DNA from: an uncultured Clostridiaceae bacterium
Lineage (GTDB): Bacteria > Bacillota > Clostridia > TANB77 > CAG-508
Direction of reading: 5' to 3'
DNA length: 53,446 bases
NCBI GenBank assembly: GCA_949927585.1
Contig: CATLFA010000008.1
Location: 1-53,446 of the forward strand
Shown here one piece after another: positions 1-53,446 of the stretch (position 1 is the first letter of the stretch; each line of letters opens with the position of its first letter). The position numbers were made by a program, and so were the translations under genes. The notes below the pieces were generated by a model that had not been told where the DNA came from, searched no databases, and saw only the letters and a program-made list of their open reading frames with translations.

Positions 1-646
1 GTTTACTTATTTTTTTATTAGTACAATTTATTATTATTGATTTTCTATTTATATTATATTTACTTATTTCTTCTTCATTTAAATCTAAATTAACTATAAA
101 ATTAGCTTTTCTTAAAGCTTTCTTTTTATTATTTGTTACTGCTATTAGATTTCCATTATTATATAACTTCTCTTCTAATTTAGAATATTCTTTTATTTTA
201 TTTGTAACTATATTTACTGTTTTCAAATTTTCTACTAAATATGTTATTGTTTCTATATTTTGAGTATTATATACATTTGTTAAGAAATATATACTTTGAG
301 TTTCTATTTCAACTTGTGTTATTTTCTGTATATATTTTAATATTTTATATATAAAATATTGTGGAATTTTATTATCTTCTTCTATTTCCAATTCTTTACT
401 ATACTTTTTTAGTTTTTTAGATAAAATTACTTTTTTCGCTTTACTTTTCTTTATAATTTTTTTTATATTTCCTACATTAGATATTCTTGGAATTATATAT
501 AAGTAATTATTGTTTTCTATATTTTGAATTACTGTTATATTAAAAACTTTTATTATTTTAATAATTATCTTTTTTAAAAATATTGGAATATTTTTTTGAA
601 ACTGTAATTCATTGTCATTGTTTAATTCTTTTAAATATATGTACAT
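1..646 (-). CDS. Hypothetical protein, 3' end beyond window edge
   Basis: An open frame of 215 codons runs off the left edge without a stop. It begins at an ATG preceded by AGGTGA at about 7 nt, and that ribosome binding site lies inside the right arm of the hairpin that follows the sleL-like gene. The product is rich in Lys, Ile and Asn. Its second half alternates predicted beta strands and helices (KTVNIVTNKIKEYSKLEEK, then NLIAVTNNKKKALRKANFIV), which would suit a Rossmann-like fold, but I recognise no family. It probably lies in the same transcription unit as the two genes upstream (2.4-3.1 kb). Confidence 0.6.
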   Translation of the reverse strand, partial: MYIYLKELNNDNELQFQKNIPIFLKKIIIKIIKVFNITVIQNIENNNYLYIIPRISNVGNIKKIIKKSKAKKVILSKKLKKYSKELEIEEDNKIPQYFIYKILKYIQKITQVEIETQSIYFLTNVYNTQNIETITYLVENLKTVNIVTNKIKEYSKLEEKLYNNGNLIAVTNNKKKALRKANFIVNLDLNEEEISKYNINRKSIIINCTNKKISK

Positions 647-649
647 AAT

Positions 650-683
650 AAAATCACCTACAAAATTATATGTAGGTGATTTT
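650..683 (-). terminator. Hairpin between sleL-like gene and next gene
   Basis: Thirteen-base arms (AAAATCACCTACA and TGTAGGTGATTTT) enclose an 8-nt loop just downstream of the sleL-like stop codon. The distal arm carries the AGGTGA used by the next gene, so folding of this hairpin could mask its ribosome binding site. Confidence 0.6.
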
Positions 684-694
684 CATTTATTCTT

Positions 695-2368
695 TTATCT
701 ATTAATTTCTTCTTTAACTATATTCCATATATTTGCACTTTCAAAGTCCTTTTGCCAATATGCTGCACCTGCTAAGTTATACTTATTCATTATATCAAAT
801 TTTGCTTTTATTGATTTTTCATCTTCTATCCACATTTTATATGTGTAACCATTTTGTTCATATTCTACATAGTATTGTTTTAAATCTTCATTCCATTTTT
901 TTTCAGTACCTGCTGGTAACTTTGAATCTATATTTTTCATCCATACTACTGTACTTTTTATTTCTCCGTCTTTTTCTTTCCATAACCTTGTGTAGAATGG
1001 CATTCCTAATATTAGTTTATCTTTATCTACTTCTTCTTGCGTTCCTATAAATTTATTTACATTAACTTCTACCCAATCTGCTCCTGCTGTTGTTCCTTCT
1101 TTTGGTGAAGATATTCCATATTGATCATATCCCATAAATATTATATAGTCTGCTACTTGTCCAATTTTATTTCTATCGTAGCATAATGACCAGTTTGGAC
1201 TTCCATCTGGTGCTGTTACATCTACTGATAATACTTTTCCATATTCTTTAAGTCGTGGTGCAAGTTCAATTAAAAATTGTGAAAACATATTTTTATCTGA
1301 CTCTTTCATATTTTCGAAATCTATATTTATTCCGTCCAAATTATAGTTTGTTGTTAATAATACTATTCTATTTATTAAACTTTCTCTTAGTTTATAATCA
1401 TTTAGAATTTCTGAGGTTGTATCTGGTAATGAATCATTTGATACAATTCCCCATACTTTATAATTGTTACTATGTGCCCAGTCAATATATCTTTTTCCAC
1501 TATCTCCTACTCTTACAGTTAACTCTCCTTGTTGCATTTCTTTTAATGATGCTATTGATGGTGCGACTACATTTATACCTTCTATTCTTGTTCCAGTTCT
1601 GTCTGGTGCTACAGAAGAATAATAATCCCAAACTAAACTTACTTTTCCTTCTATTTGTTTAGTTTCTTCCATATTCTCTCGTACATTGTGAATATTTGCA
1701 ATATCTTTAATATATCCGATAATACCTTTAGATGTTCTTATTTTATTCCAACCATCTTTTTTTTCTATAACAACTACACTTTCGCCTTTTTTTATCTTAT
1801 CTAATGTTTTTGAAAACATTGTTGGTTTATATTTTACATTTGTATCATCTGAACTATTTCCCATTTTTTGTTCTTTATCTAATGAATCTATTGTTACTAT
1901 TCCTGTTTCTTTTGAATATTTAACATCTACATTATATACACTTTTCATTTCTGAAAATGGAAGATAAAATGTCTCGTCTTTTTTTGTCATTGTGGCATAA
2001 ATGTTAACTTTTGAACTATTTACATACATCTCTTTTTTATTAGGTTCTATTGTCGCAACTTTTGTACCTGAAGTTGTTATTATTTTATTATATACATTAT
2101 CATAAAATATATTTTGGTCAAAGAAATTTCCTATGTCTCTTGATGATAAATATATTACTTCACTTTCATCAACTATTACATCATACTTTAAACTTGTTGT
2201 AACATTATTGTTATTAATTATTAAATTAATTTTTCCTTTTATTGTATTTTGAACATAATTTGGTGCTATATTTATTACCACACATATACAAACTAAAAAT
2301 AATACTGTTACTACTATCTTTTTTAATATATTTCCTTTTTTATTTTCTATTGCTCTCTTTGCTCTCAT
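695..2368 (-). CDS. SleL/YaaH-like GH18 spore cortex hydrolase
   Basis: Predicted envelope glycoside hydrolase of 557 residues. An N-terminal membrane anchor (about residues 15-33) is followed by a copper amine oxidase N-like/stalk domain (about 45-165), an SH3-like segment (about 180-225, KKGESVVVIEKKDGWNKI) and a C-terminal glycoside hydrolase 18 barrel. The GH18 catalytic motif is visible as LDGINIDFENM, with the acid Glu. Families with this layout (SleL, YaaH, YdhD) cut muramic-lactam peptidoglycan of the spore cortex or act in the wall, which fits the sporulation genes nearby. The ATG has an AAGGAG site 7 nt upstream. The stop codon of the preceding gene lies 13 nt before this start, so the two are probably cotranscribed. 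Exact substrate is inferred. Confidence 0.85.
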   Translation of the reverse strand: MRAKRAIENKKGNILKKIVVTVLFLVCICVVINIAPNYVQNTIKGKINLIINNNNVTTSLKYDVIVDESEVIYLSSRDIGNFFDQNIFYDNVYNKIITTSGTKVATIEPNKKEMYVNSSKVNIYATMTKKDETFYLPFSEMKSVYNVDVKYSKETGIVTIDSLDKEQKMGNSSDDTNVKYKPTMFSKTLDKIKKGESVVVIEKKDGWNKIRTSKGIIGYIKDIANIHNVRENMEETKQIEGKVSLVWDYYSSVAPDRTGTRIEGINVVAPSIASLKEMQQGELTVRVGDSGKRYIDWAHSNNYKVWGIVSNDSLPDTTSEILNDYKLRESLINRIVLLTTNYNLDGINIDFENMKESDKNMFSQFLIELAPRLKEYGKVLSVDVTAPDGSPNWSLCYDRNKIGQVADYIIFMGYDQYGISSPKEGTTAGADWVEVNVNKFIGTQEEVDKDKLILGMPFYTRLWKEKDGEIKSTVVWMKNIDSKLPAGTEKKWNEDLKQYYVEYEQNGYTYKMWIEDEKSIKAKFDIMNKYNLAGAAYWQKDFESANIWNIVKEEINR

Positions 2369-2381
2369 AATTTGCTCCTTT

Positions 2382-3078
2382 TCATATTATATTTTCTAAA
2401 TATTTTAAAATCTTTTCTGCGCATTTATCTATATTTTCTAGTATTTCTTCTCTAGTAAAGATTTTATATTCTAATTTTAGTGATGGAATTCCATTTTTTA
2501 CTACTTCTAAATAATGTATTGCTTTTTGTATATCTTGTTTTTCTAATGATATACATTTTATTGATTTTGCTATATAATAAGCTTTTTCATCATATTGTGG
2601 TAATTCAATCAAACTATTCATATATAAATAATTTGTAAAAATTTTGAAATCATTTACTTTTGTTTTTCTTCTTTGTTCTCCATCACCTAAAAATTCTTGT
2701 CCATTATTTAGTTTTAGTCCTATAAGTTTACCGCTTTTCATTACGTATTCCATGTTTTGCATATGTTAAATCATTCCAATATACGTCAGTTAATAAATGT
2801 GTTATATATCCTAATATGAGTGGATTATGTAAGTTTTCTTTATTATCCTCTATGAATTTTTCCACATCATAAAACATTATCTCTCCAGTTCTTTCATTTT
2901 TCTTTTCTGAATAGTAATGAGTATCTTTATGTGATATTATTTTTGAAACATTTGATACTAGGTAACCATTATTTATATCTGTAATTATATTTCCTATTAA
3001 AAACAAATTATAATCATTTATTTTTAATTTTTTATTTAACTTTTTTGCAATTAGCAAATGCATTCCCCAAGTTGGCAT
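2382..3078 (-). CDS. Zinc-dependent phospholipase C-like protein (+1 site)
   Basis: The product resembles the zinc-dependent phospholipase C/S1-P1 nuclease-like helical family: it starts PTWGMHLLIAKKL, has NPLILGYITHLLTDVYWNDL, and keeps several His and Asp residues of the metal-binding type. The frame breaks at codon 116, where the in-frame sequence AAG CGG TAA would end translation at once. Skipping the C gives NEKGKLIGLKLNNG and an uninterrupted 231-residue protein. The ATG has an AAGGAGAG site upstream, and the stop overlaps the ribosome binding region of the sleL-like gene. Substrate unknown. Without the frame change it would be a 115-residue truncation. Confidence 0.65.
2731..2733 (-). 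other. Candidate CGG +1 recoding site (phospholipase-like gene)
   Basis: In-frame CGG followed by T. Reading AAG-(C)-GGT-AAA restores the frame. The zero-frame codon after CGG is a TAA stop, so any failure to shift truncates the product here. Confidence 0.7.
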
Positions 3079-3328
3079 TTTTATTTTCTCTCCTTTTTCA
3101 TATTTTTAGGAAAGCCTTCCTCGATAGTAGTGAGCTTCCTTAGAAGATGGTTATGGAAGAATTATATTTTCTTAGCGAAGAATGAGCTTAGAAAATGTAA
3201 TTCTTGTTTTCTATTATATTTTAATATTCATTTCAAATAAAATCAATATTATTTTATAAATTTGCATAAAATAGAATTTTTAGGAAAATATAATTTTAAC
3301 AAATGTAAAAGATGGAGGTTTAATTATT

Positions 3329-3535
3329 ATGGAAAAACATATTATTGTTACTGGTTCATCAATAGTTTCTTGGAAGGATGCAATTTTACAAACAATAGCT
3401 GAAGCTTCCAAAACTATAGATTATATTACAAGTGTAAAGATTATAGAACAACGTGCAAAAGTAAATGGTAAGAAAATTGCTGAATACTATGTAGATTTAG
3501 ATTTAAGTTTTACTATTGATAGAGATAGAGACTAG
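3329..3535 (+). CDS. Dodecin-family flavin-binding protein
   Basis: A 68-residue protein with the dodecin pattern: beta strand (HIIVTGSSIVSWKDA), a helix carrying AEASKTI, then a strand pair (SVKIIEQRAKVNG, EYYVDLDLSFTI). Dodecins assemble as dodecamers that store or buffer flavins. The length matches the family. The ATG follows GATGGAGG by about 11 nt. It stands alone between divergently placed genes; the 250-bp region upstream has no other coding content that I can support. Confidence 0.85.
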   Translation: MEKHIIVTGSSIVSWKDAILQTIAEASKTIDYITSVKIIEQRAKVNGKKIAEYYVDLDLSFTIDRDRD

Positions 3536-3602
3536 GATAGTGTTACTATTTACTTTGCAGTGAAGAGCAAAGTAAGAATAGTTAATAGCAAATAATTATA
3601 TG

Positions 3603-3656
3603 TGTAGGGGCTTAATTAGTTAGAAATACCTATTAGTATTTACTGAATTACGCCCA
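3603..3656. repeat. Dispersed palindromic repeat, copy A
   Basis: A unit beginning TGTAGGGGCTTAATT and ending GAATTACGCCC. Two related copies lie at 29.58-29.70 kb, one of them inverted. It lies between the dodecin gene and spoVAC. Confidence 0.6.
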
Positions 3657-3734
3657 AAGAATTTTTAATAATTCTTGTAATGATATTATCATAATAAGTA
3701 CTAATTTTTAGAAATTTGAAAGGAAGTGATTGTT

Positions 3735-4184
3735 TTGGGAGAAAATCCGTTAGAGAATCCACAAAAATATAGTGAGTATGTGGATAAGAAGTCTCCTAAT
3801 TCACCAATACTTAAAAATTGTTTTAATGCTTTTTGGGTTGGTGGTTTAATTTGTTCTATTGGACAAATAATATTTGATTTTTGTAAGTTTAAAGGTATGG
3901 AACAACAATCATGTAACACTGTTGTTGCTATAGTTTTAATTGGCATTGCTGCATTTTTAACAGGTTTAAATATATTTAATAAAATAGGAAAATTTGCTGG
4001 TGCTGGTTCTTTAATACCAATTACTGGTTTTGCGAATTCAATAGTTTCCCCTGCAATAGAGTATAAGTCTGAAGGATATGTTATGGGTGTAGGTGGAAAA
4101 ATGTTTACAGTTGCAGGACCTGTACTTGTCTATGGTATATCTGCTTCAGTAATAATTGGAATTATTGCTACGCTGTTTGCGTAA
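3735..4184 (+). CDS. spoVAC: Stage V sporulation protein AC
   Basis: Membrane subunit of the SpoVA channel that moves dipicolinic acid into the forespore and releases it at germination. About 149 residues with several hydrophobic segments; the family signature FWVGGLICSIGQ and the GAGSLIPITGFANSIVSPA motif are clear. A TTG at 3735 has AGGAAG at suitable distance; a GTG at 3726 in the same frame lies too close to that site. It heads a cluster with spoVAD and spoVAE. B. subtilis SpoVAC has been reported to be mechanosensitive. Confidence 0.93.
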   Translation: MGENPLENPQKYSEYVDKKSPNSPILKNCFNAFWVGGLICSIGQIIFDFCKFKGMEQQSCNTVVAIVLIGIAAFLTGLNIFNKIGKFAGAGSLIPITGFANSIVSPAIEYKSEGYVMGVGGKMFTVAGPVLVYGISASVIIGIIATLFA

Positions 4185-4219
4185 AGTGTCCAATGGACAA
4201 CGAAAGGAATGATTTTTTA

Positions 4220-5225
4220 ATGAATAAATTAGGTAAACAAACAATTAAATTTGATTCTCCTCCAACAATAACAGAAGTTGCTTCTATTGTTGGTCCTAAA
4301 GAATCACAAGGTCCTCTTGCTAAATATTTTGATAAATGTTTAGATGACGAATTCTGGGGCGAAAAAACTTGGGAGAAAGCTGAGAGTAAAATTATAAAAG
4401 AAACTGTAAATATGGCAATTGCAAAATCTAATATAGCTTCTTCTGATATTGACTTTTGTTTTGCAGGTGATTTACTTAACCAATGTATTTCTTCAAGTTT
4501 TGGACTTCGTGAAATAAACATTCCATTTTTTGGAGTATTTGGTGCATGTTCAACATTTGTAGAAAGTATGTGTTTAGGTAGTGTATTTATAGATGCTGGC
4601 GCTGCTAAAAATGTACTTTGTTCTACATCAAGCCATTTTTGTAGTGCTGAAAAGCAATTTAGGTTTCCATTAGAACTAGGAAATCAAAGACCACCTACAT
4701 CACAGTGGACAGTAACAGGTTCAGGTGCTGCCGTTTTATCAAAAGATGGCAATGGTCCATTTATAACACACATAACACCAGGAAAAATAGTAGATATGGG
4801 AATTAAGGATGCAAACAATATGGGTGCTGCAATGGCACCAGCTGCTTTTGATACTTTAATAACACACTTTGAAGACACAGGAAGAAAGCCTAGCTATTAT
4901 GATGTTATATTAACTGGTGACTTAGGATATATAGGAAAAGACATAGTAAAAGACCTATGTAAAACAAAAGGTTACAATATAAGTGGAAACTATAATGACT
5001 GTGGCGTTTTAATATTTGATAAATCTACACAAGACACACATTCAGGCGGTAGTGGATGTGCATGTATAGGAACTGTATTTTCAGGTTATATATATAAACA
5101 GCTACAAGAAAAGAAAATAAATAAAGTATTGCTAGTTGCAACAGGAGCACTAACAAATGCAACAAGTAGTCAACAAGGCGAAAGCATTCCCCGGAATAGC
5201 CCACGCCATAGCAATAGAAAACTAA
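4220..5225 (+). CDS. spoVAD: Stage V sporulation protein AD (+1 site near 3' end)
   Basis: Thiolase-fold SpoVA subunit that binds dipicolinic acid at the forespore inner membrane. The start MNKLGKQTIKF follows AAAGGA; an in-frame ATG at 4193 would add nine residues overlapping that site. Conserved stretches include FFGVFGACSTFVE and NNMGAAMAPAAFDTL. The family's C-terminus (GESIPGIAHA) is only produced if the C of an in-frame CGG at 5192 is skipped: CCC-(C)-GGA. This gives a 334-residue protein ending at TAA 5223-5225, close to the usual length. Without the shift the last residues are unrelated, running to 5269 through a palindromic repeat. Confidence 0.93.
5192..5194 (+). other. Candidate CGG +1 recoding site (spoVAD)
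   Basis: Zero-frame CGG (codon 325 counted from 4220) followed by A. Skipping C yields ATT-CCC-GGA-ATA and the family ending SIPGIAHAIAIEN, then TAA. Confidence 0.8.
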
Positions 5226-5258
5226 AAAAGGACAACCCCATCCCAAACTGTCCCATTC

Positions 5259-5323
5259 TTCTCAATTAGGGACAGTCCCCAATTGGGAAAATGGGACAAT
5301 TAGGGACTGTCCCTAATTGAGAA
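5259..5323. repeat. 21-bp perfect inverted repeat between spoVAD and spoVAE
   Basis: Arms at 5259-5279 and 5303-5323 are perfect complements containing GGGACAGTCCC and CTCAATTAGGGAC, with a 23-nt loop that itself holds related pieces (AATTGGG, GGGACAATTAGG). The motif resembles a mobile palindrome common in clostridial intergenic regions. It inserts directly after the spoVAD stop and ends 13 nt before the spoVAE start. Confidence 0.8.
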
Positions 5324-5335
5324 AGGAGATTTTTT

Positions 5336-5723
5336 ATGGATTTTTTACAGAGTATTGACTGGATGCAGTTGCTTCGTTGTTTTGTGGTTGGTGGCGCAAT
5401 TTGTATTGTTGGTCAGATTTTAATTGATAAAACTAAGCTGACTCCTGCTAGAATTTTAGTTGTTTTTGTTACAGCAGGTGCTATTCTAGGTGGACTTGGT
5501 ATTTATAAATATGTTATTGATTTTGCAGGTTGTGGTGCTACTGTCCCTCTTACTGGTTTTGGCGCTAATCTTGCTAAAGGGGCTATTGACGCTGTTAAAG
5601 AAATTGGATTACTTCGGTGCATTTATCGGTGGTGTTAAGGCTGCCGCTGGTGGTATTGCTGCTGCTGTATTTTTCGGGTATTTGGCTTCTCTTATTGCTA
5701 AACCTAAGATTAAGAAACAATAA
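5336..5723 (+). CDS. spoVAE: Stage V sporulation protein AE (+1 site)
   Basis: Third membrane component of the SpoVA dipicolinate channel. The N-terminal half (VVGGAICIVGQILID, GATVPLTGFGANLAKGA) and the C-terminal half (GAFIGGVKAAAGG, FFGYLASLI) are each clear matches but lie in different frames. Skipping the C of the zero-frame CGG at 5615 joins them as GLLGAFIGG into 128 residues, the usual family length. The ATG follows AAAGGAG. Three or four transmembrane segments are predicted. It is the last gene of the cluster and is followed by a bidirectional terminator. Confidence 0.93.
5615..5617 (+). other. Candidate CGG +1 recoding site (spoVAE)
   Basis: Zero-frame codon 94, CTT-CGG followed by T. 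Skipping C reads CTT-GGT-GCA and gives the conserved LLGAF motif; without it translation stops seven codons after the CGG. Confidence 0.8.
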
Positions 5724-5763
5724 AATAAATCAAATGTGCTTTATTTGCACATTTGATTTATTT
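5723..5763. terminator. Bidirectional terminator between spoVAE and nucleotidase
   Basis: Seventeen-base complementary arms (AAATAAATCAAATGTGC and its complement) around a short loop, flanked by A and T tracts, serve the convergent genes spoVAE and the nucleotidase. The right arm overlaps the end of the latter. Confidence 0.85.
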
Positions 5764-6328
5764 TATTATATATATCATACCAGCTATATACTCTTGTTAT
5801 ATTTTTCCCATTTATATCCACATTATAGCTGCAATTATAACATAATACTGGCATTTTTGTAGATATTTCTTTTACATTTTCTGGTTTATCTTCTATCATA
5901 ATATCTATATAGTTTCCTACACAATATGGTAATTTAGTTTCTTCTGTGTATACTATTTTATCATAATATATGTTATTGTTTTTTAACCACTCTTTTACAA
6001 ATTCTTTCATTCTTCCATAATCTTCACCTGTTAAGCCATATTCATTTCTTGCTGTTACTATATATATTTCGTGTCCATCCTCTTTTAACTTCTTTATTAC
6101 TTCTGATGCAAAGTCTCTTGCTCTATATTCTTTTGCATAGTATTTTATATATTTGTTCCAAAACTTTTCACAGCTTTCTTCTGATATTCCTAAAGCTTTT
6201 GCTTCATCATATTCATTTGGTTTTACTCTATAAGTCAAATTGTTTTCATAGCAAAACTTTGTCTCATAATCTATTGTAAATTGTTCTATATTTGTTAATA
6301 CTCCATCTATATCAATTCCTATTCTCAT
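5741..6328 (-). CDS. 5'(3')-deoxyribonucleotidase-like HAD phosphatase
   Basis: HAD-superfamily phosphatase of 195 residues. Motif I is MRIGIDIDGVLTN (DxDG, nucleophile Asp), motif II region is IYIVTARN, the conserved Lys lies in the middle segment, and motif IV is IDIMIEDKPEN. This is the pattern of the 5' nucleotidase, deoxy (NT5C) type, which dephosphorylates deoxyribonucleoside monophosphates. The ATG at 6328 follows GGGAGG by 6 nt; an upstream in-frame ATG at 6385 has no such site and would add a low-complexity leader. Exact substrate is inferred. Confidence 0.85.
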   Translation of the reverse strand: MRIGIDIDGVLTNIEQFTIDYETKFCYENNLTYRVKPNEYDEAKALGISEESCEKFWNKYIKYYAKEYRARDFASEVIKKLKEDGHEIYIVTARNEYGLTGEDYGRMKEFVKEWLKNNNIYYDKIVYTEETKLPYCVGNYIDIMIEDKPENVKEISTKMPVLCYNCSYNVDINGKNITRVYSWYDIYNKINQMCK

Positions 6329-6414
6329 TTTTTCCTCCCTTTTATAATATATTTTTATATTATATTTAAATATAAATTTAGTCAATACTTATTTTCTAAT
6401 TTATATTATCCTTT

Positions 6415-6452
6415 AACAAAAATGAACACTAAATTTAGTGTTCATTTTTGTT
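6415..6452 (-). terminator. Terminator after ankyrin gene
   Basis: Arms AACAAAAATGAACACTA and its complement with a 4-nt loop directly downstream of the ankyrin gene stop, with T-rich ends in both directions. Confidence 0.85.
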
Positions 6453-6463
6453 ATATCACTATT

Positions 6464-7270
6464 TCACATTGCATTTACAATAAACTTAAGTGTTTCTATA
6501 TGATTATTCCCCGCTGCTTTTATAATAGCATAGTTACCATCTGCTGTTACATCTGCTCCTGCTTCTATCAGTAGCTTTACTACTTCAGTATAACCATCCT
6601 CTGATGCATATCTAATAGCATAGTTACCACCTGCTGTTACATCTGCTCCTGCTTCTATCAGTAGCTTTACTACTTCAGTGTGACCATTCGCTGATGCATA
6701 TCTGATAGCAAGGTTATCACCTGCAGTTACATCTGCTCCTGCTTCTATCAGTAGCTTTACTACTTCAGTGTGACCATTCTCTGATGCATATCTGATAGCA
6801 AGGTTATCACCTGCAGTTACATCTGCTCCTGCTTCTATCAGTAGCTTTACTACTTCAGTGTGACCATTCTCTGATGCATATTTGATAGCAAGGTTATCAC
6901 CTGCAGTTACATCTGCTCCTGCTTCTATCAGTAGCTTTACTACTTCAGTGTGACCATTCTCTGATGCAAGTCCAATAGCATAGTTATCATCTGCTGTTAC
7001 ATCTGCTCCTGCTTCTATCAGTAGCTTTACTACTTCAGTATGACCATTCTCTGATGCAAGTCCAATAGCATAGTTATCATCTGCTGTTACATCTGCTCCT
7101 GCTTCTATCAATAACTCTACTAGTTCAGCATGGCCATCCGTTGATGCTATTTTGATAGCATAGTTATCATCTGCTGTTACGTTTACTTCTTTTCCCTTTA
7201 ACATTTTTAATATTGCTATCAGTTCATTCACTTCATAATCAATTGTTAAGTTAAATTTAACTTGTTTCAT
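6464..7270 (-). CDS. Ankyrin repeat protein with 30-residue units
   Basis: A 268-residue soluble protein made of an N-terminal segment (about 32 residues), seven nearly identical repeats and a diverged eighth. The unit reads roughly AGDNLAIRYASENGH, then TEVVKLLIEAGADVT, and is 30 rather than the common 33 residues long. Such short units with the ADDNYA/ASENGH wording are known from giant-virus and some bacterial ankyrin proteins. No enzymatic domain or signal peptide is visible, so it is likely a protein-binding scaffold. The start follows AAGGAGG. It sits alone between terminators, next to the ribosomal protein operon. Confidence 0.9.
   Translation of the reverse strand: MKQVKFNLTIDYEVNELIAILKMLKGKEVNVTADDNYAIKIASTDGHAELVELLIEAGADVTADDNYAIGLASENGHTEVVKLLIEAGADVTADDNYAIGLASENGHTEVVKLLIEAGADVTAGDNLAIKYASENGHTEVVKLLIEAGADVTAGDNLAIRYASENGHTEVVKLLIEAGADVTAGDNLAIRYASANGHTEVVKLLIEAGADVTAGGNYAIRYASEDGYTEVVKLLIEAGADVTADGNYAIIKAAGNNHIETLKFIVNAM
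6545..7174 (-). repeat. Seven tandem 90-bp ankyrin-coding repeats
   Basis: The 90-bp units are nearly identical at DNA level, including synonymous positions (for example ACATCTGCTCCTGCTTCTAT on the + strand in all of them), which indicates recent tandem duplication or gene conversion. Unit borders are variable at the D/G-N/Y positions only. Confidence 0.9.
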
Positions 7271-7396
7271 ATTTTTTCCTCCTTATTGTTTGGATAATTA
7301 TCCTTCTATAAAAGCAAGGAAAGTTAATAGTTTGTGTATGAACTATATCATACTTTTCCTATTTTGTAAATATATTTACATAAATTTCACCATATA

Positions 7397-7441
7397 AAAA
7401 GTTGAGGTAGACAACTTTCAAAATTGTCTACCTCAACTTTT
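7397..7441 (-). terminator. Terminator of infC-rpmI-rplT operon
   Basis: Eighteen-base perfect arms beginning AAAAGTTGAGGTAGACAA, 9-nt loop, T tract on the minus strand, 27 bp beyond the rplT stop. Confidence 0.9.
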
Positions 7442-7467
7442 GACATTTAACCTTTATATATTTAAAT

Positions 7468-7818
7468 CTATGCTTTTTTTGCTATTTCAGCAATTTCAGT
7501 AAATGCTTTTGGATCGCTTACTGCTAATTCTGCTAACATTTTTCTATTTACTACTATGTTTGCTTTTTTCATTCCAGCTATTAATTTGCTGTATGTTGTT
7601 CCGTTCATTCTTGCTGCTGCGTTTATTCTTGCTATCCATAGTTTTCTGAAGTTAGATTTTTTATCTTTTCTTCCTACATATGCATACATTCCTGATTTCA
7701 TTACGGCTTGTTTTGCCATTCTGAATCTATAATGTTTTGCTCCATAATATCCTTTTGCTCTTTTTAATATTTTTTTATGTTTTTTACGTGTTATTCTTGC
7801 TGTTTTTACTCTTGCCAT
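7468..7818 (-). CDS. rplT: 50S ribosomal protein L20
   Basis: L20 binds 23S rRNA early in 50S assembly and, in Firmicutes, represses its own operon by binding the infC leader. The 116-residue product has the basic N-terminal helix region ([22 protein letters not shown]) shortened here to its hallmark KKHKKILK and the [21 protein letters not shown] core. Last gene of the infC-rpmI-rplT operon, 48 bp after rpmI. AAGGTGAAAA precedes the ATG. Confidence 0.98.
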
Positions 7819-7866
7819 TTTATTTTCACCTTCCTTAATTTATCTTGTTTCTCTATTATTTTTTAA

Positions 7867-8070
7867 TTAGTTTCCGTATGGTAACATTTTTTTGATTCCT
7901 GCTTCACATGTTTTGTCTGCGTAAGCATCTTGTATTTTTCCTCTTGATTTTGCTCTTGATGTTTTATTTGCTAAAAGATGTCTTCTATTTGATTTTGTTC
8001 TTTTAACTTTTCCTGTTGCTGTATATGAATATCTTTTCTTTGCAGCTTTATTTGTTTTTAGCTTTGGCAT
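7867..8070 (-). CDS. rpmI: 50S ribosomal protein L35
   Basis: A 67-residue basic protein with the L35 signature MPKLKTNKAAKKRY and RHLLANKTSRAKS, ending MLPYGN. It is a late-assembly component of the 50S subunit. The gene lies between infC and rplT on the same strand, the usual order. AGGAGG lies 5-10 nt before the ATG. The infC-rpmI spacer is longer than usual (about 170 bp) because it holds a repeat-like insertion. Confidence 0.98.
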   Translation of the reverse strand: MPKLKTNKAAKKRYSYTATGKVKRTKSNRRHLLANKTSRAKSRGKIQDAYADKTCEAGIKKMLPYGN

Positions 8071-8093
8071 AATTGTTTCCTCCTTCTTTTACT

Positions 8094-8192
8094 AGAGGTT
8101 GGAAATTGGAGGTTGGAGATTGGAACTTTGGGTAATTTTATTGAAGTATTTACCCTTTATTTCAACTTCTAACTTCTAACTTCTAACTTCCT
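8094..8192. repeat. Short-period repeat with imperfect inverted arms
   Basis: One side repeats GGTTGGA-type heptads (GAGGTTGGAAATTGGAGGTT) and the other repeats CTTCTAA units (AACTTCTAACTTCTAACTTC). The two sides are imperfectly complementary and could fold into a long A-form stem inside the infC-rpmI spacer of the operon mRNA. Confidence 0.55.
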
Positions 8193-8244
8193 TTTATTAT
8201 ATATTTCTTATTAGCATTTTGTATTAAGTATTAAAGTTTATATT

Positions 8245-8751
8245 TTACTTTTTAGCTAATATTATAAACATATTTTTACCTTCTAATACTGGTCTTTTTT
8301 CTGGAGTTGCTATGTCTGATAGTTCTTCTATGAATTTGTTTAGTCCTGCTTCTCCTTGTTTTACGTAGTTTAGTTCTCTTCCTCTAAACCTTACTGTAAT
8401 TTTTACTTTGTTTCCATCTTCTAAAAATTTTCTTGCATTTTTACATTTGAAACCAAAGTCGTGTTCTTCAATATTAGGAGTTATTCTAATTTCTTTTAGT
8501 TCAAAAGTTTTTTGTTTCTTTTTTGCTTCTTTTTCTCTTTTTGCTTGTTCAAATTTATATTTTCCGTAGTTCATAAGTTTACATACTGGCACTTCTGCAT
8601 TTGGTGCTACTAGTACTAAGTCTAATTTCTTTTCATATGCTATGTCTAATGCTTCATGAATAGAGATTGGTCCTACCTTATTTCCTTCGTTATCAATTAT
8701 TTGAACTTCTCTTGCTCTTATTTGTTCATTAATAGGTAAATCTTGTTTTAT
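8245..8751 (-). CDS. infC: Translation initiation factor IF-3, AUA start
   Basis: IF-3 checks initiator tRNA pairing and keeps 30S subunits free. The 168-residue product starts with LPINEQIRAREVQIIDNEG after the initiator and has the family's linker (KKKQKTFELKEIRITPNIEEHD) split between both domains and the VKITVRFRGREL motif. The best start is ATA at 8751, 6 nt after a strong GGAGGTG; an in-frame ATG at 8871 would translate through the regulatory leader and its terminator hairpin. Non-AUG initiation is a known autoregulatory trait of infC (AUU in E. coli). First gene of infC-rpmI-rplT. Confidence 0.95.
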   Translation of the reverse strand: MKQDLPINEQIRAREVQIIDNEGNKVGPISIHEALDIAYEKKLDLVLVAPNAEVPVCKLMNYGKYKFEQAKREKEAKKKQKTFELKEIRITPNIEEHDFGFKCKNARKFLEDGNKVKITVRFRGRELNYVKQGEAGLNKFIEELSDIATPEKRPVLEGKNMFIILAKK

Positions 8752-8910
8752 AAAAAACACCTCCAAAAATTCTTTTACATCAAAAAAGATTGACTTTGAA
8801 GTCAATCCACCACATAAATATAATACTAGTTTATTCACTAGTTTTAAATATTTATTAACCTTTTTCCACATAGTTAAGGTGAGAAGTGGATAACTTCTTC
8901 TTTTTCGAAC
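8752..8910 (-). ncRNA. infC operon leader (L20-leader type attenuator)
   Basis: About 160 nt separate the promoter from infC. Near the 3' side is GATTGACTTCAAAGTCAATC followed by six T residues, an intrinsic terminator 30 nt before the infC Shine-Dalgarno. Position, operon and presence of a terminator match the L20-binding leader known from Firmicutes. I assigned it by context and structure, not by covariance search. Confidence 0.7.
8782..8807 (-). terminator. Attenuator hairpin in infC leader
   Basis: Nine-base perfect arms (GATTGACTT / AAGTCAATC) plus a T6 tract on the minus strand, inside the infC leader. Confidence 0.8.
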
Positions 8911-8916
8911 ATATCT

Positions 8917-8945
8917 ATAATAACTTGTTTTTTTAAAAAAGTCAA
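8917..8945 (-). promoter_or_regulatory. Promoter of infC operon
   Basis: Minus-strand TTGACT (-35, 8945-8940), 17-bp spacer, TATTAT (-10, 8922-8917). It lies back to back with the rplM promoter. Confidence 0.8.
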
Positions 8946-8964
8946 TACTTTTTTTATATTTTTC

Positions 8965-8993
8965 TTGACTTTTTATTATTTTTGTATTAGAAT
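8965..8993 (+). promoter_or_regulatory. Promoter of rplM-rpsI
   Basis: TTGACT (8965-8970), 17-bp spacer, TAGAAT (8988-8993). A roughly 110-nt leader follows; its position fits the L13-binding leader of Firmicutes, but I cannot confirm that fold by eye. Confidence 0.8.
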
Positions 8994-9108
8994 ATTAAAG
9001 CGTAAGTAGTAAATGTAACCAAATACAAAAACTTCTCCCCGGTAGTTTTTATAAATGGTTTCATATATATAATAATATAAAAAATAATGAATGGAGGGTA
9101 TTTTTACC

Positions 9109-9546
9109 ATGAATAATACTACATATAGTGTAAAGAAAAGTGAAATCGAAAGAAAATGGTATATAATCGACGCTGCTAACAAACCATTAGGTAGAGTAGC
9201 AACAGAAGCTGCAAAATTATTAAGAGGAAAACATAAACCAACTTATACTCCTCATATGGATGTTGGAGATCATGTTATTATATTAAATTGTAAAGATGCA
9301 GTTTTAACAGGAAAAAAATTAGATCAAAAAGTTTACAGACATCATTCTGGATATATTGGTGGAATGAAAGAAACATCTGCAAGAGTTATGATGGAAAATA
9401 GACCTGAAAGAGCTATGATGCTTGCAATTAAAGGTATGCTTCCACACAATAGCTTAGGAAGACAAATGCTTAAAAAAGTAAGAGTTTATGCAGGTAGCGA
9501 ACATGAGAATATGGCTCAAAAACCAGAAGTTTGGGAGGTAAAATAA
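9109..9546 (+). CDS. rplM: 50S ribosomal protein L13
   Basis: L13 is an early 23S rRNA-binding protein. About 145 residues, with the signature [24 protein letters not shown], the GDHVIILNC segment and the [12 protein letters not shown] motif. I chose the ATG at 9109, about 9 nt after GGAGGG; an in-frame ATG at 9091 precedes that site and would include it. One base separates the stop from the rpsI start, the conserved rplM-rpsI arrangement. Confidence 0.98.
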
Positions 9547-9547
9547 T

Positions 9548-9955
9548 ATGGCTAAAGCAAAATCAGTAAAAAATGTATTTTATGGTACAGGTAGAAGAAA
9601 AAAATCAATCGCTAGAGTTAGATTAGTAGAAGGTTCTGGCGTAGTTACAATAAATGGAAAAAGTATTGATGAATACTTTGGTACAGAAGTTTTAAAAACT
9701 ATAGTAAGACAACCATTAACTTCAACTAATACAGTAGCAAAATATGATGTTATTGCTAAAGTTGTTGGTGGAGGTTTCACAGGTCAAGCTGGAGCAATCC
9801 GTCATGGTATAGCAAGAGCATTAAATGAAGCTAATAGCGAATTTAGACCTACTTTAAAATCAAACGGATACTTAACAAGAGATCCTCGTATGAAAGAAAG
9901 AAAAAAATACGGTCTTAAAAAAGCTAGAAAAGCACCACAATTCTCTAAGAGATAA
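9548..9955 (+). CDS. rpsI: 30S ribosomal protein S9
   Basis: S9 of 135 residues, whose C-terminal tail reaches the P-site tRNA. The family start [16 protein letters not shown], the [18 protein letters not shown] core and the tail [16 protein letters not shown] are complete, including the final SKR. GGGAGG near the end of rplM serves as ribosome binding site. CGG occurs here only across codon borders (AAC GGA, TAC GGT) and is read normally. Confidence 0.98.
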
Positions 9956-9997
9956 AAAAACGCCCTTTGGGGCAAGAGGTCAAAAACCTATATACAA

Positions 9998-10028
9998 AGC
10001 GGTAATCTATTTCGATTACTGCTTTTTT
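9998..10028 (+). terminator. Terminator of rplM-rpsI
   Basis: AGCGGTAATC / GATTACTGCT hairpin with a 6-nt loop and a T-rich tail, about 45 bp after the rpsI stop. Confidence 0.8.
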
Positions 10029-10660
10029 ATTTTCTTTATAAAAGTCATTAAAAGCTAATAAAAACAGTCAAAAGTAACTAGCATAATATAAATACAATAT
10101 ACAAAACTTGCTCAAAACGTTTAAAATAAACCTTTGTAATTTACAAAGAGATAAACACTTTGCTCTTTGGGTCAACTATCAAAAACATATATATAGCAGT
10201 AATCTACTTAGGTTATTGCTTTTTATTTTTCTTTATAGATATCATTAAACTTATATTTGCATGATATTGATATATTATTTAAAGTTTGCTATAATGTTTA
10301 ATCAATTTAATTTATTAATAATGTTTTGGGATGTATAACAATTGTACAATTTACTAAAGGATATTTCTTTAGAAGAACGGATTTTTACATTTTCAGGTAA
10401 TATTTATATTAGTATAGAAAGACTTAAAAAAGAATATAAAAGTAAAGATTTATATACCTACATTTATTATCGTTAAAGTTGTGGTAATACAATAATTACT
10501 TAGAAATTCCAAATTTTTATTTCTTTATAGAGTTTAAATTTCTTTTAAATCTTTAGCAAAATTTTTGTTTTTATATTCATCTGTAATTGGTTCATTATTT
10601 GTACTTTTATATTTTAACTATCTTTGAGTTTAGTTTTTTTTTAATATAAGTTTCATATTT
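10029..10660. other. Gene-free region with a duplicated terminator segment
   Basis: No open frame that I can support. The segment 10147-10245 is a diverged copy of 9946-10045: both contain AAGAGATAAA, CTCTTTGG or CCCTTTGG, TCAAAAAC, and a GGTAATC/GATTACTGC-type or AGTAATC/GGTTATTGC-type hairpin. The rest (10250-10660) is AT-rich and shows no coding signal; scattered short frames may be remains of a lost gene. Confidence 0.6.
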
Positions 10661-10661
10661 T

Positions 10662-10705
10662 AAAAACAACTCGAAAAAGTTATAAACTTTTTCGAGCTGT
10701 TTTTT
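10662..10705 (-). terminator. Terminator after unknown gene at 10.7 kb
   Basis: Long arms (AACAACTCGAAAAAGTT and near-complement AACTTTTTCGAGCTGTT), T tract on the minus strand, ending at the base before the gene's stop codon. Confidence 0.85.
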
Positions 10706-11074
10706 TTAGAATTCACTAAATACAAATTTCTTTATATCTTTTATTACCTGTTGTTTGTTTTTTACTTTATAAGTTTTAAGGTCTAAAAAACTTGTTTCAT
10801 TGTCATTGACTAACATCCAGATTCCATCTTCACTTGGTTTTTCTATATCATTTGCTGCAATATATTTAAGTGTTTTTCCTTCAAGTCTTTCTAACTTTTC
10901 TATATTTAGGAAATTCTTAAATATTTTCATTTTTTTACTTCCATCATGTAATAAAATAGTATAATGTCTATTTCTTCTTTCATATACTATTCTTATAGTG
11001 TAAAAATTTTTATTATGTTCTGAATGATGAACCTTTTCTACTGTTGCTTCATGAACCCGTAATTTTCCTAACAT
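10706..11074 (-). CDS. Hypothetical protein, 122 aa
   Basis: I do not recognise a family. The protein is small, soluble and mixed alpha/beta, with a central stretch YTIRIVYERRNRHYTILLHDG that looks like paired beta strands, followed by a Lys-rich helical region. The ATG is well supported by AAGGAGG 9 nt upstream, so the CGG at codon 6 (followed by G) is a true in-frame codon and is not a frame break; shifting there would stop seven codons later. It is one of three genes here with ordinary CGG codons. It lies in an accessory stretch. Confidence 0.75.
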   Translation of the reverse strand: MLGKLRVHEATVEKVHHSEHNKNFYTIRIVYERRNRHYTILLHDGSKKMKIFKNFLNIEKLERLEGKTLKYIAANDIEKPSEDGIWMLVNDNETSFLDLKTYKVKNKQQVIKDIKKFVFSEF

Positions 11075-11136
11075 AACTTTTTCCTCCTTATTTAATTAAA
11101 TTTCGAGTACAGTTAACGGTTTACATGCACATTATA

Positions 11137-11364
11137 TTACTTTTTCATACTTATGTCAATTAGTTTGATTGAATTTTTACTATTATTTTTGTGAGTTAAA
11201 TTATATTCTTGTAAAATATTTTGCTTTAGTCCTAAATATCTCTTTTCTTTAATTAGTCCTACTTTAAATGTTTTGTTTAATATTGCTATTTTTATACTGC
11301 AATTAAAAATATTTTCGTTTAATTTGATGTTTTTTGTATTATCAAAATTGACTTCATATAACAT
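11137..11364 (-). CDS. Hypothetical protein, 75 aa
   Basis: A small Asn/Lys/Ile-rich protein starting MLYEVNFDNTKNIKLNE. The ATG at 11364 follows GAGGAG by 7 nt; an in-frame ATG at 11379 lies upstream of that site and is less likely. No signal peptide, membrane segment or known domain is visible. It lies upstream of the 122-residue unknown gene on the same strand, 62 bp away, possibly in one transcript. Confidence 0.55.
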   Translation of the reverse strand: MLYEVNFDNTKNIKLNENIFNCSIKIAILNKTFKVGLIKEKRYLGLKQNILQEYNLTHKNNSKNSIKLIDISMKK

Positions 11365-11379
11365 AAAATTTCTCCTCAT

Positions 11380-11899
11380 TGAATGATTTAAATTTCAAAA
11401 AAGCATCTTAAAAAAGCCAGTCTGCTAGCTTCGACTGACTTAAATGTTTTACATTTTTTGATAATACGATTATATTATGGTGTTCTATAAAGTTCAATTC
11501 CCGTTTTTTCCCTTTTTTCTATTTTAGCTAATAAAGTGGATTTAGTTCACTCGGTGAATTTTTACATCATATTTGATTAAAATTTTTGTTTCTTTATTAA
11601 CTCTTGAAGGCTTGACCTTCAATGTGTGTATGCATTGTGTTAAACATGCTTTCCTGCCCTCATTTTCAATGAGGTATTTTAAGTTTTAATAGCACTTATG
11701 TCTACTTAATTAAATATACTTATCCTTAAATCCTCTTAATTGAAAAATAATGTGCTTTTAAAATCAAGTCAAGGTTGTGCACTAGCACATTCATTTTAAC
11801 CTTGACTTGATTTTATAAAGCACATTAGAATTGTTACTTACGATTTAAGTAAAATTAATATTATATAAATCAACTAACTTAAACTTTAAATACTATATA
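11380..11899. other. Gene-free accessory region with palindromes
   Basis: About 520 bp without a supportable gene. Small inverted repeats are GAAGGCTTGACCTTC near 11.61 kb and CCTCATTTTCAATGAGG near 11.68 kb, followed by the long palindrome at 11.75-11.83 kb. The density of small stems could mean an untranslated RNA or transposon remains. Confidence 0.5.
11749..11826. repeat. Long palindrome with nested stem
   Basis: Outer arms AATGTGCTTTT / AAAGCACATT and inner 17-base perfect arms (AAAATCAAGTCAAGGTT and complement at 11798-11814) enclose a loop holding GTGCACTAGCAC. It could be a terminator for the gene at 11900 on the minus strand or a small mobile palindrome. Confidence 0.7.
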
Positions 11900-12217
11900 T
11901 TACAGTTCTAATTCTTCTTCAGATTCTTTTATTCTTTCCTTTACTTTTTCTCTCACACAATCTTGAATTGATGCCAATAATAAAGTAATTTCTGTTTCAA
12001 CTTTTTCTAAATCTTCTTCTTTTACTCTACCTGTTTCAATATCACTTATTCTTTTAATAGCTTCTAATGATAAATCTTTTGAACTATATCTATTTAGGCT
12101 CTTTACGAATTCTTTATATTTAGATTGATTCATTAATTCCTCTAGATATGTTTTTTCAGCCTCTAAGAATGTATCTCTTAAAAAAGCTATATTTCCATTA
12201 ATATTATTTCCTTCCAT
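11900..12217 (-). CDS. Hypothetical protein, 105 aa
   Basis: An acidic, helical protein starting MEGNNINGNIAFLRDTFLEA and ending in Glu/Leu repeats (RIKESEEELEL). Coiled-coil character is likely. The ATG at 12217 follows AGGAGG by 5 nt; an in-frame ATG 21 nt upstream lies before that site. It follows the 295-residue unknown gene by about 50 bp on the same strand and is probably cotranscribed. No family recognised. Confidence 0.65.
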   Translation of the reverse strand: MEGNNINGNIAFLRDTFLEAEKTYLEELMNQSKYKEFVKSLNRYSSKDLSLEAIKRISDIETGRVKEEDLEKVETEITLLLASIQDCVREKVKERIKESEEELEL

Positions 12218-12269
12218 TATTTCCTCCTTGTAAAACAATTTATATATTTATTTTATTTAATATATTTAC

Positions 12270-13157
12270 TTATATTATTAAATCTTCTTTATCTAATCCT
12301 AATATTCTTTTTGATATAACAGAAACATCTACTCCCTGTTGTTGAAATTTTTTATATAATGCCGTTAATTCTTTTTCACATACATCTTCTTTTTCTTTTT
12401 GAATCAAAGCACTACGAGTCATTCCTTCTGGATATTTTTTATCTGGTACATATACTTCTATCATAAGTTCCCCAAGTTCATTCCACATAGCTATTTGTAC
12501 TTGATTTAAAAGAAAGTCATATTCTCCATTTTGATTAGTTGATATTGAAAAATCAGTATTCCCTCTTATGACTTTTGGAGTCACTAATGCATTAAAATTT
12601 ATTTGAAAATCTTTTGGATTAGAATGTTTTTTTATAAATCCATACCTAATATCTCTTTTTAATCTAGTATTAAAACTTTTTTCAGAATAACTACTTCTAT
12701 ATTCTTGTATTTGTTCTTCATTTTCATTTTCTAATTTTTCTTTTGCTTCTTTTGTCGTATATTCCTCTGGTTGATTTTCTAAACATTGTTTCTCTTTTCG
12801 TTCTTCATCAGTTAACTCTTTCTCTCCAAAAAGTTCCTTGAATTTCAATTCTAAAAATTCTTGAGATACTACTGTGTTAGATTTTATGTATTCTTCTATA
12901 TCTTCTTCTGTAAAAACTTTTCTCTTCATTTCTAAAACTTTAGCTATAGTATTTTTATTTTTCTCTATCCAATTTTGTAAATATGGATAACTAAATTCAT
13001 TCGTTATATCAATATCTTCAAAATATTTTTCTAAACCTTTAATTTTAATTTCTTCTATTAGTATTTGTGCTACTTTCATAGCAATAATTTCATACTTTTC
13101 TAAACTTCCAAAACATTCTATTTTTTGTTCTTCAGTTATTTTGGTATCATTAATCAT
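12270..13157 (-). CDS. Hypothetical protein, 295 aa
   Basis: A Glu/Lys-rich soluble protein. Residues 1-150 are strongly helical and charged (ELTDEERKEKQCLENQPEEY); the middle has a more structured segment (RYGFIKKHSNPKDFQINFNA, then TPKVIRGNTDFSIS); the tail is helical. No transmembrane segment or known motif seen. AGGA lies 6 nt before the ATG. With the 105-residue gene downstream it forms a two-gene unit in the accessory stretch. Function unknown. Confidence 0.7.
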   Translation of the reverse strand: MINDTKITEEQKIECFGSLEKYEIIAMKVAQILIEEIKIKGLEKYFEDIDITNEFSYPYLQNWIEKNKNTIAKVLEMKRKVFTEEDIEEYIKSNTVVSQEFLELKFKELFGEKELTDEERKEKQCLENQPEEYTTKEAKEKLENENEEQIQEYRSSYSEKSFNTRLKRDIRYGFIKKHSNPKDFQINFNALVTPKVIRGNTDFSISTNQNGEYDFLLNQVQIAMWNELGELMIEVYVPDKKYPEGMTRSALIQKEKEDVCEKELTALYKKFQQQGVDVSVISKRILGLDKEDLII

Positions 13158-13331
13158 ATATATTCCTTTCCATATATTGTTTTATAACAATATAATTTTA
13201 TTTTAGCATAAAAAGTCAAAAAAATGAAGTCTTTTTCCAAATATTTCCAATTAAGTTCTATCTCTAAACATTTTATTAAATCTAGTTGACATTGTTAACA
13301 CTAAATTATACTACTCCATACACCATATCAA

Positions 13332-14651
13332 CTATTGTATCGAATCTTTTAGATATAGCACCGAGCAACATTCCACATGTGATGTAAATGGAAACATATC
13401 TACTGGCTGAATTTCACTTGTTTCATATTTTTCTTCTAGTAATTTCATATCTCTTACCATTGTTGCAGGGTTACAACTAATGTATACTACTTTTCTAGGT
13501 TTTACTGCTAATATGTTGCTTATTGTGTTTTCGTCTAACCCTTTTCTTGGTGGATCTACTATTATTACATCTGGATATACTTGTTTTTTTTCTATTAAAT
13601 TTGCAAATATTTTCTCTACATCTCCTGCATAAAATTCTATATTTTTTATATTATTAATTTTAGCATTTTCTTTTGCATCTTTAATTGCTTCTTCTACTAT
13701 TTCAATTCCATAGACTTTTTTCACATGCGTAGAAGCAAAAATTCCAATTGTTCCTATTCCACAATATAAGTCAAATAATATATCTTCTTTGCTTAGTTCT
13801 GGCATTTCTATTGCTATATTGTATAATACTTCTGCTTGTACTGGATTTATTTGATAAAATGACATTGGTGATATTTTAAATGTATATTCTCCTAATATAT
13901 CATATATATATCCATCTCCATGAAGTACTATGTTTTGCTTACCTAATATTACATTTGTATTTTCTTCGTTTATGTTTTTTACTATTGTTTTTACATTATA
14001 TTCTTTTACTAACATGTCAACTAATTCACTTTCATGTTGAATGCTCTTACTATTTAATACTAGTATACACATTATTTCATGAGTACGAATTCCTACTTTT
14101 ATTACTATATGTCTTATTATTCCGCTTCTATTACTTTCATTATATACTGGTATATTTTTTTCTTTAATAAATTTGTATATTGTAAATGCTATTTTTTCTG
14201 CTATTTCATTTTGTATATAACATTTCTGCATTGGTACTATCTCATGTGTTCTCTCAGCAAATACTCCAATTACTGGTTCTCCTAATTTATTCATTCCTAC
14301 TGGGTATTGTGCTTTGTTTCTATAGCCATAAGGATTCCCCATTCCTATTACATTTTTTACTTCTATATTATTACCTTTTAGAGTTTTATTTACTAAGTTT
14401 TCTACTTTTCTTTGTTTTATATTTAAAGTTTCTTCATAGTCAATATGTCTTAAATTACATCCCCCACATCTTTTATATGTAGTACAATCTTCTTCTATCC
14501 TATACTTTGATTTTTCTAATATTTCTATTATTTTTCCATAAGCATGACTTTTTAATACTTTTAATATAAGTATCTTAACTTTTTCTCCTTTTATAGCATT
14601 TGGTATAAATATTACAAAATCATCTATTTTGGCTATTCCTTCACCTTCCAT
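13332..14651 (-). CDS. 23S rRNA (uracil-5-)-methyltransferase RlmD-like
   Basis: SAM-dependent RNA m5U methyltransferase of the RlmD/RlmCD/TrmA type. It shows an N-terminal TRAM-like region, a cysteine cluster for a 4Fe-4S centre (CTTYKRCGGC), the SAM motif DLYCGIGTIGIF, VDPPRKGLD, and the catalytic region YISCNPATMVRD with its Cys. It has 439 residues from the ATG at 14651. Coding-like sequence in the same frame extends about 13 codons upstream (YVVKIIDNG) to a stop next to a run of seven A, without a good start codon, so the true start is uncertain. Which uridine it modifies cannot be read from the sequence. Confidence 0.9.
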   Translation of the reverse strand: MEGEGIAKIDDFVIFIPNAIKGEKVKILILKVLKSHAYGKIIEILEKSKYRIEEDCTTYKRCGGCNLRHIDYEETLNIKQRKVENLVNKTLKGNNIEVKNVIGMGNPYGYRNKAQYPVGMNKLGEPVIGVFAERTHEIVPMQKCYIQNEIAEKIAFTIYKFIKEKNIPVYNESNRSGIIRHIVIKVGIRTHEIMCILVLNSKSIQHESELVDMLVKEYNVKTIVKNINEENTNVILGKQNIVLHGDGYIYDILGEYTFKISPMSFYQINPVQAEVLYNIAIEMPELSKEDILFDLYCGIGTIGIFASTHVKKVYGIEIVEEAIKDAKENAKINNIKNIEFYAGDVEKIFANLIEKKQVYPDVIIVDPPRKGLDENTISNILAVKPRKVVYISCNPATMVRDMKLLEEKYETSEIQPVDMFPFTSHVECCSVLYLKDSIQ

Positions 14652-15170
14652 ACCATTATCTATAATTTTTACTACATATTCTTTATTTTTTTAAACAAGT
14701 ACTAAAATTACTTTAATACAAAATAACACATATATGACAACTTTGTTTTTTAGATAATCCTTATTACATAAAGCACTTCCTTTGAAATTTCTTCATCAAA
14801 CAAAAGTCACTTAATTTCTAAATTCAAACTTGCTCAATTTAATATGTCACGTCTTTGTTTGTGTGCCGATTTTATGAAATAAAATCATGTACAATATTAG
14901 CCGAAAGCTTAAAAAATACAAAATATTTTTTATAGCACTTTAGCTTTGCCACAAGTCTTCCCTTATGAGTTGTGTCCTACTAATACAACTCTAGGAATCT
15001 GCGAGGCAATAAGTTTATCCTCATTTATTAATTAAGTATTTTCTTTAATGAACTTTACTGATTTTATACATACTGAAAATGAATTATATTTTGAACAAAA
15101 GAAAAAATCAACCATCTTACTGATTGATTTTCATATTTTTCTGTTCTATTAGTTCGAACAGATACGCCGT
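14652..15170. other. Gene-free region, possible structured RNA
   Basis: About 520 bp between the methyltransferase gene and tRNA-Leu without an open frame that I can support. It is richer in GC and in paired motifs than other gaps: on the minus strand GAGTTGTATTAGTAGGACAC is followed by ACAACTC, and TTGTGGCAAAGC lies nearby. It might encode an untranslated RNA on the minus strand. I cannot match it to tmRNA, RNase P, 6S or SRP RNA. Confidence 0.4.
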
Positions 15171-15253
15171 TGGTGCGGATGAGAGGACTTGAACCCCCAC
15201 CCTTTCGGACTAGATCCTAAGTCTAGCGCGTCTGCCAGTTTCGCCACATCCGC
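15171..15253 (-). tRNA. tRNA-Leu(UAG)
   Basis: An 83-nt type II tRNA with encoded CCA. Acceptor arms GCGGATG / CATCCGC pair fully; the anticodon loop is CTTAGGA with anticodon UAG; the T loop is GTTCAAG; a long variable arm is present. It reads CUN leucine codons. Confidence 0.95.
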
Positions 15254-15339
15254 ATGTCATATCGACAATATTTATATTAGCATACTTTGTTAGTAAATGT
15301 CAATACTTAATGCGAAAATTCTTCAAAACATATTCATTT

Positions 15340-15645
15340 TTATAAATTTAATAATTTTACTAATTCTTCTTTATCCCTCATTCCAACTGCTTTACCTACT
15401 GGTTCTCCATTTCTAAATACTATAAAAGTTGGTATGCTCATTATTCCATATTTTATTGCTAAGTTTTGTTCCTCATCTGTATCTACTTTATATACTTTTG
15501 CTTTTCCTTTCATTTCTTTTGCAAGTTCTTCTACTATTGGACTCATCATTTTACATGGTCCACACCAAGTTGCAAAAAAGTCTACCAATACTGGCACCTC
15601 TGAATTTAATACCTCTTTTTCAAAGTTTTCAGTTGTTATTTTCAT
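15340..15645 (-). CDS. trxA: Thioredoxin
   Basis: Cytoplasmic disulfide reductase of 101 residues with the active site WCGPCK after the strand VPVLVDFFAT, the conserved cis-Pro loop SIPTFIVF and the end helix. The length is normal. GGAGG lies 7 nt before the ATG. It is 16 bp downstream of trxB on the same strand, so reductase and thioredoxin are made together. Confidence 0.97.
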   Translation of the reverse strand: MKITTENFEKEVLNSEVPVLVDFFATWCGPCKMMSPIVEELAKEMKGKAKVYKVDTDEEQNLAIKYGIMSIPTFIVFRNGEPVGKAVGMRDKEELVKLLNL

Positions 15646-15661
15646 ATTTTTACCTCCATAT

Positions 15662-16525
15662 TTATATATTTTTTATACTTTTAATTATGCTCATCCCTGC
15701 TACCATTCCCTCATATACTGCTTTTGCTATTTGTAGAATTCCTCCTGTGCAGTCTCCACAAGCATATAAATTTGGTACATTTGTACTCATATTTTCATTT
15801 ACAAGTATATTCCCTTTTTCATCTATCCTTGCACCTACTTTTCTTGCTAAATCACTACTTGTTGCTGTACCTACTGCTACAAATACTCCATCTATTTTCT
15901 TTATAGTATTATCCTCAAAATGTATTTCTTCTATACTATCACCACCACGAAATTCTCTTATTTTCTTTTCTTCTACTATAAAATCTATACTTCTATTTTC
16001 TACTCTCTCTTCACCATTTGTGAGTATAATTACAGAGTTTGCTACCCTTCCTAATTCTTCTGCTTCGTGAAGTGCATATTCTTTGCTTCCTAATACTGCT
16101 ACATCTTTTCCTCTAAAGAAAAATGCATCACATGTAGCACAATAGCTTATTCCTTTTCCTTCATATTCTTTTATTCCAACTATCTTAGGTGCTTTTCTTG
16201 ATGTTCCTGTTGCTATTATTACTGCTTTTGCTTTGTACTTGCTGTTTATAGTTTCTACAACAAAGCTTTCTTCATAATCTATTTTAACAACCTCATCTTT
16301 TGCAAATTCCACTCCTAATTTCTCTGCTTGATTTATTCCTATTTCTTGTAGCTCTTCTCCTGTTAAATCACTTGCTAAACCATAATAATTGTCTATTTTA
16401 TTTACTTTTTCTAATATTCCTATTCCTTTTGAAATTATAAGTGTTTTTAAGTTTGCCCTTGCTGTATATAAACTCGCAGATATCCCAGCAGGCCCACTTC
16501 CTATTATAATTACATCATATTCCAT
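15662..16525 (-). CDS. trxB: Thioredoxin reductase-like flavoprotein
   Basis: FAD- and NAD(P)H-dependent reductase of about 287 residues. FAD-binding GSGPAGISASLYTARA is at the N-terminus, the redox motif CATCDAF lies at about residue 135, and the C-terminal FAD motif is NVPNLYACGDCTGG. The second nucleotide motif is AVLGSKEYALHEA, where GGGxxA is replaced by GSKEYA; this departs from the standard NADPH-binding sequence and the donor may differ. The preferred ATG (16525) follows AGGAG; an in-frame ATG at 16534 is possible. It partners with trxA. Confidence 0.9.
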   Translation of the reverse strand: MEYDVIIIGSGPAGISASLYTARANLKTLIISKGIGILEKVNKIDNYYGLASDLTGEELQEIGINQAEKLGVEFAKDEVVKIDYEESFVVETINSKYKAKAVIIATGTSRKAPKIVGIKEYEGKGISYCATCDAFFFRGKDVAVLGSKEYALHEAEELGRVANSVIILTNGEERVENRSIDFIVEEKKIREFRGGDSIEEIHFEDNTIKKIDGVFVAVGTATSSDLARKVGARIDEKGNILVNENMSTNVPNLYACGDCTGGILQIAKAVYEGMVAGMSIIKSIKNI

Positions 16526-16526
16526 A

Positions 16527-17429
16527 TTATCCATCTCCTAGTATATCGTATAAATTTTTAAAGCTATATCCATTCTCTCTTAAATATTGTATTACGCTTG
16601 GTAGTGTTTCATACGTCAAAATTTTATCTGCTGCATCATGCATTAATATTACTACACTTTGTTTATTTCCTACTGTATCTATTACATTTTGAAGTAGCAT
16701 TTCTTTTGTTTTTGCTCCTTCTGCATCTTTTGATAATGAATTCCAGTCTAATGAAACTATTCCATTTTGCCTTAAATACCCTTTTGCCTCCATTTTTATA
16801 TTTTTGTAGTAACCACCTACACTTCCTCCTGGAAACCTAAATACTCTTGAGTGATAATCTGGGTTTTGTAAAACATCTTGTATACAACCTTCTGTATAGT
16901 TATATTCATCTAATACTGTTTGACTATTTGTATATATGCTACTATATTTATGAGTATAACCATGGTTTGCTACGTAATGCCCTTCTTCAAATTCTCTTTT
17001 TATTAGGTCTGGATTTGATTTTGCTCTATTTCCTAAAACAAAGAATGTTGCTTTAATATTTTCCTCTTTTAATAAGTCTAATATAAATGGTGTAACAGAA
17101 GTTGTTGGTCCGTCATCAAATGTTAAAAATACTCTTTTTTCTTCTGATGTATATATATTTTCTATTGCCCCCATTTGTTCTTCTGTTAAAGGTTTAGAAT
17201 TTTTTAACCTCTTTGCTTCTTTTTCTTCTTCTATTTTCTTTTGCTCTTCTTGCTGTTCTTGCTCTTTTTGCAATTGTTGTTCAAACTTTTTATTTTCTAA
17301 ATATTTTGCGTATTTTATTCCACCATAAATAGATAATAGTATTATAACAAGCACTATCAATACTACTATAAATATTTTCCATTTATTTATTTTTGGTTCT
17401 ACTACTATTAAATTATATGGATAATACAT
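16527..17429 (-). CDS. Membrane-anchored polysaccharide deacetylase
   Basis: NodB-type deacetylase of 300 residues, probably acting on peptidoglycan or another envelope glycan outside the membrane. A transmembrane anchor (about residues 18-38) is followed by a Glu/Gln/Lys-rich coiled coil (about 45-80) and the NodB domain: motif 1 LTFDDGPT, motif 2 NHGYTHKYS, motif 3 RFPGGS, and a late LMHDAA. The metal Asp and two His are present. I chose the ATG at 17429, 5 nt after AAAGGTGA; an upstream in-frame ATG lacks a site. It abuts trxB. Confidence 0.92.
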   Translation of the reverse strand: MYYPYNLIVVEPKINKWKIFIVVLIVLVIILLSIYGGIKYAKYLENKKFEQQLQKEQEQQEEQKKIEEEKEAKRLKNSKPLTEEQMGAIENIYTSEEKRVFLTFDDGPTTSVTPFILDLLKEENIKATFFVLGNRAKSNPDLIKREFEEGHYVANHGYTHKYSSIYTNSQTVLDEYNYTEGCIQDVLQNPDYHSRVFRFPGGSVGGYYKNIKMEAKGYLRQNGIVSLDWNSLSKDAEGAKTKEMLLQNVIDTVGNKQSVVILMHDAADKILTYETLPSVIQYLRENGYSFKNLYDILGDG

Positions 17430-17495
17430 TTTTTCACCTTTTTTGACATTTTTCTTTATTATTATATACACTTTATTTGGTTTTAACAATAGGAA

Positions 17496-17540
17496 AAAAG
17501 AAAATAGTGCAATTTTATTAAAACTGCACTATTTTCTTTT
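17496..17540. terminator. Bidirectional terminator overlapping alkD-like 3' end
   Basis: Arms AAAAGAAAATAGTGCA... and complement with a short AT loop; the alkD-like stop codon lies inside the right arm. It can end transcription from the minus-strand gene. Confidence 0.8.
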
Positions 17541-18218
17541 CATATTTCTTATTATCTCTTTAGTTTGTTCATCTACTCTGTATGATTCAATAATCTTTTG
17601 CAAAGCTTTATTATATGTCCATTCGTCTATTTTATTATTTTTAAGTAGTTTCATTGTTTCTTTAGGGAATTTTACAAATGCTACTTGAATTGTCCAGGCC
17701 ACTGCCATTTTTACATAGTAGCCTGGATGTTTTGTGTTGTTTAGTATTTCTAGCACTTTTTCTATATATTCTTCTGTTATATAAAAATCTAGTAGCATTA
17801 CTATGGCAAAACGTAGCTCAAATTCTTTTTCTGATTTCAAATATTTTTGTATAAAATTCCACATATGCTCCATATTTTTTTTAGTAGTTTTAAATCCTGC
17901 TACTGATACATCACATACTGCCCAACTATTTATTTTTGGAATAAATTTTTCTAAATATGTGCAAAAATTTTGTATATTAGTTTTCCATAATCCTAGTACC
18001 ATTCCTTGTAGTAATATTTCTTCATAAGAATTATCTAAAGCATTTTCTAAATATTCTTCTACATTTTCATTTTTTACAATTTCTTTTGCAAAGTTTCTTA
18101 GAACTGGTACTCTAACTCCTATAATTTCATTACTATTTGGGCATAACCCTGTATGAAATTCTTTATATTTTGCATCTGCTAATTCTTCTATTTTTTCTCT
18201 TATTTCTTTATTTGTCAT
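17529..18218 (-). CDS. AlkD-like DNA alkylation repair protein
   Basis: HEAT-repeat-like DNA glycosylase family protein of 229 residues that removes alkylated bases. Recognisable are VRVPVLRNFAKEI near the N-terminus, SWAVCDVSVAGFK in the middle with the family's Trp and Asp, and GYYVKMAVAWTIQVAFVKFP toward the end. The ATG at 18218 follows AAGGAAA by 7 nt; the longer in-frame start at 18299 has no site. Monocistronic as far as I can see. Confidence 0.88.
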   Translation of the reverse strand: MTNKEIREKIEELADAKYKEFHTGLCPNSNEIIGVRVPVLRNFAKEIVKNENVEEYLENALDNSYEEILLQGMVLGLWKTNIQNFCTYLEKFIPKINSWAVCDVSVAGFKTTKKNMEHMWNFIQKYLKSEKEFELRFAIVMLLDFYITEEYIEKVLEILNNTKHPGYYVKMAVAWTIQVAFVKFPKETMKLLKNNKIDEWTYNKALQKIIESYRVDEQTKEIIRNMKRK

Positions 18219-18420
18219 ATTTTTATTTCCTTTTATTTTTTCTTTTATTATAACAATAAAAGAATTTAAAATCACTATTTTTTGCTTTTTTCCTTGCACT
18301 TTTTACTATTTTCTGTTATTATATAAAATATTACATATATATGCCGATGTTAAGTTAGCTGTTGAGAGTAGCGATTACATATACCTTATCAGTGTACTTA
18401 GATATCTTAAATTTGTATAT

Positions 18421-18503
18421 GCCGATGTGGCGGAACTGGCAGACGCACACGACTCAAAATCGTGCGGGAAACCATGTGGGTTCGAGTCCCACCATCGGCA
18501 CCA
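18421..18503 (+). tRNA. tRNA-Leu(CAA)
   Basis: An 83-nt type II tRNA with encoded CCA. Acceptor arms GCCGATG / CATCGGC pair; the anticodon loop CTCAAAA gives anticodon CAA, reading UUG; T loop GTTCGAG; long variable arm. A fragment repeating its first bases (ATGCCGATGT) lies about 80 bp upstream. Confidence 0.95.
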
Positions 18504-18511
18504 GTCTGGGT

Positions 18512-18548
18512 GTTCTTATAGGATTTAACGTCTTATAAGAACATTTTT
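18512..18548 (+). terminator. Terminator after tRNA-Leu(CAA)
   Basis: GTTCTTATA / TATAAGAAC hairpin followed by ATTTTTAT, 9 bp after the tRNA. Confidence 0.8.
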
Positions 18549-18782
18549 ATTTATGCTGATAATTTAGTAGCATATTTTATAGATACAGTTTTCTTATATT
18601 TGTTGATATGTCTGAATTATATAGTTTTATTTATATAAAGTTACTCCCGTATTACATATTGGAAGCGTGGGCTGTCGATTCGCCTTGTTACACTCTTATT
18701 AAAATAGCTTAGTAAAAAATAAACGATAACAACTAATTTATTTATACACTATAATTTTATATCTAAAATTAGTAATATTATC

Positions 18783-18812
18783 TTGCTACTTATAGCTACT
18801 TTGTGCTATAAT
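18783..18812 (+). promoter_or_regulatory. Promoter of unknown gene at 18.8 kb
   Basis: TTGCTA, 18-bp spacer, TATAAT, ending 21 bp before the chosen start codon. The 230 bp upstream to the tRNA terminator hold no gene that I can support. Confidence 0.6.
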
Positions 18813-18833
18813 AATATTGAAAAGAGGTTAGAT

Positions 18834-19757
18834 ATGGAATATAGAACTAATTTAGAAGAAAGTTTTGAAGACAAATTTAATGATCCTAAATATAGATTAT
18901 TATATTTAAGGCAACAGCAGAGTATAGTAGAAAGGATCAGACAATTAAAAGAACTATTTGAACAAATTGTGCAATTTCAAAGACAGGTGATCGCACTTAA
19001 TCATGAAAATTGGAGTAAAATGGATAGTTCTGTTGAATCACTACAAGCAGATGTCGATTGGTATGTAAAGGAATATATTAGACCAATACAAGAAAAAAAA
19101 CAGGAATTAGATAAATTAGAGAATTCACTTATTAATATCCCAGAAAAACAAGGTGTAGTTGGAAAAATAGGAAAGTTTTTTGAAAGATTTATTCCAGGGA
19201 TTACAAAAGAAGGAAGACAAAGAAGAAGCGTAGCAGATAGAAAACAGATATTAGAAGACGAGATAGATACTTTTGAACTTGTGATGGAAAAAAGTCCATT
19301 TCAAATATTTGGAGCAAATAAAGATGCCAAAAGCAAGTTATTATCAAAAATGGATGTAACAGAATTAGGTAAATATTCAATGGTGCAAAATGATTTTAAA
19401 AGTCACTTAAGCTCTAATGATAGTGTTAAAGAAATTGCAAACAGTATAAAAAGAGAAGATATGAATAGATTATTAGAGTCGTATCCTATATTAAAAGGAA
19501 AATCTAGTAATTTGATAAATGAGCTTATAAATAATGGTATTGAATCGTTTAATTCAATGGTTAGTCAAATAGCAATAGATAGTAATCAAGAAAAAGGAAA
19601 GTTAATGAATCTAGTAGACTTTACAGTACAAGAAGATAGTAATATAGATATATTAAGTGATATAACACAACAAATTCAAAGTATAATGAATAATCTAACT
19701 CCAGAGGAGTTAGAAGAGCTTAATCAAAGAGAACAAGAAGCTGATATGGAAAAATAA
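18834..19757 (+). CDS. Hypothetical coiled-coil protein, 307 aa
   Basis: A Gln/Glu/Lys-rich cytoplasmic protein with long helical segments: residues 20-110 (LRQQQSIVERIRQLKELFEQ) look like a coiled coil, and a helical C-terminus ends in Glu-rich repeats (LTPEELEELNQREQEADME). A short hydrophobic/aromatic piece (GKIGKFFERFIPGI) lies in the middle. The ATG at 18834 follows AGAGG; the longer frame starts inside the promoter. I do not recognise a family. It sits between tRNA-Leu and a probably imported gene, a typical accessory position. Confidence 0.75.
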   Translation: MEYRTNLEESFEDKFNDPKYRLLYLRQQQSIVERIRQLKELFEQIVQFQRQVIALNHENWSKMDSSVESLQADVDWYVKEYIRPIQEKKQELDKLENSLINIPEKQGVVGKIGKFFERFIPGITKEGRQRRSVADRKQILEDEIDTFELVMEKSPFQIFGANKDAKSKLLSKMDVTELGKYSMVQNDFKSHLSSNDSVKEIANSIKREDMNRLLESYPILKGKSSNLINELINNGIESFNSMVSQIAIDSNQEKGKLMNLVDFTVQEDSNIDILSDITQQIQSIMNNLTPEELEELNQREQEADMEK

Positions 19758-19904
19758 AAATTAATGTAAATATGCTTTTTGGTGTGCTATGTAATTATTG
19801 ATTTTTTATCATTTGCTAAAAGTTCCTATAAGGACACTCCAACCAAATTTGCCTAAAGGCAAAAGTATAATATGCTCTAAGTAACTATCAAGGAAGACAC
19901 AGTG

Positions 19905-20018
19905 ATGAGTCCTAATGAAATTCTTACCAAATACAATAAAATAGTTGATGATGGTTGCCAACTTAATATGACTCTTATAGAGAATGGAGTGAACAACTAT
20001 ATGGGGGATATCTTCTAA
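19905..20018 (+). CDS. Possible small protein or gene remnant, 37 aa
   Basis: A short frame MSPNEILTKYNKIVDDGCQL with AAGGAAG about 10 nt upstream, ending YMGDIF. Its amino-acid mix is more protein-like than random AT-rich frames, but there is no homology I can name. It may be the tail of a lost gene. The rest of 19758-20048 shows nothing else. Confidence 0.3.
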   Translation: MSPNEILTKYNKIVDDGCQLNMTLIENGVNNYMGDIF

Positions 20019-20048
20019 ATAGCATTACAATTGAATATTAAAGCATAG

Positions 20049-20074
20049 CAAAAGCAGCCATTTGGCTGCTTTTG
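20049..20074. terminator. Bidirectional terminator
   Basis: CAAAAGCAGCC / GGCTGCTTTTG with a 4-nt loop, just after the stop of the minus-strand aminotransferase fusion. Confidence 0.85.
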
Positions 20075-20086
20075 TTGGTAAAATTA

Positions 20087-22126
20087 TTATTTTAGTTGGA
20101 AATAAAAACCATATTCTTTATAACTTCTATCTCCTATTTTTGCATCTTTTGTCTTTACGATTTTGCCTCCAAGCCCTTTGTAGAACTTAATGGCATTTTT
20201 GTTATCGCTAAGACACCAGACTATCATATTTTTCTTGTCTAAATCTCTTAATTCTTTGCAGGTTTCTGTGAACAAGGATGTTCCTATTCCTCTGCCTATT
20301 TCAGAGGGTTTAATGTAAAGGCTAACTAATTCTGACTGGAAGTCATCTATATTTGGTGTGGTGCTATAGCAAGCATATCCTAATATCTCTTCTCCCCTTA
20401 CTGCTACAAGTACTAAGTCTTTGTATTCCTCAAAACTTGCCTCATAACGTTTGGTTTGTTCTTCATAGTTCAAAGAATTTAAGTAATTTGAAGAAATTAT
20501 TAAGTCATACGCATTTTTCCAGCCATCTACTTTAATTTCTGCCATCTGCCTTTGGTCTTTGAACTCATTTTTACGAATTTCATAGTCATCCTTTGGTTCA
20601 AGAAGAAGAATGGCATTGTGAATGTTTAACATTCCTTTTATAAGTTTGTCTTCATCCACTGCATAGCTTACTCTTCCTACAAGTTCATCTTTATATGGCC
20701 AAGATATTGATTGGCCTACTAAAAACCTTGTTCTGGAAGTAGCATAGAAGAATATTGTTAAGTCTTTCTCTGTTCTAATTGTGTGCCTTTTGTATTTCAT
20801 TCCCTTAATTTTAGTAAAATCCAAAATTGCAAAAAATCCTGCCTCTGGCTCTAAGTTTTCAGGGAAATCTACCATGGGAATTCCTGCTAAAGCTTTGCTT
20901 GCTTCTGAGAACTCCAAATTTTCCATTACAGCTTTTATTATTCTGTCTTTGTATTTAGGCTCTGCTGCATCAATTCCGTTAACAAGAGCCTTTAATAGGT
21001 TATACCTATACACATATAGCTCTCTTAACTCCTCAAAGTAAATATCATAAGCCTTATACCGTTTTTTCTTTGCATTATAGGCACCTACAAGAGCTTCACC
21101 TATTATTGTTGGAACAGAATCCATAGTCTGGAAAGTTTTATTAACTATTCCATAAATTATTGCTTCATCTGCTACTACAAAGCCTGCTCTTAACTCAGCC
21201 ATTTCATAGCTTTTGGATAATCCAAACAGAGAAATCGTATTTCTGAACATTCCAGGAATTGTAGCAATTGGCATTGCTATGTTTTCCTTATCGTAAGTAA
21301 TGTCTCGATATACCAAATCGTCAATTACAAAAACTCCTCGCTTTTGGCATACTTTTGCAATTTCGTATAGCAGTTCCTCTTGCTTTTTTCCCATTACCTT
21401 TCCAGTTGGGTTATTAGGGTTGGCATTTAAAAATGCAACTACCCTTGGAACATATCCACGTCTTCTATGGTATGCAAGTTGCAGACTCTCATTAATCTGG
21501 TCAATTCTGCTTGCAAGCTTGTGAGGATTTATTAAAAAGTTATCCTCTTTTTCAAGGTCTATCACCTCTACGTCCGCACCTGAACGCTCAGTTCTAATCG
21601 TGAAAAGACCATAGCTTGGCCCAGTTACTAATACAACATCTCCTGGATTTGCAAGTAGGCTTATAATTTGGTTGTACAGTACTGATGTAGAAACAGAAAA
21701 AGTTATATTGTGAACAGAAAGTCCTTTTTCATCAATGTTATCTCTGTTGTAGGGTTCTGTATTTATAAATCCCTCTTTTTCTACATAGTTTAGTAACTGT
21801 TGTCTTATGGTATCGGCACCTTCAGTGTATGGATATCGATACATACAAGCTGATTTTGAATACTGCTCCATAGCCTTAGCCGCTGGCGGAAATGGTCTAA
21901 ACTTTATAGGGTTTCCTCCGCCTAAGTCTAAGTCTGGCATTGTAGCAATGTTCTCATCTCTTACTCCATAACCATAAAATTCAATTGCATCAGCAATTTC
22001 CTGCACAGTAGGGTTAAAACGTTCTCCATCATGTCTAACTCCTATGTCAGGTAACCCAAACCGCCTATCTCTTAAGTCTGGATTGTCTCTTAAAAATCTG
22101 TCAATTGCACTTGATTTTGTAAGCAT
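20087..22126 (-). CDS. PLP aminotransferase fused to GNAT acetyltransferase
   Basis: A 679-residue fusion. Residues about 1-520 form a fold-type I PLP aminotransferase of the aspartate transaminase/decarboxylase-like kind (NPNNPTGK, the Schiff-base Lys in SLFGLSKSYEMAELRAGF). Residues about 530-679 form a GNAT acetyltransferase (LVLVAVRGEEILGYACYS, then IGRGIGTSLF as acetyl-CoA loop). Substrates cannot be told. Base composition differs from the neighbours: more GC, more CTT/GCC/GGC codons, and two ordinary in-frame CGG arginine codons (codons 22 and 356), a codon otherwise nearly absent. This suggests acquisition by transfer. AGGAGGT precedes the ATG. Confidence 0.85.
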   Translation of the reverse strand: MLTKSSAIDRFLRDNPDLRDRRFGLPDIGVRHDGERFNPTVQEIADAIEFYGYGVRDENIATMPDLDLGGGNPIKFRPFPPAAKAMEQYSKSACMYRYPYTEGADTIRQQLLNYVEKEGFINTEPYNRDNIDEKGLSVHNITFSVSTSVLYNQIISLLANPGDVVLVTGPSYGLFTIRTERSGADVEVIDLEKEDNFLINPHKLASRIDQINESLQLAYHRRRGYVPRVVAFLNANPNNPTGKVMGKKQEELLYEIAKVCQKRGVFVIDDLVYRDITYDKENIAMPIATIPGMFRNTISLFGLSKSYEMAELRAGFVVADEAIIYGIVNKTFQTMDSVPTIIGEALVGAYNAKKKRYKAYDIYFEELRELYVYRYNLLKALVNGIDAAEPKYKDRIIKAVMENLEFSEASKALAGIPMVDFPENLEPEAGFFAILDFTKIKGMKYKRHTIRTEKDLTIFFYATSRTRFLVGQSISWPYKDELVGRVSYAVDEDKLIKGMLNIHNAILLLEPKDDYEIRKNEFKDQRQMAEIKVDGWKNAYDLIISSNYLNSLNYEEQTKRYEASFEEYKDLVLVAVRGEEILGYACYSTTPNIDDFQSELVSLYIKPSEIGRGIGTSLFTETCKELRDLDKKNMIVWCLSDNKNAIKFYKGLGGKIVKTKDAKIGDRSYKEYGFYFQLK

Positions 22127-22196
22127 ATATATTTTACCTCCTATTGTTAATATACATAATATTATAACATATTAGAGTATAAAAGTAAATATGAAA

Positions 22197-22231
22197 CAAA
22201 AAATCAAGCTAAATACGAGCTTGATTTTTTG
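22197..22231 (-). terminator. Terminator after pgi
   Basis: CAAAAAATCAAGCT / AGCTTGATTTTTTG hairpin, immediately downstream of the pgi stop on the minus strand. Confidence 0.85.
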
Positions 22232-22234
22232 TTT

Positions 22235-23548
22235 TTATTCTTCATATCCTGGTTTTCCTAATAATTTGAACATATTTGTTTTATATTTTTCAACTCCTGG
22301 TTGGTCAAATGGGTTTATTCCTAGTAGCTTTCCTGAAATAGCACAAGCTAGTTCAAAGAAATATATTAAATGTCCTATAGCTTCTTCATTTAGCCTTTCT
22401 ATATTTATTACTATATTAGGTACGCCACCTTCTACATGTGCATTAATCGTTCCTTCCATTGCCTTCTTATTTACATAGTCTAGTGTTTTTCCTGTAATAT
22501 AGTTTAACTCGTCTAAATTATCTTCATCTAAATTTATAGTTATTTCAGATTTTGTTTTTTCTATATTTAATACTGTTTCAAATAAATTTCTTCTACCTTC
22601 TTGTATATACTGACCTATAGAATGTAAGTCTGTTGTAAATTCTGCTCCTGCTGTAAAAATTCCCTTTCCTTCTTTCCCTTCACTTTCTGCATAAAGTTGT
22701 TTCCACCATTCTATAACATAGTGCATTTTTGGTTCATATGTTACTAATATTTCTATATTTTTTTCTTCTTTATATAAAAGGTTTCTTAGTACTGCATATT
22801 TATAGCAATCATTATATTTTAAATTTTTATCGGCATATTTTTCTTCTGCAAATTTTGCTCCTTGCATTAACTTATCTATATCTATTCCAGATACTGCTAT
22901 TGGTAATAAACCTACTGCTGTTAATACTGAATATCTTCCTCCTACATTATTGGGAATTACAAATGTTTCATATTCTTCTTGTTCTGCTAATTTCTTTAAT
23001 GCTCCTTTTTCTTTATCAGTAGTTATATATATTCTCTTTCTTGCTTCTTCTACTCCATATTTATTTTCTAAAAATTCTCTAAATATTCTAAATGCAATTG
23101 CTGGCTCTGTTGTTGTTCCAGATTTTGAAATTACATTTATTGATAAGCTTTTATCTCCTATTAGTTCTATTAATTCTTCTAAATATGTCCCACTCATATT
23201 ATTTCCAACATATAGTATTTGTGGATATTTCCTTTGCTTGCTGTCTAAATAATTATAAAATGTATGTGATAGGCTTTCTATTACAGCTCTAGCACCTAAA
23301 TATGAGCCACCTATTCCTATTACTAATAATATTTCTGAATCATTTATTATTTTTTTGGCACATTTTTTTATTTTGCTAAACTCTTTTTTATCATAATTTG
23401 TAGGTAAGTTAAGCCAACCTAAAAACTCTTTTTCATTATCCTTTTTATCATATAATTCTTCATGGATTTCTTCTACCTTTTGAGAATATTCCATAATCTT
23501 CTTTAAATCTACACCTGAATTTTCTATATTCAACTTAATATTCGGCAT
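22235..23548 (-). CDS. pgi: Glucose-6-phosphate isomerase
   Basis: Interconverts glucose 6-phosphate and fructose 6-phosphate in the cytoplasm. The 437-residue product has the sugar-phosphate isomerase signatures [16 protein letters not shown] and [16 protein letters not shown], plus the later [18 protein letters not shown] and [12 protein letters not shown]. Length and order are those of the bacterial/clostridial form. AAGGAGG lies before the ATG. Monocistronic with its own terminator. Confidence 0.97.
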
Positions 23549-23731
23549 AATTTTCCTCCTTAGTATTTTATAAACTATATTTTATATCAATAAAATATTT
23601 TATGCAACTATTTTATTGCTTTTTTATTCTGTTTGTAGGATAATATTATTGCAATTTGCATATATTATTTCCTTAGGAGCAGACTTTAATAGTAATACTG
23701 TGAATTGTAATATAATATTTATGGTGATTAT

Positions 23732-24412
23732 ATGACGAGTTTTTTACTTAAAATAATAGGAATAATTACTATGCTTTTTGACCATGTAGGAGATAGTTTT
23801 ATAGGACATTTTTCTTTTTTAAACCTTATTGGAAGGATTGCATTTCCTATATTTGCTTTTCAAGTTGTACAAGGATATATGCATACACACAATGTAAGGA
23901 AATATGCTTTACGATTATTTATTTTTGCATTTGTTTCGCAAATTCCATTTATGCTATTTTTATCAACTTTTTATGATAGTTATTATTTGAATATATTTTT
24001 CACACTATTTTTAGGTATTATTTGTTTATATGGGTTTGATAAGATTAAAAATAAGTATTTAGGAACTTTATTTGCTATATTAATTTGTGTTATTGCTCAT
24101 TTTATACAAGTAGATTATGGTTCTTATGGTATAGCTGTTATATTTGTATTTTATGTATTTAATAAATTTTGGCCTAATAAAAAAAACCTTATATGCTTAG
24201 CATTTATTCTTATAACTATATTAAAATATTTACCTAATATAATTAGTTATCCTAGTTTATATATTTATTATATAGGTTATATATTATTTACATGCATTTC
24301 TTTAGTACCTATTTGTATGTATAATGGAAAACAAGGTCCTAAAGTAAAATATCTATTTTATGCATTTTACCCTGTGCATTTGTTATTGCTTTATTTTTTA
24401 ACTAAAATTTAA
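23732..24412 (+). CDS. TraX-family membrane protein
   Basis: A 226-residue polytopic membrane protein with seven or eight hydrophobic segments. The start FLLKIIGIITMLFDHVGDSF and IGRIAFPIFAFQVVQGYMHTHN are typical of the TraX family, whose F-plasmid member acetylates pilin; chromosomal Firmicute members have no settled role and may be acyltransferases. GGTGA lies 5 nt before the ATG. It is convergent with gpr and shares a terminator with it. Confidence 0.85.
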   Translation: MTSFLLKIIGIITMLFDHVGDSFIGHFSFLNLIGRIAFPIFAFQVVQGYMHTHNVRKYALRLFIFAFVSQIPFMLFLSTFYDSYYLNIFFTLFLGIICLYGFDKIKNKYLGTLFAILICVIAHFIQVDYGSYGIAVIFVFYVFNKFWPNKKNLICLAFILITILKYLPNIISYPSLYIYYIGYILFTCISLVPICMYNGKQGPKVKYLFYAFYPVHLLLLYFLTKI

Positions 24413-24448
24413 ATTCAAAGTGGCAAAGCCACTTTGAATTTAAATTTT
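24404..24448. terminator. Bidirectional terminator between traX-like gene and gpr
   Basis: A 21-base perfect stem (AAAATTTAAATTCAAAGTGG and complement) with a 3-nt loop. Both convergent stop codons lie at or inside its ends. Confidence 0.9.
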
Positions 24449-25382
24449 ACATACTCATATTTATTCCTCTCGCCACTACTTCACTCATATTTAATATCAA
24501 CTCATCTATTTCTTTTGGAGTTACAATAAAATTAAAGTCTTTCGGTAATAGTGCTTCTTTTATTTGTTCGTAGTTATCTTCTTCTTTTAACTGATTTAAG
24601 TAATCATTTGACTTTGCTTCTTGTTGTAGCTTTTCTATAAATAAATCTAGTGCATCGTTTACTACTACTGCTGTTTCTACTACTGTTGGTATTCCTAGTG
24701 CTATTACTGGTATTCCTAAAGTACTTTCAGTTAGTTCTTTTCTTGTGTTTCCTACTCCTGCTCCTGGTACTATTCCTGTATCTGATAATTGTATTGTACT
24801 ACTTATTCTTTCCATACTTCTTGAAGCTAGTGCATCTATTACTATTAGCAGTTTTGGTTTTATATTATCTACTACTCCTTTTATTACTTCTAATGTTTCT
24901 ATTCCTGTTGTTCCTAATACTCCTGGTGCTATCGCACTTACTGGTCTTGCGTTTTCGTCTATATATTGTGGCAAATAGTTTATTATATGTCTTGTTACTT
25001 CTATGTCTTTTACTACATTTGGTCCTAATGCATCTGGAGTTACTTCTTCATTCCCTAAACCTACTATTAGCACATCATCTTTACTTTGTACTTTATTTTC
25101 CACTAATTTCCTAAGTTCATTTGCAAGAGTTTCTGAAGCTTTTGCCGCTTCTTCTTCTGTTATAATGTTCATTTTTTGAATATCTATTGTTATATAATTT
25201 CCTTGTTTTTTACCTATTGCTTGCTCCCCTTGCTCATCTGTTATTTTCACTCTTGTTACTTTTATTTTATCTGTTATTTGTTCTTCCTCTGCTTCAACAC
25301 CATTCACTTCATTTTCTATTTTATTTGCCTTTTTATACAAATCTCTTCTCTCATCTGCCAAGTCTGTTCTAAACTCAAACAT
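24447..25382 (-). CDS. gpr: Germination protease GPR
   Basis: Aspartic-type spore protease that degrades small acid-soluble proteins at germination. The 311-residue product starts with FEFRTDLADERRDLY, in which the propeptide is removed during sporulation, and contains LIVGLGNEEVTPDALGP, the APGVLGTTGIETLEV segment, IDALASRSMERISSTIQL and GAGVGNTRKEL, all family hallmarks. AGGAGG lies 8 nt before the ATG. Downstream of holA on the same strand, separated by a terminator; in many Firmicutes gpr also lies near holA and rpsT. It confirms spore formation together with spoVA. Confidence 0.96.
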   Translation of the reverse strand: MFEFRTDLADERRDLYKKANKIENEVNGVEAEEEQITDKIKVTRVKITDEQGEQAIGKKQGNYITIDIQKMNIITEEEAAKASETLANELRKLVENKVQSKDDVLIVGLGNEEVTPDALGPNVVKDIEVTRHIINYLPQYIDENARPVSAIAPGVLGTTGIETLEVIKGVVDNIKPKLLIVIDALASRSMERISSTIQLSDTGIVPGAGVGNTRKELTESTLGIPVIALGIPTVVETAVVVNDALDLFIEKLQQEAKSNDYLNQLKEEDNYEQIKEALLPKDFNFIVTPKEIDELILNMSEVVARGINMSM

Positions 25383-25477
25383 AAAAAATCCCTCCTTTTC
25401 TATTATTTTGGGACTTTATATATTTTTTATTCATTTTTTCCAAAAGGCACAGCCTTTTTTTAAATTTTTTTTAATTT

Positions 25478-25506
25478 GGTACACCCCTATAATAAAGGGG
25501 TGTACC
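25478..25506 (-). terminator. Terminator after holA
   Basis: GGTACACCCC / GGGGTGTACC with a 9-nt loop, followed on the minus strand by an AT-rich tract. A second small stem (AAAGGC / GCCTTT) lies about 30 bp further on. Confidence 0.75.
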
Positions 25507-25551
25507 TTTTAGTAATTTTTTTTGAAAAAAGAGCGTCCATTTTGGTTGATT

Positions 25552-26576
25552 TTAGCAATATCTACATAGTATTGCCTCTAGTCCTATATTTAGGTCTATT
25601 TCTCCTATTTTATAGTTACTGTCTAGGTTTATTAGTTCTTCTAATATATTTGTTAGTTCTTCTTCTTTGAAGTAGTTTGCTTGTGTTTTGTATTTTGATA
25701 CTAAGAATGTTTGATTTGGTTTTAAGTTTAAACTTTCGGTTATATTTTTATTACTTTTTTCACATAGTTTTATTATATATAGCTTTTTAAAGTGATTATA
25801 TAGTGTTATTAATATTTTTTGTACTGGTTCCTTGTTATAAATTAGATTATTTAATACTTCTAGTGCTTTACTTATATTTTTCTTTCCTAAGTTATCTGTT
25901 AAGTCAAATATTATACTATCTAATTTTTTTATGCAAAGTTTATCTATTGTTTCTTTTGTTATTGTTCCTCCTTCGCCTACATATTCTATTTGTTTTCTTA
26001 CTTCATTTATTAAGTCTTGCATGTTACAACCGTATGCATTCTATTAAGTATTTTGCTACATAGTCGTCTAGCTCTACTTTGTATGCTTTTGCTATCCATT
26101 TTATTCTTGATATTATTTGCATAGGCTTTAGTTCTTCGAAGTTGCATACTGTTCCTAATTTTTCTATTGTTTTATATAGTTCGTTTTTGTCTATTTCTTG
26201 CTCTACAAATACTATTGTTACTGTTTCATTTATTGTTTCAATATTTTCCTCAATATATGTATTTATTTTGTTTACTATTTCAATATTTGCCTGAACTTTC
26301 TTTCTTCCATCTTTTTTGAATATTCCGTGAATCTCTTACTATTATTAACTTTTTTTCATATCCAAAGGCTGGTGTTTCTATGTCTGATATTAATGTATTT
26401 ATATTGTTTGCATCTATTTTTATATAGTTTATTCCTGAAACTAAATTACCAAAATTACTTTTTACTTTTTTAAGGCATGATTCTAAAAGGAAGGTTTCTT
26501 CCCCATATAATAAGTATATACTGTTTAATTTTCCTTCTTTTAATTGCTTTTCTAAATTTTCTACTGTGACTTGCAT
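25552..26576 (-). CDS. holA: DNA polymerase III delta subunit (two +1 sites)
   Basis: Clamp-loader delta subunit of about 340 residues, essential for replication. The N-terminal part (IYLLYGEETFLLESCLKKVK), middle part (IFKKDGRKKVQANIEIVNK) and C-terminal part (GCNMQDLINEVRKQIEYV) are in three frames. Skipping a C at the CGG at 26327 joins DSGIFKKDG, and skipping a second C at 26032 joins IECIGCNMQDLINE, the conserved delta motif with N-E-x-x-K-like spacing. Both CGG codons are in the frame current at that point. After both shifts the gene is fully open and of normal length. Two shifts in one gene make random error unlikely. Confidence 0.92.
26030..26032 (-). other. Candidate CGG +1 recoding site (holA, second)
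   Basis: ATA-(C)-GGT-TGT in the frame reached after the first shift. The unshifted reading is ATA-CGG-TTG-TAA, a stop two codons on. Confidence 0.8.
26325..26327 (-). other. Candidate CGG +1 recoding site (holA, first)
   Basis: Zero-frame codon 84: TCA-(C)-GGA-ATA-TTC. Without a shift translation stops 15 codons after the CGG. Confidence 0.8.
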
Positions 26577-26638
26577 AATAAACGTAAATTCCTTTCTTTT
26601 ACGCTTTTATATTATCATTTTATATTGTTAAATTCAAG

Positions 26639-26965
26639 TTATTTTAGGGATTTTATTTTATAGATTCTTTTTTGATTATAATTTGATTTTTGATGTAATA
26701 TTCTTATTAATTCAATTTCATTTTTTTCAATTCTATAGAAAATAACATATTTTTGAATAAAAAATCTTCTTATTTGTTTATCTAATTCTGTTCTTTGATA
26801 TAATTGTGGATTTTCTTTTAGCAACATTAATTTTTTATACATTTCATGTTTAAGTTTTTCGTAAGGGCTTTGATATAATAAATTTATGCTCTTACGAATT
26901 TTTTCATTATCTTTCCAAAACTTTTCATTGAATGTAATCTTGTAATTCTTTGCTTTTTGTATAAT
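26639..26965 (-). CDS. RelE/ParE-type toxin, non-AUG start
   Basis: The product ends with the mRNA-interferase/ParE-like pattern: LLYQSPYEKLKHEMYKKL, then DKQIRRFFIQKYVIFYRIEK, then IELIRILHQKSNY. An ATG at 26842 would leave only 67 residues; coding-like sequence continues upstream (KITFNEKFWKDNEKIRKS) to an ATT at 26965, which follows AAAGGAGAG at 4 nt. I therefore take ATT as the start (108 residues, normal for the family). It overlaps the antitoxin gene by 82 nt in another frame. Which RelE/ParE subtype is not clear. Confidence 0.6.
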   Translation of the reverse strand: MIQKAKNYKITFNEKFWKDNEKIRKSINLLYQSPYEKLKHEMYKKLMLLKENPQLYQRTELDKQIRRFFIQKYVIFYRIEKNEIELIRILHQKSNYNQKRIYKIKSLK

Positions 26966-27102
26966 CTTTCTCTCCTTTCTACTTCATCTAGTCTTTTCCA
27001 AAATTCTTCTATTGGCATTGTTCCATTTTCTTCTATGTCTCTTATTCCTTCTTCCACAAATGGCATTAATCTTTTTTCATCTTCTATTGTAAATTTTCGC
27101 AT
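26884..27102 (-). CDS. Putative antitoxin of RelE/ParE-type pair
   Basis: A 72-residue acidic N-terminal and basic C-terminal protein (MRKFTIEDEKRLMPFVEEGI) that precedes and overlaps the toxin frame, the usual antitoxin-toxin order. AAGGAGAG lies 8 nt before the ATG, nearly the same site as that of the toxin (AAAGGAGAG), so the two may be translated from similar signals. No classical DNA-binding fold is obvious. Assigned mainly by position and size. Confidence 0.6.
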   Translation of the reverse strand: MRKFTIEDEKRLMPFVEEGIRDIEENGTMPIEEFWKRLDEVERRERLYKKQRITRLHSMKSFGKIMKKFVRA

Positions 27103-27284
27103 TGCTTTTCTCTCCTTTCAGATATTATTTAACTATCACTATTATATACTATATGGTAAACAAATACAAGAAAAATATTTCTACAAAATTCTACATTTTC
27201 TTAAATTCAGTTTCATTTTATGTTATTCTATGTTATAATTCAATTGTTACTTTATTAACCTTTTTTCAAATATTGGAGGAAAAA

Positions 27285-27479
27285 ATGTTTAAAAATTTTC
27301 GAAAAAAGCTTAGTGATAGTTTGTATCAGAAAGGTCAATGCTACTATTATGCGGCGATGGGTGTACAGCAATGGAGTGATTCAGTTGAAAAGCATATTGC
27401 TGATTCCGCTTACAATACTTCTTTCAATAAGTTTTATGATTATAACGAATTAGCTAATTTAAGTTACAAAAGAAATTAA
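27285..27479 (+). CDS. Hypothetical protein, 64 aa
   Basis: A small Tyr/Ser-rich soluble protein starting MFKNFRKKLSDSLYQKGQCY, with an amphipathic middle (YYYAAMGVQQWSDSVEKHIA). GGAGG lies 7 nt before the ATG at 27285, and a terminator follows. No family recognised. A similar size and Tyr content is seen in the 76-residue gene at 51.3 kb, but I see no clear homology between them. Confidence 0.7.
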   Translation: MFKNFRKKLSDSLYQKGQCYYYAAMGVQQWSDSVEKHIADSAYNTSFNKFYDYNELANLSYKRN

Positions 27480-27508
27480 CACTAAAACATTAGAATTAAA
27501 AATTTCAT

Positions 27509-27532
27509 AAAGACGGCTATTAGCCGTCTTTT
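27509..27532. terminator. Bidirectional terminator
   Basis: AAAGACGGCT / AGCCGTCTTT with a 3-nt loop and T tract, between the small + gene and the debranching enzyme gene. Confidence 0.88.
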
Positions 27533-27534
27533 TC

Positions 27535-29539
27535 TTAGTTTTCTAGTATTATTCTAAATACTTCTGCTATGCTCCATGCTTGGCTTATTGTTCCTTTCGC
27601 TTCGTGTGGTTTTATGGAGTCGTATAGTTCTGGTATTCCGCCTAGTGTTTTTCCTTGTGCGAATTCTTTTGTGAAGGTTTTTTCCACATTTTGTACGAAT
27701 TTTGTTAACCTATCTTCTAGTTCTTTCTTTTTTGTTTTATTTTTTTCAGCTTTTACTATTTTTTTGAAGCTGTCGTAGTATATTCCTAATAGCCATGGCC
27801 ATGTTATTCCTTGGTGGTAGCTCATATCTCTTTTGAAGCTGTCTCCTTCGTATTTTTCTATGTAGTTTTCTTCTCCTTTTGCTAATGTTTTTAATCCATA
27901 ATTGTTTAATAGCTTTTTTGTTACTGTTTCAAACATTTCTTTTGCTATTTCAGATGATGGCTCTATTACTGGATATGTTAGGCTTAGCGCAAATAGTTGG
28001 TTTGGTCTTATTTTGCTGTCTCCTAATACATCATATAAACATTTTCTTCTTTTATTATAGAATTTTTCTCCAAAACTTTTTTTGCATTTTTCTGCAAGCT
28101 TTTCATATTTTATACTGTTTTGCTTTGTTTCAAATTTAGAACTTAAATCTTCCATTATTTTTAGACTATTATACCACATTGCATTTATTTCTACTGCTTT
28201 TCCATTTCTTGGTGTTACTACATAGTTTCCTATTTTTGCATCCATCCATGTATTTTGAGTCGTTTGCGTTCCTGAAGATATTAAACCATCTTCATCTAAA
28301 TATATATTATTGTTGTCTATATCTATTCCACTACAGTATGAATCTATAATTTGTTCTAATACTGGGTATATTTTTTCTTTTATAAAATTGTAATCTCCTG
28401 TATAATTTATATATTTTTGAATTTGCTCAAATAGTAGTAATGAACTATCTACACTATTGTATAAAGGCCTGTTGTCATAGCCTGAGTATCCATTTGGTAC
28501 TAAACCATATTTTATATCTCTTATAGTAGTTAATAGTACTTCTTTTGCTATTTCATATCTTTTTGTTTTTAAAAGCAAACCTTCAAATGATATTAAGGTG
28601 TCTCTTCCCCAATCTAAAAACCATGGGTAGCCTGCAATTATTGTGTGTAACTTAAAAGATGGTCTGTATACAACAAAGTTATCGGTTGCTATTATATAAT
28701 TTTTTATCAAATCTTTATCTTTGCTTTTTTCTTCTAAGTGAGAATCATATACTAGCTCAGTAATTCTAGCTATTTCTCTATTTATTATTTTTGTAGCATC
28801 TATTTCTTCTATGTTATTTTCTAATGATGCTACAAATGTTATATCTTTTTGCTCATTTGGATTAATTTCTATTTCATATCTTCCCACAATTGCATGATTT
28901 TCCTCTGCTTGGAAGCCTCTTTTTTCTTCTTCTCTATAAAACATATTTTTAAAGCTATCATTTTCATGTCTTATATATTTTCCTTCAGATACATTTATAT
29001 AAATTGGTGTTTCATTATTTTTATCTATTATTAATTTTAACTTTCTATTTATTTCTTGTTGTTCTATATAGAATTCATGATTAAATGAATCTCTATGAAA
29101 ATCTCTAAAGTTTAATAATGGCGTTAATATTAGTTTAGCTTTTTTATTAGTATTAAATACTTTATATAGTATTACTACTGTATTTTTACCATGTTCCATA
29201 CAGATATATTTTTTTATAATTATATCTTCTATTTTATATGTAAATATTGGTATATACTCTTTTTGAAAACTACTTAAGTATCTATAACCTTCTGATATAT
29301 ATGTTTTTCCTATATTTGTATATATATCATACTTCTTGCCTTCTATTTCTATACTTTCATCAACTTTTGATAGTATTAAGTTCCTTTTTCCTGGTGGTGT
29401 TAGGGTAGCTACTAAAAGTCCATGATATCTTCTAGTGTTTGCTCCGTATTATAGTAGAACTTGCATATCCCCCTATTCCATTTGTTACTATCCATTCTTT
29501 ATTTAATCCTTCTTCTAACTCTATATTTTCGTATTTCAT
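27535..29539 (-). CDS. Glycogen debranching enzyme, GDE_C type (+1 site)
   Basis: About 667 residues: an N-terminal glycogen-debranching domain and a C-terminal alpha/alpha barrel amylo-alpha-1,6-glucosidase. The start MKYENIELEEGLNKEWIVTN follows AGGAG by 6 nt. After GYASSTII the frame breaks at a zero-frame CGG; skipping its C gives IIGANTRRYHGLLVA, the family's invariant N-terminal motif. The barrel shows AGYPWFLDWGRDTLIS with the catalytic Asp region, and SYHQGITWPWLLGIY. It probably trims alpha-1,6 branches of stored glycogen. Not linked to other glycogen genes here. Confidence 0.92.
29444..29446 (-). other. Candidate CGG +1 recoding site (debranching enzyme)
   Basis: Zero-frame codon 32: ATA-(C)-GGA-GCA-AAC, restoring GANTRRYHG. 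Without the shift the frame ends at a TAG four codons on. Confidence 0.85.
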
Positions 29540-29577
29540 TTGTAACTCCTTGTATTATCATTGGTTTATTTTTTATA

Positions 29578-29700
29578 TGTAGGGGCTTAATTGGGTAGGA
29601 TTACTTGTGAGAATTTACCAAATTAAGCCCTATAATTTTTATTTTCTTTATAATTATTAAAGGGCGTAATTCGGTATTCCTAACCGATTAAGCCCCTACA
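29578..29700. repeat. Dispersed palindromic repeat, copies B and C (inverted pair)
   Basis: Copy B (29578-29631) begins TGTAGGGGCTTAATT and ends AATTAAGCCC. Copy C (29660-29700) is in the opposite orientation and ends GATTAAGCCCCTACA. They flank a 28-bp AT-rich core. Both match the copy at 3.6 kb. Confidence 0.7.
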
Positions 29701-29707
29701 ATTGCTT

Positions 29708-31294
29708 TTAATGTTTTGGTTTTACTGTATTTTTCTTTTTTGCTGATTGTTTCTTTTCTTTTCCTTGTGTTTGTACTACTGTATTTTCTTTTCTTCTTAT
29801 TATTTGATTTATCTTTTCTTCTTTTCTTTTTTGAGTTTTTGCATCACTTTGTTTTATAGAATCTATTCTGTCTTGATATTTCATTGCAAATTTACTTAGT
29901 CTTTCATCTCTTATATGTTTTGATTTAGTTGTTTTTTGTTTTGGCATAGTTGTTTTTAATTTCTTTTTAGTGTCTTTTAATTTTGAGTTTAGCATTACAT
30001 ATCTTGAATCATTTTCCATATCTCTAAATTTCATATCTTCACATATAAGTTCTATTATTGAATAACCTATTGCATCTGGATTATGACGAATGAATTCTCC
30101 ATCAATATGTGATAAGTTTCTTTGGATAAGTTTTATTCCTTGTTCTTTTGCCTTTGCTGTATCTTGTTCTACTAAATCTTGACCTTCTCTATTATATTTT
30201 CTTACAAATTCTGGTACAATTTCTCCTGTGTCATAAATACAATAATCTATTATTCCTTTTCCTGCATGTTCGTGAATGGCTTTTATATGCTCAGATAATG
30301 AATAGTTGTCTGTTTGACCAGGCTCAGTCATTATATTACTAATATATATTTTAAATCCTTTATTTTCTTTAACAGCCTTTGCAACACCTTTTACAAGTAG
30401 ATTTGGTATAACATTTGTATATAAACTTCCTGGCCCTATTATAATTGCATCTGCGTTGTTTATTGCCTCTATTACTCCTGGTGCTGGCATACAGTTTGAT
30501 GGACTTATAAATACTCTATTTATTTTACTTACTTTTCTTGTAACAACTTCTGGTATTTCATCTTTATTTTCTATTACTGTTCCATCTTCTAACTCTGCGC
30601 AAATATCTATTGCTTCTAGTGTTACTGGTAATACTTTTCCTGTCATGTTTAATACATTTTTACTTTGTTCTATTGATGAAGTAAAGTCTCCATATAATTC
30701 TTTCATCGCTAGTAAATATATATCTCCAAAAGACATTTCTTTTAGTCTTCCAGCATTGAATTTATAGTTTAATAATCCACTCATTACAGCTTCATTTGAT
30801 GATAATGCTACAAAACTATCTTTTATATCATCTAATGGAAGCATTTCAAGCATTTTTCTTGAATCTGTTGCTGCTTTTCCATAATCTGATACAGTAACTA
30901 TTGCTGTTATATTATTTGTATAATTTTTTAGTCCTTTTAAAACAGAATCTATTCCTGCTCCTCCACCTATTACTACTATGTTTGGACCTTCATCATATAC
31001 TTTTTTATTAAATATTAGTGATTTTACATTTCCACCTTTTGCTTCTTCCCTACTATCTGTTTCTTGAACAAATAATTCTAAAGTTCTTTTTTGCATAAAT
31101 ATTATTCCAACAATAACAAGTGAAAAACCTATAACAAAACTTAATATTATTTTTGCTACTTCTATAAAGTTAAGTTCCTTTTCTATAACTATATTTACCA
31201 TTCCATATGATGCAAGTAAAATACCTATAAGTATTACTACTAACCATCTCTTCATTTTTGAACCATTACTAAACCACTTTAAAAAACCTTTCAT
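29708..31294 (-). CDS. yvcK: YvcK-family UDP-sugar-binding protein with membrane anchor
   Basis: CofD/YvcK-family protein; in B. subtilis YvcK binds UDP-GlcNAc and supports wall synthesis on gluconeogenic media. Of 528 residues, about 1-68 form two transmembrane helices, then the core begins IVVIGGGAGIDSVLKGLKNY with SDYGKAATDSRKML, SPSNCMPAPGVIEAI and IIGPGSLYTNVIPNLLV. A Lys/Gln-rich tail of about 80 residues follows (for example KKNTVKPKH). The anchor and tail go beyond the cytosolic B. subtilis form. It lies 60 bp after murB, as in the murB-yvcK-type clusters of Clostridia. Confidence 0.9.
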   Translation of the reverse strand: MKGFLKWFSNGSKMKRWLVVILIGILLASYGMVNIVIEKELNFIEVAKIILSFVIGFSLVIVGIIFMQKRTLELFVQETDSREEAKGGNVKSLIFNKKVYDEGPNIVVIGGGAGIDSVLKGLKNYTNNITAIVTVSDYGKAATDSRKMLEMLPLDDIKDSFVALSSNEAVMSGLLNYKFNAGRLKEMSFGDIYLLAMKELYGDFTSSIEQSKNVLNMTGKVLPVTLEAIDICAELEDGTVIENKDEIPEVVTRKVSKINRVFISPSNCMPAPGVIEAINNADAIIIGPGSLYTNVIPNLLVKGVAKAVKENKGFKIYISNIMTEPGQTDNYSLSEHIKAIHEHAGKGIIDYCIYDTGEIVPEFVRKYNREGQDLVEQDTAKAKEQGIKLIQRNLSHIDGEFIRHNPDAIGYSIIELICEDMKFRDMENDSRYVMLNSKLKDTKKKLKTTMPKQKTTKSKHIRDERLSKFAMKYQDRIDSIKQSDAKTQKRKEEKINQIIRRKENTVVQTQGKEKKQSAKKKNTVKPKH

Positions 31295-31354
31295 TTTTTC
31301 GTTTCCTCTCTTTGTTTATATCTATTTATTAATTTAAAAATATTTATTTTCTAT

Positions 31355-32261
31355 CTATTCTCCAATTACTTCTACTTCTAATTCTAATTTCTTTCCGAAT
31401 TTTTCGTATACAGCTTTTTTTATATAATCTGTTAAGTCTAGAACGTCTTTTGCTGTTGCATTACCTATATTTACTACAAAACCTGCGTGTTTTTCAGAAA
31501 CTTGTGCTCCCCCTATTTTGTAGCCTTTTAACCCTGCTTCTTCTATTATTTTTGAGGCATAAAAGTCGCTTCCTCTTTTAAATGTACTTCCTGCACTTGG
31601 AAGTTCTAATGGTTGCTTTGTTTTTCTAGCAAGCATTAATTCATCCATTTTATTTCTTATTTCTTGAATATTACCTTTTTCTAATTTTAATGTAGCATAT
31701 AATACAATTTCGTCATTTTCAATAAATCTGCTATATCTATATGAAAATTGTAAATCTTCTTTTGATAATTCTCTTATTATTCCATTTCGTGTAATACATG
31801 TAACATTTTCTACTATATTAGAAAACTCTCCTCCATAAGCACCTGCATTCATTCTTACTGCTCCGCCTATGGTACCTGGAATTCCTGCTGCAAATTCAAA
31901 ACCTGTTAACTCATTTTTTTGTATAATTGTGCCTAACACTGCTAGTTTTACTCCAGCACCTGCTATTACTGTTTCTCCTTTAATATCTATGTCTTGTATA
32001 TCTATTCCGTATTACTATACCACGTATTCCATTATCTTTTACTAATACATTGCTTCCATTTCCTATAATAGTAGTTGGAATGTTGTTTTCATTTGCAACT
32101 TTTAAAACAATTTTTATATCTTCTACTGTTTTTGCTTTAATATATATGTCTGCATTTCCACCAATCTTAAATGATGTATGTTTGCTCATTGGTTCATTTT
32201 TATATACTGTACTATCGTTTATTTCTTTTGTTAAAATTTCATATATTTCTTCTATATTCAA
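31355..32261 (-). CDS. murB: UDP-N-acetylmuramate dehydrogenase (+1 site)
   Basis: FAD enzyme reducing UDP-GlcNAc-enolpyruvate in peptidoglycan synthesis; essential. The N-terminal part (SKHTSFKIGGNADIYI, NVLVKDNGIRGIVI) and C-terminal part (FEFAAGIPGTIGGAVRMNAG, PSAGSTFKRG) lie in different frames; skipping the C of zero-frame CGG at 32009 yields VIGIDIQDIDIKGETVIAG, an open gene of 301 residues. The TTG at 32261 lies 6 nt after AGAGGTG; a GTG at 32270 overlaps that site. Precedes yvcK. Confidence 0.93.
32007..32009 (-). other. Candidate CGG +1 recoding site (murB)
   Basis: ATA-(C)-GGA-ATA-GAT. The unshifted frame ends nine codons later, before the FAD-binding GTIGGAV motif. Confidence 0.8.
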
Positions 32262-32515
32262 ATATAACACCTCTTAATTTTATCTATGTTTTTAACTTAA
32301 TTTTATTCTTATTGTTGCTTTTTTATTTTATCATTTTATATGTTTTTTTACAATGTTTTTTTATAATTTTATTTTAAGTGTAAATTATACAAGCCCTTTT
32401 TTAATGTTAAATTAGCACAAAAATTAAAGTTTCTATTATATACTTGCAAATTTTGTAGAATATTGTATAATATATATGACAGCTTAAGTATAATTTTTAT
32501 TTTATTTGAATTACA

Positions 32516-32558
32516 AAAAGAAGAACAAAAAGGCAAAACCTTTTTGTTCTTCTTTTTT
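32516..32558 (-). terminator. Terminator after small membrane protein gene
   Basis: Arms AAAAAGAAGAACAAAAAGG and near-perfect complement with a 5-nt loop; T-rich on both sides. Confidence 0.85.
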
Positions 32559-32748
32559 ATTTATCTAAATAGTAATATTTTGTAACTTTACTACCATCTT
32601 CTTTAGTTGTTTCTTCTGTTTTCCATTTTGGTTGCCAAGGATATATACTTTTTACTATTCCTAGTATTACCAATAATGCAGTAATTAGCAATATCCAAGA
32701 TGGTTCTATGCCTAATAAGTATGCAAAATATTTAATACATTTAAGCAT
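32557..32748 (-). CDS. Hypothetical small membrane protein, 63 aa
   Basis: One hydrophobic segment (about residues 15-34, SWILLITALLVILGIVKSIY) followed by a charged tail KWKTEETTKEDGSKVTKYYY. GGAG lies about 10 nt before the ATG. It has its own terminator. No family recognised; the tail would face the cytoplasm or outside depending on topology, which I cannot decide. Confidence 0.7.
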   Translation of the reverse strand: MLKCIKYFAYLLGIEPSWILLITALLVILGIVKSIYPWQPKWKTEETTKEDGSKVTKYYYLDK

Positions 32749-32840
32749 TTGTTTTTATCTCCTAAATATTTATTGTTTTTATTATATATTATTTTGTTAT
32801 TTATGTCAATCTTTTTTTGTTTAAACTATATTTTTATAAT

Positions 32841-32876
32841 AAAAAGTAAGTCTAGGGGTCGCAGACTTACTTTTTT
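32841..32876 (-). terminator. Terminator after sortase gene
   Basis: AAAAAGTAAGTCT / AGACTTACTTTTTT hairpin with a GC-containing 9-nt loop, 33 bp beyond the sortase stop. Confidence 0.85.
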
Positions 32877-32908
32877 ATAAATAAATAATTGAGAGTTTAA
32901 ATTTTTTG

Positions 32909-33481
32909 CTAAATTTCTTTAGCTTGTACACATCTTCTATAATCTTTTTTATTTTCTTCACACGTTATTAGTGTAATTTTGTTTTCTTTTGTATATTCTA
33001 TACATGTTAAATCTGTTTCTTTAATGGTTTCATTTCGAATTACTTTATATTTTCTACTTCCTTTTTCTGTTTCATATACTATTATATCTCCCATTTCCAA
33101 ATTTTTAATTTCTTGAAAATAATTATATTTATATCCTCTGTTGTGAGCTGCTAAACATATATTTCCATCCCATTTACTGGTACTTTCAAAATGTCCAACT
33201 CCTTTTCTTAGAACTTCTTTTGTTGTTCCTTCTAAAATTGGTGCATTGATATTTATTTTTGAAATTATAATTCTCCAATTATTATTTTTCTTATATGGTA
33301 TATCTGTTTTATAATTTATATTAATTGGATTTACATTAGTTGATTTTTGAACTAAACTTGATTTAATTTGTTTTTCTTGAATTTTTAAAAATTTTATTAG
33401 AATAAAAGTTATAGATATAAATATTATTATAGAAATTAAAATTACAGTTATGTATAAAATATTATTTTTAATTTTTAACAT
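32909..33481 (-). CDS. Sortase, class D-like
   Basis: Membrane-anchored cysteine transpeptidase of 190 residues that attaches proteins to the wall. A transmembrane helix spans about residues 8-30. The catalytic triad is visible: His in CLAAHNRG, Cys in ITLITCEEN, Arg in YRRCVQAKE. The GVGHFESTS segment before the His fits class D. No substrate with a clear sorting signal is seen nearby; the pilin-like gene at 52.5 kb lacks one. GGTAGGTG lies upstream of the ATG at about 9 nt. It may be co-regulated with the adjacent two-component system, which is an inference. Confidence 0.9.
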   Translation of the reverse strand: MLKIKNNILYITVILISIIIFISITFILIKFLKIQEKQIKSSLVQKSTNVNPININYKTDIPYKKNNNWRIIISKININAPILEGTTKEVLRKGVGHFESTSKWDGNICLAAHNRGYKYNYFQEIKNLEMGDIIVYETEKGSRKYKVIRNETIKETDLTCIEYTKENKITLITCEENKKDYRRCVQAKEI

Positions 33482-33833
33482 ACATATGCTTCACCTACCT
33501 TTTATATTTTATTATTATTTACTTTGGTTAATTTATTATTTTTTTAATTGTATGTTCTTTTAAAATTTTTTTCTTTTGAACTTTGTATAATAGAATTACT
33601 ATTTAAGCATTGTTGCAACCTTGCTTAAACTTATGTTAACATACTTTGTTTTATGTGTAAAGTTTTTTTAATCGCATTATTTTTTGTTTTTCATTGTTTT
33701 TATTATAATTATATTATATTGTTACGAATTTTCTTAACTTTTGATATCAAAAGTTATTAGTTTTTGTCGACACTTGTCTATAAGTTTTAAAAAATAATAC
33801 ATAGTAGCAAATATTTGCACTATGCACTATCTA
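33482..33833. other. AT-rich intergenic region, no gene seen
   Basis: About 350 bp between the histidine kinase stop and the sortase start. I see no open frame or clear hairpin. Minus-strand promoter elements for the sortase gene would be expected here, but many AT hexamers compete. Confidence 0.5.
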
Positions 33834-35366
33834 TTATTTATTTAATTCTATATAAAATTCCACGCCATCTTCTTTATTTTCTACTCCAAATTTGTTTTCA
33901 TAATTTGTCATTATTGCTTTTACTAATGCTAGTCCTATTCCTGTTCCCCCATTTTCTCTATTTCTTGAAGAATCTATTTTATAAAAACGCTTCCATATTC
34001 TTTCTATATCTTCTTCTTTTATTTGCTCACCTGTATTATATATTTTTATTTTTATTTTATTTGCTTTTGTTTCTTCTAATTCTACTTTTATTTGTTTTTT
34101 TCCATCTACTTCTTCTACATGTTTTATTGCATTTGTAATATAATTCGTTATTACTTGCTCTATATAAAAGTCATCAGCATATACATTTATGTTTTCAGCT
34201 TTTTGATTAAAATGTACCTCTATATTTTTTTCTTCTAACATTACTTTACATTTTCTTATTACTTCATTTATTAATTCTATAATATTAAATTTTGTATCAT
34301 TAAATTTTCTATTTCCATATTCTAGTTTCATTAATTCTAATAATTGTTTTACTAATGTATCCATTTTATTTGTTTCGTCTAATATTACTTCTGCATAGAA
34401 TTTCCTAGATTCGTCGTCTGTATTTACATTTTCTATTAATCCTTCTGCGTATCCTTGAATTAGTGCTATTGGAGTTTTTAATTCATGTGATACATCTGAG
34501 ATAAATTGCTTTCTCATTTCATCTATTTTTGACTTTTCTTCTATATCTTTTTCAAGTTCTATATTTGTTGCTCTTAATTGTTTTATTGTAGATTCTAGTT
34601 TATCTGACATGATATTTATACTTTTTCCTAAATCATTAATCTCATCTTCTGTATCTTTTTCGATATACTTCTTACTAAAGTCTAGTTTTGCCATATCTGT
34701 TGCTATATTGTTAAGTTGTGTTATTGGTTCTGTGAATTTTCTAGATAAAAATGACGCTATAATTCCAGCAATTACAATTGATATTCCTCCTATTAGTATT
34801 AATAAATTATTAGAAATTTTTACACTTTCTTGTATTGGCGAAATTGGTATTCTTATATACAATGTATTTTCATTATCTAGTTTTGCTGTAAGAAATATAT
34901 AATTTATATTACTTTTTACATCAACTATTTTTCTTATACTCACATTATTTTTATTGTATATTACTATATCTTTATTTCCTTGATATTTTATATTAAACCT
35001 TCTATCTTGACCTAATATAATTTCATTTATTTTATCTATTGCTGAATTTAAATTTTCATCTGAGCTATATAATAATAAGTTTTCATTATTCTTAATTAAT
35101 ATTTCAAAATCATTTTTTACTGCTATTTTATTTAATTCTTCATCTATATCTATTTTTGAGTTTCCATTTATAAATATTTCATTATAATATTGATTTATTT
35201 TTTCATATGCTGTTTTTATTGTTTTCACTTTTGAATACATATAAAAACTTTCTAACACAACATTATTTATTATTATTAAAAATAATACAATTAATATTAC
35301 TACTATACATAGTGAGGAGAATAATTTTATTCTCACAGACTTAAATTTATCTTTTATTTTTTTCAT
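33834..35366 (-). CDS. Two-component sensor histidine kinase
   Basis: Membrane sensor of 510 residues. Transmembrane segment 1 is at about 15-38, an extracellular sensor domain spans about 40-185, transmembrane segment 2 is about 190-212, then HAMP, HisKA with the phosphoacceptor His in FISDVSHELKTPIALIQGYA, and a HATPase_c domain with NYITNAIKHVEE (N box) and GGTGIGLALVKAIM (G box). It is 14 bp downstream of the response regulator gene. Likely envelope-stress or cell-wall sensing, judged only from the architecture. Confidence 0.95.
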   Translation of the reverse strand: MKKIKDKFKSVRIKLFSSLCIVVILIVLFLIIINNVVLESFYMYSKVKTIKTAYEKINQYYNEIFINGNSKIDIDEELNKIAVKNDFEILIKNNENLLLYSSDENLNSAIDKINEIILGQDRRFNIKYQGNKDIVIYNKNNVSIRKIVDVKSNINYIFLTAKLDNENTLYIRIPISPIQESVKISNNLLILIGGISIVIAGIIASFLSRKFTEPITQLNNIATDMAKLDFSKKYIEKDTEDEINDLGKSINIMSDKLESTIKQLRATNIELEKDIEEKSKIDEMRKQFISDVSHELKTPIALIQGYAEGLIENVNTDDESRKFYAEVILDETNKMDTLVKQLLELMKLEYGNRKFNDTKFNIIELINEVIRKCKVMLEEKNIEVHFNQKAENINVYADDFYIEQVITNYITNAIKHVEEVDGKKQIKVELEETKANKIKIKIYNTGEQIKEEDIERIWKRFYKIDSSRNRENGGTGIGLALVKAIMTNYENKFGVENKEDGVEFYIELNK

Positions 35367-35380
35367 TTTCTTCCTCTTTT

Positions 35381-36058
35381 TTATTTTACTTCAAATTTGT
35401 ATCCTATTCCTCTAATTGTTTCTATGTATTTCCCTTTCTTACCTAATTTATGTCTTACTTTCTTTATATGACTGTCTATTGTTCTTGAATCTCCATAATA
35501 GTCATAGTTCCATACATTATTTAATATTTTATCTCTTGATAGCGCTATTCCTTGATTATCTATTAAATACTTTAGTAGTTCGTATTCTCTTAAACTTAGT
35601 TCTATTTGTTTTCCATCTGTTTTTACTGTTCTGCCTTTACTATCTATTACAATTCCACCATATTCTATATTTTTGTTTTCTTCTTTTCTAGTTCTTTTTA
35701 ATACTGCCTCTACTCTTGCTACTAATATTTTGGGACTAAATGGTTTTGAAATGTATTCATCTACTCCTAATTCAAAACCAAACAATTCATCTTGTTCTTC
35801 TCCTCTTGCTGTAAGCATTATAATAGGTACTTGCGAACTTTGCCTAATTTGACGAAGTACAGACCAACCATCTAACTTTGGCATCATTACATCTAATAAA
35901 ATAATTCCTATTTTACTTTGATTCTCCTCAAATACCTGTAATGCTTCCTCTCCATCTGCTGCTTCTAAAGTACTATATCCCTTTTTCATCAAAAAGTCTT
36001 TTACTAATTTTCTCATTCTTGACTCATCATCTACAATTAATACAGTTATATCATTCAT
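35381..36058 (-). CDS. OmpR-family response regulator
   Basis: DNA-binding regulator of 225 residues. The receiver (1-120) has the acidic pair DDESRMRKL, phosphoacceptor Asp in IILLDVMMPKLDG, Thr in IIMLTARGEE and Lys in YISKPFSPKILVARV; the C-terminal winged helix ends DSHIKKVRHKLGKKGKYIET, IRGIGYKFEVK. It is followed by its kinase, which presumably phosphorylates Asp. Targets unknown. AGGAA lies upstream of the ATG. Confidence 0.96.
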   Translation of the reverse strand: MNDITVLIVDDESRMRKLVKDFLMKKGYSTLEAADGEEALQVFEENQSKIGIILLDVMMPKLDGWSVLRQIRQSSQVPIIMLTARGEEQDELFGFELGVDEYISKPFSPKILVARVEAVLKRTRKEENKNIEYGGIVIDSKGRTVKTDGKQIELSLREYELLKYLIDNQGIALSRDKILNNVWNYDYYGDSRTIDSHIKKVRHKLGKKGKYIETIRGIGYKFEVK

Positions 36059-36085
36059 TTTTATATTCCTTCCTAATAATTTTAT

Positions 36086-36120
36086 AATGGCACTAAAGGT
36101 ATTTATTCTTTAGTGCCATT
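36086..36120. terminator. Hairpin between small gene and response regulator
   Basis: AATGGCACTAAAG / CTTTAGTGCCATT with a 9-nt loop. It can end transcription from the small minus-strand gene upstream. Confidence 0.75.
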
Positions 36121-36179
36121 ATATTATATATTTTAATTATGTATTTTTTGTGAAATCTTGGTATATTTTGTTGTATTTA

Positions 36180-36353
36180 TTAACTATTCCAATTTTTTAA
36201 TCTTTCTCTAAAACTAAGCTCATTATAATTTTGTAGTTCATAATTTTTTATATCATTTTCTATATATGTTCCTTGTTGTAATTGTTCTAATTTATTTTGT
36301 ACACATGTATTTCCTAATCTTACACAATATTCTAAATGTTTTATATCTGACAT
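36180..36353 (-). CDS. Small hypothetical protein, 57 aa
   Basis: Frame MSDIKHLEYCVRLGNTCVQN ending ELSFRERLKNWNS, with AGAGGA about 7 nt before the ATG. Two Cys and a basic end; no known family. It lies 25 bp after metG on the same strand and is probably cotranscribed. It is too short for most gene finders' default limit. Confidence 0.55.
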   Translation of the reverse strand: MSDIKHLEYCVRLGNTCVQNKLEQLQQGTYIENDIKNYELQNYNELSFRERLKNWNS

Positions 36354-36378
36354 AACTTTTTCCTCTTACTTCTTTATT

Positions 36379-37968
<1,590 letters not shown>

Positions 37969-38099
37969 TCATCATTCCTTTTTTCTTTATATTTAGAAAT
38001 TTTAACATATTTAAACTAAAAATACAATAAATTATATAAAATATATGTTATAATTTAATAATTTTATTATATCCTGAATATTATTTATTGGGTGTTTTT

Positions 38100-38903
38100 A
38101 TGAAATGTTTATTTATATACAAAAAACATTTAGTTACATATCTTGTTTTATTTACATTTTTTATTATATTTACAACTTTCTACAATGTTTTTGCTAAAAT
38201 GGAAGTATTTGATAGTAATTATATATTTCCTTCATTTGAAAATAATTTTTCTATTTTGCAAAGTAATTTAGATAATTTATACAATTCTAATGAAAAAATT
38301 GCTTTTTTAACTTTTGATGATGGACCTACTAAAATTGCAACTACTAAAATTTTAGATACTTTAAAGGAAAATGATGTTACTGCTAGTTTTTTTGTAATTG
38401 GTTATAGAGTAAAGGAATTCCCTAATATTGTAAAAAGAGCTTATGAAGAGGGCCATTTTATTGCAAATCATGGTTATTCACATAACAATAGTAAACTATA
38501 TAAAAGTAAAGATGGCTTTATTAATGAAATTATGAGCACTGATGAGGCAATATCTGACGCAATTGGTATTGAAAATTACCATTCACATATTTTTAGGTTT
38601 CCTAATGGCTCTAAAAGTAAAGAGTATGCTTCTTCTAAAAATATGTGTAAAAATTATTTGAATGAAGTTGGATATGCTTATATAGATTGGAATGCTTTAA
38701 ATAATGATTCGACAAAAAAATATTCTTCGTATGAATTGTTAAATAATTTAAAGAAAAGTTGCAAAAACAAAAACTCCCTAGTTATATTAATGCATGATAC
38801 CAGTGATGTTAGCAAGTCTTATGAAAGCTTAGATGCTTCAATAAAATATTTGAAAGAACAAGGTTATAGCTTTAAAAACTTTTATGATATAATTAAAAAT
38901 TAA
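38100..38903 (+). CDS. Membrane-anchored polysaccharide deacetylase (second)
   Basis: NodB-type deacetylase of 267 residues, paralogous to the gene at 16.5 kb. An N-terminal transmembrane/signal segment (about 10-30) precedes the catalytic domain with LTFDDGPTK, NHGYSHNNSK, RFPNGS and LMHDTSD; the metal Asp and two His are present. Compared with the first paralogue the coiled-coil linker is missing. The ATG at 38100 has only a weak GGGTG site; a TTG 12 nt upstream is the alternative. Probably modifies peptidoglycan; it may be sporulation-linked (PdaA-like), which is inference. Confidence 0.9.
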   Translation: MKCLFIYKKHLVTYLVLFTFFIIFTTFYNVFAKMEVFDSNYIFPSFENNFSILQSNLDNLYNSNEKIAFLTFDDGPTKIATTKILDTLKENDVTASFFVIGYRVKEFPNIVKRAYEEGHFIANHGYSHNNSKLYKSKDGFINEIMSTDEAISDAIGIENYHSHIFRFPNGSKSKEYASSKNMCKNYLNEVGYAYIDWNALNNDSTKKYSSYELLNNLKKSCKNKNSLVILMHDTSDVSKSYESLDASIKYLKEQGYSFKNFYDIIKN

Positions 38904-38911
38904 ATTATTAA

Positions 38912-38947
38912 TGCGAGTCATTATTAAAAATGACCCGCACTATTTTT
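38912..38947. terminator. Bidirectional terminator
   Basis: GCGAGTCATT / AATGACCCGC (one mismatch) with a 6-nt loop and T-rich tail, between the deacetylase and the convergent small gene. Confidence 0.75.
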
Positions 38948-39185
38948 ATACCTTTGAACTTATTTTAAATAATAAGTCCTCTATATTTGACATGCGCATT
39001 TCAAATACTTGATTAGTCATGTCTTCTATCTTGTTGTACTCTTGCATTTTCATCAGTTTACTCATAATAACAGAAAAATTCTTTTGTAAGTTTTCTGACA
39101 AATTAGTTTGTTCAATTTTTATTTCATTTAAAAGTTCATTTATTGCTTCAATTTGGTAATTTGCCACTGGATTTTCTTTATCCAT
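38946..39185 (-). CDS. Hypothetical coiled-coil protein, 79 aa
   Basis: A short helical protein (IEAINELLNEIKIEQTNLSE, then MRMSNIEDLLFKISSKV) with coiled-coil character and no membrane segment. AGAGGTGA lies 6 nt before the ATG. Convergent with the deacetylase gene. No family recognised. Confidence 0.65.
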   Translation of the reverse strand: MDKENPVANYQIEAINELLNEIKIEQTNLSENLQKNFSVIMSKLMKMQEYNKIEDMTNQVFEMRMSNIEDLLFKISSKV

Positions 39186-39437
39186 AAAATCACCTCTTTT
39201 TTGAATTATTATGATGTGATAATATCACTATATATAAGCCTTGTCAATAGTTTTTTTGAAAATCTGTTCGTTTTTTCTTCTTTTGTAATTATTTAAAATA
39301 ATATTAATTGTAATATATATGATGATGCGTATGTAATTGATTTATTTTAATAATAAGAAGAGCAGACTTAAATAGTCTGCCCCCCTACAATTAATTATTC
39401 ATAATTCATCATTTATTTAGGTAATTTCTTCGAAGTT

Positions 39438-39462
39438 GTGGGTCGGCCATGGGGCTGACCCA
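39438..39462 (-). terminator. GC-rich hairpin downstream of aspS
   Basis: TGGGTCGGC / GCTGACCCA-type stem just after the aspS stop on the minus strand. The rest of the 290-bp gap to 39186 holds a small inverted repeat (GCAGACT / AGTCTGC at 39365) and AT-rich sequence without a gene. Confidence 0.6.
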
Positions 39463-39476
39463 TACATTATTTTTTA

Positions 39477-41238
39477 CTATTCTTCTATTAATTTAATATG
39501 AACGTCTCTTAATTGTTCCCCTGTTACCCTACTTGGTGCTCCCATTAGTACATCTCTTGCTTTTTTATTTTTTGGAAATGCTATTATTTCTCTTAGGTTA
39601 TCTTCGTTTGTCATTAGCATTATCATTCTATCTACTCCTGGTGCTGCACCTGCGTGTGGTGGTGTTCCATATTGGAATGCATTGTATAAAGCTCCAAACC
39701 TTGTTTCTACTTCTTTTTCGCTGTAGCCTGCTATTTCGAATGCTTTTACCATTAGTTCTGGGTTGTGGTTTCTTACTGCTCCTGATGCCATTTCGTAGCC
39801 ATTACATACTACGTCATATTGGTACGCTAATATATCTAATGGGTTCATTTCTTTTAGTGCTTCCATTCCTCCTTGTGGCATTGAGAATGGGTTATGGTTA
39901 AAGTCTATTTTGTCTTCTTCTTCATTATATTCATACATTGGAAAATCTACTATAAAGCAGAAACGATATGCATCTTTTTCTATTAAGTCTAGGCGTTTTC
40001 CTAGTTCTATACGTACTAAACCTGCTATTTTTTGTGCTGTTTTAAATTCATCTGCTATAAAGAATAGGCTATCTCCTGTTTTTGCTCCTAATTTATTTTC
40101 TAACTCTTGTTTTACTTCTTCTGTTACAAATTTAGCAATTCCACCTGCTGGTCCTTCTTCAGTTAGTTTTACCCATGCTAGACCTTTTGCTCCTGCTTCA
40201 TTTACTGCAAATTCTGTCATATTATCAAAGAATTTTCTTCCTTGCTTCTCTCCATTTTCAACTACTATAGCTTTTATTGTTTTATCTTTAAATGCATTAA
40301 ATTCTGTTTTTTCAAAAATACTTGTAGCATCTTGTATTATAAGCGGATTTCTTAAGTCTGGTTTATCTATTCCGTATTTTTCCATTGCTTCTTTATATGG
40401 AATTCTTAAAAATGGTGCTTCATCTACTTTCCAAGTTGTAAAGTGTTTAAATGCGCTTGTAAATATTTCTTCTAATACTGCTAAAACTTCTTCTTGAGTG
40501 CTAAATGCCATTTCAAAGTCTAATTGGTAGAATTCCCCTGGTGCTCTATCTGCACGTGGGTCTTCATCTCTAAAACATGGTGCTAGTTGGAAATATTTAT
40601 TAAAACCAGATACCATTAGTAATTGTTTAAATTGTTGCGGTGCTTGTGGTAAGGCATAAAATTCTCCTGCGTGTAACCTACTTGGTACTAAAAAATCTCT
40701 TGCTCCTTCTGGTGATGAGTTAGCAAGTATTGGTGTTTGAATTTCTGGAAATCCCATTTCGTCCATTTTGTCTCTTAAAAATTTTAGAACTTTTGAACGA
40801 AGTAAAATGTTTTTATGTATTTTATCATTTCTTAAATCTAAAAATCTGTATTGTAACCTTAAGTCTTCTTTTACTTGTGAAATATCTGCTTTTTCTGAGT
40901 TTACTTCAAATGGAAGTATATTTTTACATTTTCCAAGCATTTCTATTTTGTTTGCTTTTATTTCTATTTCACCTGTTGGAATTTTTAAGTTTTTATTTGA
41001 ACGTTCTAAAACATTTCCTTCCACAGATATTACACATTCTGTTACTAATTCATCAGCATTTACTTCTGATTCTTCATTTATAACTATTTGAGTAATACCG
41101 TGCTTCATCTCTTAAATCTATAAATTTCATAGCTCCTAGGTTTCTTATTCTTTGAATCCAACCTGCTAGTTTTACTTCTTCCCCTACGTTTTTAATTGTT
41201 AATTCTCCACATGTGTGATTTCTGTATTTATTATTCAT
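39477..41238 (-). CDS. aspS: Aspartyl-tRNA synthetase (+1 site)
   Basis: Class II synthetase of about 586 residues, essential. The start [20 protein letters not shown] follows GGGGGAG by 6 nt and encodes the OB-fold anticodon domain ([21 protein letters not shown]). The frame breaks at zero-frame CGG 41100; skipping C gives [14 protein letters not shown], the family sequence. The rest shows motif 2 ([11 protein letters not shown]), the bacterial insertion domain and motif 3 (GVDRMIMLM). Without a shift the enzyme would lack its catalytic domain, so the gene must be recoded, broken or mis-sequenced. Confidence 0.94.
41098..41100 (-). other. Candidate CGG +1 recoding site (aspS)
   Basis: Zero-frame codon 47: GCA-(C)-GGT-ATT-ACT, restoring AGITQIV in an essential synthetase. 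Confidence 0.85.
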
Positions 41239-41271
41239 TTAAAGCTCCCCCTTTAAAGTATTTAAATTTTG

Positions 41272-41300
41272 TTGACAAATTTCTAATATCATATTATAAT
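41272..41300 (+). promoter_or_regulatory. Promoter of antisense RNA, type I TA locus 1
   Basis: TTGACA (41272-41277), 17-bp spacer, TATAAT (41295-41300): a consensus sigma-A promoter with no gene downstream on that strand other than the antisense RNA. Confidence 0.85.
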
Positions 41301-41306
41301 ACTAGT

Positions 41307-41388
41307 ACAAATTAAGGAACCACAAAATGTGGCTACCACTTTATGTATTAAGAAAACACATTCCCATGACAGGCAGAATGTGTTTTTA
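41307..41388 (+). ncRNA. Putative antisense RNA antitoxin, locus 1
   Basis: About 80 nt from a consensus promoter to a shared terminator (AAAACACATTC / GAATGTGTTTT). It overlaps the 3' end of the toxin mRNA tail to tail. Its internal GTGGCTACCAC is complementary, with one mismatch, to GTGGTTGCCAC in the toxin 5' leader, so two contact points are possible, as in par/fst-type systems. Confidence 0.7.
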
Positions 41389-41393
41389 TTTTG

Positions 41394-41510
41394 TTATTTG
41401 CTCAAAACTAAAGCCAATGCAATAATTAAGGCAAATGCGATAATAGTTACCGATATTAAACCAGCAAATAGTAATTTTATTATAAATAATAATATTTCTA
41501 TTTCCATCAT
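41394..41510 (-). CDS. Type I toxin, hydrophobic 38-aa peptide, locus 1
   Basis: A frame too short for most gene calls: 38 residues, MMEIEILLFIIKLLFAGLIS..., one transmembrane helix, ending LALVLSK. It resembles the small hydrophobic toxins of type I systems. Its leader folds CCACCT against AGGTGG and hides the Shine-Dalgarno GGAGGTGG. It has a strong promoter (41573-41601) and an antisense RNA overlapping its 3' end. A homologous peptide is encoded at 46.4 kb (both share MEI-LLF and end in LSK). Likely acts on the membrane. Confidence 0.75.
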   Translation of the reverse strand: MMEIEILLFIIKLLFAGLISVTIIAFALIIALALVLSK

Positions 41511-41572
41511 ACGCACCACCTCCATTCTATGTAGGTGGCAACCACATTCTGCTCTCCTTAAAATCTTTATAA

Positions 41573-41601
41573 ATTATACATTCATAAAATTGAAAAGTCA
41601 A
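41573..41601 (-). promoter_or_regulatory. Promoter of type I toxin mRNA, locus 1
   Basis: Minus-strand TTGACT (41601-41596), 17-bp spacer, TATAAT (41578-41573). Confidence 0.8.
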
Positions 41602-41719
41602 TGAAACTTTTGCAACTTTTACAATAATATTTTTATTCTTTACTCTTGTTTTATAATGTTTATTGTTGTATAATTCTTTTAAATTGCAAAATACTTATAT
41701 AGGAGGAAATTAATTTATT

Positions 41720-43111
41720 ATGGAAAATGTATTAGTAAAAAATTTATATAGGAATACTAAAAATTATTCTGGTAAAGAATTTAAGGTTTCTGGTTGGGTT
41801 AGAACTGTTAGGGATTCTAAGACTTTCGGATTTATTGAGTTAAATGATGGATCATTTTTTAAAAATGTCCAAATTGTTTTTGATAATAACTTAAACAATT
41901 TTGATGACATTTGTAAATTAAGTATTAGCTCTTCAATTATTGTTACAGGAAAACTTGTAGTTACTGAAAATGCTAAGCAACCTTTTGAAATAAAAGCAAG
42001 TACTGTTGAAATTTTCGATGTAGCAGATAGTGATTACCCACTTCAAAAGAAAAGACATACTTTTGAATATTTAAGAACTATTTCATATTTACGCCCTAGA
42101 ACAAATACTTTTAATGCAGTATTTAGAGTTCGTAGTGTACTTTCATATGCTATTCACAAGTTCTTTCAAGAAAGAGGTTTTGTATATGTTCATACACCAC
42201 TTATTACTTCTAGTGACTGTGAAGGTGCAGGAGAAATGTTTACAGTTTCAACTTTGGATTTAGAAAATGTTCCTAAAAATGAAGACGGAAGTGTTGATTA
42301 TTCCAAAGATTTCTTTGGTAAAAATTCTCACTTAACAGTAAGTGGGCAATTAGATGTTGAAAACTATGCTTTTGCTTTTAGAAATGTATATACTTTTGGT
42401 CCAACTTTTAGAGCTGAAAATTCAAATACTGTAAAACATGCTGCTGAATTTTGGATGATTGAACCTGAAATATGTTTTGCTAACTTACAAGATGACATGG
42501 ACTTAGCTGAAGATATGATTAAATATATAATTTCATATGTTTTAGAGAATGCTCCTGAAGAAATGGAATTTTTCGATAAATTCATAGCTCCTGGCTTATT
42601 AGAAAGATTAAATAATGTTATTAATTCTGAATTTGGAAGAATAAGCTACACAGATGCTATTAAAGAACTTGAGAAAAATAATGATAACTTTGAATACAAA
42701 GTTACTTGGGGTACAGATATTCAAACAGAACATGAAAGATATTTAAGTGAAGTTATATTTGGAAAACCTGTATTTGTTACAGATTACCCTAAAGAAATTA
42801 AAGCTTTTTATATGAAACAAAACCCAGATGGTAAAACAGTTGCAGCAACAGACCTTTTAGTTCCTGGTATTGGTGAATTAATTGGTGGTAGCCAAAGAGA
42901 AGATGACATAGAAAAATTGAGAACAAGAATAAAAGAACTCGGATTAAACGAAGAAGATTATTGGTGGTACTTAGACTTACGTAGATTTGGTAGTAGCGAA
43001 CATTCAGGTTTTGGTTTAGGTTTTGAAAGAATGATGATGTATTTAACTGGAATGCAAAATATTCGTGATGTTATACCATTCCCTAGAACACCTAAGAATT
43101 GTGAGTTTTAG
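41720..43111 (+). CDS. asnS: Asparaginyl-tRNA synthetase
   Basis: Class II synthetase of 463 residues. The OB-fold ([20 protein letters not shown]) is followed by the catalytic core with motif 1 region ([27 protein letters not shown]), motif 2 ([11 protein letters not shown]) and motif 3 ([15 protein letters not shown]). AGGAGG lies 12 nt before the ATG. CGG tetramers occur here only across codon borders (TTC GGA, GAC GGA, CTC GGA) and the gene is intact, in contrast to aspS next door. Confidence 0.97.
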
Positions 43112-43116
43112 AATAT

Positions 43117-43150
43117 AAAAATGGAAAGATTAAAAAATCTTTCCATTTTT
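43117..43150. terminator. Bidirectional terminator after asnS
   Basis: AAAAATGGAAAGATT / AATCTTTCCATTTTT with a 4-nt loop between asnS and the convergent membrane protein gene. Confidence 0.9.
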
Positions 43151-43154
43151 TATT

Positions 43155-43745
43155 TTAAAATATAGTATCGTTAGGATTTGAGAGTTTTTCCATATCTTTT
43201 ATCATCCTTATTCTTACATTTTGTTCATATACATCAATAACTACAATTGCTATACATATAAGCATAAATATTAAGAAAATTGATATAATAATATCTCGTA
43301 TTATTTTTTCATTTATTATTTTTACACCACTTTCATCAAATTCTAATTTAGCAATATTTCCTGAAGCATTATCTCTTATTTTAATTGTATCTCTTTTTTG
43401 AATTATCCAATACTCATCATCTACTAATATACTTATTTGAAGTTTATTAGCTCCAATAGAAGCTATTCCCATTTTGTAGATATCTTCGTATTTGATATTA
43501 TCGTCGTCTAAAATGCTTATTTCTAATTTAGTATATTTAATATCTTCTATTCCATTATACCATACATCCATTGCAGTATCTATATAAGTCTGATTTTTTA
43601 CTTTAATCTTATCATATATCATTACTTTTATAAATGGTACTATAATAATACATAAAATTAAAATTAAAATAACAATTGTTTTAAATCTTTTTTCTTCTTT
43701 TTTATAAACTCTCTCGTCAAAAACTAATTTCCGATTTCTTTCCAT
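43155..43745 (-). CDS. Hypothetical membrane protein, 196 aa
   Basis: Two transmembrane segments (about 22-45 and 153-176) enclose an extracytoplasmic domain of about 110 residues with beta-strand character (YTKLEISILDDDNIKYEDIY). Short charged tails on both sides face the cytoplasm. AAGGAG lies 8 nt before the ATG. Codon 5 is an ordinary in-frame CGG followed by A (MERNR); a +1 shift there would meet a stop at once, so this gene is a counter-example to strict CGG recoding. No family recognised. Confidence 0.75.
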   Translation of the reverse strand: MERNRKLVFDERVYKKEEKRFKTIVILILILCIIIVPFIKVMIYDKIKVKNQTYIDTAMDVWYNGIEDIKYTKLEISILDDDNIKYEDIYKMGIASIGANKLQISILVDDEYWIIQKRDTIKIRDNASGNIAKLEFDESGVKIINEKIIRDIIISIFLIFMLICIAIVVIDVYEQNVRIRMIKDMEKLSNPNDTIF

Positions 43746-43847
43746 ATTCTTTTTCTCCTTTTCTACATTAATGATTGTTTCAATGTATCTTTTACTTGTT
43801 ACATAGGTATATTATAATACCTCTAATGTATTTTCTCAATATTTAAT

Positions 43848-43883
43848 AAAAAAAAGAGAAGCGCCCCGCGGATAACGCCTCCC
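43848..43883 (-). terminator. Terminator of large structured RNA
   Basis: GGGAGGCG / CGCTTCTC-type stem followed by eight T on the minus strand, at the 3' end of the GC-rich RNA region. Confidence 0.8.
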
Positions 43884-44700
43884 TTTTCGCCACACCCTCT
43901 GGCGGAATTCCCGAGTGGCAACGGCTGCTATCTATATGCGCCGTTACACATTGCCTCAGGAATATACATTTGCCGCACCTCTGGTGGCATTCCCGAGTGG
44001 CAACGGCTGCTATCTATATGCGCCGTTACACATTGCCTCGAGAATATACATTTGCCGCACCTCTTGCGGCTTACCTACCCCCAGCTGCGCTTCCCGCTGC
44101 AAGACAGGCTAGGTATTGATTCGATTGCTCATCGGCAACCACCTAGTGCCCCTGGCCGCACCACTGGCGGCCAGCTTCAGGCATACTAGGATTTTTCCGC
44201 CGCATCGCGGCGCTTTACTAAGTCCCGTCACATCGTGGTGACCTATCAAATTGAGCCTTAGTCCATTTAATTACCGTGGTATGGAAGATGTATAGGCTCT
44301 CACATTTCACATCTTCTTGCACTTTTAATATAAAAGTACACCACTCCAGCTAGGCAAAACCACTGGGAAACAGCCGATTTTTTCTTTTCATAGCTTCATT
44401 TTCCCTCCTGTTGGTTAGACCGCACCCGCAGTCTCAATCGCATCCCACCCTTTGGTGGCTCCGGTTTTCGGGACTTTTACCCGCCCGATAGGTCCATGCG
44501 GCCCCACGCTTCACATTTAGTGACTGGGCCGCCGCAGCGCCGATTTCTTTTTCCTCTTAGCACAATTCTTGTTAGTCGGTCCTCTGATCATGCTCTTGCG
44601 CCTCCTACGCTAAATACGATATCAACGGTCAGATTTCGCCATACTCAACACTAATGTATGTTGAGGGCAGTTGCATATACAGTGTTCCTTGAACACTTAC
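43850..44700 (-). ncRNA. Large GC-rich structured RNA, about 850 nt
   Basis: An island of about 50 % GC in an otherwise very AT-rich genome, with no conserved protein frame. It has a consensus promoter at 44707-44735 and a terminator at 43848-43883, both on the minus strand. At least ten local stems are visible, for example 44644-44665, 44443-44458, 44418-44433, 44285-44315, 44321-44343, 44227-44242, 44197-44213 and 44153-44173 (TGGCCGCACCACTGGCGGCC). Size and build recall the giant ornate RNAs (GOLLD, ROOL, OLE), but I cannot match one by eye. I see no tmRNA, RNase P, group I or group II intron signature. Confidence 0.85.
43896..44059 (-). repeat. 82-nt tandem duplication inside the structured RNA
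   Basis: Two copies in a row (43896-43977 and 43978-44059), differing at a few bases (GGCGG/GGTGG, TCAGG/TCGAG), with a partial third beginning at 44060. Each copy holds a stem formed by ACGGC and GCCGT around TGCTATCTATATGC. Confidence 0.9.
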
Positions 44701-44706
44701 AATCTT

Positions 44707-44735
44707 ATTTTAGCATACTTATTTACATAAGTCAA
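44707..44735 (-). promoter_or_regulatory. Promoter of large structured RNA
   Basis: Minus-strand TTGACT (44735-44730), 17-bp spacer, TAAAAT (44712-44707), giving a start near 44700. Confidence 0.85.
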
Positions 44736-44892
44736 TACTTTTTTTGAAAAATTTTCTATTTTTTACATTTTTTTATTATATATTTAGAAAAGAGTATTTA
44801 ATTAACAAGATTGATGGTTCAATATGCACACTGTTAATAACCTCCCCCTACAATTAAAACCAATTTTTCATATACTAGAATAAAAGTGGCTT

Positions 44893-44944
44893 GGCTACGC
44901 AGGCGGACACAAGGCCACGCCCCTACATTCTTAAATCGATTTTT
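44893..44944. repeat. Dispersed repeat family 2, copy 1
   Basis: A 52-bp unit with ACGCAGGC, CACAAG, CTACATT and AATCGATTTTT in the same order as the copy at 45269-45320; about three quarters of positions agree. Confidence 0.65.
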
Positions 44945-44956
44945 CCTATTCAATAA

Positions 44957-44990
44957 GAAAGCGGTATAATCAAATAGATTATACCGCTTT
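44957..44990 (-). terminator. Terminator overlapping small gene 3' end
   Basis: AAAGCGGTATAATC / GATTATACCGCTTT with a 5-nt loop; the stop codon of the 53-residue gene lies in the stem. Confidence 0.8.
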
Positions 44991-45140
44991 TCCTTTTTCC
45001 TTTCTTACTATAATTGCTGGACAGCCTTCATATAGTATTTCTAATGTTGCTTTTGTGTTACTTTTCAGATAATTAATAACTTCTTGACTTTCTGAATAAA
45101 TCATTACATAGTCGTCATCTTTGTTCATTATTTTTATCAT
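44979..45140 (-). CDS. Small hypothetical protein, 53 aa
   Basis: MIKIMNKDDDYVMIYSESQE, then helix EVINYLKSNTKATLEILYEG and an end IIVRKEKGKAV. GGGGGA lies 8 nt before the ATG at 45140. Compact alpha/beta pattern, no membrane segment, no family recognised. Its stop is embedded in a terminator stem, which supports a real transcript. Confidence 0.55.
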   Translation of the reverse strand: MIKIMNKDDDYVMIYSESQEVINYLKSNTKATLEILYEGCPAIIVRKEKGKAV

Positions 45141-45268
45141 TTAAATATCCCCCTGCTTTAGTTAATATACTTAAACAGTTTTACAAGTTACTCTACATAA
45201 TTATACTATGTTTTATTTTAATTTTCAATATCTAGTTTGATTTTTTTTCAAATATGAACAAATTAGCT

Positions 45269-45320
45269 TCTCCACGCAGGCAGGCACAAGTCTACGCTCC
45301 TACATTTGAAATCGATTTTT
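45269..45320. repeat. Dispersed repeat family 2, copy 2
   Basis: Same unit and orientation as 44893-44944, beginning TCTCCACGCAGGCAGGCACA; it ends at AATCGATTTTT. It lies upstream of the trmH-like stop. Confidence 0.65.
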
Positions 45321-45356
45321 CTTATACTATAAAAATAGCTTGGTAAATTGCTGACA

Positions 45357-46145
45357 CTATTTCATTTTTCTTCTCACATATTCATACAAAATAACCCCTG
45401 TAGCTACTGCTGCATTTAAACTTTCTGTTTTTCCCAGCATTGGTATTTTTATTTTTTCGTTCGCTATTTCTAACACTTCTTTTGAAACACCATTTGCCTC
45501 GTTTCCTATTATTATTGCTTTTCTATTTAAATCTATTGTATATATACTTTCATTTGTTTCTAATGATGTTGCAACTATTTTATATTTATTTTTCTTTATT
45601 TCTTTTAAAGTTTCTATTATATTTTTACTTTCTATAATATTTAGTCTAAATATTGCTCCCATTGTTGAACGTACTACTTTTGGGTTATATGGGTCTGCAC
45701 AGTTTTGTGATAATATTATTTGTTTTAGATTTACACTATCTGCTGTTCTTAATATAGTTCCTAAGTTTCCTGGGTCTGCTATTGCATCTAATACTAATAT
45801 TATATCTTCGTTATATGATATTTCTTCTTTTGAAGAACATTTCTTTATTACAGCTAATATTCCTTGTGGAGTGTTTACATCTGAAATTGAAGCAAATACC
45901 TTTTTTGATACATATATGCAATTATATTTTGCTATTTCATACATTAAGTCCTTAGGAATGCTTCCATCTGTTTCGCAGTCTTCACAAACTACTATTTTAC
46001 TTATTTTAGTACTTTCACTAATTGCTTCTGATACTAGTTTAATTCCTTCTATTATATATTCTCCTGTTTGATCTCTATATTTTTTTTCCTTTAATTTTTT
46101 TATATTTTTTATAATTTCGTTATCTTTACTAGTTATAACTTGCAT
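45357..46145 (-). CDS. TrmH/SpoU-family RNA 2'-O-methyltransferase
   Basis: SPOUT-fold methyltransferase of 262 residues. An N-terminal substrate-binding domain (ITSKDNEIIKNIKKLKEKKY) precedes the knotted domain with motif 1 DAIADPGNLGTILRTADS, motif 2 IIGNEANGVSKEVLE and motif 3 KIPMLGKTESLNAAVATGVI. It modifies 23S rRNA or tRNA ribose; the target cannot be read from the sequence. AAAGGAAA lies upstream of the ATG. It follows the type I toxin-antitoxin locus 2 on the map. Confidence 0.92.
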   Translation of the reverse strand: MQVITSKDNEIIKNIKKLKEKKYRDQTGEYIIEGIKLVSEAISESTKISKIVVCEDCETDGSIPKDLMYEIAKYNCIYVSKKVFASISDVNTPQGILAVIKKCSSKEEISYNEDIILVLDAIADPGNLGTILRTADSVNLKQIILSQNCADPYNPKVVRSTMGAIFRLNIIESKNIIETLKEIKKNKYKIVATSLETNESIYTIDLNRKAIIIGNEANGVSKEVLEIANEKIKIPMLGKTESLNAAVATGVILYEYVRRKMK

Positions 46146-46221
46146 ATTTTTTATTTTTCCTTTCTGGATTTTTTAAAATTAGTATTTACAATTTTATTTT
46201 TTGTGTCATAATATAATTAAA

Positions 46222-46312
46222 TTAAGAAATAAGGTACCACTTTGAAATTGTGGTTGCCATTTCAGTGTTGTTTTAAACCACACCTATTGGCTTTTTAGAG
46301 GGTGTGGTTTTT
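46222..46312 (+). ncRNA. Putative antisense RNA antitoxin, locus 2
   Basis: A + strand transcript predicted from TTTACA-18-TAATAT (46185-46214) to a stem-loop AAACCACACC / GGTGTGGTTT with a T tract. It overlaps the 3' end of toxin locus 2 and has GGTACCAC, complementary to the toxin leader. Layout as in locus 1, with a weaker promoter. Confidence 0.6.
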
Positions 46313-46323
46313 TGTTGTCTTTA

Positions 46324-46431
46324 TTATTTGCTCAAAAATAGTTTTATTACTATTATTAAAGCTATTGTAATTGGAATTATTATTATTTCAACAAGTAATA
46401 ATATATGTAAATAGAACAATAAAATTTCCAT
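46324..46431 (-). CDS. Type I toxin, hydrophobic 35-aa peptide, locus 2
   Basis: MEILLFYLHILLLVEIIIIP... ending KLFLSK: a single hydrophobic helix with a basic end. It is homologous in start, end and leader (GTGTGGTTGCCA) to the peptide at 41.4 kb. TATAAT lies upstream (about 46495) and the shared terminator downstream. The start follows GGAAGCGATGCGT, so the Shine-Dalgarno is weak. Probably a membrane-active toxin repressed by the convergent antisense RNA. Confidence 0.7.
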   Translation of the reverse strand: MEILLFYLHILLLVEIIIIPITIALIIVIKLFLSK

Positions 46432-46545
46432 ACGCATCGCTTCCAGTCTTTGATAGACTAGAAATGGCAACCACACTTTTCTCTGTATTACCTTATTTTG
46501 TTTTTATTATAATACATTTGTTTGCATAAATTAAATATTTTCCTT

Positions 46546-49500
46546 TTATTTATCTAACTTTTCATCTACAAAATTCGACATTAAATATTCTTTAATATCT
46601 CCTAAGATTTGTTTATCTGAAGTTTTATTTATTTTTAATGTAGCATATCCTGGTGAGAATTTTAATGTATTTGCGTATTTGTGTGCAAGTTTAGTTACAG
46701 CTTCTGTATTAAACTTTTGACTATCATATACAAATACAATTCCAGCTTGCTTTTCTGAAATCTTGGTTATTCCTACTTTTCGTGCTAAATTCTTTATTCT
46801 TGCTACTTCTATTAAATTTTCTACTTCTCTTGGAATAGTCCCAAATCTATCTATTATTTCATCTATAACATTTTGTATGTCTTCTTCTGTTCTACATAGT
46901 GCTATATTTTGGTATATTTCTATTTTCTGGGCTGAGCTTTCTATAAATTCATCTGGTATATAACTTGAAACTGCTATATCTATTTGTATATCTTCTTCCT
47001 CTACTATTTCTATACCCTGCATTTCTTTTACTACTTCGTCTAAAAGCTTACAGTATGTGTCATATCCTACTTGTTCCATGTGTCCTGCTTGCATTTCTCC
47101 GTAACATGCTTCCTGCTCCTCTTATTTCTAAGTCTCTCATTGCTATTTTAAAGCCTGATCCAAACTCTGTAAATTCTTTTATTGCTTTTAAACGTTTATC
47201 TGCTACTTCTGATAATAGTTTGTCTCTTTTATAGGTAACATATGCATATGCTTGTTTATCACTTCTGCCTACTCTACCTCTTATTTGATATAATTGTGCT
47301 AATCCCAATCTATCTGCATTTTCCACTATTATTGTGTTCGCATTTGGAATATCTATTCCAGATTCTAGAATTGTTGTACATACTAGTACATTTGAGTCTC
47401 CATTTATGAAGTCTAACATTATTTCTTCTAGTTCTTTTCCACTCATCTTTCCATGAGCAAAAGAAGTTTTTGCTTCTGGTACTAAATTTTGAAGCTTAAT
47501 CGCCTTTGCTTCTATTCCTTCTACATTATTATATAGGTAAAATACTTGCCCATTTCTTTCTAATTCCTTTGTTATTGCTTCTTTTATTATTTCTTCATCA
47601 TATTCAATAACATAAGTTTGAACTGGTCTTCTATTTTGTGGTGGTTCATATATAACGCTCATATCACGTACGCCTACAATTGACATATGAAGTGTTCTTG
47701 GTATTGGTGTTGCTGTCATTGTTAAAACATCTATAGAATTTTTGTATTGTTTTATTTTTTCTTTATCTTTAACTCCAAAACGTTGCTCTTCATCTATTAT
47801 TAGAAGTCCTAAGTCTTTAAATTCTACGTCTTTACTTAGTAATCTATGTGTTCCTATTACTACATCTACCTCTCCTAGTTTTAGTTTTCTTATTACTTCT
47901 TCTTGCTCCTTTTTTGTTCTAAATCTGTTTAGAAGTTCAACTTTTATTGCAAAGTTTTCCATTCTAGCTTTAAAACTTTCATATTGTTGATTTGCCAAAA
48001 CTGTTGTTGGTACTAAGTATGCAACTTGTTTTTGGTCTATGACAGCTTTAAATGCTGCACGTATTGCTACTTCTGTTTTTCCATACCCTACATCTCCACA
48101 TAGAAGCCTATCCATTGGCTTAGATGCTTCCATATCTTTTTTTGTTTCTTCTATACAACGAAGTTGGTCTTCTGTTTCTGCATAAGGGAAACTATCTTCA
48201 AATTCTTTTTGCCATGGTGTGTCTTTTGAGAATGCAAAGCCTTTTACTTTTTGCCTTTTTGCGTATAGCTCTATTAGTTCTTTTGCTATTTCTTGTAAAT
48301 TTTTCTTTACTCTAGCTTTAGTGTTTTCCCATTCTTTACTTCCTAATTTATTAATTTTAGGAATCGCTTCTCCTTCTCCTATGTATTTTCTTATACTATC
48401 TAAGTCATTTGTTGGAATGTATAACATGTCATCATTTTTGTATCTTATTTTTATATAATCTTTTGTTATACCTTCTGTTTTTATTGTATTTACACCAATA
48501 AATTGACCTATACCATGTGCTTTGTGAACTACATAGTCTCCTACTTTTAAGTCTGAAAATACTACTTTTTCGCCTTGTTTAAAAACTTTACTTGGTTTTC
48601 TTTTTTTCTTATTATTTGAAACAAATAACTCTTCTCCTGAAATTATAATTAGTTTTTGGTCATAGCTTTCAAATCCTCCTGATAGTCTACCTTGCATTAC
48701 TAATACTAAGTTTTTCTTTTGTTTACTTATATCTTCTTTTTTTACTATTTGCATACTTGTAGTTAAAACTTTATTTGCTATATCTTGCTGTGTAAGTAAT
48801 GCACCAAATTTATTTGTTTCTTCTTCATTTCCTGCTAAAACTATTATTTTTTTATCATTTATATTTTTCTTTATATCATCAAATAATAGTTCTATTTCAC
48901 TTTTATAATAGTTTACATCTCTATAATCAAATGTAAATTTTATAGGACTTGTTTTAGATAAAGCAATATCTTGTTTTTCTAAATATAGAATTTGACCTTC
49001 TTCTAAATTGTAATCATATATGCTAATATTGTGTATAGCTTGAGGAACAAACCTTCCTTTTTCCATTAAAGACTTAATTAAGTTATTATTTTCAATTATT
49101 ATATTTTCCTTCCTTTGTTTTATTTTTGAGTATTCGTCAAAAATAATTAGGAATTCATCTTTTAAATAATCTAAAAGTGTATTTTGTAAGTAGTAAAAGT
49201 TATTAAAGTATTTATCTATTTTGCTTAAGTAATCTCCTGACTTTATTAATTCTGCATCTTCATTTTTTATTTGTTCTACTTTATTTTGATATTCTTTATC
49301 TTTAAAATTATCTTCATTTTCTAATATTCTTTTTTGTATTTCTTCTAATGATGCTTCTAATAATAATTCATGTGCTGGGTAAATGTTTGCTTCTTCTAGC
49401 ATAAGTTCTGAACGCTGAGAAGATATATTAAATTCACGTATTGAATCTACATCATCTCCCCAAAATTCAATTCTTATACCTTTCTTTTCGTGAGTAGCTA

Positions 49501-50041
49501 TATCAACAATTCCACCTCTTATACTAAACTGTGACTTTGTTTCTACCAAATCGTTTCTTTCATATCCTAATGAAATTAGCTTTTCCTTTATAGTTTCTAA
49601 ATTACAAGTATCTCCAACTTTTAATCTAATTATGTTTTTATATAGTTCTTTTTTACTAATCATTTTTTGCATAAGAGCTTCTACTGTCGTTACTATAATT
49701 TTTACTTTTCCTTGCTGTAATTTATTAAGTACATTTATTCTTTCATATGGTAGATCCTTACTTTCTGCAATAAAATCATAAGGAACAATTTCTCTTTTTG
49801 GGAAATAATGAATATCACTTTCAAAAAACGATAAATTTTTGATTATATTTTTAGCCTGTATTTCATTATAAGTTACTATACATATAGGCTTTTTTGTACT
49901 TTCATAAGTTCCTGCAATAAACTGCATTTTTCCAACGTCAGATAAGCCCGATATTGTAATCGGACTATTTTTTTCTTCTATTTTCTTTATATATTCTTGA
50001 AACTTTGAAAGCTTTATAAGTTCTTCTATAATAATGTTCAT
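46546..50041 (-). CDS. mfd: Transcription-repair coupling factor (+1 site)
   Basis: Translocase of about 1164 residues that removes stalled RNA polymerase and recruits UvrA. In order: UvrB-like N-terminal part (PITISGLSDVGKMQFIAGTY), the CarD-like RNA polymerase interaction domain (VGDYVVHKAHGIGQFIG), the helicase domain (RLLCGDVGYGKTEVAIRAAF, IIDEEQRFG for DEEQ, TMTATPIPRT) and a C-terminal TRCF domain. The frame breaks after RGAGSML at zero-frame CGG 47101; skipping C gives MLGEMQAGHMEQVGY, the family's conserved wording. Codon contents and length are otherwise normal. AGGAG lies before the ATG. Confidence 0.95.
47099..47101 (-). other. Candidate CGG +1 recoding site (mfd)
   Basis: Zero-frame codon 981: TTA-(C)-GGA-GAA-ATG. 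It restores the invariant GAG(N/S)xLGxxQxGH motif; without a shift the C-terminal 180 residues are lost. Confidence 0.9.
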
Positions 50042-50220
50042 TTGCTTTCTCCTTTACTTTAGGTATTATACAATATTTTTTTTAACAATAAAAGAGTTTT
50101 TCAAATTTTTCTGCAAAAAAGACACCTCTTTTATTATACTTTTATAATTTGTCTACAATTTATTATTAAACTAGTATTTATTGCATATATTTATATAAGA
50201 ATAGTTTTAAGGAGTGTTAT

Positions 50221-51295
50221 ATGAAAGCTGCTGTTTGTAATAAACCTAGGTTTATTTTTTTATCTTTAAAGAGAAATATTTTACCTACTATTTTTTGCTT
50301 GTTTACTGCTTTTTTAGTAATTTTTTCTAGGCAAAATTTAGTAGCTACTAAGTCGCGGTCTTTTGCTATGGGCTAATAATGTTATTCCTTCGTTATTTCC
50401 GTTTTTTATTGCTACTGAATTACTTGGTTATACTAATATTATTCCTAAAATTGGTAAGCTTCTAAACCCTATTATGAAGCCTATTTTTAATGTTCCTGGA
50501 TGTGGGGCTTATGCTATGCTTATGGGTATTATAAGCGGTTACCCTATTGGTGCTAAAATTGTAACTGATTTTAGAGAAAATGGTATGTGTTCTAAGGAAG
50601 AGTGTGAACGTTTACTTGCTTTTACTAATAACTCTGGTCCACTTTTTATTATTGGTACTGTTGGTATAAGCATGTTTTATAATTCACTTATTGGTATACT
50701 TCTTTTTATTACACACTTTTTGGCCTGTTTGACTGTTGGTGTTTTATTTAGATTTTGGAAATTTAATAAGACTTCATCTCATACTTCTTACTCTAATAGT
50801 TTCTCAAATAATTTAAATACTAATGTATCTTTTTCTAATTTAGGTGATGTTTTAAGTAAAGCTATTTCTTCAGCTACAAGTACCATATTAATGATTGGTG
50901 GATTTGTTGTACTTTTTAGTGTTGTACTTTCTATACTTGAAAATACTAATTTTATTAATACTATATCTTCAATATTTGAGCCTATCTTTAGGTTGTTTGG
51001 AATTAATGATAATGGTTTTATTCATGGTTTTTTATCTGGAATAATAGAACTTACAAATGGAGTTCAAAAAATTAGCAATATACCTAATAGACATATATCA
51101 ACTAATATTATTTTATGTGCTGCATTATTAGGATTTGGTGGAATTTCAATATTACTTCAGGTATTTAGCATAACTTCTAAAACTGATATTTCTATAAAAC
51201 CTTATATTATAGGAAAAATATTACATGGAATATTTGCTTTACTTTATACATATATATTTATTAATTATTTTACTATCTTTAACTTAAATATTTAG
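50221..51295 (+). CDS. ylbJ: Sporulation membrane protein YlbJ (+1 site)
   Basis: Polytopic membrane protein (eight or so segments) required for spore cortex formation in B. subtilis. The ATG follows AAGGAGTG by 5 nt. Codons 1-45 give an N-terminal membrane segment and end ...NLVATKS; zero-frame CGG at 50356 then breaks the frame. Skipping C gives SGLLLWANNVIPSLFPFF, the conserved motif, then MGIISGYPIGAKIV and LLAFTNNSGPLFIIG in an uninterrupted frame of 357 residues. It precedes a small unknown gene by 13 bp. Confidence 0.93.
50356..50358 (+). other. Candidate CGG +1 recoding site (ylbJ)
   Basis: Zero-frame codon 46: TCG-(C)-GGT-CTT-TTG. Unshifted, the frame ends at TAA five codons after the CGG. 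Confidence 0.9.
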
Positions 51296-51308
51296 AAAGG
51301 AGGATTTT

Positions 51309-51539
51309 ATGGATAAAAACATGGATTATAATAATTTTTATGGTTATTCTCCTTATAATAATTCTACTGATGGATTTGATAATCCATATGCAGAGTTTAA
51401 CCCTATAGCCCAATACGAACAAGGCTATATGTATTATAGATTTTTAACTCAACAATTAGAATATAAAATAAAATGTAAAGAATTTGAAAAAATGTGCAAT
51501 GATAATAAAGAAAATAGAAATGAACGCAGAGTTTGTTAA
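51309..51539 (+). CDS. Hypothetical Tyr/Asn-rich small protein, 76 aa
   Basis: MDKNMDYNNFYGYSPYNNST, then NPIAQYEQGYMYYRFLTQQL. The Tyr/Asn-rich, low-complexity first half resembles spore-coat-type proteins, and it sits 13 bp after ylbJ, probably in one transcript. AAAGGAGG lies 7 nt before the ATG. A coat role is an inference from composition and neighbour only. Confidence 0.7.
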   Translation: MDKNMDYNNFYGYSPYNNSTDGFDNPYAEFNPIAQYEQGYMYYRFLTQQLEYKIKCKEFEKMCNDNKENRNERRVC

Positions 51540-51556
51540 ACTCTATGCGTTCATTT
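51518..51556. terminator. Bidirectional terminator after the ylbJ unit
   Basis: Arms AAATGAACGCA(G)AGTTT and complement with a short loop; the stop codon of the 76-residue gene lies inside. Confidence 0.85.
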
Positions 51557-51570
51557 CTACTTTTTTTAAT

Positions 51571-51855
51571 TTACCAAGCATGTATCTTTACTAAATCTTC
51601 TATTACATCTGATGAACCTGGTGTTATTTGTTTTATTACTAAATCATTTAATAAATTATCTATTTTTTGTTCATTATCAGTTATATTTTTTATATTTGTT
51701 ACTTCAATATTTTCTTCATTTGTGTTATTACTTTTTACTATTTCTAATCCGTATTTTCTATTCTTTAATTTGTAATACTCAATATGTTCTTCTATACACA
51801 TATTATTCATGCCTAATATTTTGTTAATTTTTATTGTGCCATACAGATTTTTCAT
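51571..51855 (-). CDS. Hypothetical protein, 94 aa
   Basis: MKNLYGTIKINKILGMNNMC, then a helical EHIEYYKLKNRKYGLEIVK and an acidic C-terminus. It has the look of a small soluble sporulation or regulatory protein, but no family is recognised. GGGGAAG lies about 10 nt before the ATG. Convergent with the ylbJ unit. Confidence 0.65.
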   Translation of the reverse strand: MKNLYGTIKINKILGMNNMCIEEHIEYYKLKNRKYGLEIVKSNNTNEENIEVTNIKNITDNEQKIDNLLNDLVIKQITPGSSDVIEDLVKIHAW

Positions 51856-52072
51856 TTAAAGTTCTTCCCCTTTCTTTTTAAAATGACGTTTTTTATTGTA
51901 TAACAATTTTTGAGATTTTACAAGCACTTTTTCTCTTCTATTTTCGACATTTTATGCTCTAATTCCGCCTTAATTTTAATATTTTATTTATATGACTATC
52001 TATATAAATTTATATGTTAATTTCTAAATTAGTATTTGTATAAAAATTAAATTTTTATTTTTTGTATTTTAC

Positions 52073-52101
52073 TTGATTTTGCCAATTTATTATGTTATTA
52101 T
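52073..52101 (+). promoter_or_regulatory. Promoter of unknown gene at 52.2 kb
   Basis: TTGATT (52073-52078), 17-bp spacer, TATTAT (52096-52101), giving a start near 52108. Confidence 0.7.
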
Positions 52102-52121
52102 AGATATGTAGTATTAAATTT

Positions 52122-52158
52122 AGGAGGTGAATTTCCTAACTATTGTTAGGAAAATTAT
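52122..52158 (+). promoter_or_regulatory. Shine-Dalgarno followed by a spacer hairpin
   Basis: AGGAGGTGA (52122-52130) lies 28 nt before the ATG, too far for normal initiation. Between them TTTCCTAAC TATT GTTAGGAAA forms a perfect 9-bp hairpin; folded, it leaves about 6 nt between the site and the ATG. Confidence 0.7.
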
Positions 52159-52494
52159 ATGAATCATATTTTACAAAACATGAAATCAGGTTTTGCTAAT
52201 ATGAAAGAATTATTTGGAATATTTTTAAGTGTAGATGAAACTAGCAGTGGCTATGATTTATATATTAATGGTAATGACACTGAACTTTCTCAAATCGCGA
52301 TAGTATTAAAAGATAGTGAAGAAAAACAAGAAACAAAAAGATTTTCTTTTTTTAACGATAAACCTTCATCAAATACAAGTAGAAAAAGTTCAAAAAAAAA
52401 CTTTAAGCCTAATACCTCTACTAAGAATAATTCATCTCATACAAAAATCTCAAATGATGATCATATTAGAAAAGGTATAGAGCCTGAAAGATAA
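52159..52494 (+). CDS. Hypothetical protein, 111 aa
   Basis: The first half is structured (MNHILQNMKSGFANMKELFG, DLYINGNDTELSQIAIVLKD), the second half is a Ser/Lys/Asn-rich tail of about 55 residues (SSNTSRKSSKKNFKPNTSTK) that is probably disordered. No family recognised. A clear sigma-A-type promoter and the hairpin-spaced Shine-Dalgarno support expression. Convergent with the pilin-like gene, sharing a terminator. Confidence 0.7.
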   Translation: MNHILQNMKSGFANMKELFGIFLSVDETSSGYDLYINGNDTELSQIAIVLKDSEEKQETKRFSFFNDKPSSNTSRKSSKKNFKPNTSTKNNSSHTKISNDDHIRKGIEPER

Positions 52495-52519
52495 AAAAAC
52501 AGATATAAATCTGTTTTTT
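52494..52519. terminator. Bidirectional terminator
   Basis: AAAAACAGAT / ATCTGTTTTT with a 3-nt loop between convergent genes. Confidence 0.8.
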
Positions 52520-52523
52520 ATTT

Positions 52524-53349
52524 TTATATACCTTTTATTATTTCTAAATTGTTATTTCCATTTATATCTATTAAAGTATCTTTGTTTACTATAATAGCAT
52601 ATCTTAATGTTTTATTATATTGTGCTACTAATGTATATGTCATTTCATCTATTTTTACAAAAGCTCCTTTTTCTACTTCATTATTTTGTATTTCCAAAAT
52701 TTCAAAATTAGTTATTTTTATATTATTACTATTTTGTACATTACTAAATATTTTAAATATTTCCTCAGAATTATTTACTTCTATTTTATACTCTTCATGC
52801 TTTTTTATACTATTCGACTCTAAAGTTTTGGTTGCAAGGTTTTTCTCAGTATCTGAATATAATCCAAACTCAAATATTTCAGTATTTACACTTTCATAAT
52901 CAAACATTATTATATATGTTTTTCCTTCTCTTACATTTACTGTATAAGCTGGTGAACTTACTGATAAAGTAATATTATTTCCAAATGATGTTTCTATTTT
53001 GTTTGCATTATATAAATAAATATCTTCAGTTGTGAAATTTTTCACATGCTTATCAAAACTAAATTTATATGATATATATGAATTATTAAGTATGTTACTA
53101 GTTATTTCACAATTAATTTCTTTTTTTTCTTTTCCTACTAATTCATTATATATTTCATCTACTCTTTTTACATCTTCTCCATATATTTCTTGTAACCTTA
53201 TATCACTTTCTAATCCGCGATTTTCTTAATGTTGTAACTGTAATAAATGCCCCTGTTAAAATTGTTACAAATGATAATACAGTTATAAACACTAATAAAG
53301 ATACTGCTGCATTTTCTTGTTTTAATACTTTTCTTATGTTTTTGTTCAT
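52524..53349 (-). CDS. Pilin-like single-span membrane protein (+1 site)
   Basis: About 274 residues. The N-terminus MNKNIRKVLKQENAAVSLLV is a short basic leader followed by a hydrophobic helix (SLLVFITVLSFVTILTGAF), like pseudopilin or secreted-filament proteins; the rest is extracytoplasmic with beta-rich stretches (NNITLSVSSPAYTVNVREGK). A zero-frame CGG at 53217 breaks the frame after LRKS; skipping C gives RKSGLESDIRLQEIYGE and an open frame to the stop at 52524. GAAAGGG lies upstream of the ATG. No family assigned with confidence. Confidence 0.75.
53215..53217 (-). other. Candidate CGG +1 recoding site (pilin-like gene)
   Basis: Zero-frame codon 45: TCG-(C)-GGA-TTA-GAA. Unshifted, translation ends at TGA three codons after the CGG. 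Confidence 0.75.
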
Positions 53350-53398
53350 TTATGCTTTTCCCTTTCTACACAAATACTTTTATATTATTTTATATTAC

Positions 53399-53446
53399 TT
53401 AATTTTTATTTTCAATACTTTTTAATAATTCTATTCTTTCTTGTCT
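53399..53446 (-). CDS. C-terminal end of a gene beyond the right edge
   Basis: The last 15 codons of a minus-strand frame (RQERIELLKSIENKN, then TAA) enter from the right edge. It lies 49 bp upstream of the pilin-like start on the same strand and may be its operon partner. Nothing can be said about function. Confidence 0.35.
   Translation of the reverse strand, partial: RQERIELLKSIENKN

Follow-up and report, generated by a model that had tools for sequence, protein, structure and literature searches.

A free-standing RNA gene of uncultured Clostridia with two conserved micro-ORFs that carry candidate ribosome-arrest motifs

The window, that is, the whole stretch of 53,446 nucleotides from an uncultured Clostridiaceae bacterium that was analysed, carries on its minus strand a self-contained RNA gene (44735-43848) with a predicted transcript of about 860 nt. 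It is flanked by asnS, a SpoU-type methylase gene and a membrane-protein gene (43745-43155) of unknown family, which gives sub-threshold Pfam matches only. The initial annotation had placed here a structured RNA of about 850 nt, lying in a GC-rich island with its own promoter and terminator on the minus strand, and all of this was confirmed, size and coordinates being correct to within a few tens of bases. In the composition scan the GC fraction reaches 0.51 at 44001-44500, against about 0.27 in the surroundings, and for the 860-nt RNA a folding energy of -317 kcal/mol (z -4.84) was obtained, better than in 20 of 20 dinucleotide shuffles. The promoter, TTGACT-17-TAAAAT (44735-44707, minus strand), is made up of a -35 element (44735-44730), a spacer of 17 nt and a -10 element, TAAAAT (44712-44707), with a TG ahead of it. 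The -35 element belongs to a promoter box, TTGACTTATGTAAA (44735-44722), in which the spacer bases are likewise conserved and which is identical or changed at one position in unlinked relatives. An imperfect 14-bp palindrome, TTNACNTANGTNAA, occupies the same positions (44722-44735), is kept in unlinked copies and is possibly the operator of a Crp/Fnr-type regulator. When a regulon sharing this box was looked for in the same genome, the exact box was found only at the RNA gene, and the two sites with one mismatch are without such an RNA. The gene closes with a strong intrinsic terminator (43888-43851; 43888-43848 as an element with T8 tail).

Two micro-ORFs lie inside the transcript. The claim that the island holds no conserved frame does not stand, since both are led by a Shine-Dalgarno sequence and show peptide-level conservation among relatives. 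ORF-A (44591-44517, minus strand) follows the Shine-Dalgarno sequence AGGAGGCG (44606-44599) and encodes the 24 amino acids MIRGPTNKNCAKRKKKSALRRPSH, beginning MIRGPT, with its RGPT motif at 44585-44574. ORF-B (44391-44350, minus strand), behind the Shine-Dalgarno sequence AGGAGGGA (44409-44402), encodes the 13 amino acids MKRKNRLFPSGFA, ending in FPSGFA directly before a TAG stop that is followed by C. A single peptide made from both frames by splicing or bypass was also weighed but is rejected, as ORF-A and ORF-B each have their own Shine-Dalgarno sequence and ATG.

Around the micro-ORFs several small structures, all on the minus strand, could be defined. Near the 5' end a first hairpin, AGTGTTC-aag-GAACACT (44697-44681), precedes a second one with approximate ends at 44669-44637, in which TGCC..GGCG closes CTCAACA..TGTTGAG; the second covaries, with 94.4% pairs and 15 two-sided cells against 4.7 in shuffles (0/500). 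A pseudoknot domain common to three types of relative (44344-44252) is located 3' of ORF-B. Its helix P1, GTGGT/ACCAC (44344-44340 with 44280-44276), begins about 5 nt 3' of the ORF-B stop in the window and is invariant, hence without covariation support. The P2 hairpin (44340-44318) covaries (82 pairs against 65.5 +- 3.2 shuffled, 0/5000), P3 pairs AAGATG with CATCTT (44315-44310 with 44290-44285), and P4, the pseudoknot helix GAGCC/GGCTC (44299-44295 with 44257-44253; GAGNC/GNCUC in general form), covaries as well, with 74 against 71.3 shuffled (19/5000); the figures used are those of P2 and P4, P3 being left out. In some relatives the ORF-B stop is found inside the P2 loop. Judged from footprint size, a ribosome on the ORF-B stop and a closed pseudoknot would be mutually exclusive; the pseudoknot is missing from several types and so cannot be the general output of these RNAs. 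Type-2 RNAs of L007 and L012 show variable-number hairpin repeats, CGCGCAGATGGCGCG-AAATGTGAA, between ORF-A and ORF-B.

A DNA search of 95 relatives gave matches in 12, nearly all of the same genus. Identity to the nearest, L002, is 88% over 736 nt, and the other relatives match in islands only; a micro-ORF with a Shine-Dalgarno sequence of its own lies in each island. Conservation is limited to the 5' part of about 450 nt, and the 3' part of about 400 nt is different in every relative beyond the nearest; the variable GC-rich 3' region (44251-43896) includes an 82-nt tandem duplication (43896-43977 and 43978-44059) that is present as a single copy in L002. The covariance model R1, built from homologues of the 5' part as the initial annotation had advised, found members in 14 of 27 genomes of the genus and also in three other genera of the family, some of its weakest matches being non-members. 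One of the weak matches, L035, has an unrelated 48-aa ORF and was rejected; L136, an f4 match, has one isolated ORF. When the pseudoknot core was searched in 84,980 species genomes, 14 contigs came up, all from metagenome-assembled genomes of uncultured Clostridia and nearly all with both ORFs (ORF-B alone was recovered in L047 and L049). Searching with an ORF-B pattern brought in members from many of the family's genera (35 matches against about 16 in the control), and a strict class-wide version over 391 genomes gave only noise outside the order (19 matches against about 20). In another family of the same order, L143 reads MLKCMRFPVGFI-stop, MKTLIFNSGFT-stop and a third, MKKKKRLTSGFT-stop (read by eye). 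Altogether there are dozens of members, spread over one order of uncultured Clostridia, and nothing similar was found in phage, plasmid and viral collections.

Relatives carry one ORF-A and one to four ORF-Bs, that is, up to five micro-ORFs in a row, with four tandem ORF-Bs in L106 and L123, and the whole unit is duplicated in L056 and L077. The genome of the window has a second such RNA (G000:C26:4141-4177), with MRGSP.., MARDRP.. and MIRTSGFV-stop. A single micro-ORF in L112 (about 1585-1640), MKIRGPFFGYFRYPTGFT-stop, contains both motifs.

Among relatives the ORF-A motif is R-[AG]-P or R-[AG]-x-P (RGPT, RAPT, RAGP, RASP, RGSP, RGNP), as seen in the starts MIRGPT, MTRGPT, MIRAPT, MVRGPG, MTRGPN, MVRGKP and MTARGNP and in MKRAGP, MHKRAGP, MRQTRASP, MTNISRASP, MRGSP, MRGHP and MKIIRAAP. 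The ORFs are 7-42 aa long with the motif at residues 2-13, only about 1-8 non-conserved residues precede it, and its codons vary synonymously (Arg AGA/CGA/CGG; Pro CCG/CCC/CCT). The tails beyond the motif, 1 to about 36 aa long, are unrelated to one another, as they should be if it is the motif that acts. A few relatives have a first ORF without the motif (e.g. the first unit of L077, L113 and L118).

ORF-B is 7-26 aa long and in 58 distinct copies has the C-terminal consensus R-[FY]-[TP]-S-G-F-[VT]-stop. Before the stop, F or Y is found at -6 in 42/58, followed by T or P in 40/58, S in 52/58, G, F, and V or T in 45/58; UAG serves as stop in 49/58, and a pyrimidine (C or T) occupies the +4 position in 54/58. 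All of these counts depend on the search pattern [STV]GFx, which fixes G and F by construction but leaves UAG, the +4 base and the upstream F/Y, T/P and R free. UAG closes 44 of 53 ORFs with the B motif but 10 of 39 long frames of the window (p 3.5e-8), and UAG followed by C is a poor termination context in E. coli. Across the motifs Gly is written GGA, GGT or GGC. The Ser codons are AGY in 27 copies and TCN in 21; switches between AGY and TCN need two-base changes and therefore speak for selection on the ORF-B peptide. Some types end in the variants FPVGFVPLEWFH-stop, FPVGFAPGKWFT-stop, VPGKWFS-stop and YPSWFD-stop.

The motifs were tested against a control made of the same sequences reversed. 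The fetched loci contain 381 distinct micro-ORFs led by a Shine-Dalgarno sequence, 37 with the A motif, R[AG](x)P, and 53 with the B motif, a C-terminal SGFx-stop, against 0 and 0 in 460 control micro-ORFs; many loci were fetched for their match, and the contrast is therefore one of non-randomness and not of frequency. An unbiased test was provided by the region divergent from gap (GAPDH), taken by protein search in 25 members of the genus. About half of these regions have such an RNA and the remainder are without it, so its presence is patchy. Although the loci were not selected by motif, ORFs with R[AG](x)P are present in the RNAs and ORFs ending in [ST]GFx-stop in most of them, some highly diverged, for example MVRGPGSN.. 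followed by MRYTTGFV-stop, MWHTSGFV-stop and MVLKNNFHSGFT-stop. That these RNAs constitute a gene class whose micro-ORFs are selected at the peptide level is well supported and leaves little doubt.

RAGP, RASP, RGSP, RAPT, RGPT, RGPS and RGPG are RAPP-like motifs of SecM/ApcA-type arrest peptides (Fujiwara et al. 2024, PMC10987492), and most ORF-A variants are among them. Bacterial proteomes are reported to avoid RAPP-like motifs, which by themselves usually do not suffice and need an adjacent N-terminal region (Fujiwara et al. 2025, PMC12992588); work cited by Morici et al. 2024 (PMC10951233) has the minimal RxPP as sufficient. ORF-A shares with SecM, ApcA, ApdA and ApdP the motif set that includes RAGP, RASP, RGSP, RAPT and RGPT, but those are small proteins, secreted or located in the membrane, that have the motif close to the C-terminus and a regulated gene downstream. 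In ORF-A the motif is near the N-terminus, the supporting N-terminal region is absent, the ORFs are too short for a signal or transmembrane sequence, and in most cases there is no regulated gene downstream, neighbours lying in any orientation. Arrest in ORF-A would hence be unusually early, given the few residues ahead of the motif. ORF-B has its conserved residues directly before a preferred stop, as do TnaC, SpeFL and the NSP-stop, NAP-stop and DGMK-stop uORFs (PMC10987492), but its S-G-F-[VT] motif is different, is repeated up to four times per RNA and in most copies, with their own terminators and convergent neighbours, is not linked to a cis-regulated gene. Descriptions of S-G-F-[VT]-UAG as an arrest sequence, or of stand-alone arrest RNAs, were not found in the literature searched. 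SR1-like dual-function sRNAs are likewise free-standing RNAs with a small ORF led by a Shine-Dalgarno sequence; here there are several micro-ORFs with arrest-like motifs and no known base-pairing target.

The surroundings of the copies bear on where the output lies. Most copies have their own terminator, and the neighbours, whose names apart from the Pfam-checked flanks of the window were read from translations, are convergent (addA, rubrerythrin, tRNA), divergent (gap) or co-directional, and promoter-like sequences belong to the co-directional ones (rpsA, a glycosyltransferase-like gene). From the terminators and the random orientation of the neighbours it follows that most copies have no cis-regulated gene, and for the same reason an output in trans is suggested.

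Taken as a whole, the locus is best read as a free-standing transcript of about 860 nt with two micro-ORFs, predicted to arrest ribosomes and to act in trans, to which we assign a probability of roughly 0.55. Arrest at both motifs appears likely. On ORF-A the ribosome would stall at R-[AG]-(x)-P a few codons past initiation, through the block at the peptidyl-transferase centre that is known from SecM/RAPP-type arrest. On ORF-B the terminating ribosome would be arrested at S-G-F-[VT]-UAG-pyrimidine, a step suggested by conserved residues, stop codon and next base sitting where they are needed. The ribosome held there would cover the P1 strand of the pseudoknot, ribosome occupancy would set the fold and lifetime of the RNA, and in trans the RNA would most likely hold ribosomes or report the translation state. 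A categorically new class of free-standing RNA, with one early R[AG]xP and one to four S-G-F-[VT]-UAG arrests, that traps ribosomes or senses translation and acts in trans, is put forward more tentatively, at slightly less than even odds.

The micro-ORFs might instead encode leaderless signalling or antimicrobial peptides (...RYTSGFV, ...RLFPSGFA), the RNA being a polycistronic mRNA. Leaderless 8-aa signals exist (streptococcal SIP), and the conserved C-terminal 6-7 residues with diversified tandem copies resemble pheromone families; nevertheless, this seems unlikely, since what ORF-A conserves is an internal motif with a random tail behind it, a pattern in keeping with arrest but not with a released peptide, since a peptide product gives no evident reason for selection on stop identity and next base, and since no receptor or exporter consistently adjoins the copies.

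Somewhat less probable still is a cis attenuator, in which the terminator is conditional and ribosome arrest lets transcription reach a downstream gene such as the membrane-protein gene. Arrest leader peptides are normally cis-acting, and a glycosyltransferase-like gene follows the second copy in the same genome. The membrane-protein gene follows the RNA in 5 of 6 type-1 relatives, so that control in cis is conceivable in type 1. However, L003 is without the downstream gene, convergent genes follow in type 2, L039/L040, L041 and others, downstream genes come with their own promoter-like sequences (e.g. 43839-43811), and the tandem whole-unit duplications would make little sense.

The resemblance to GOLLD, ROOL or OLE RNAs first proposed extends to size, free-standing arrangement and heavy folding. 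The recommended cmscan against Rfam (all 4227 families, at gathering thresholds and at E<=10) gave chance matches only, the GOLLD, ROOL and OLE models were not matched, and no Rfam match was obtained in nine relatives. The present RNA is chromosomal, without link to phages or tRNA islands, and its conserved part consists of short coding frames and small structures instead of a large noncoding architecture. It is not a GOLLD/ROOL/OLE-type RNA; what holds of the earlier proposal is a new class with promoter and terminator. A large ornate noncoding RNA with accidental micro-ORFs would account for the strong folding, the covarying hairpins and the length, but is very improbable in view of the motif-free control, the Ser codon-family switches, the Shine-Dalgarno sequence kept at every ORF and the unconserved ornate 3' half.

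Known arrest peptides are single upstream ORFs regulating the next gene. By contrast, the RNA described here seemingly exists just to carry arrest ORFs, in arrays. If the arrest and trans-output reading is correct, it would offer a new stop-codon arrest motif for structural solution, a naturally occurring collection of R[AG]xP arrests in which the nascent chain is still very short, and a trans-acting RNA of a new kind, linked to translation. Even without arrest, it represents a new micropeptide family, too small for the usual limits of gene callers and absent from Rfam.

Some further features of the window were recorded. A 53-aa ORF (44979-45140) upstream of the RNA has a similar ORF in L004 and no Pfam match. 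A dispersed repeat, AAATCGATTTTTC.. plus a GC-rich stretch, occurs at 44857-44883, 44933-44959 and 45309-45335 and also near the glycosyltransferase-like gene in L125, and looks of REP or MITE type. The Mfd-like gene (46546-50041) is divided between two overlapping frames (46546-47094 and 47060-50041). The aspartyl-tRNA synthetase gene (39477-41238) likewise appears divided between two overlapping frames (41074-41238 and 39477-41108), by frameshift or assembly error.
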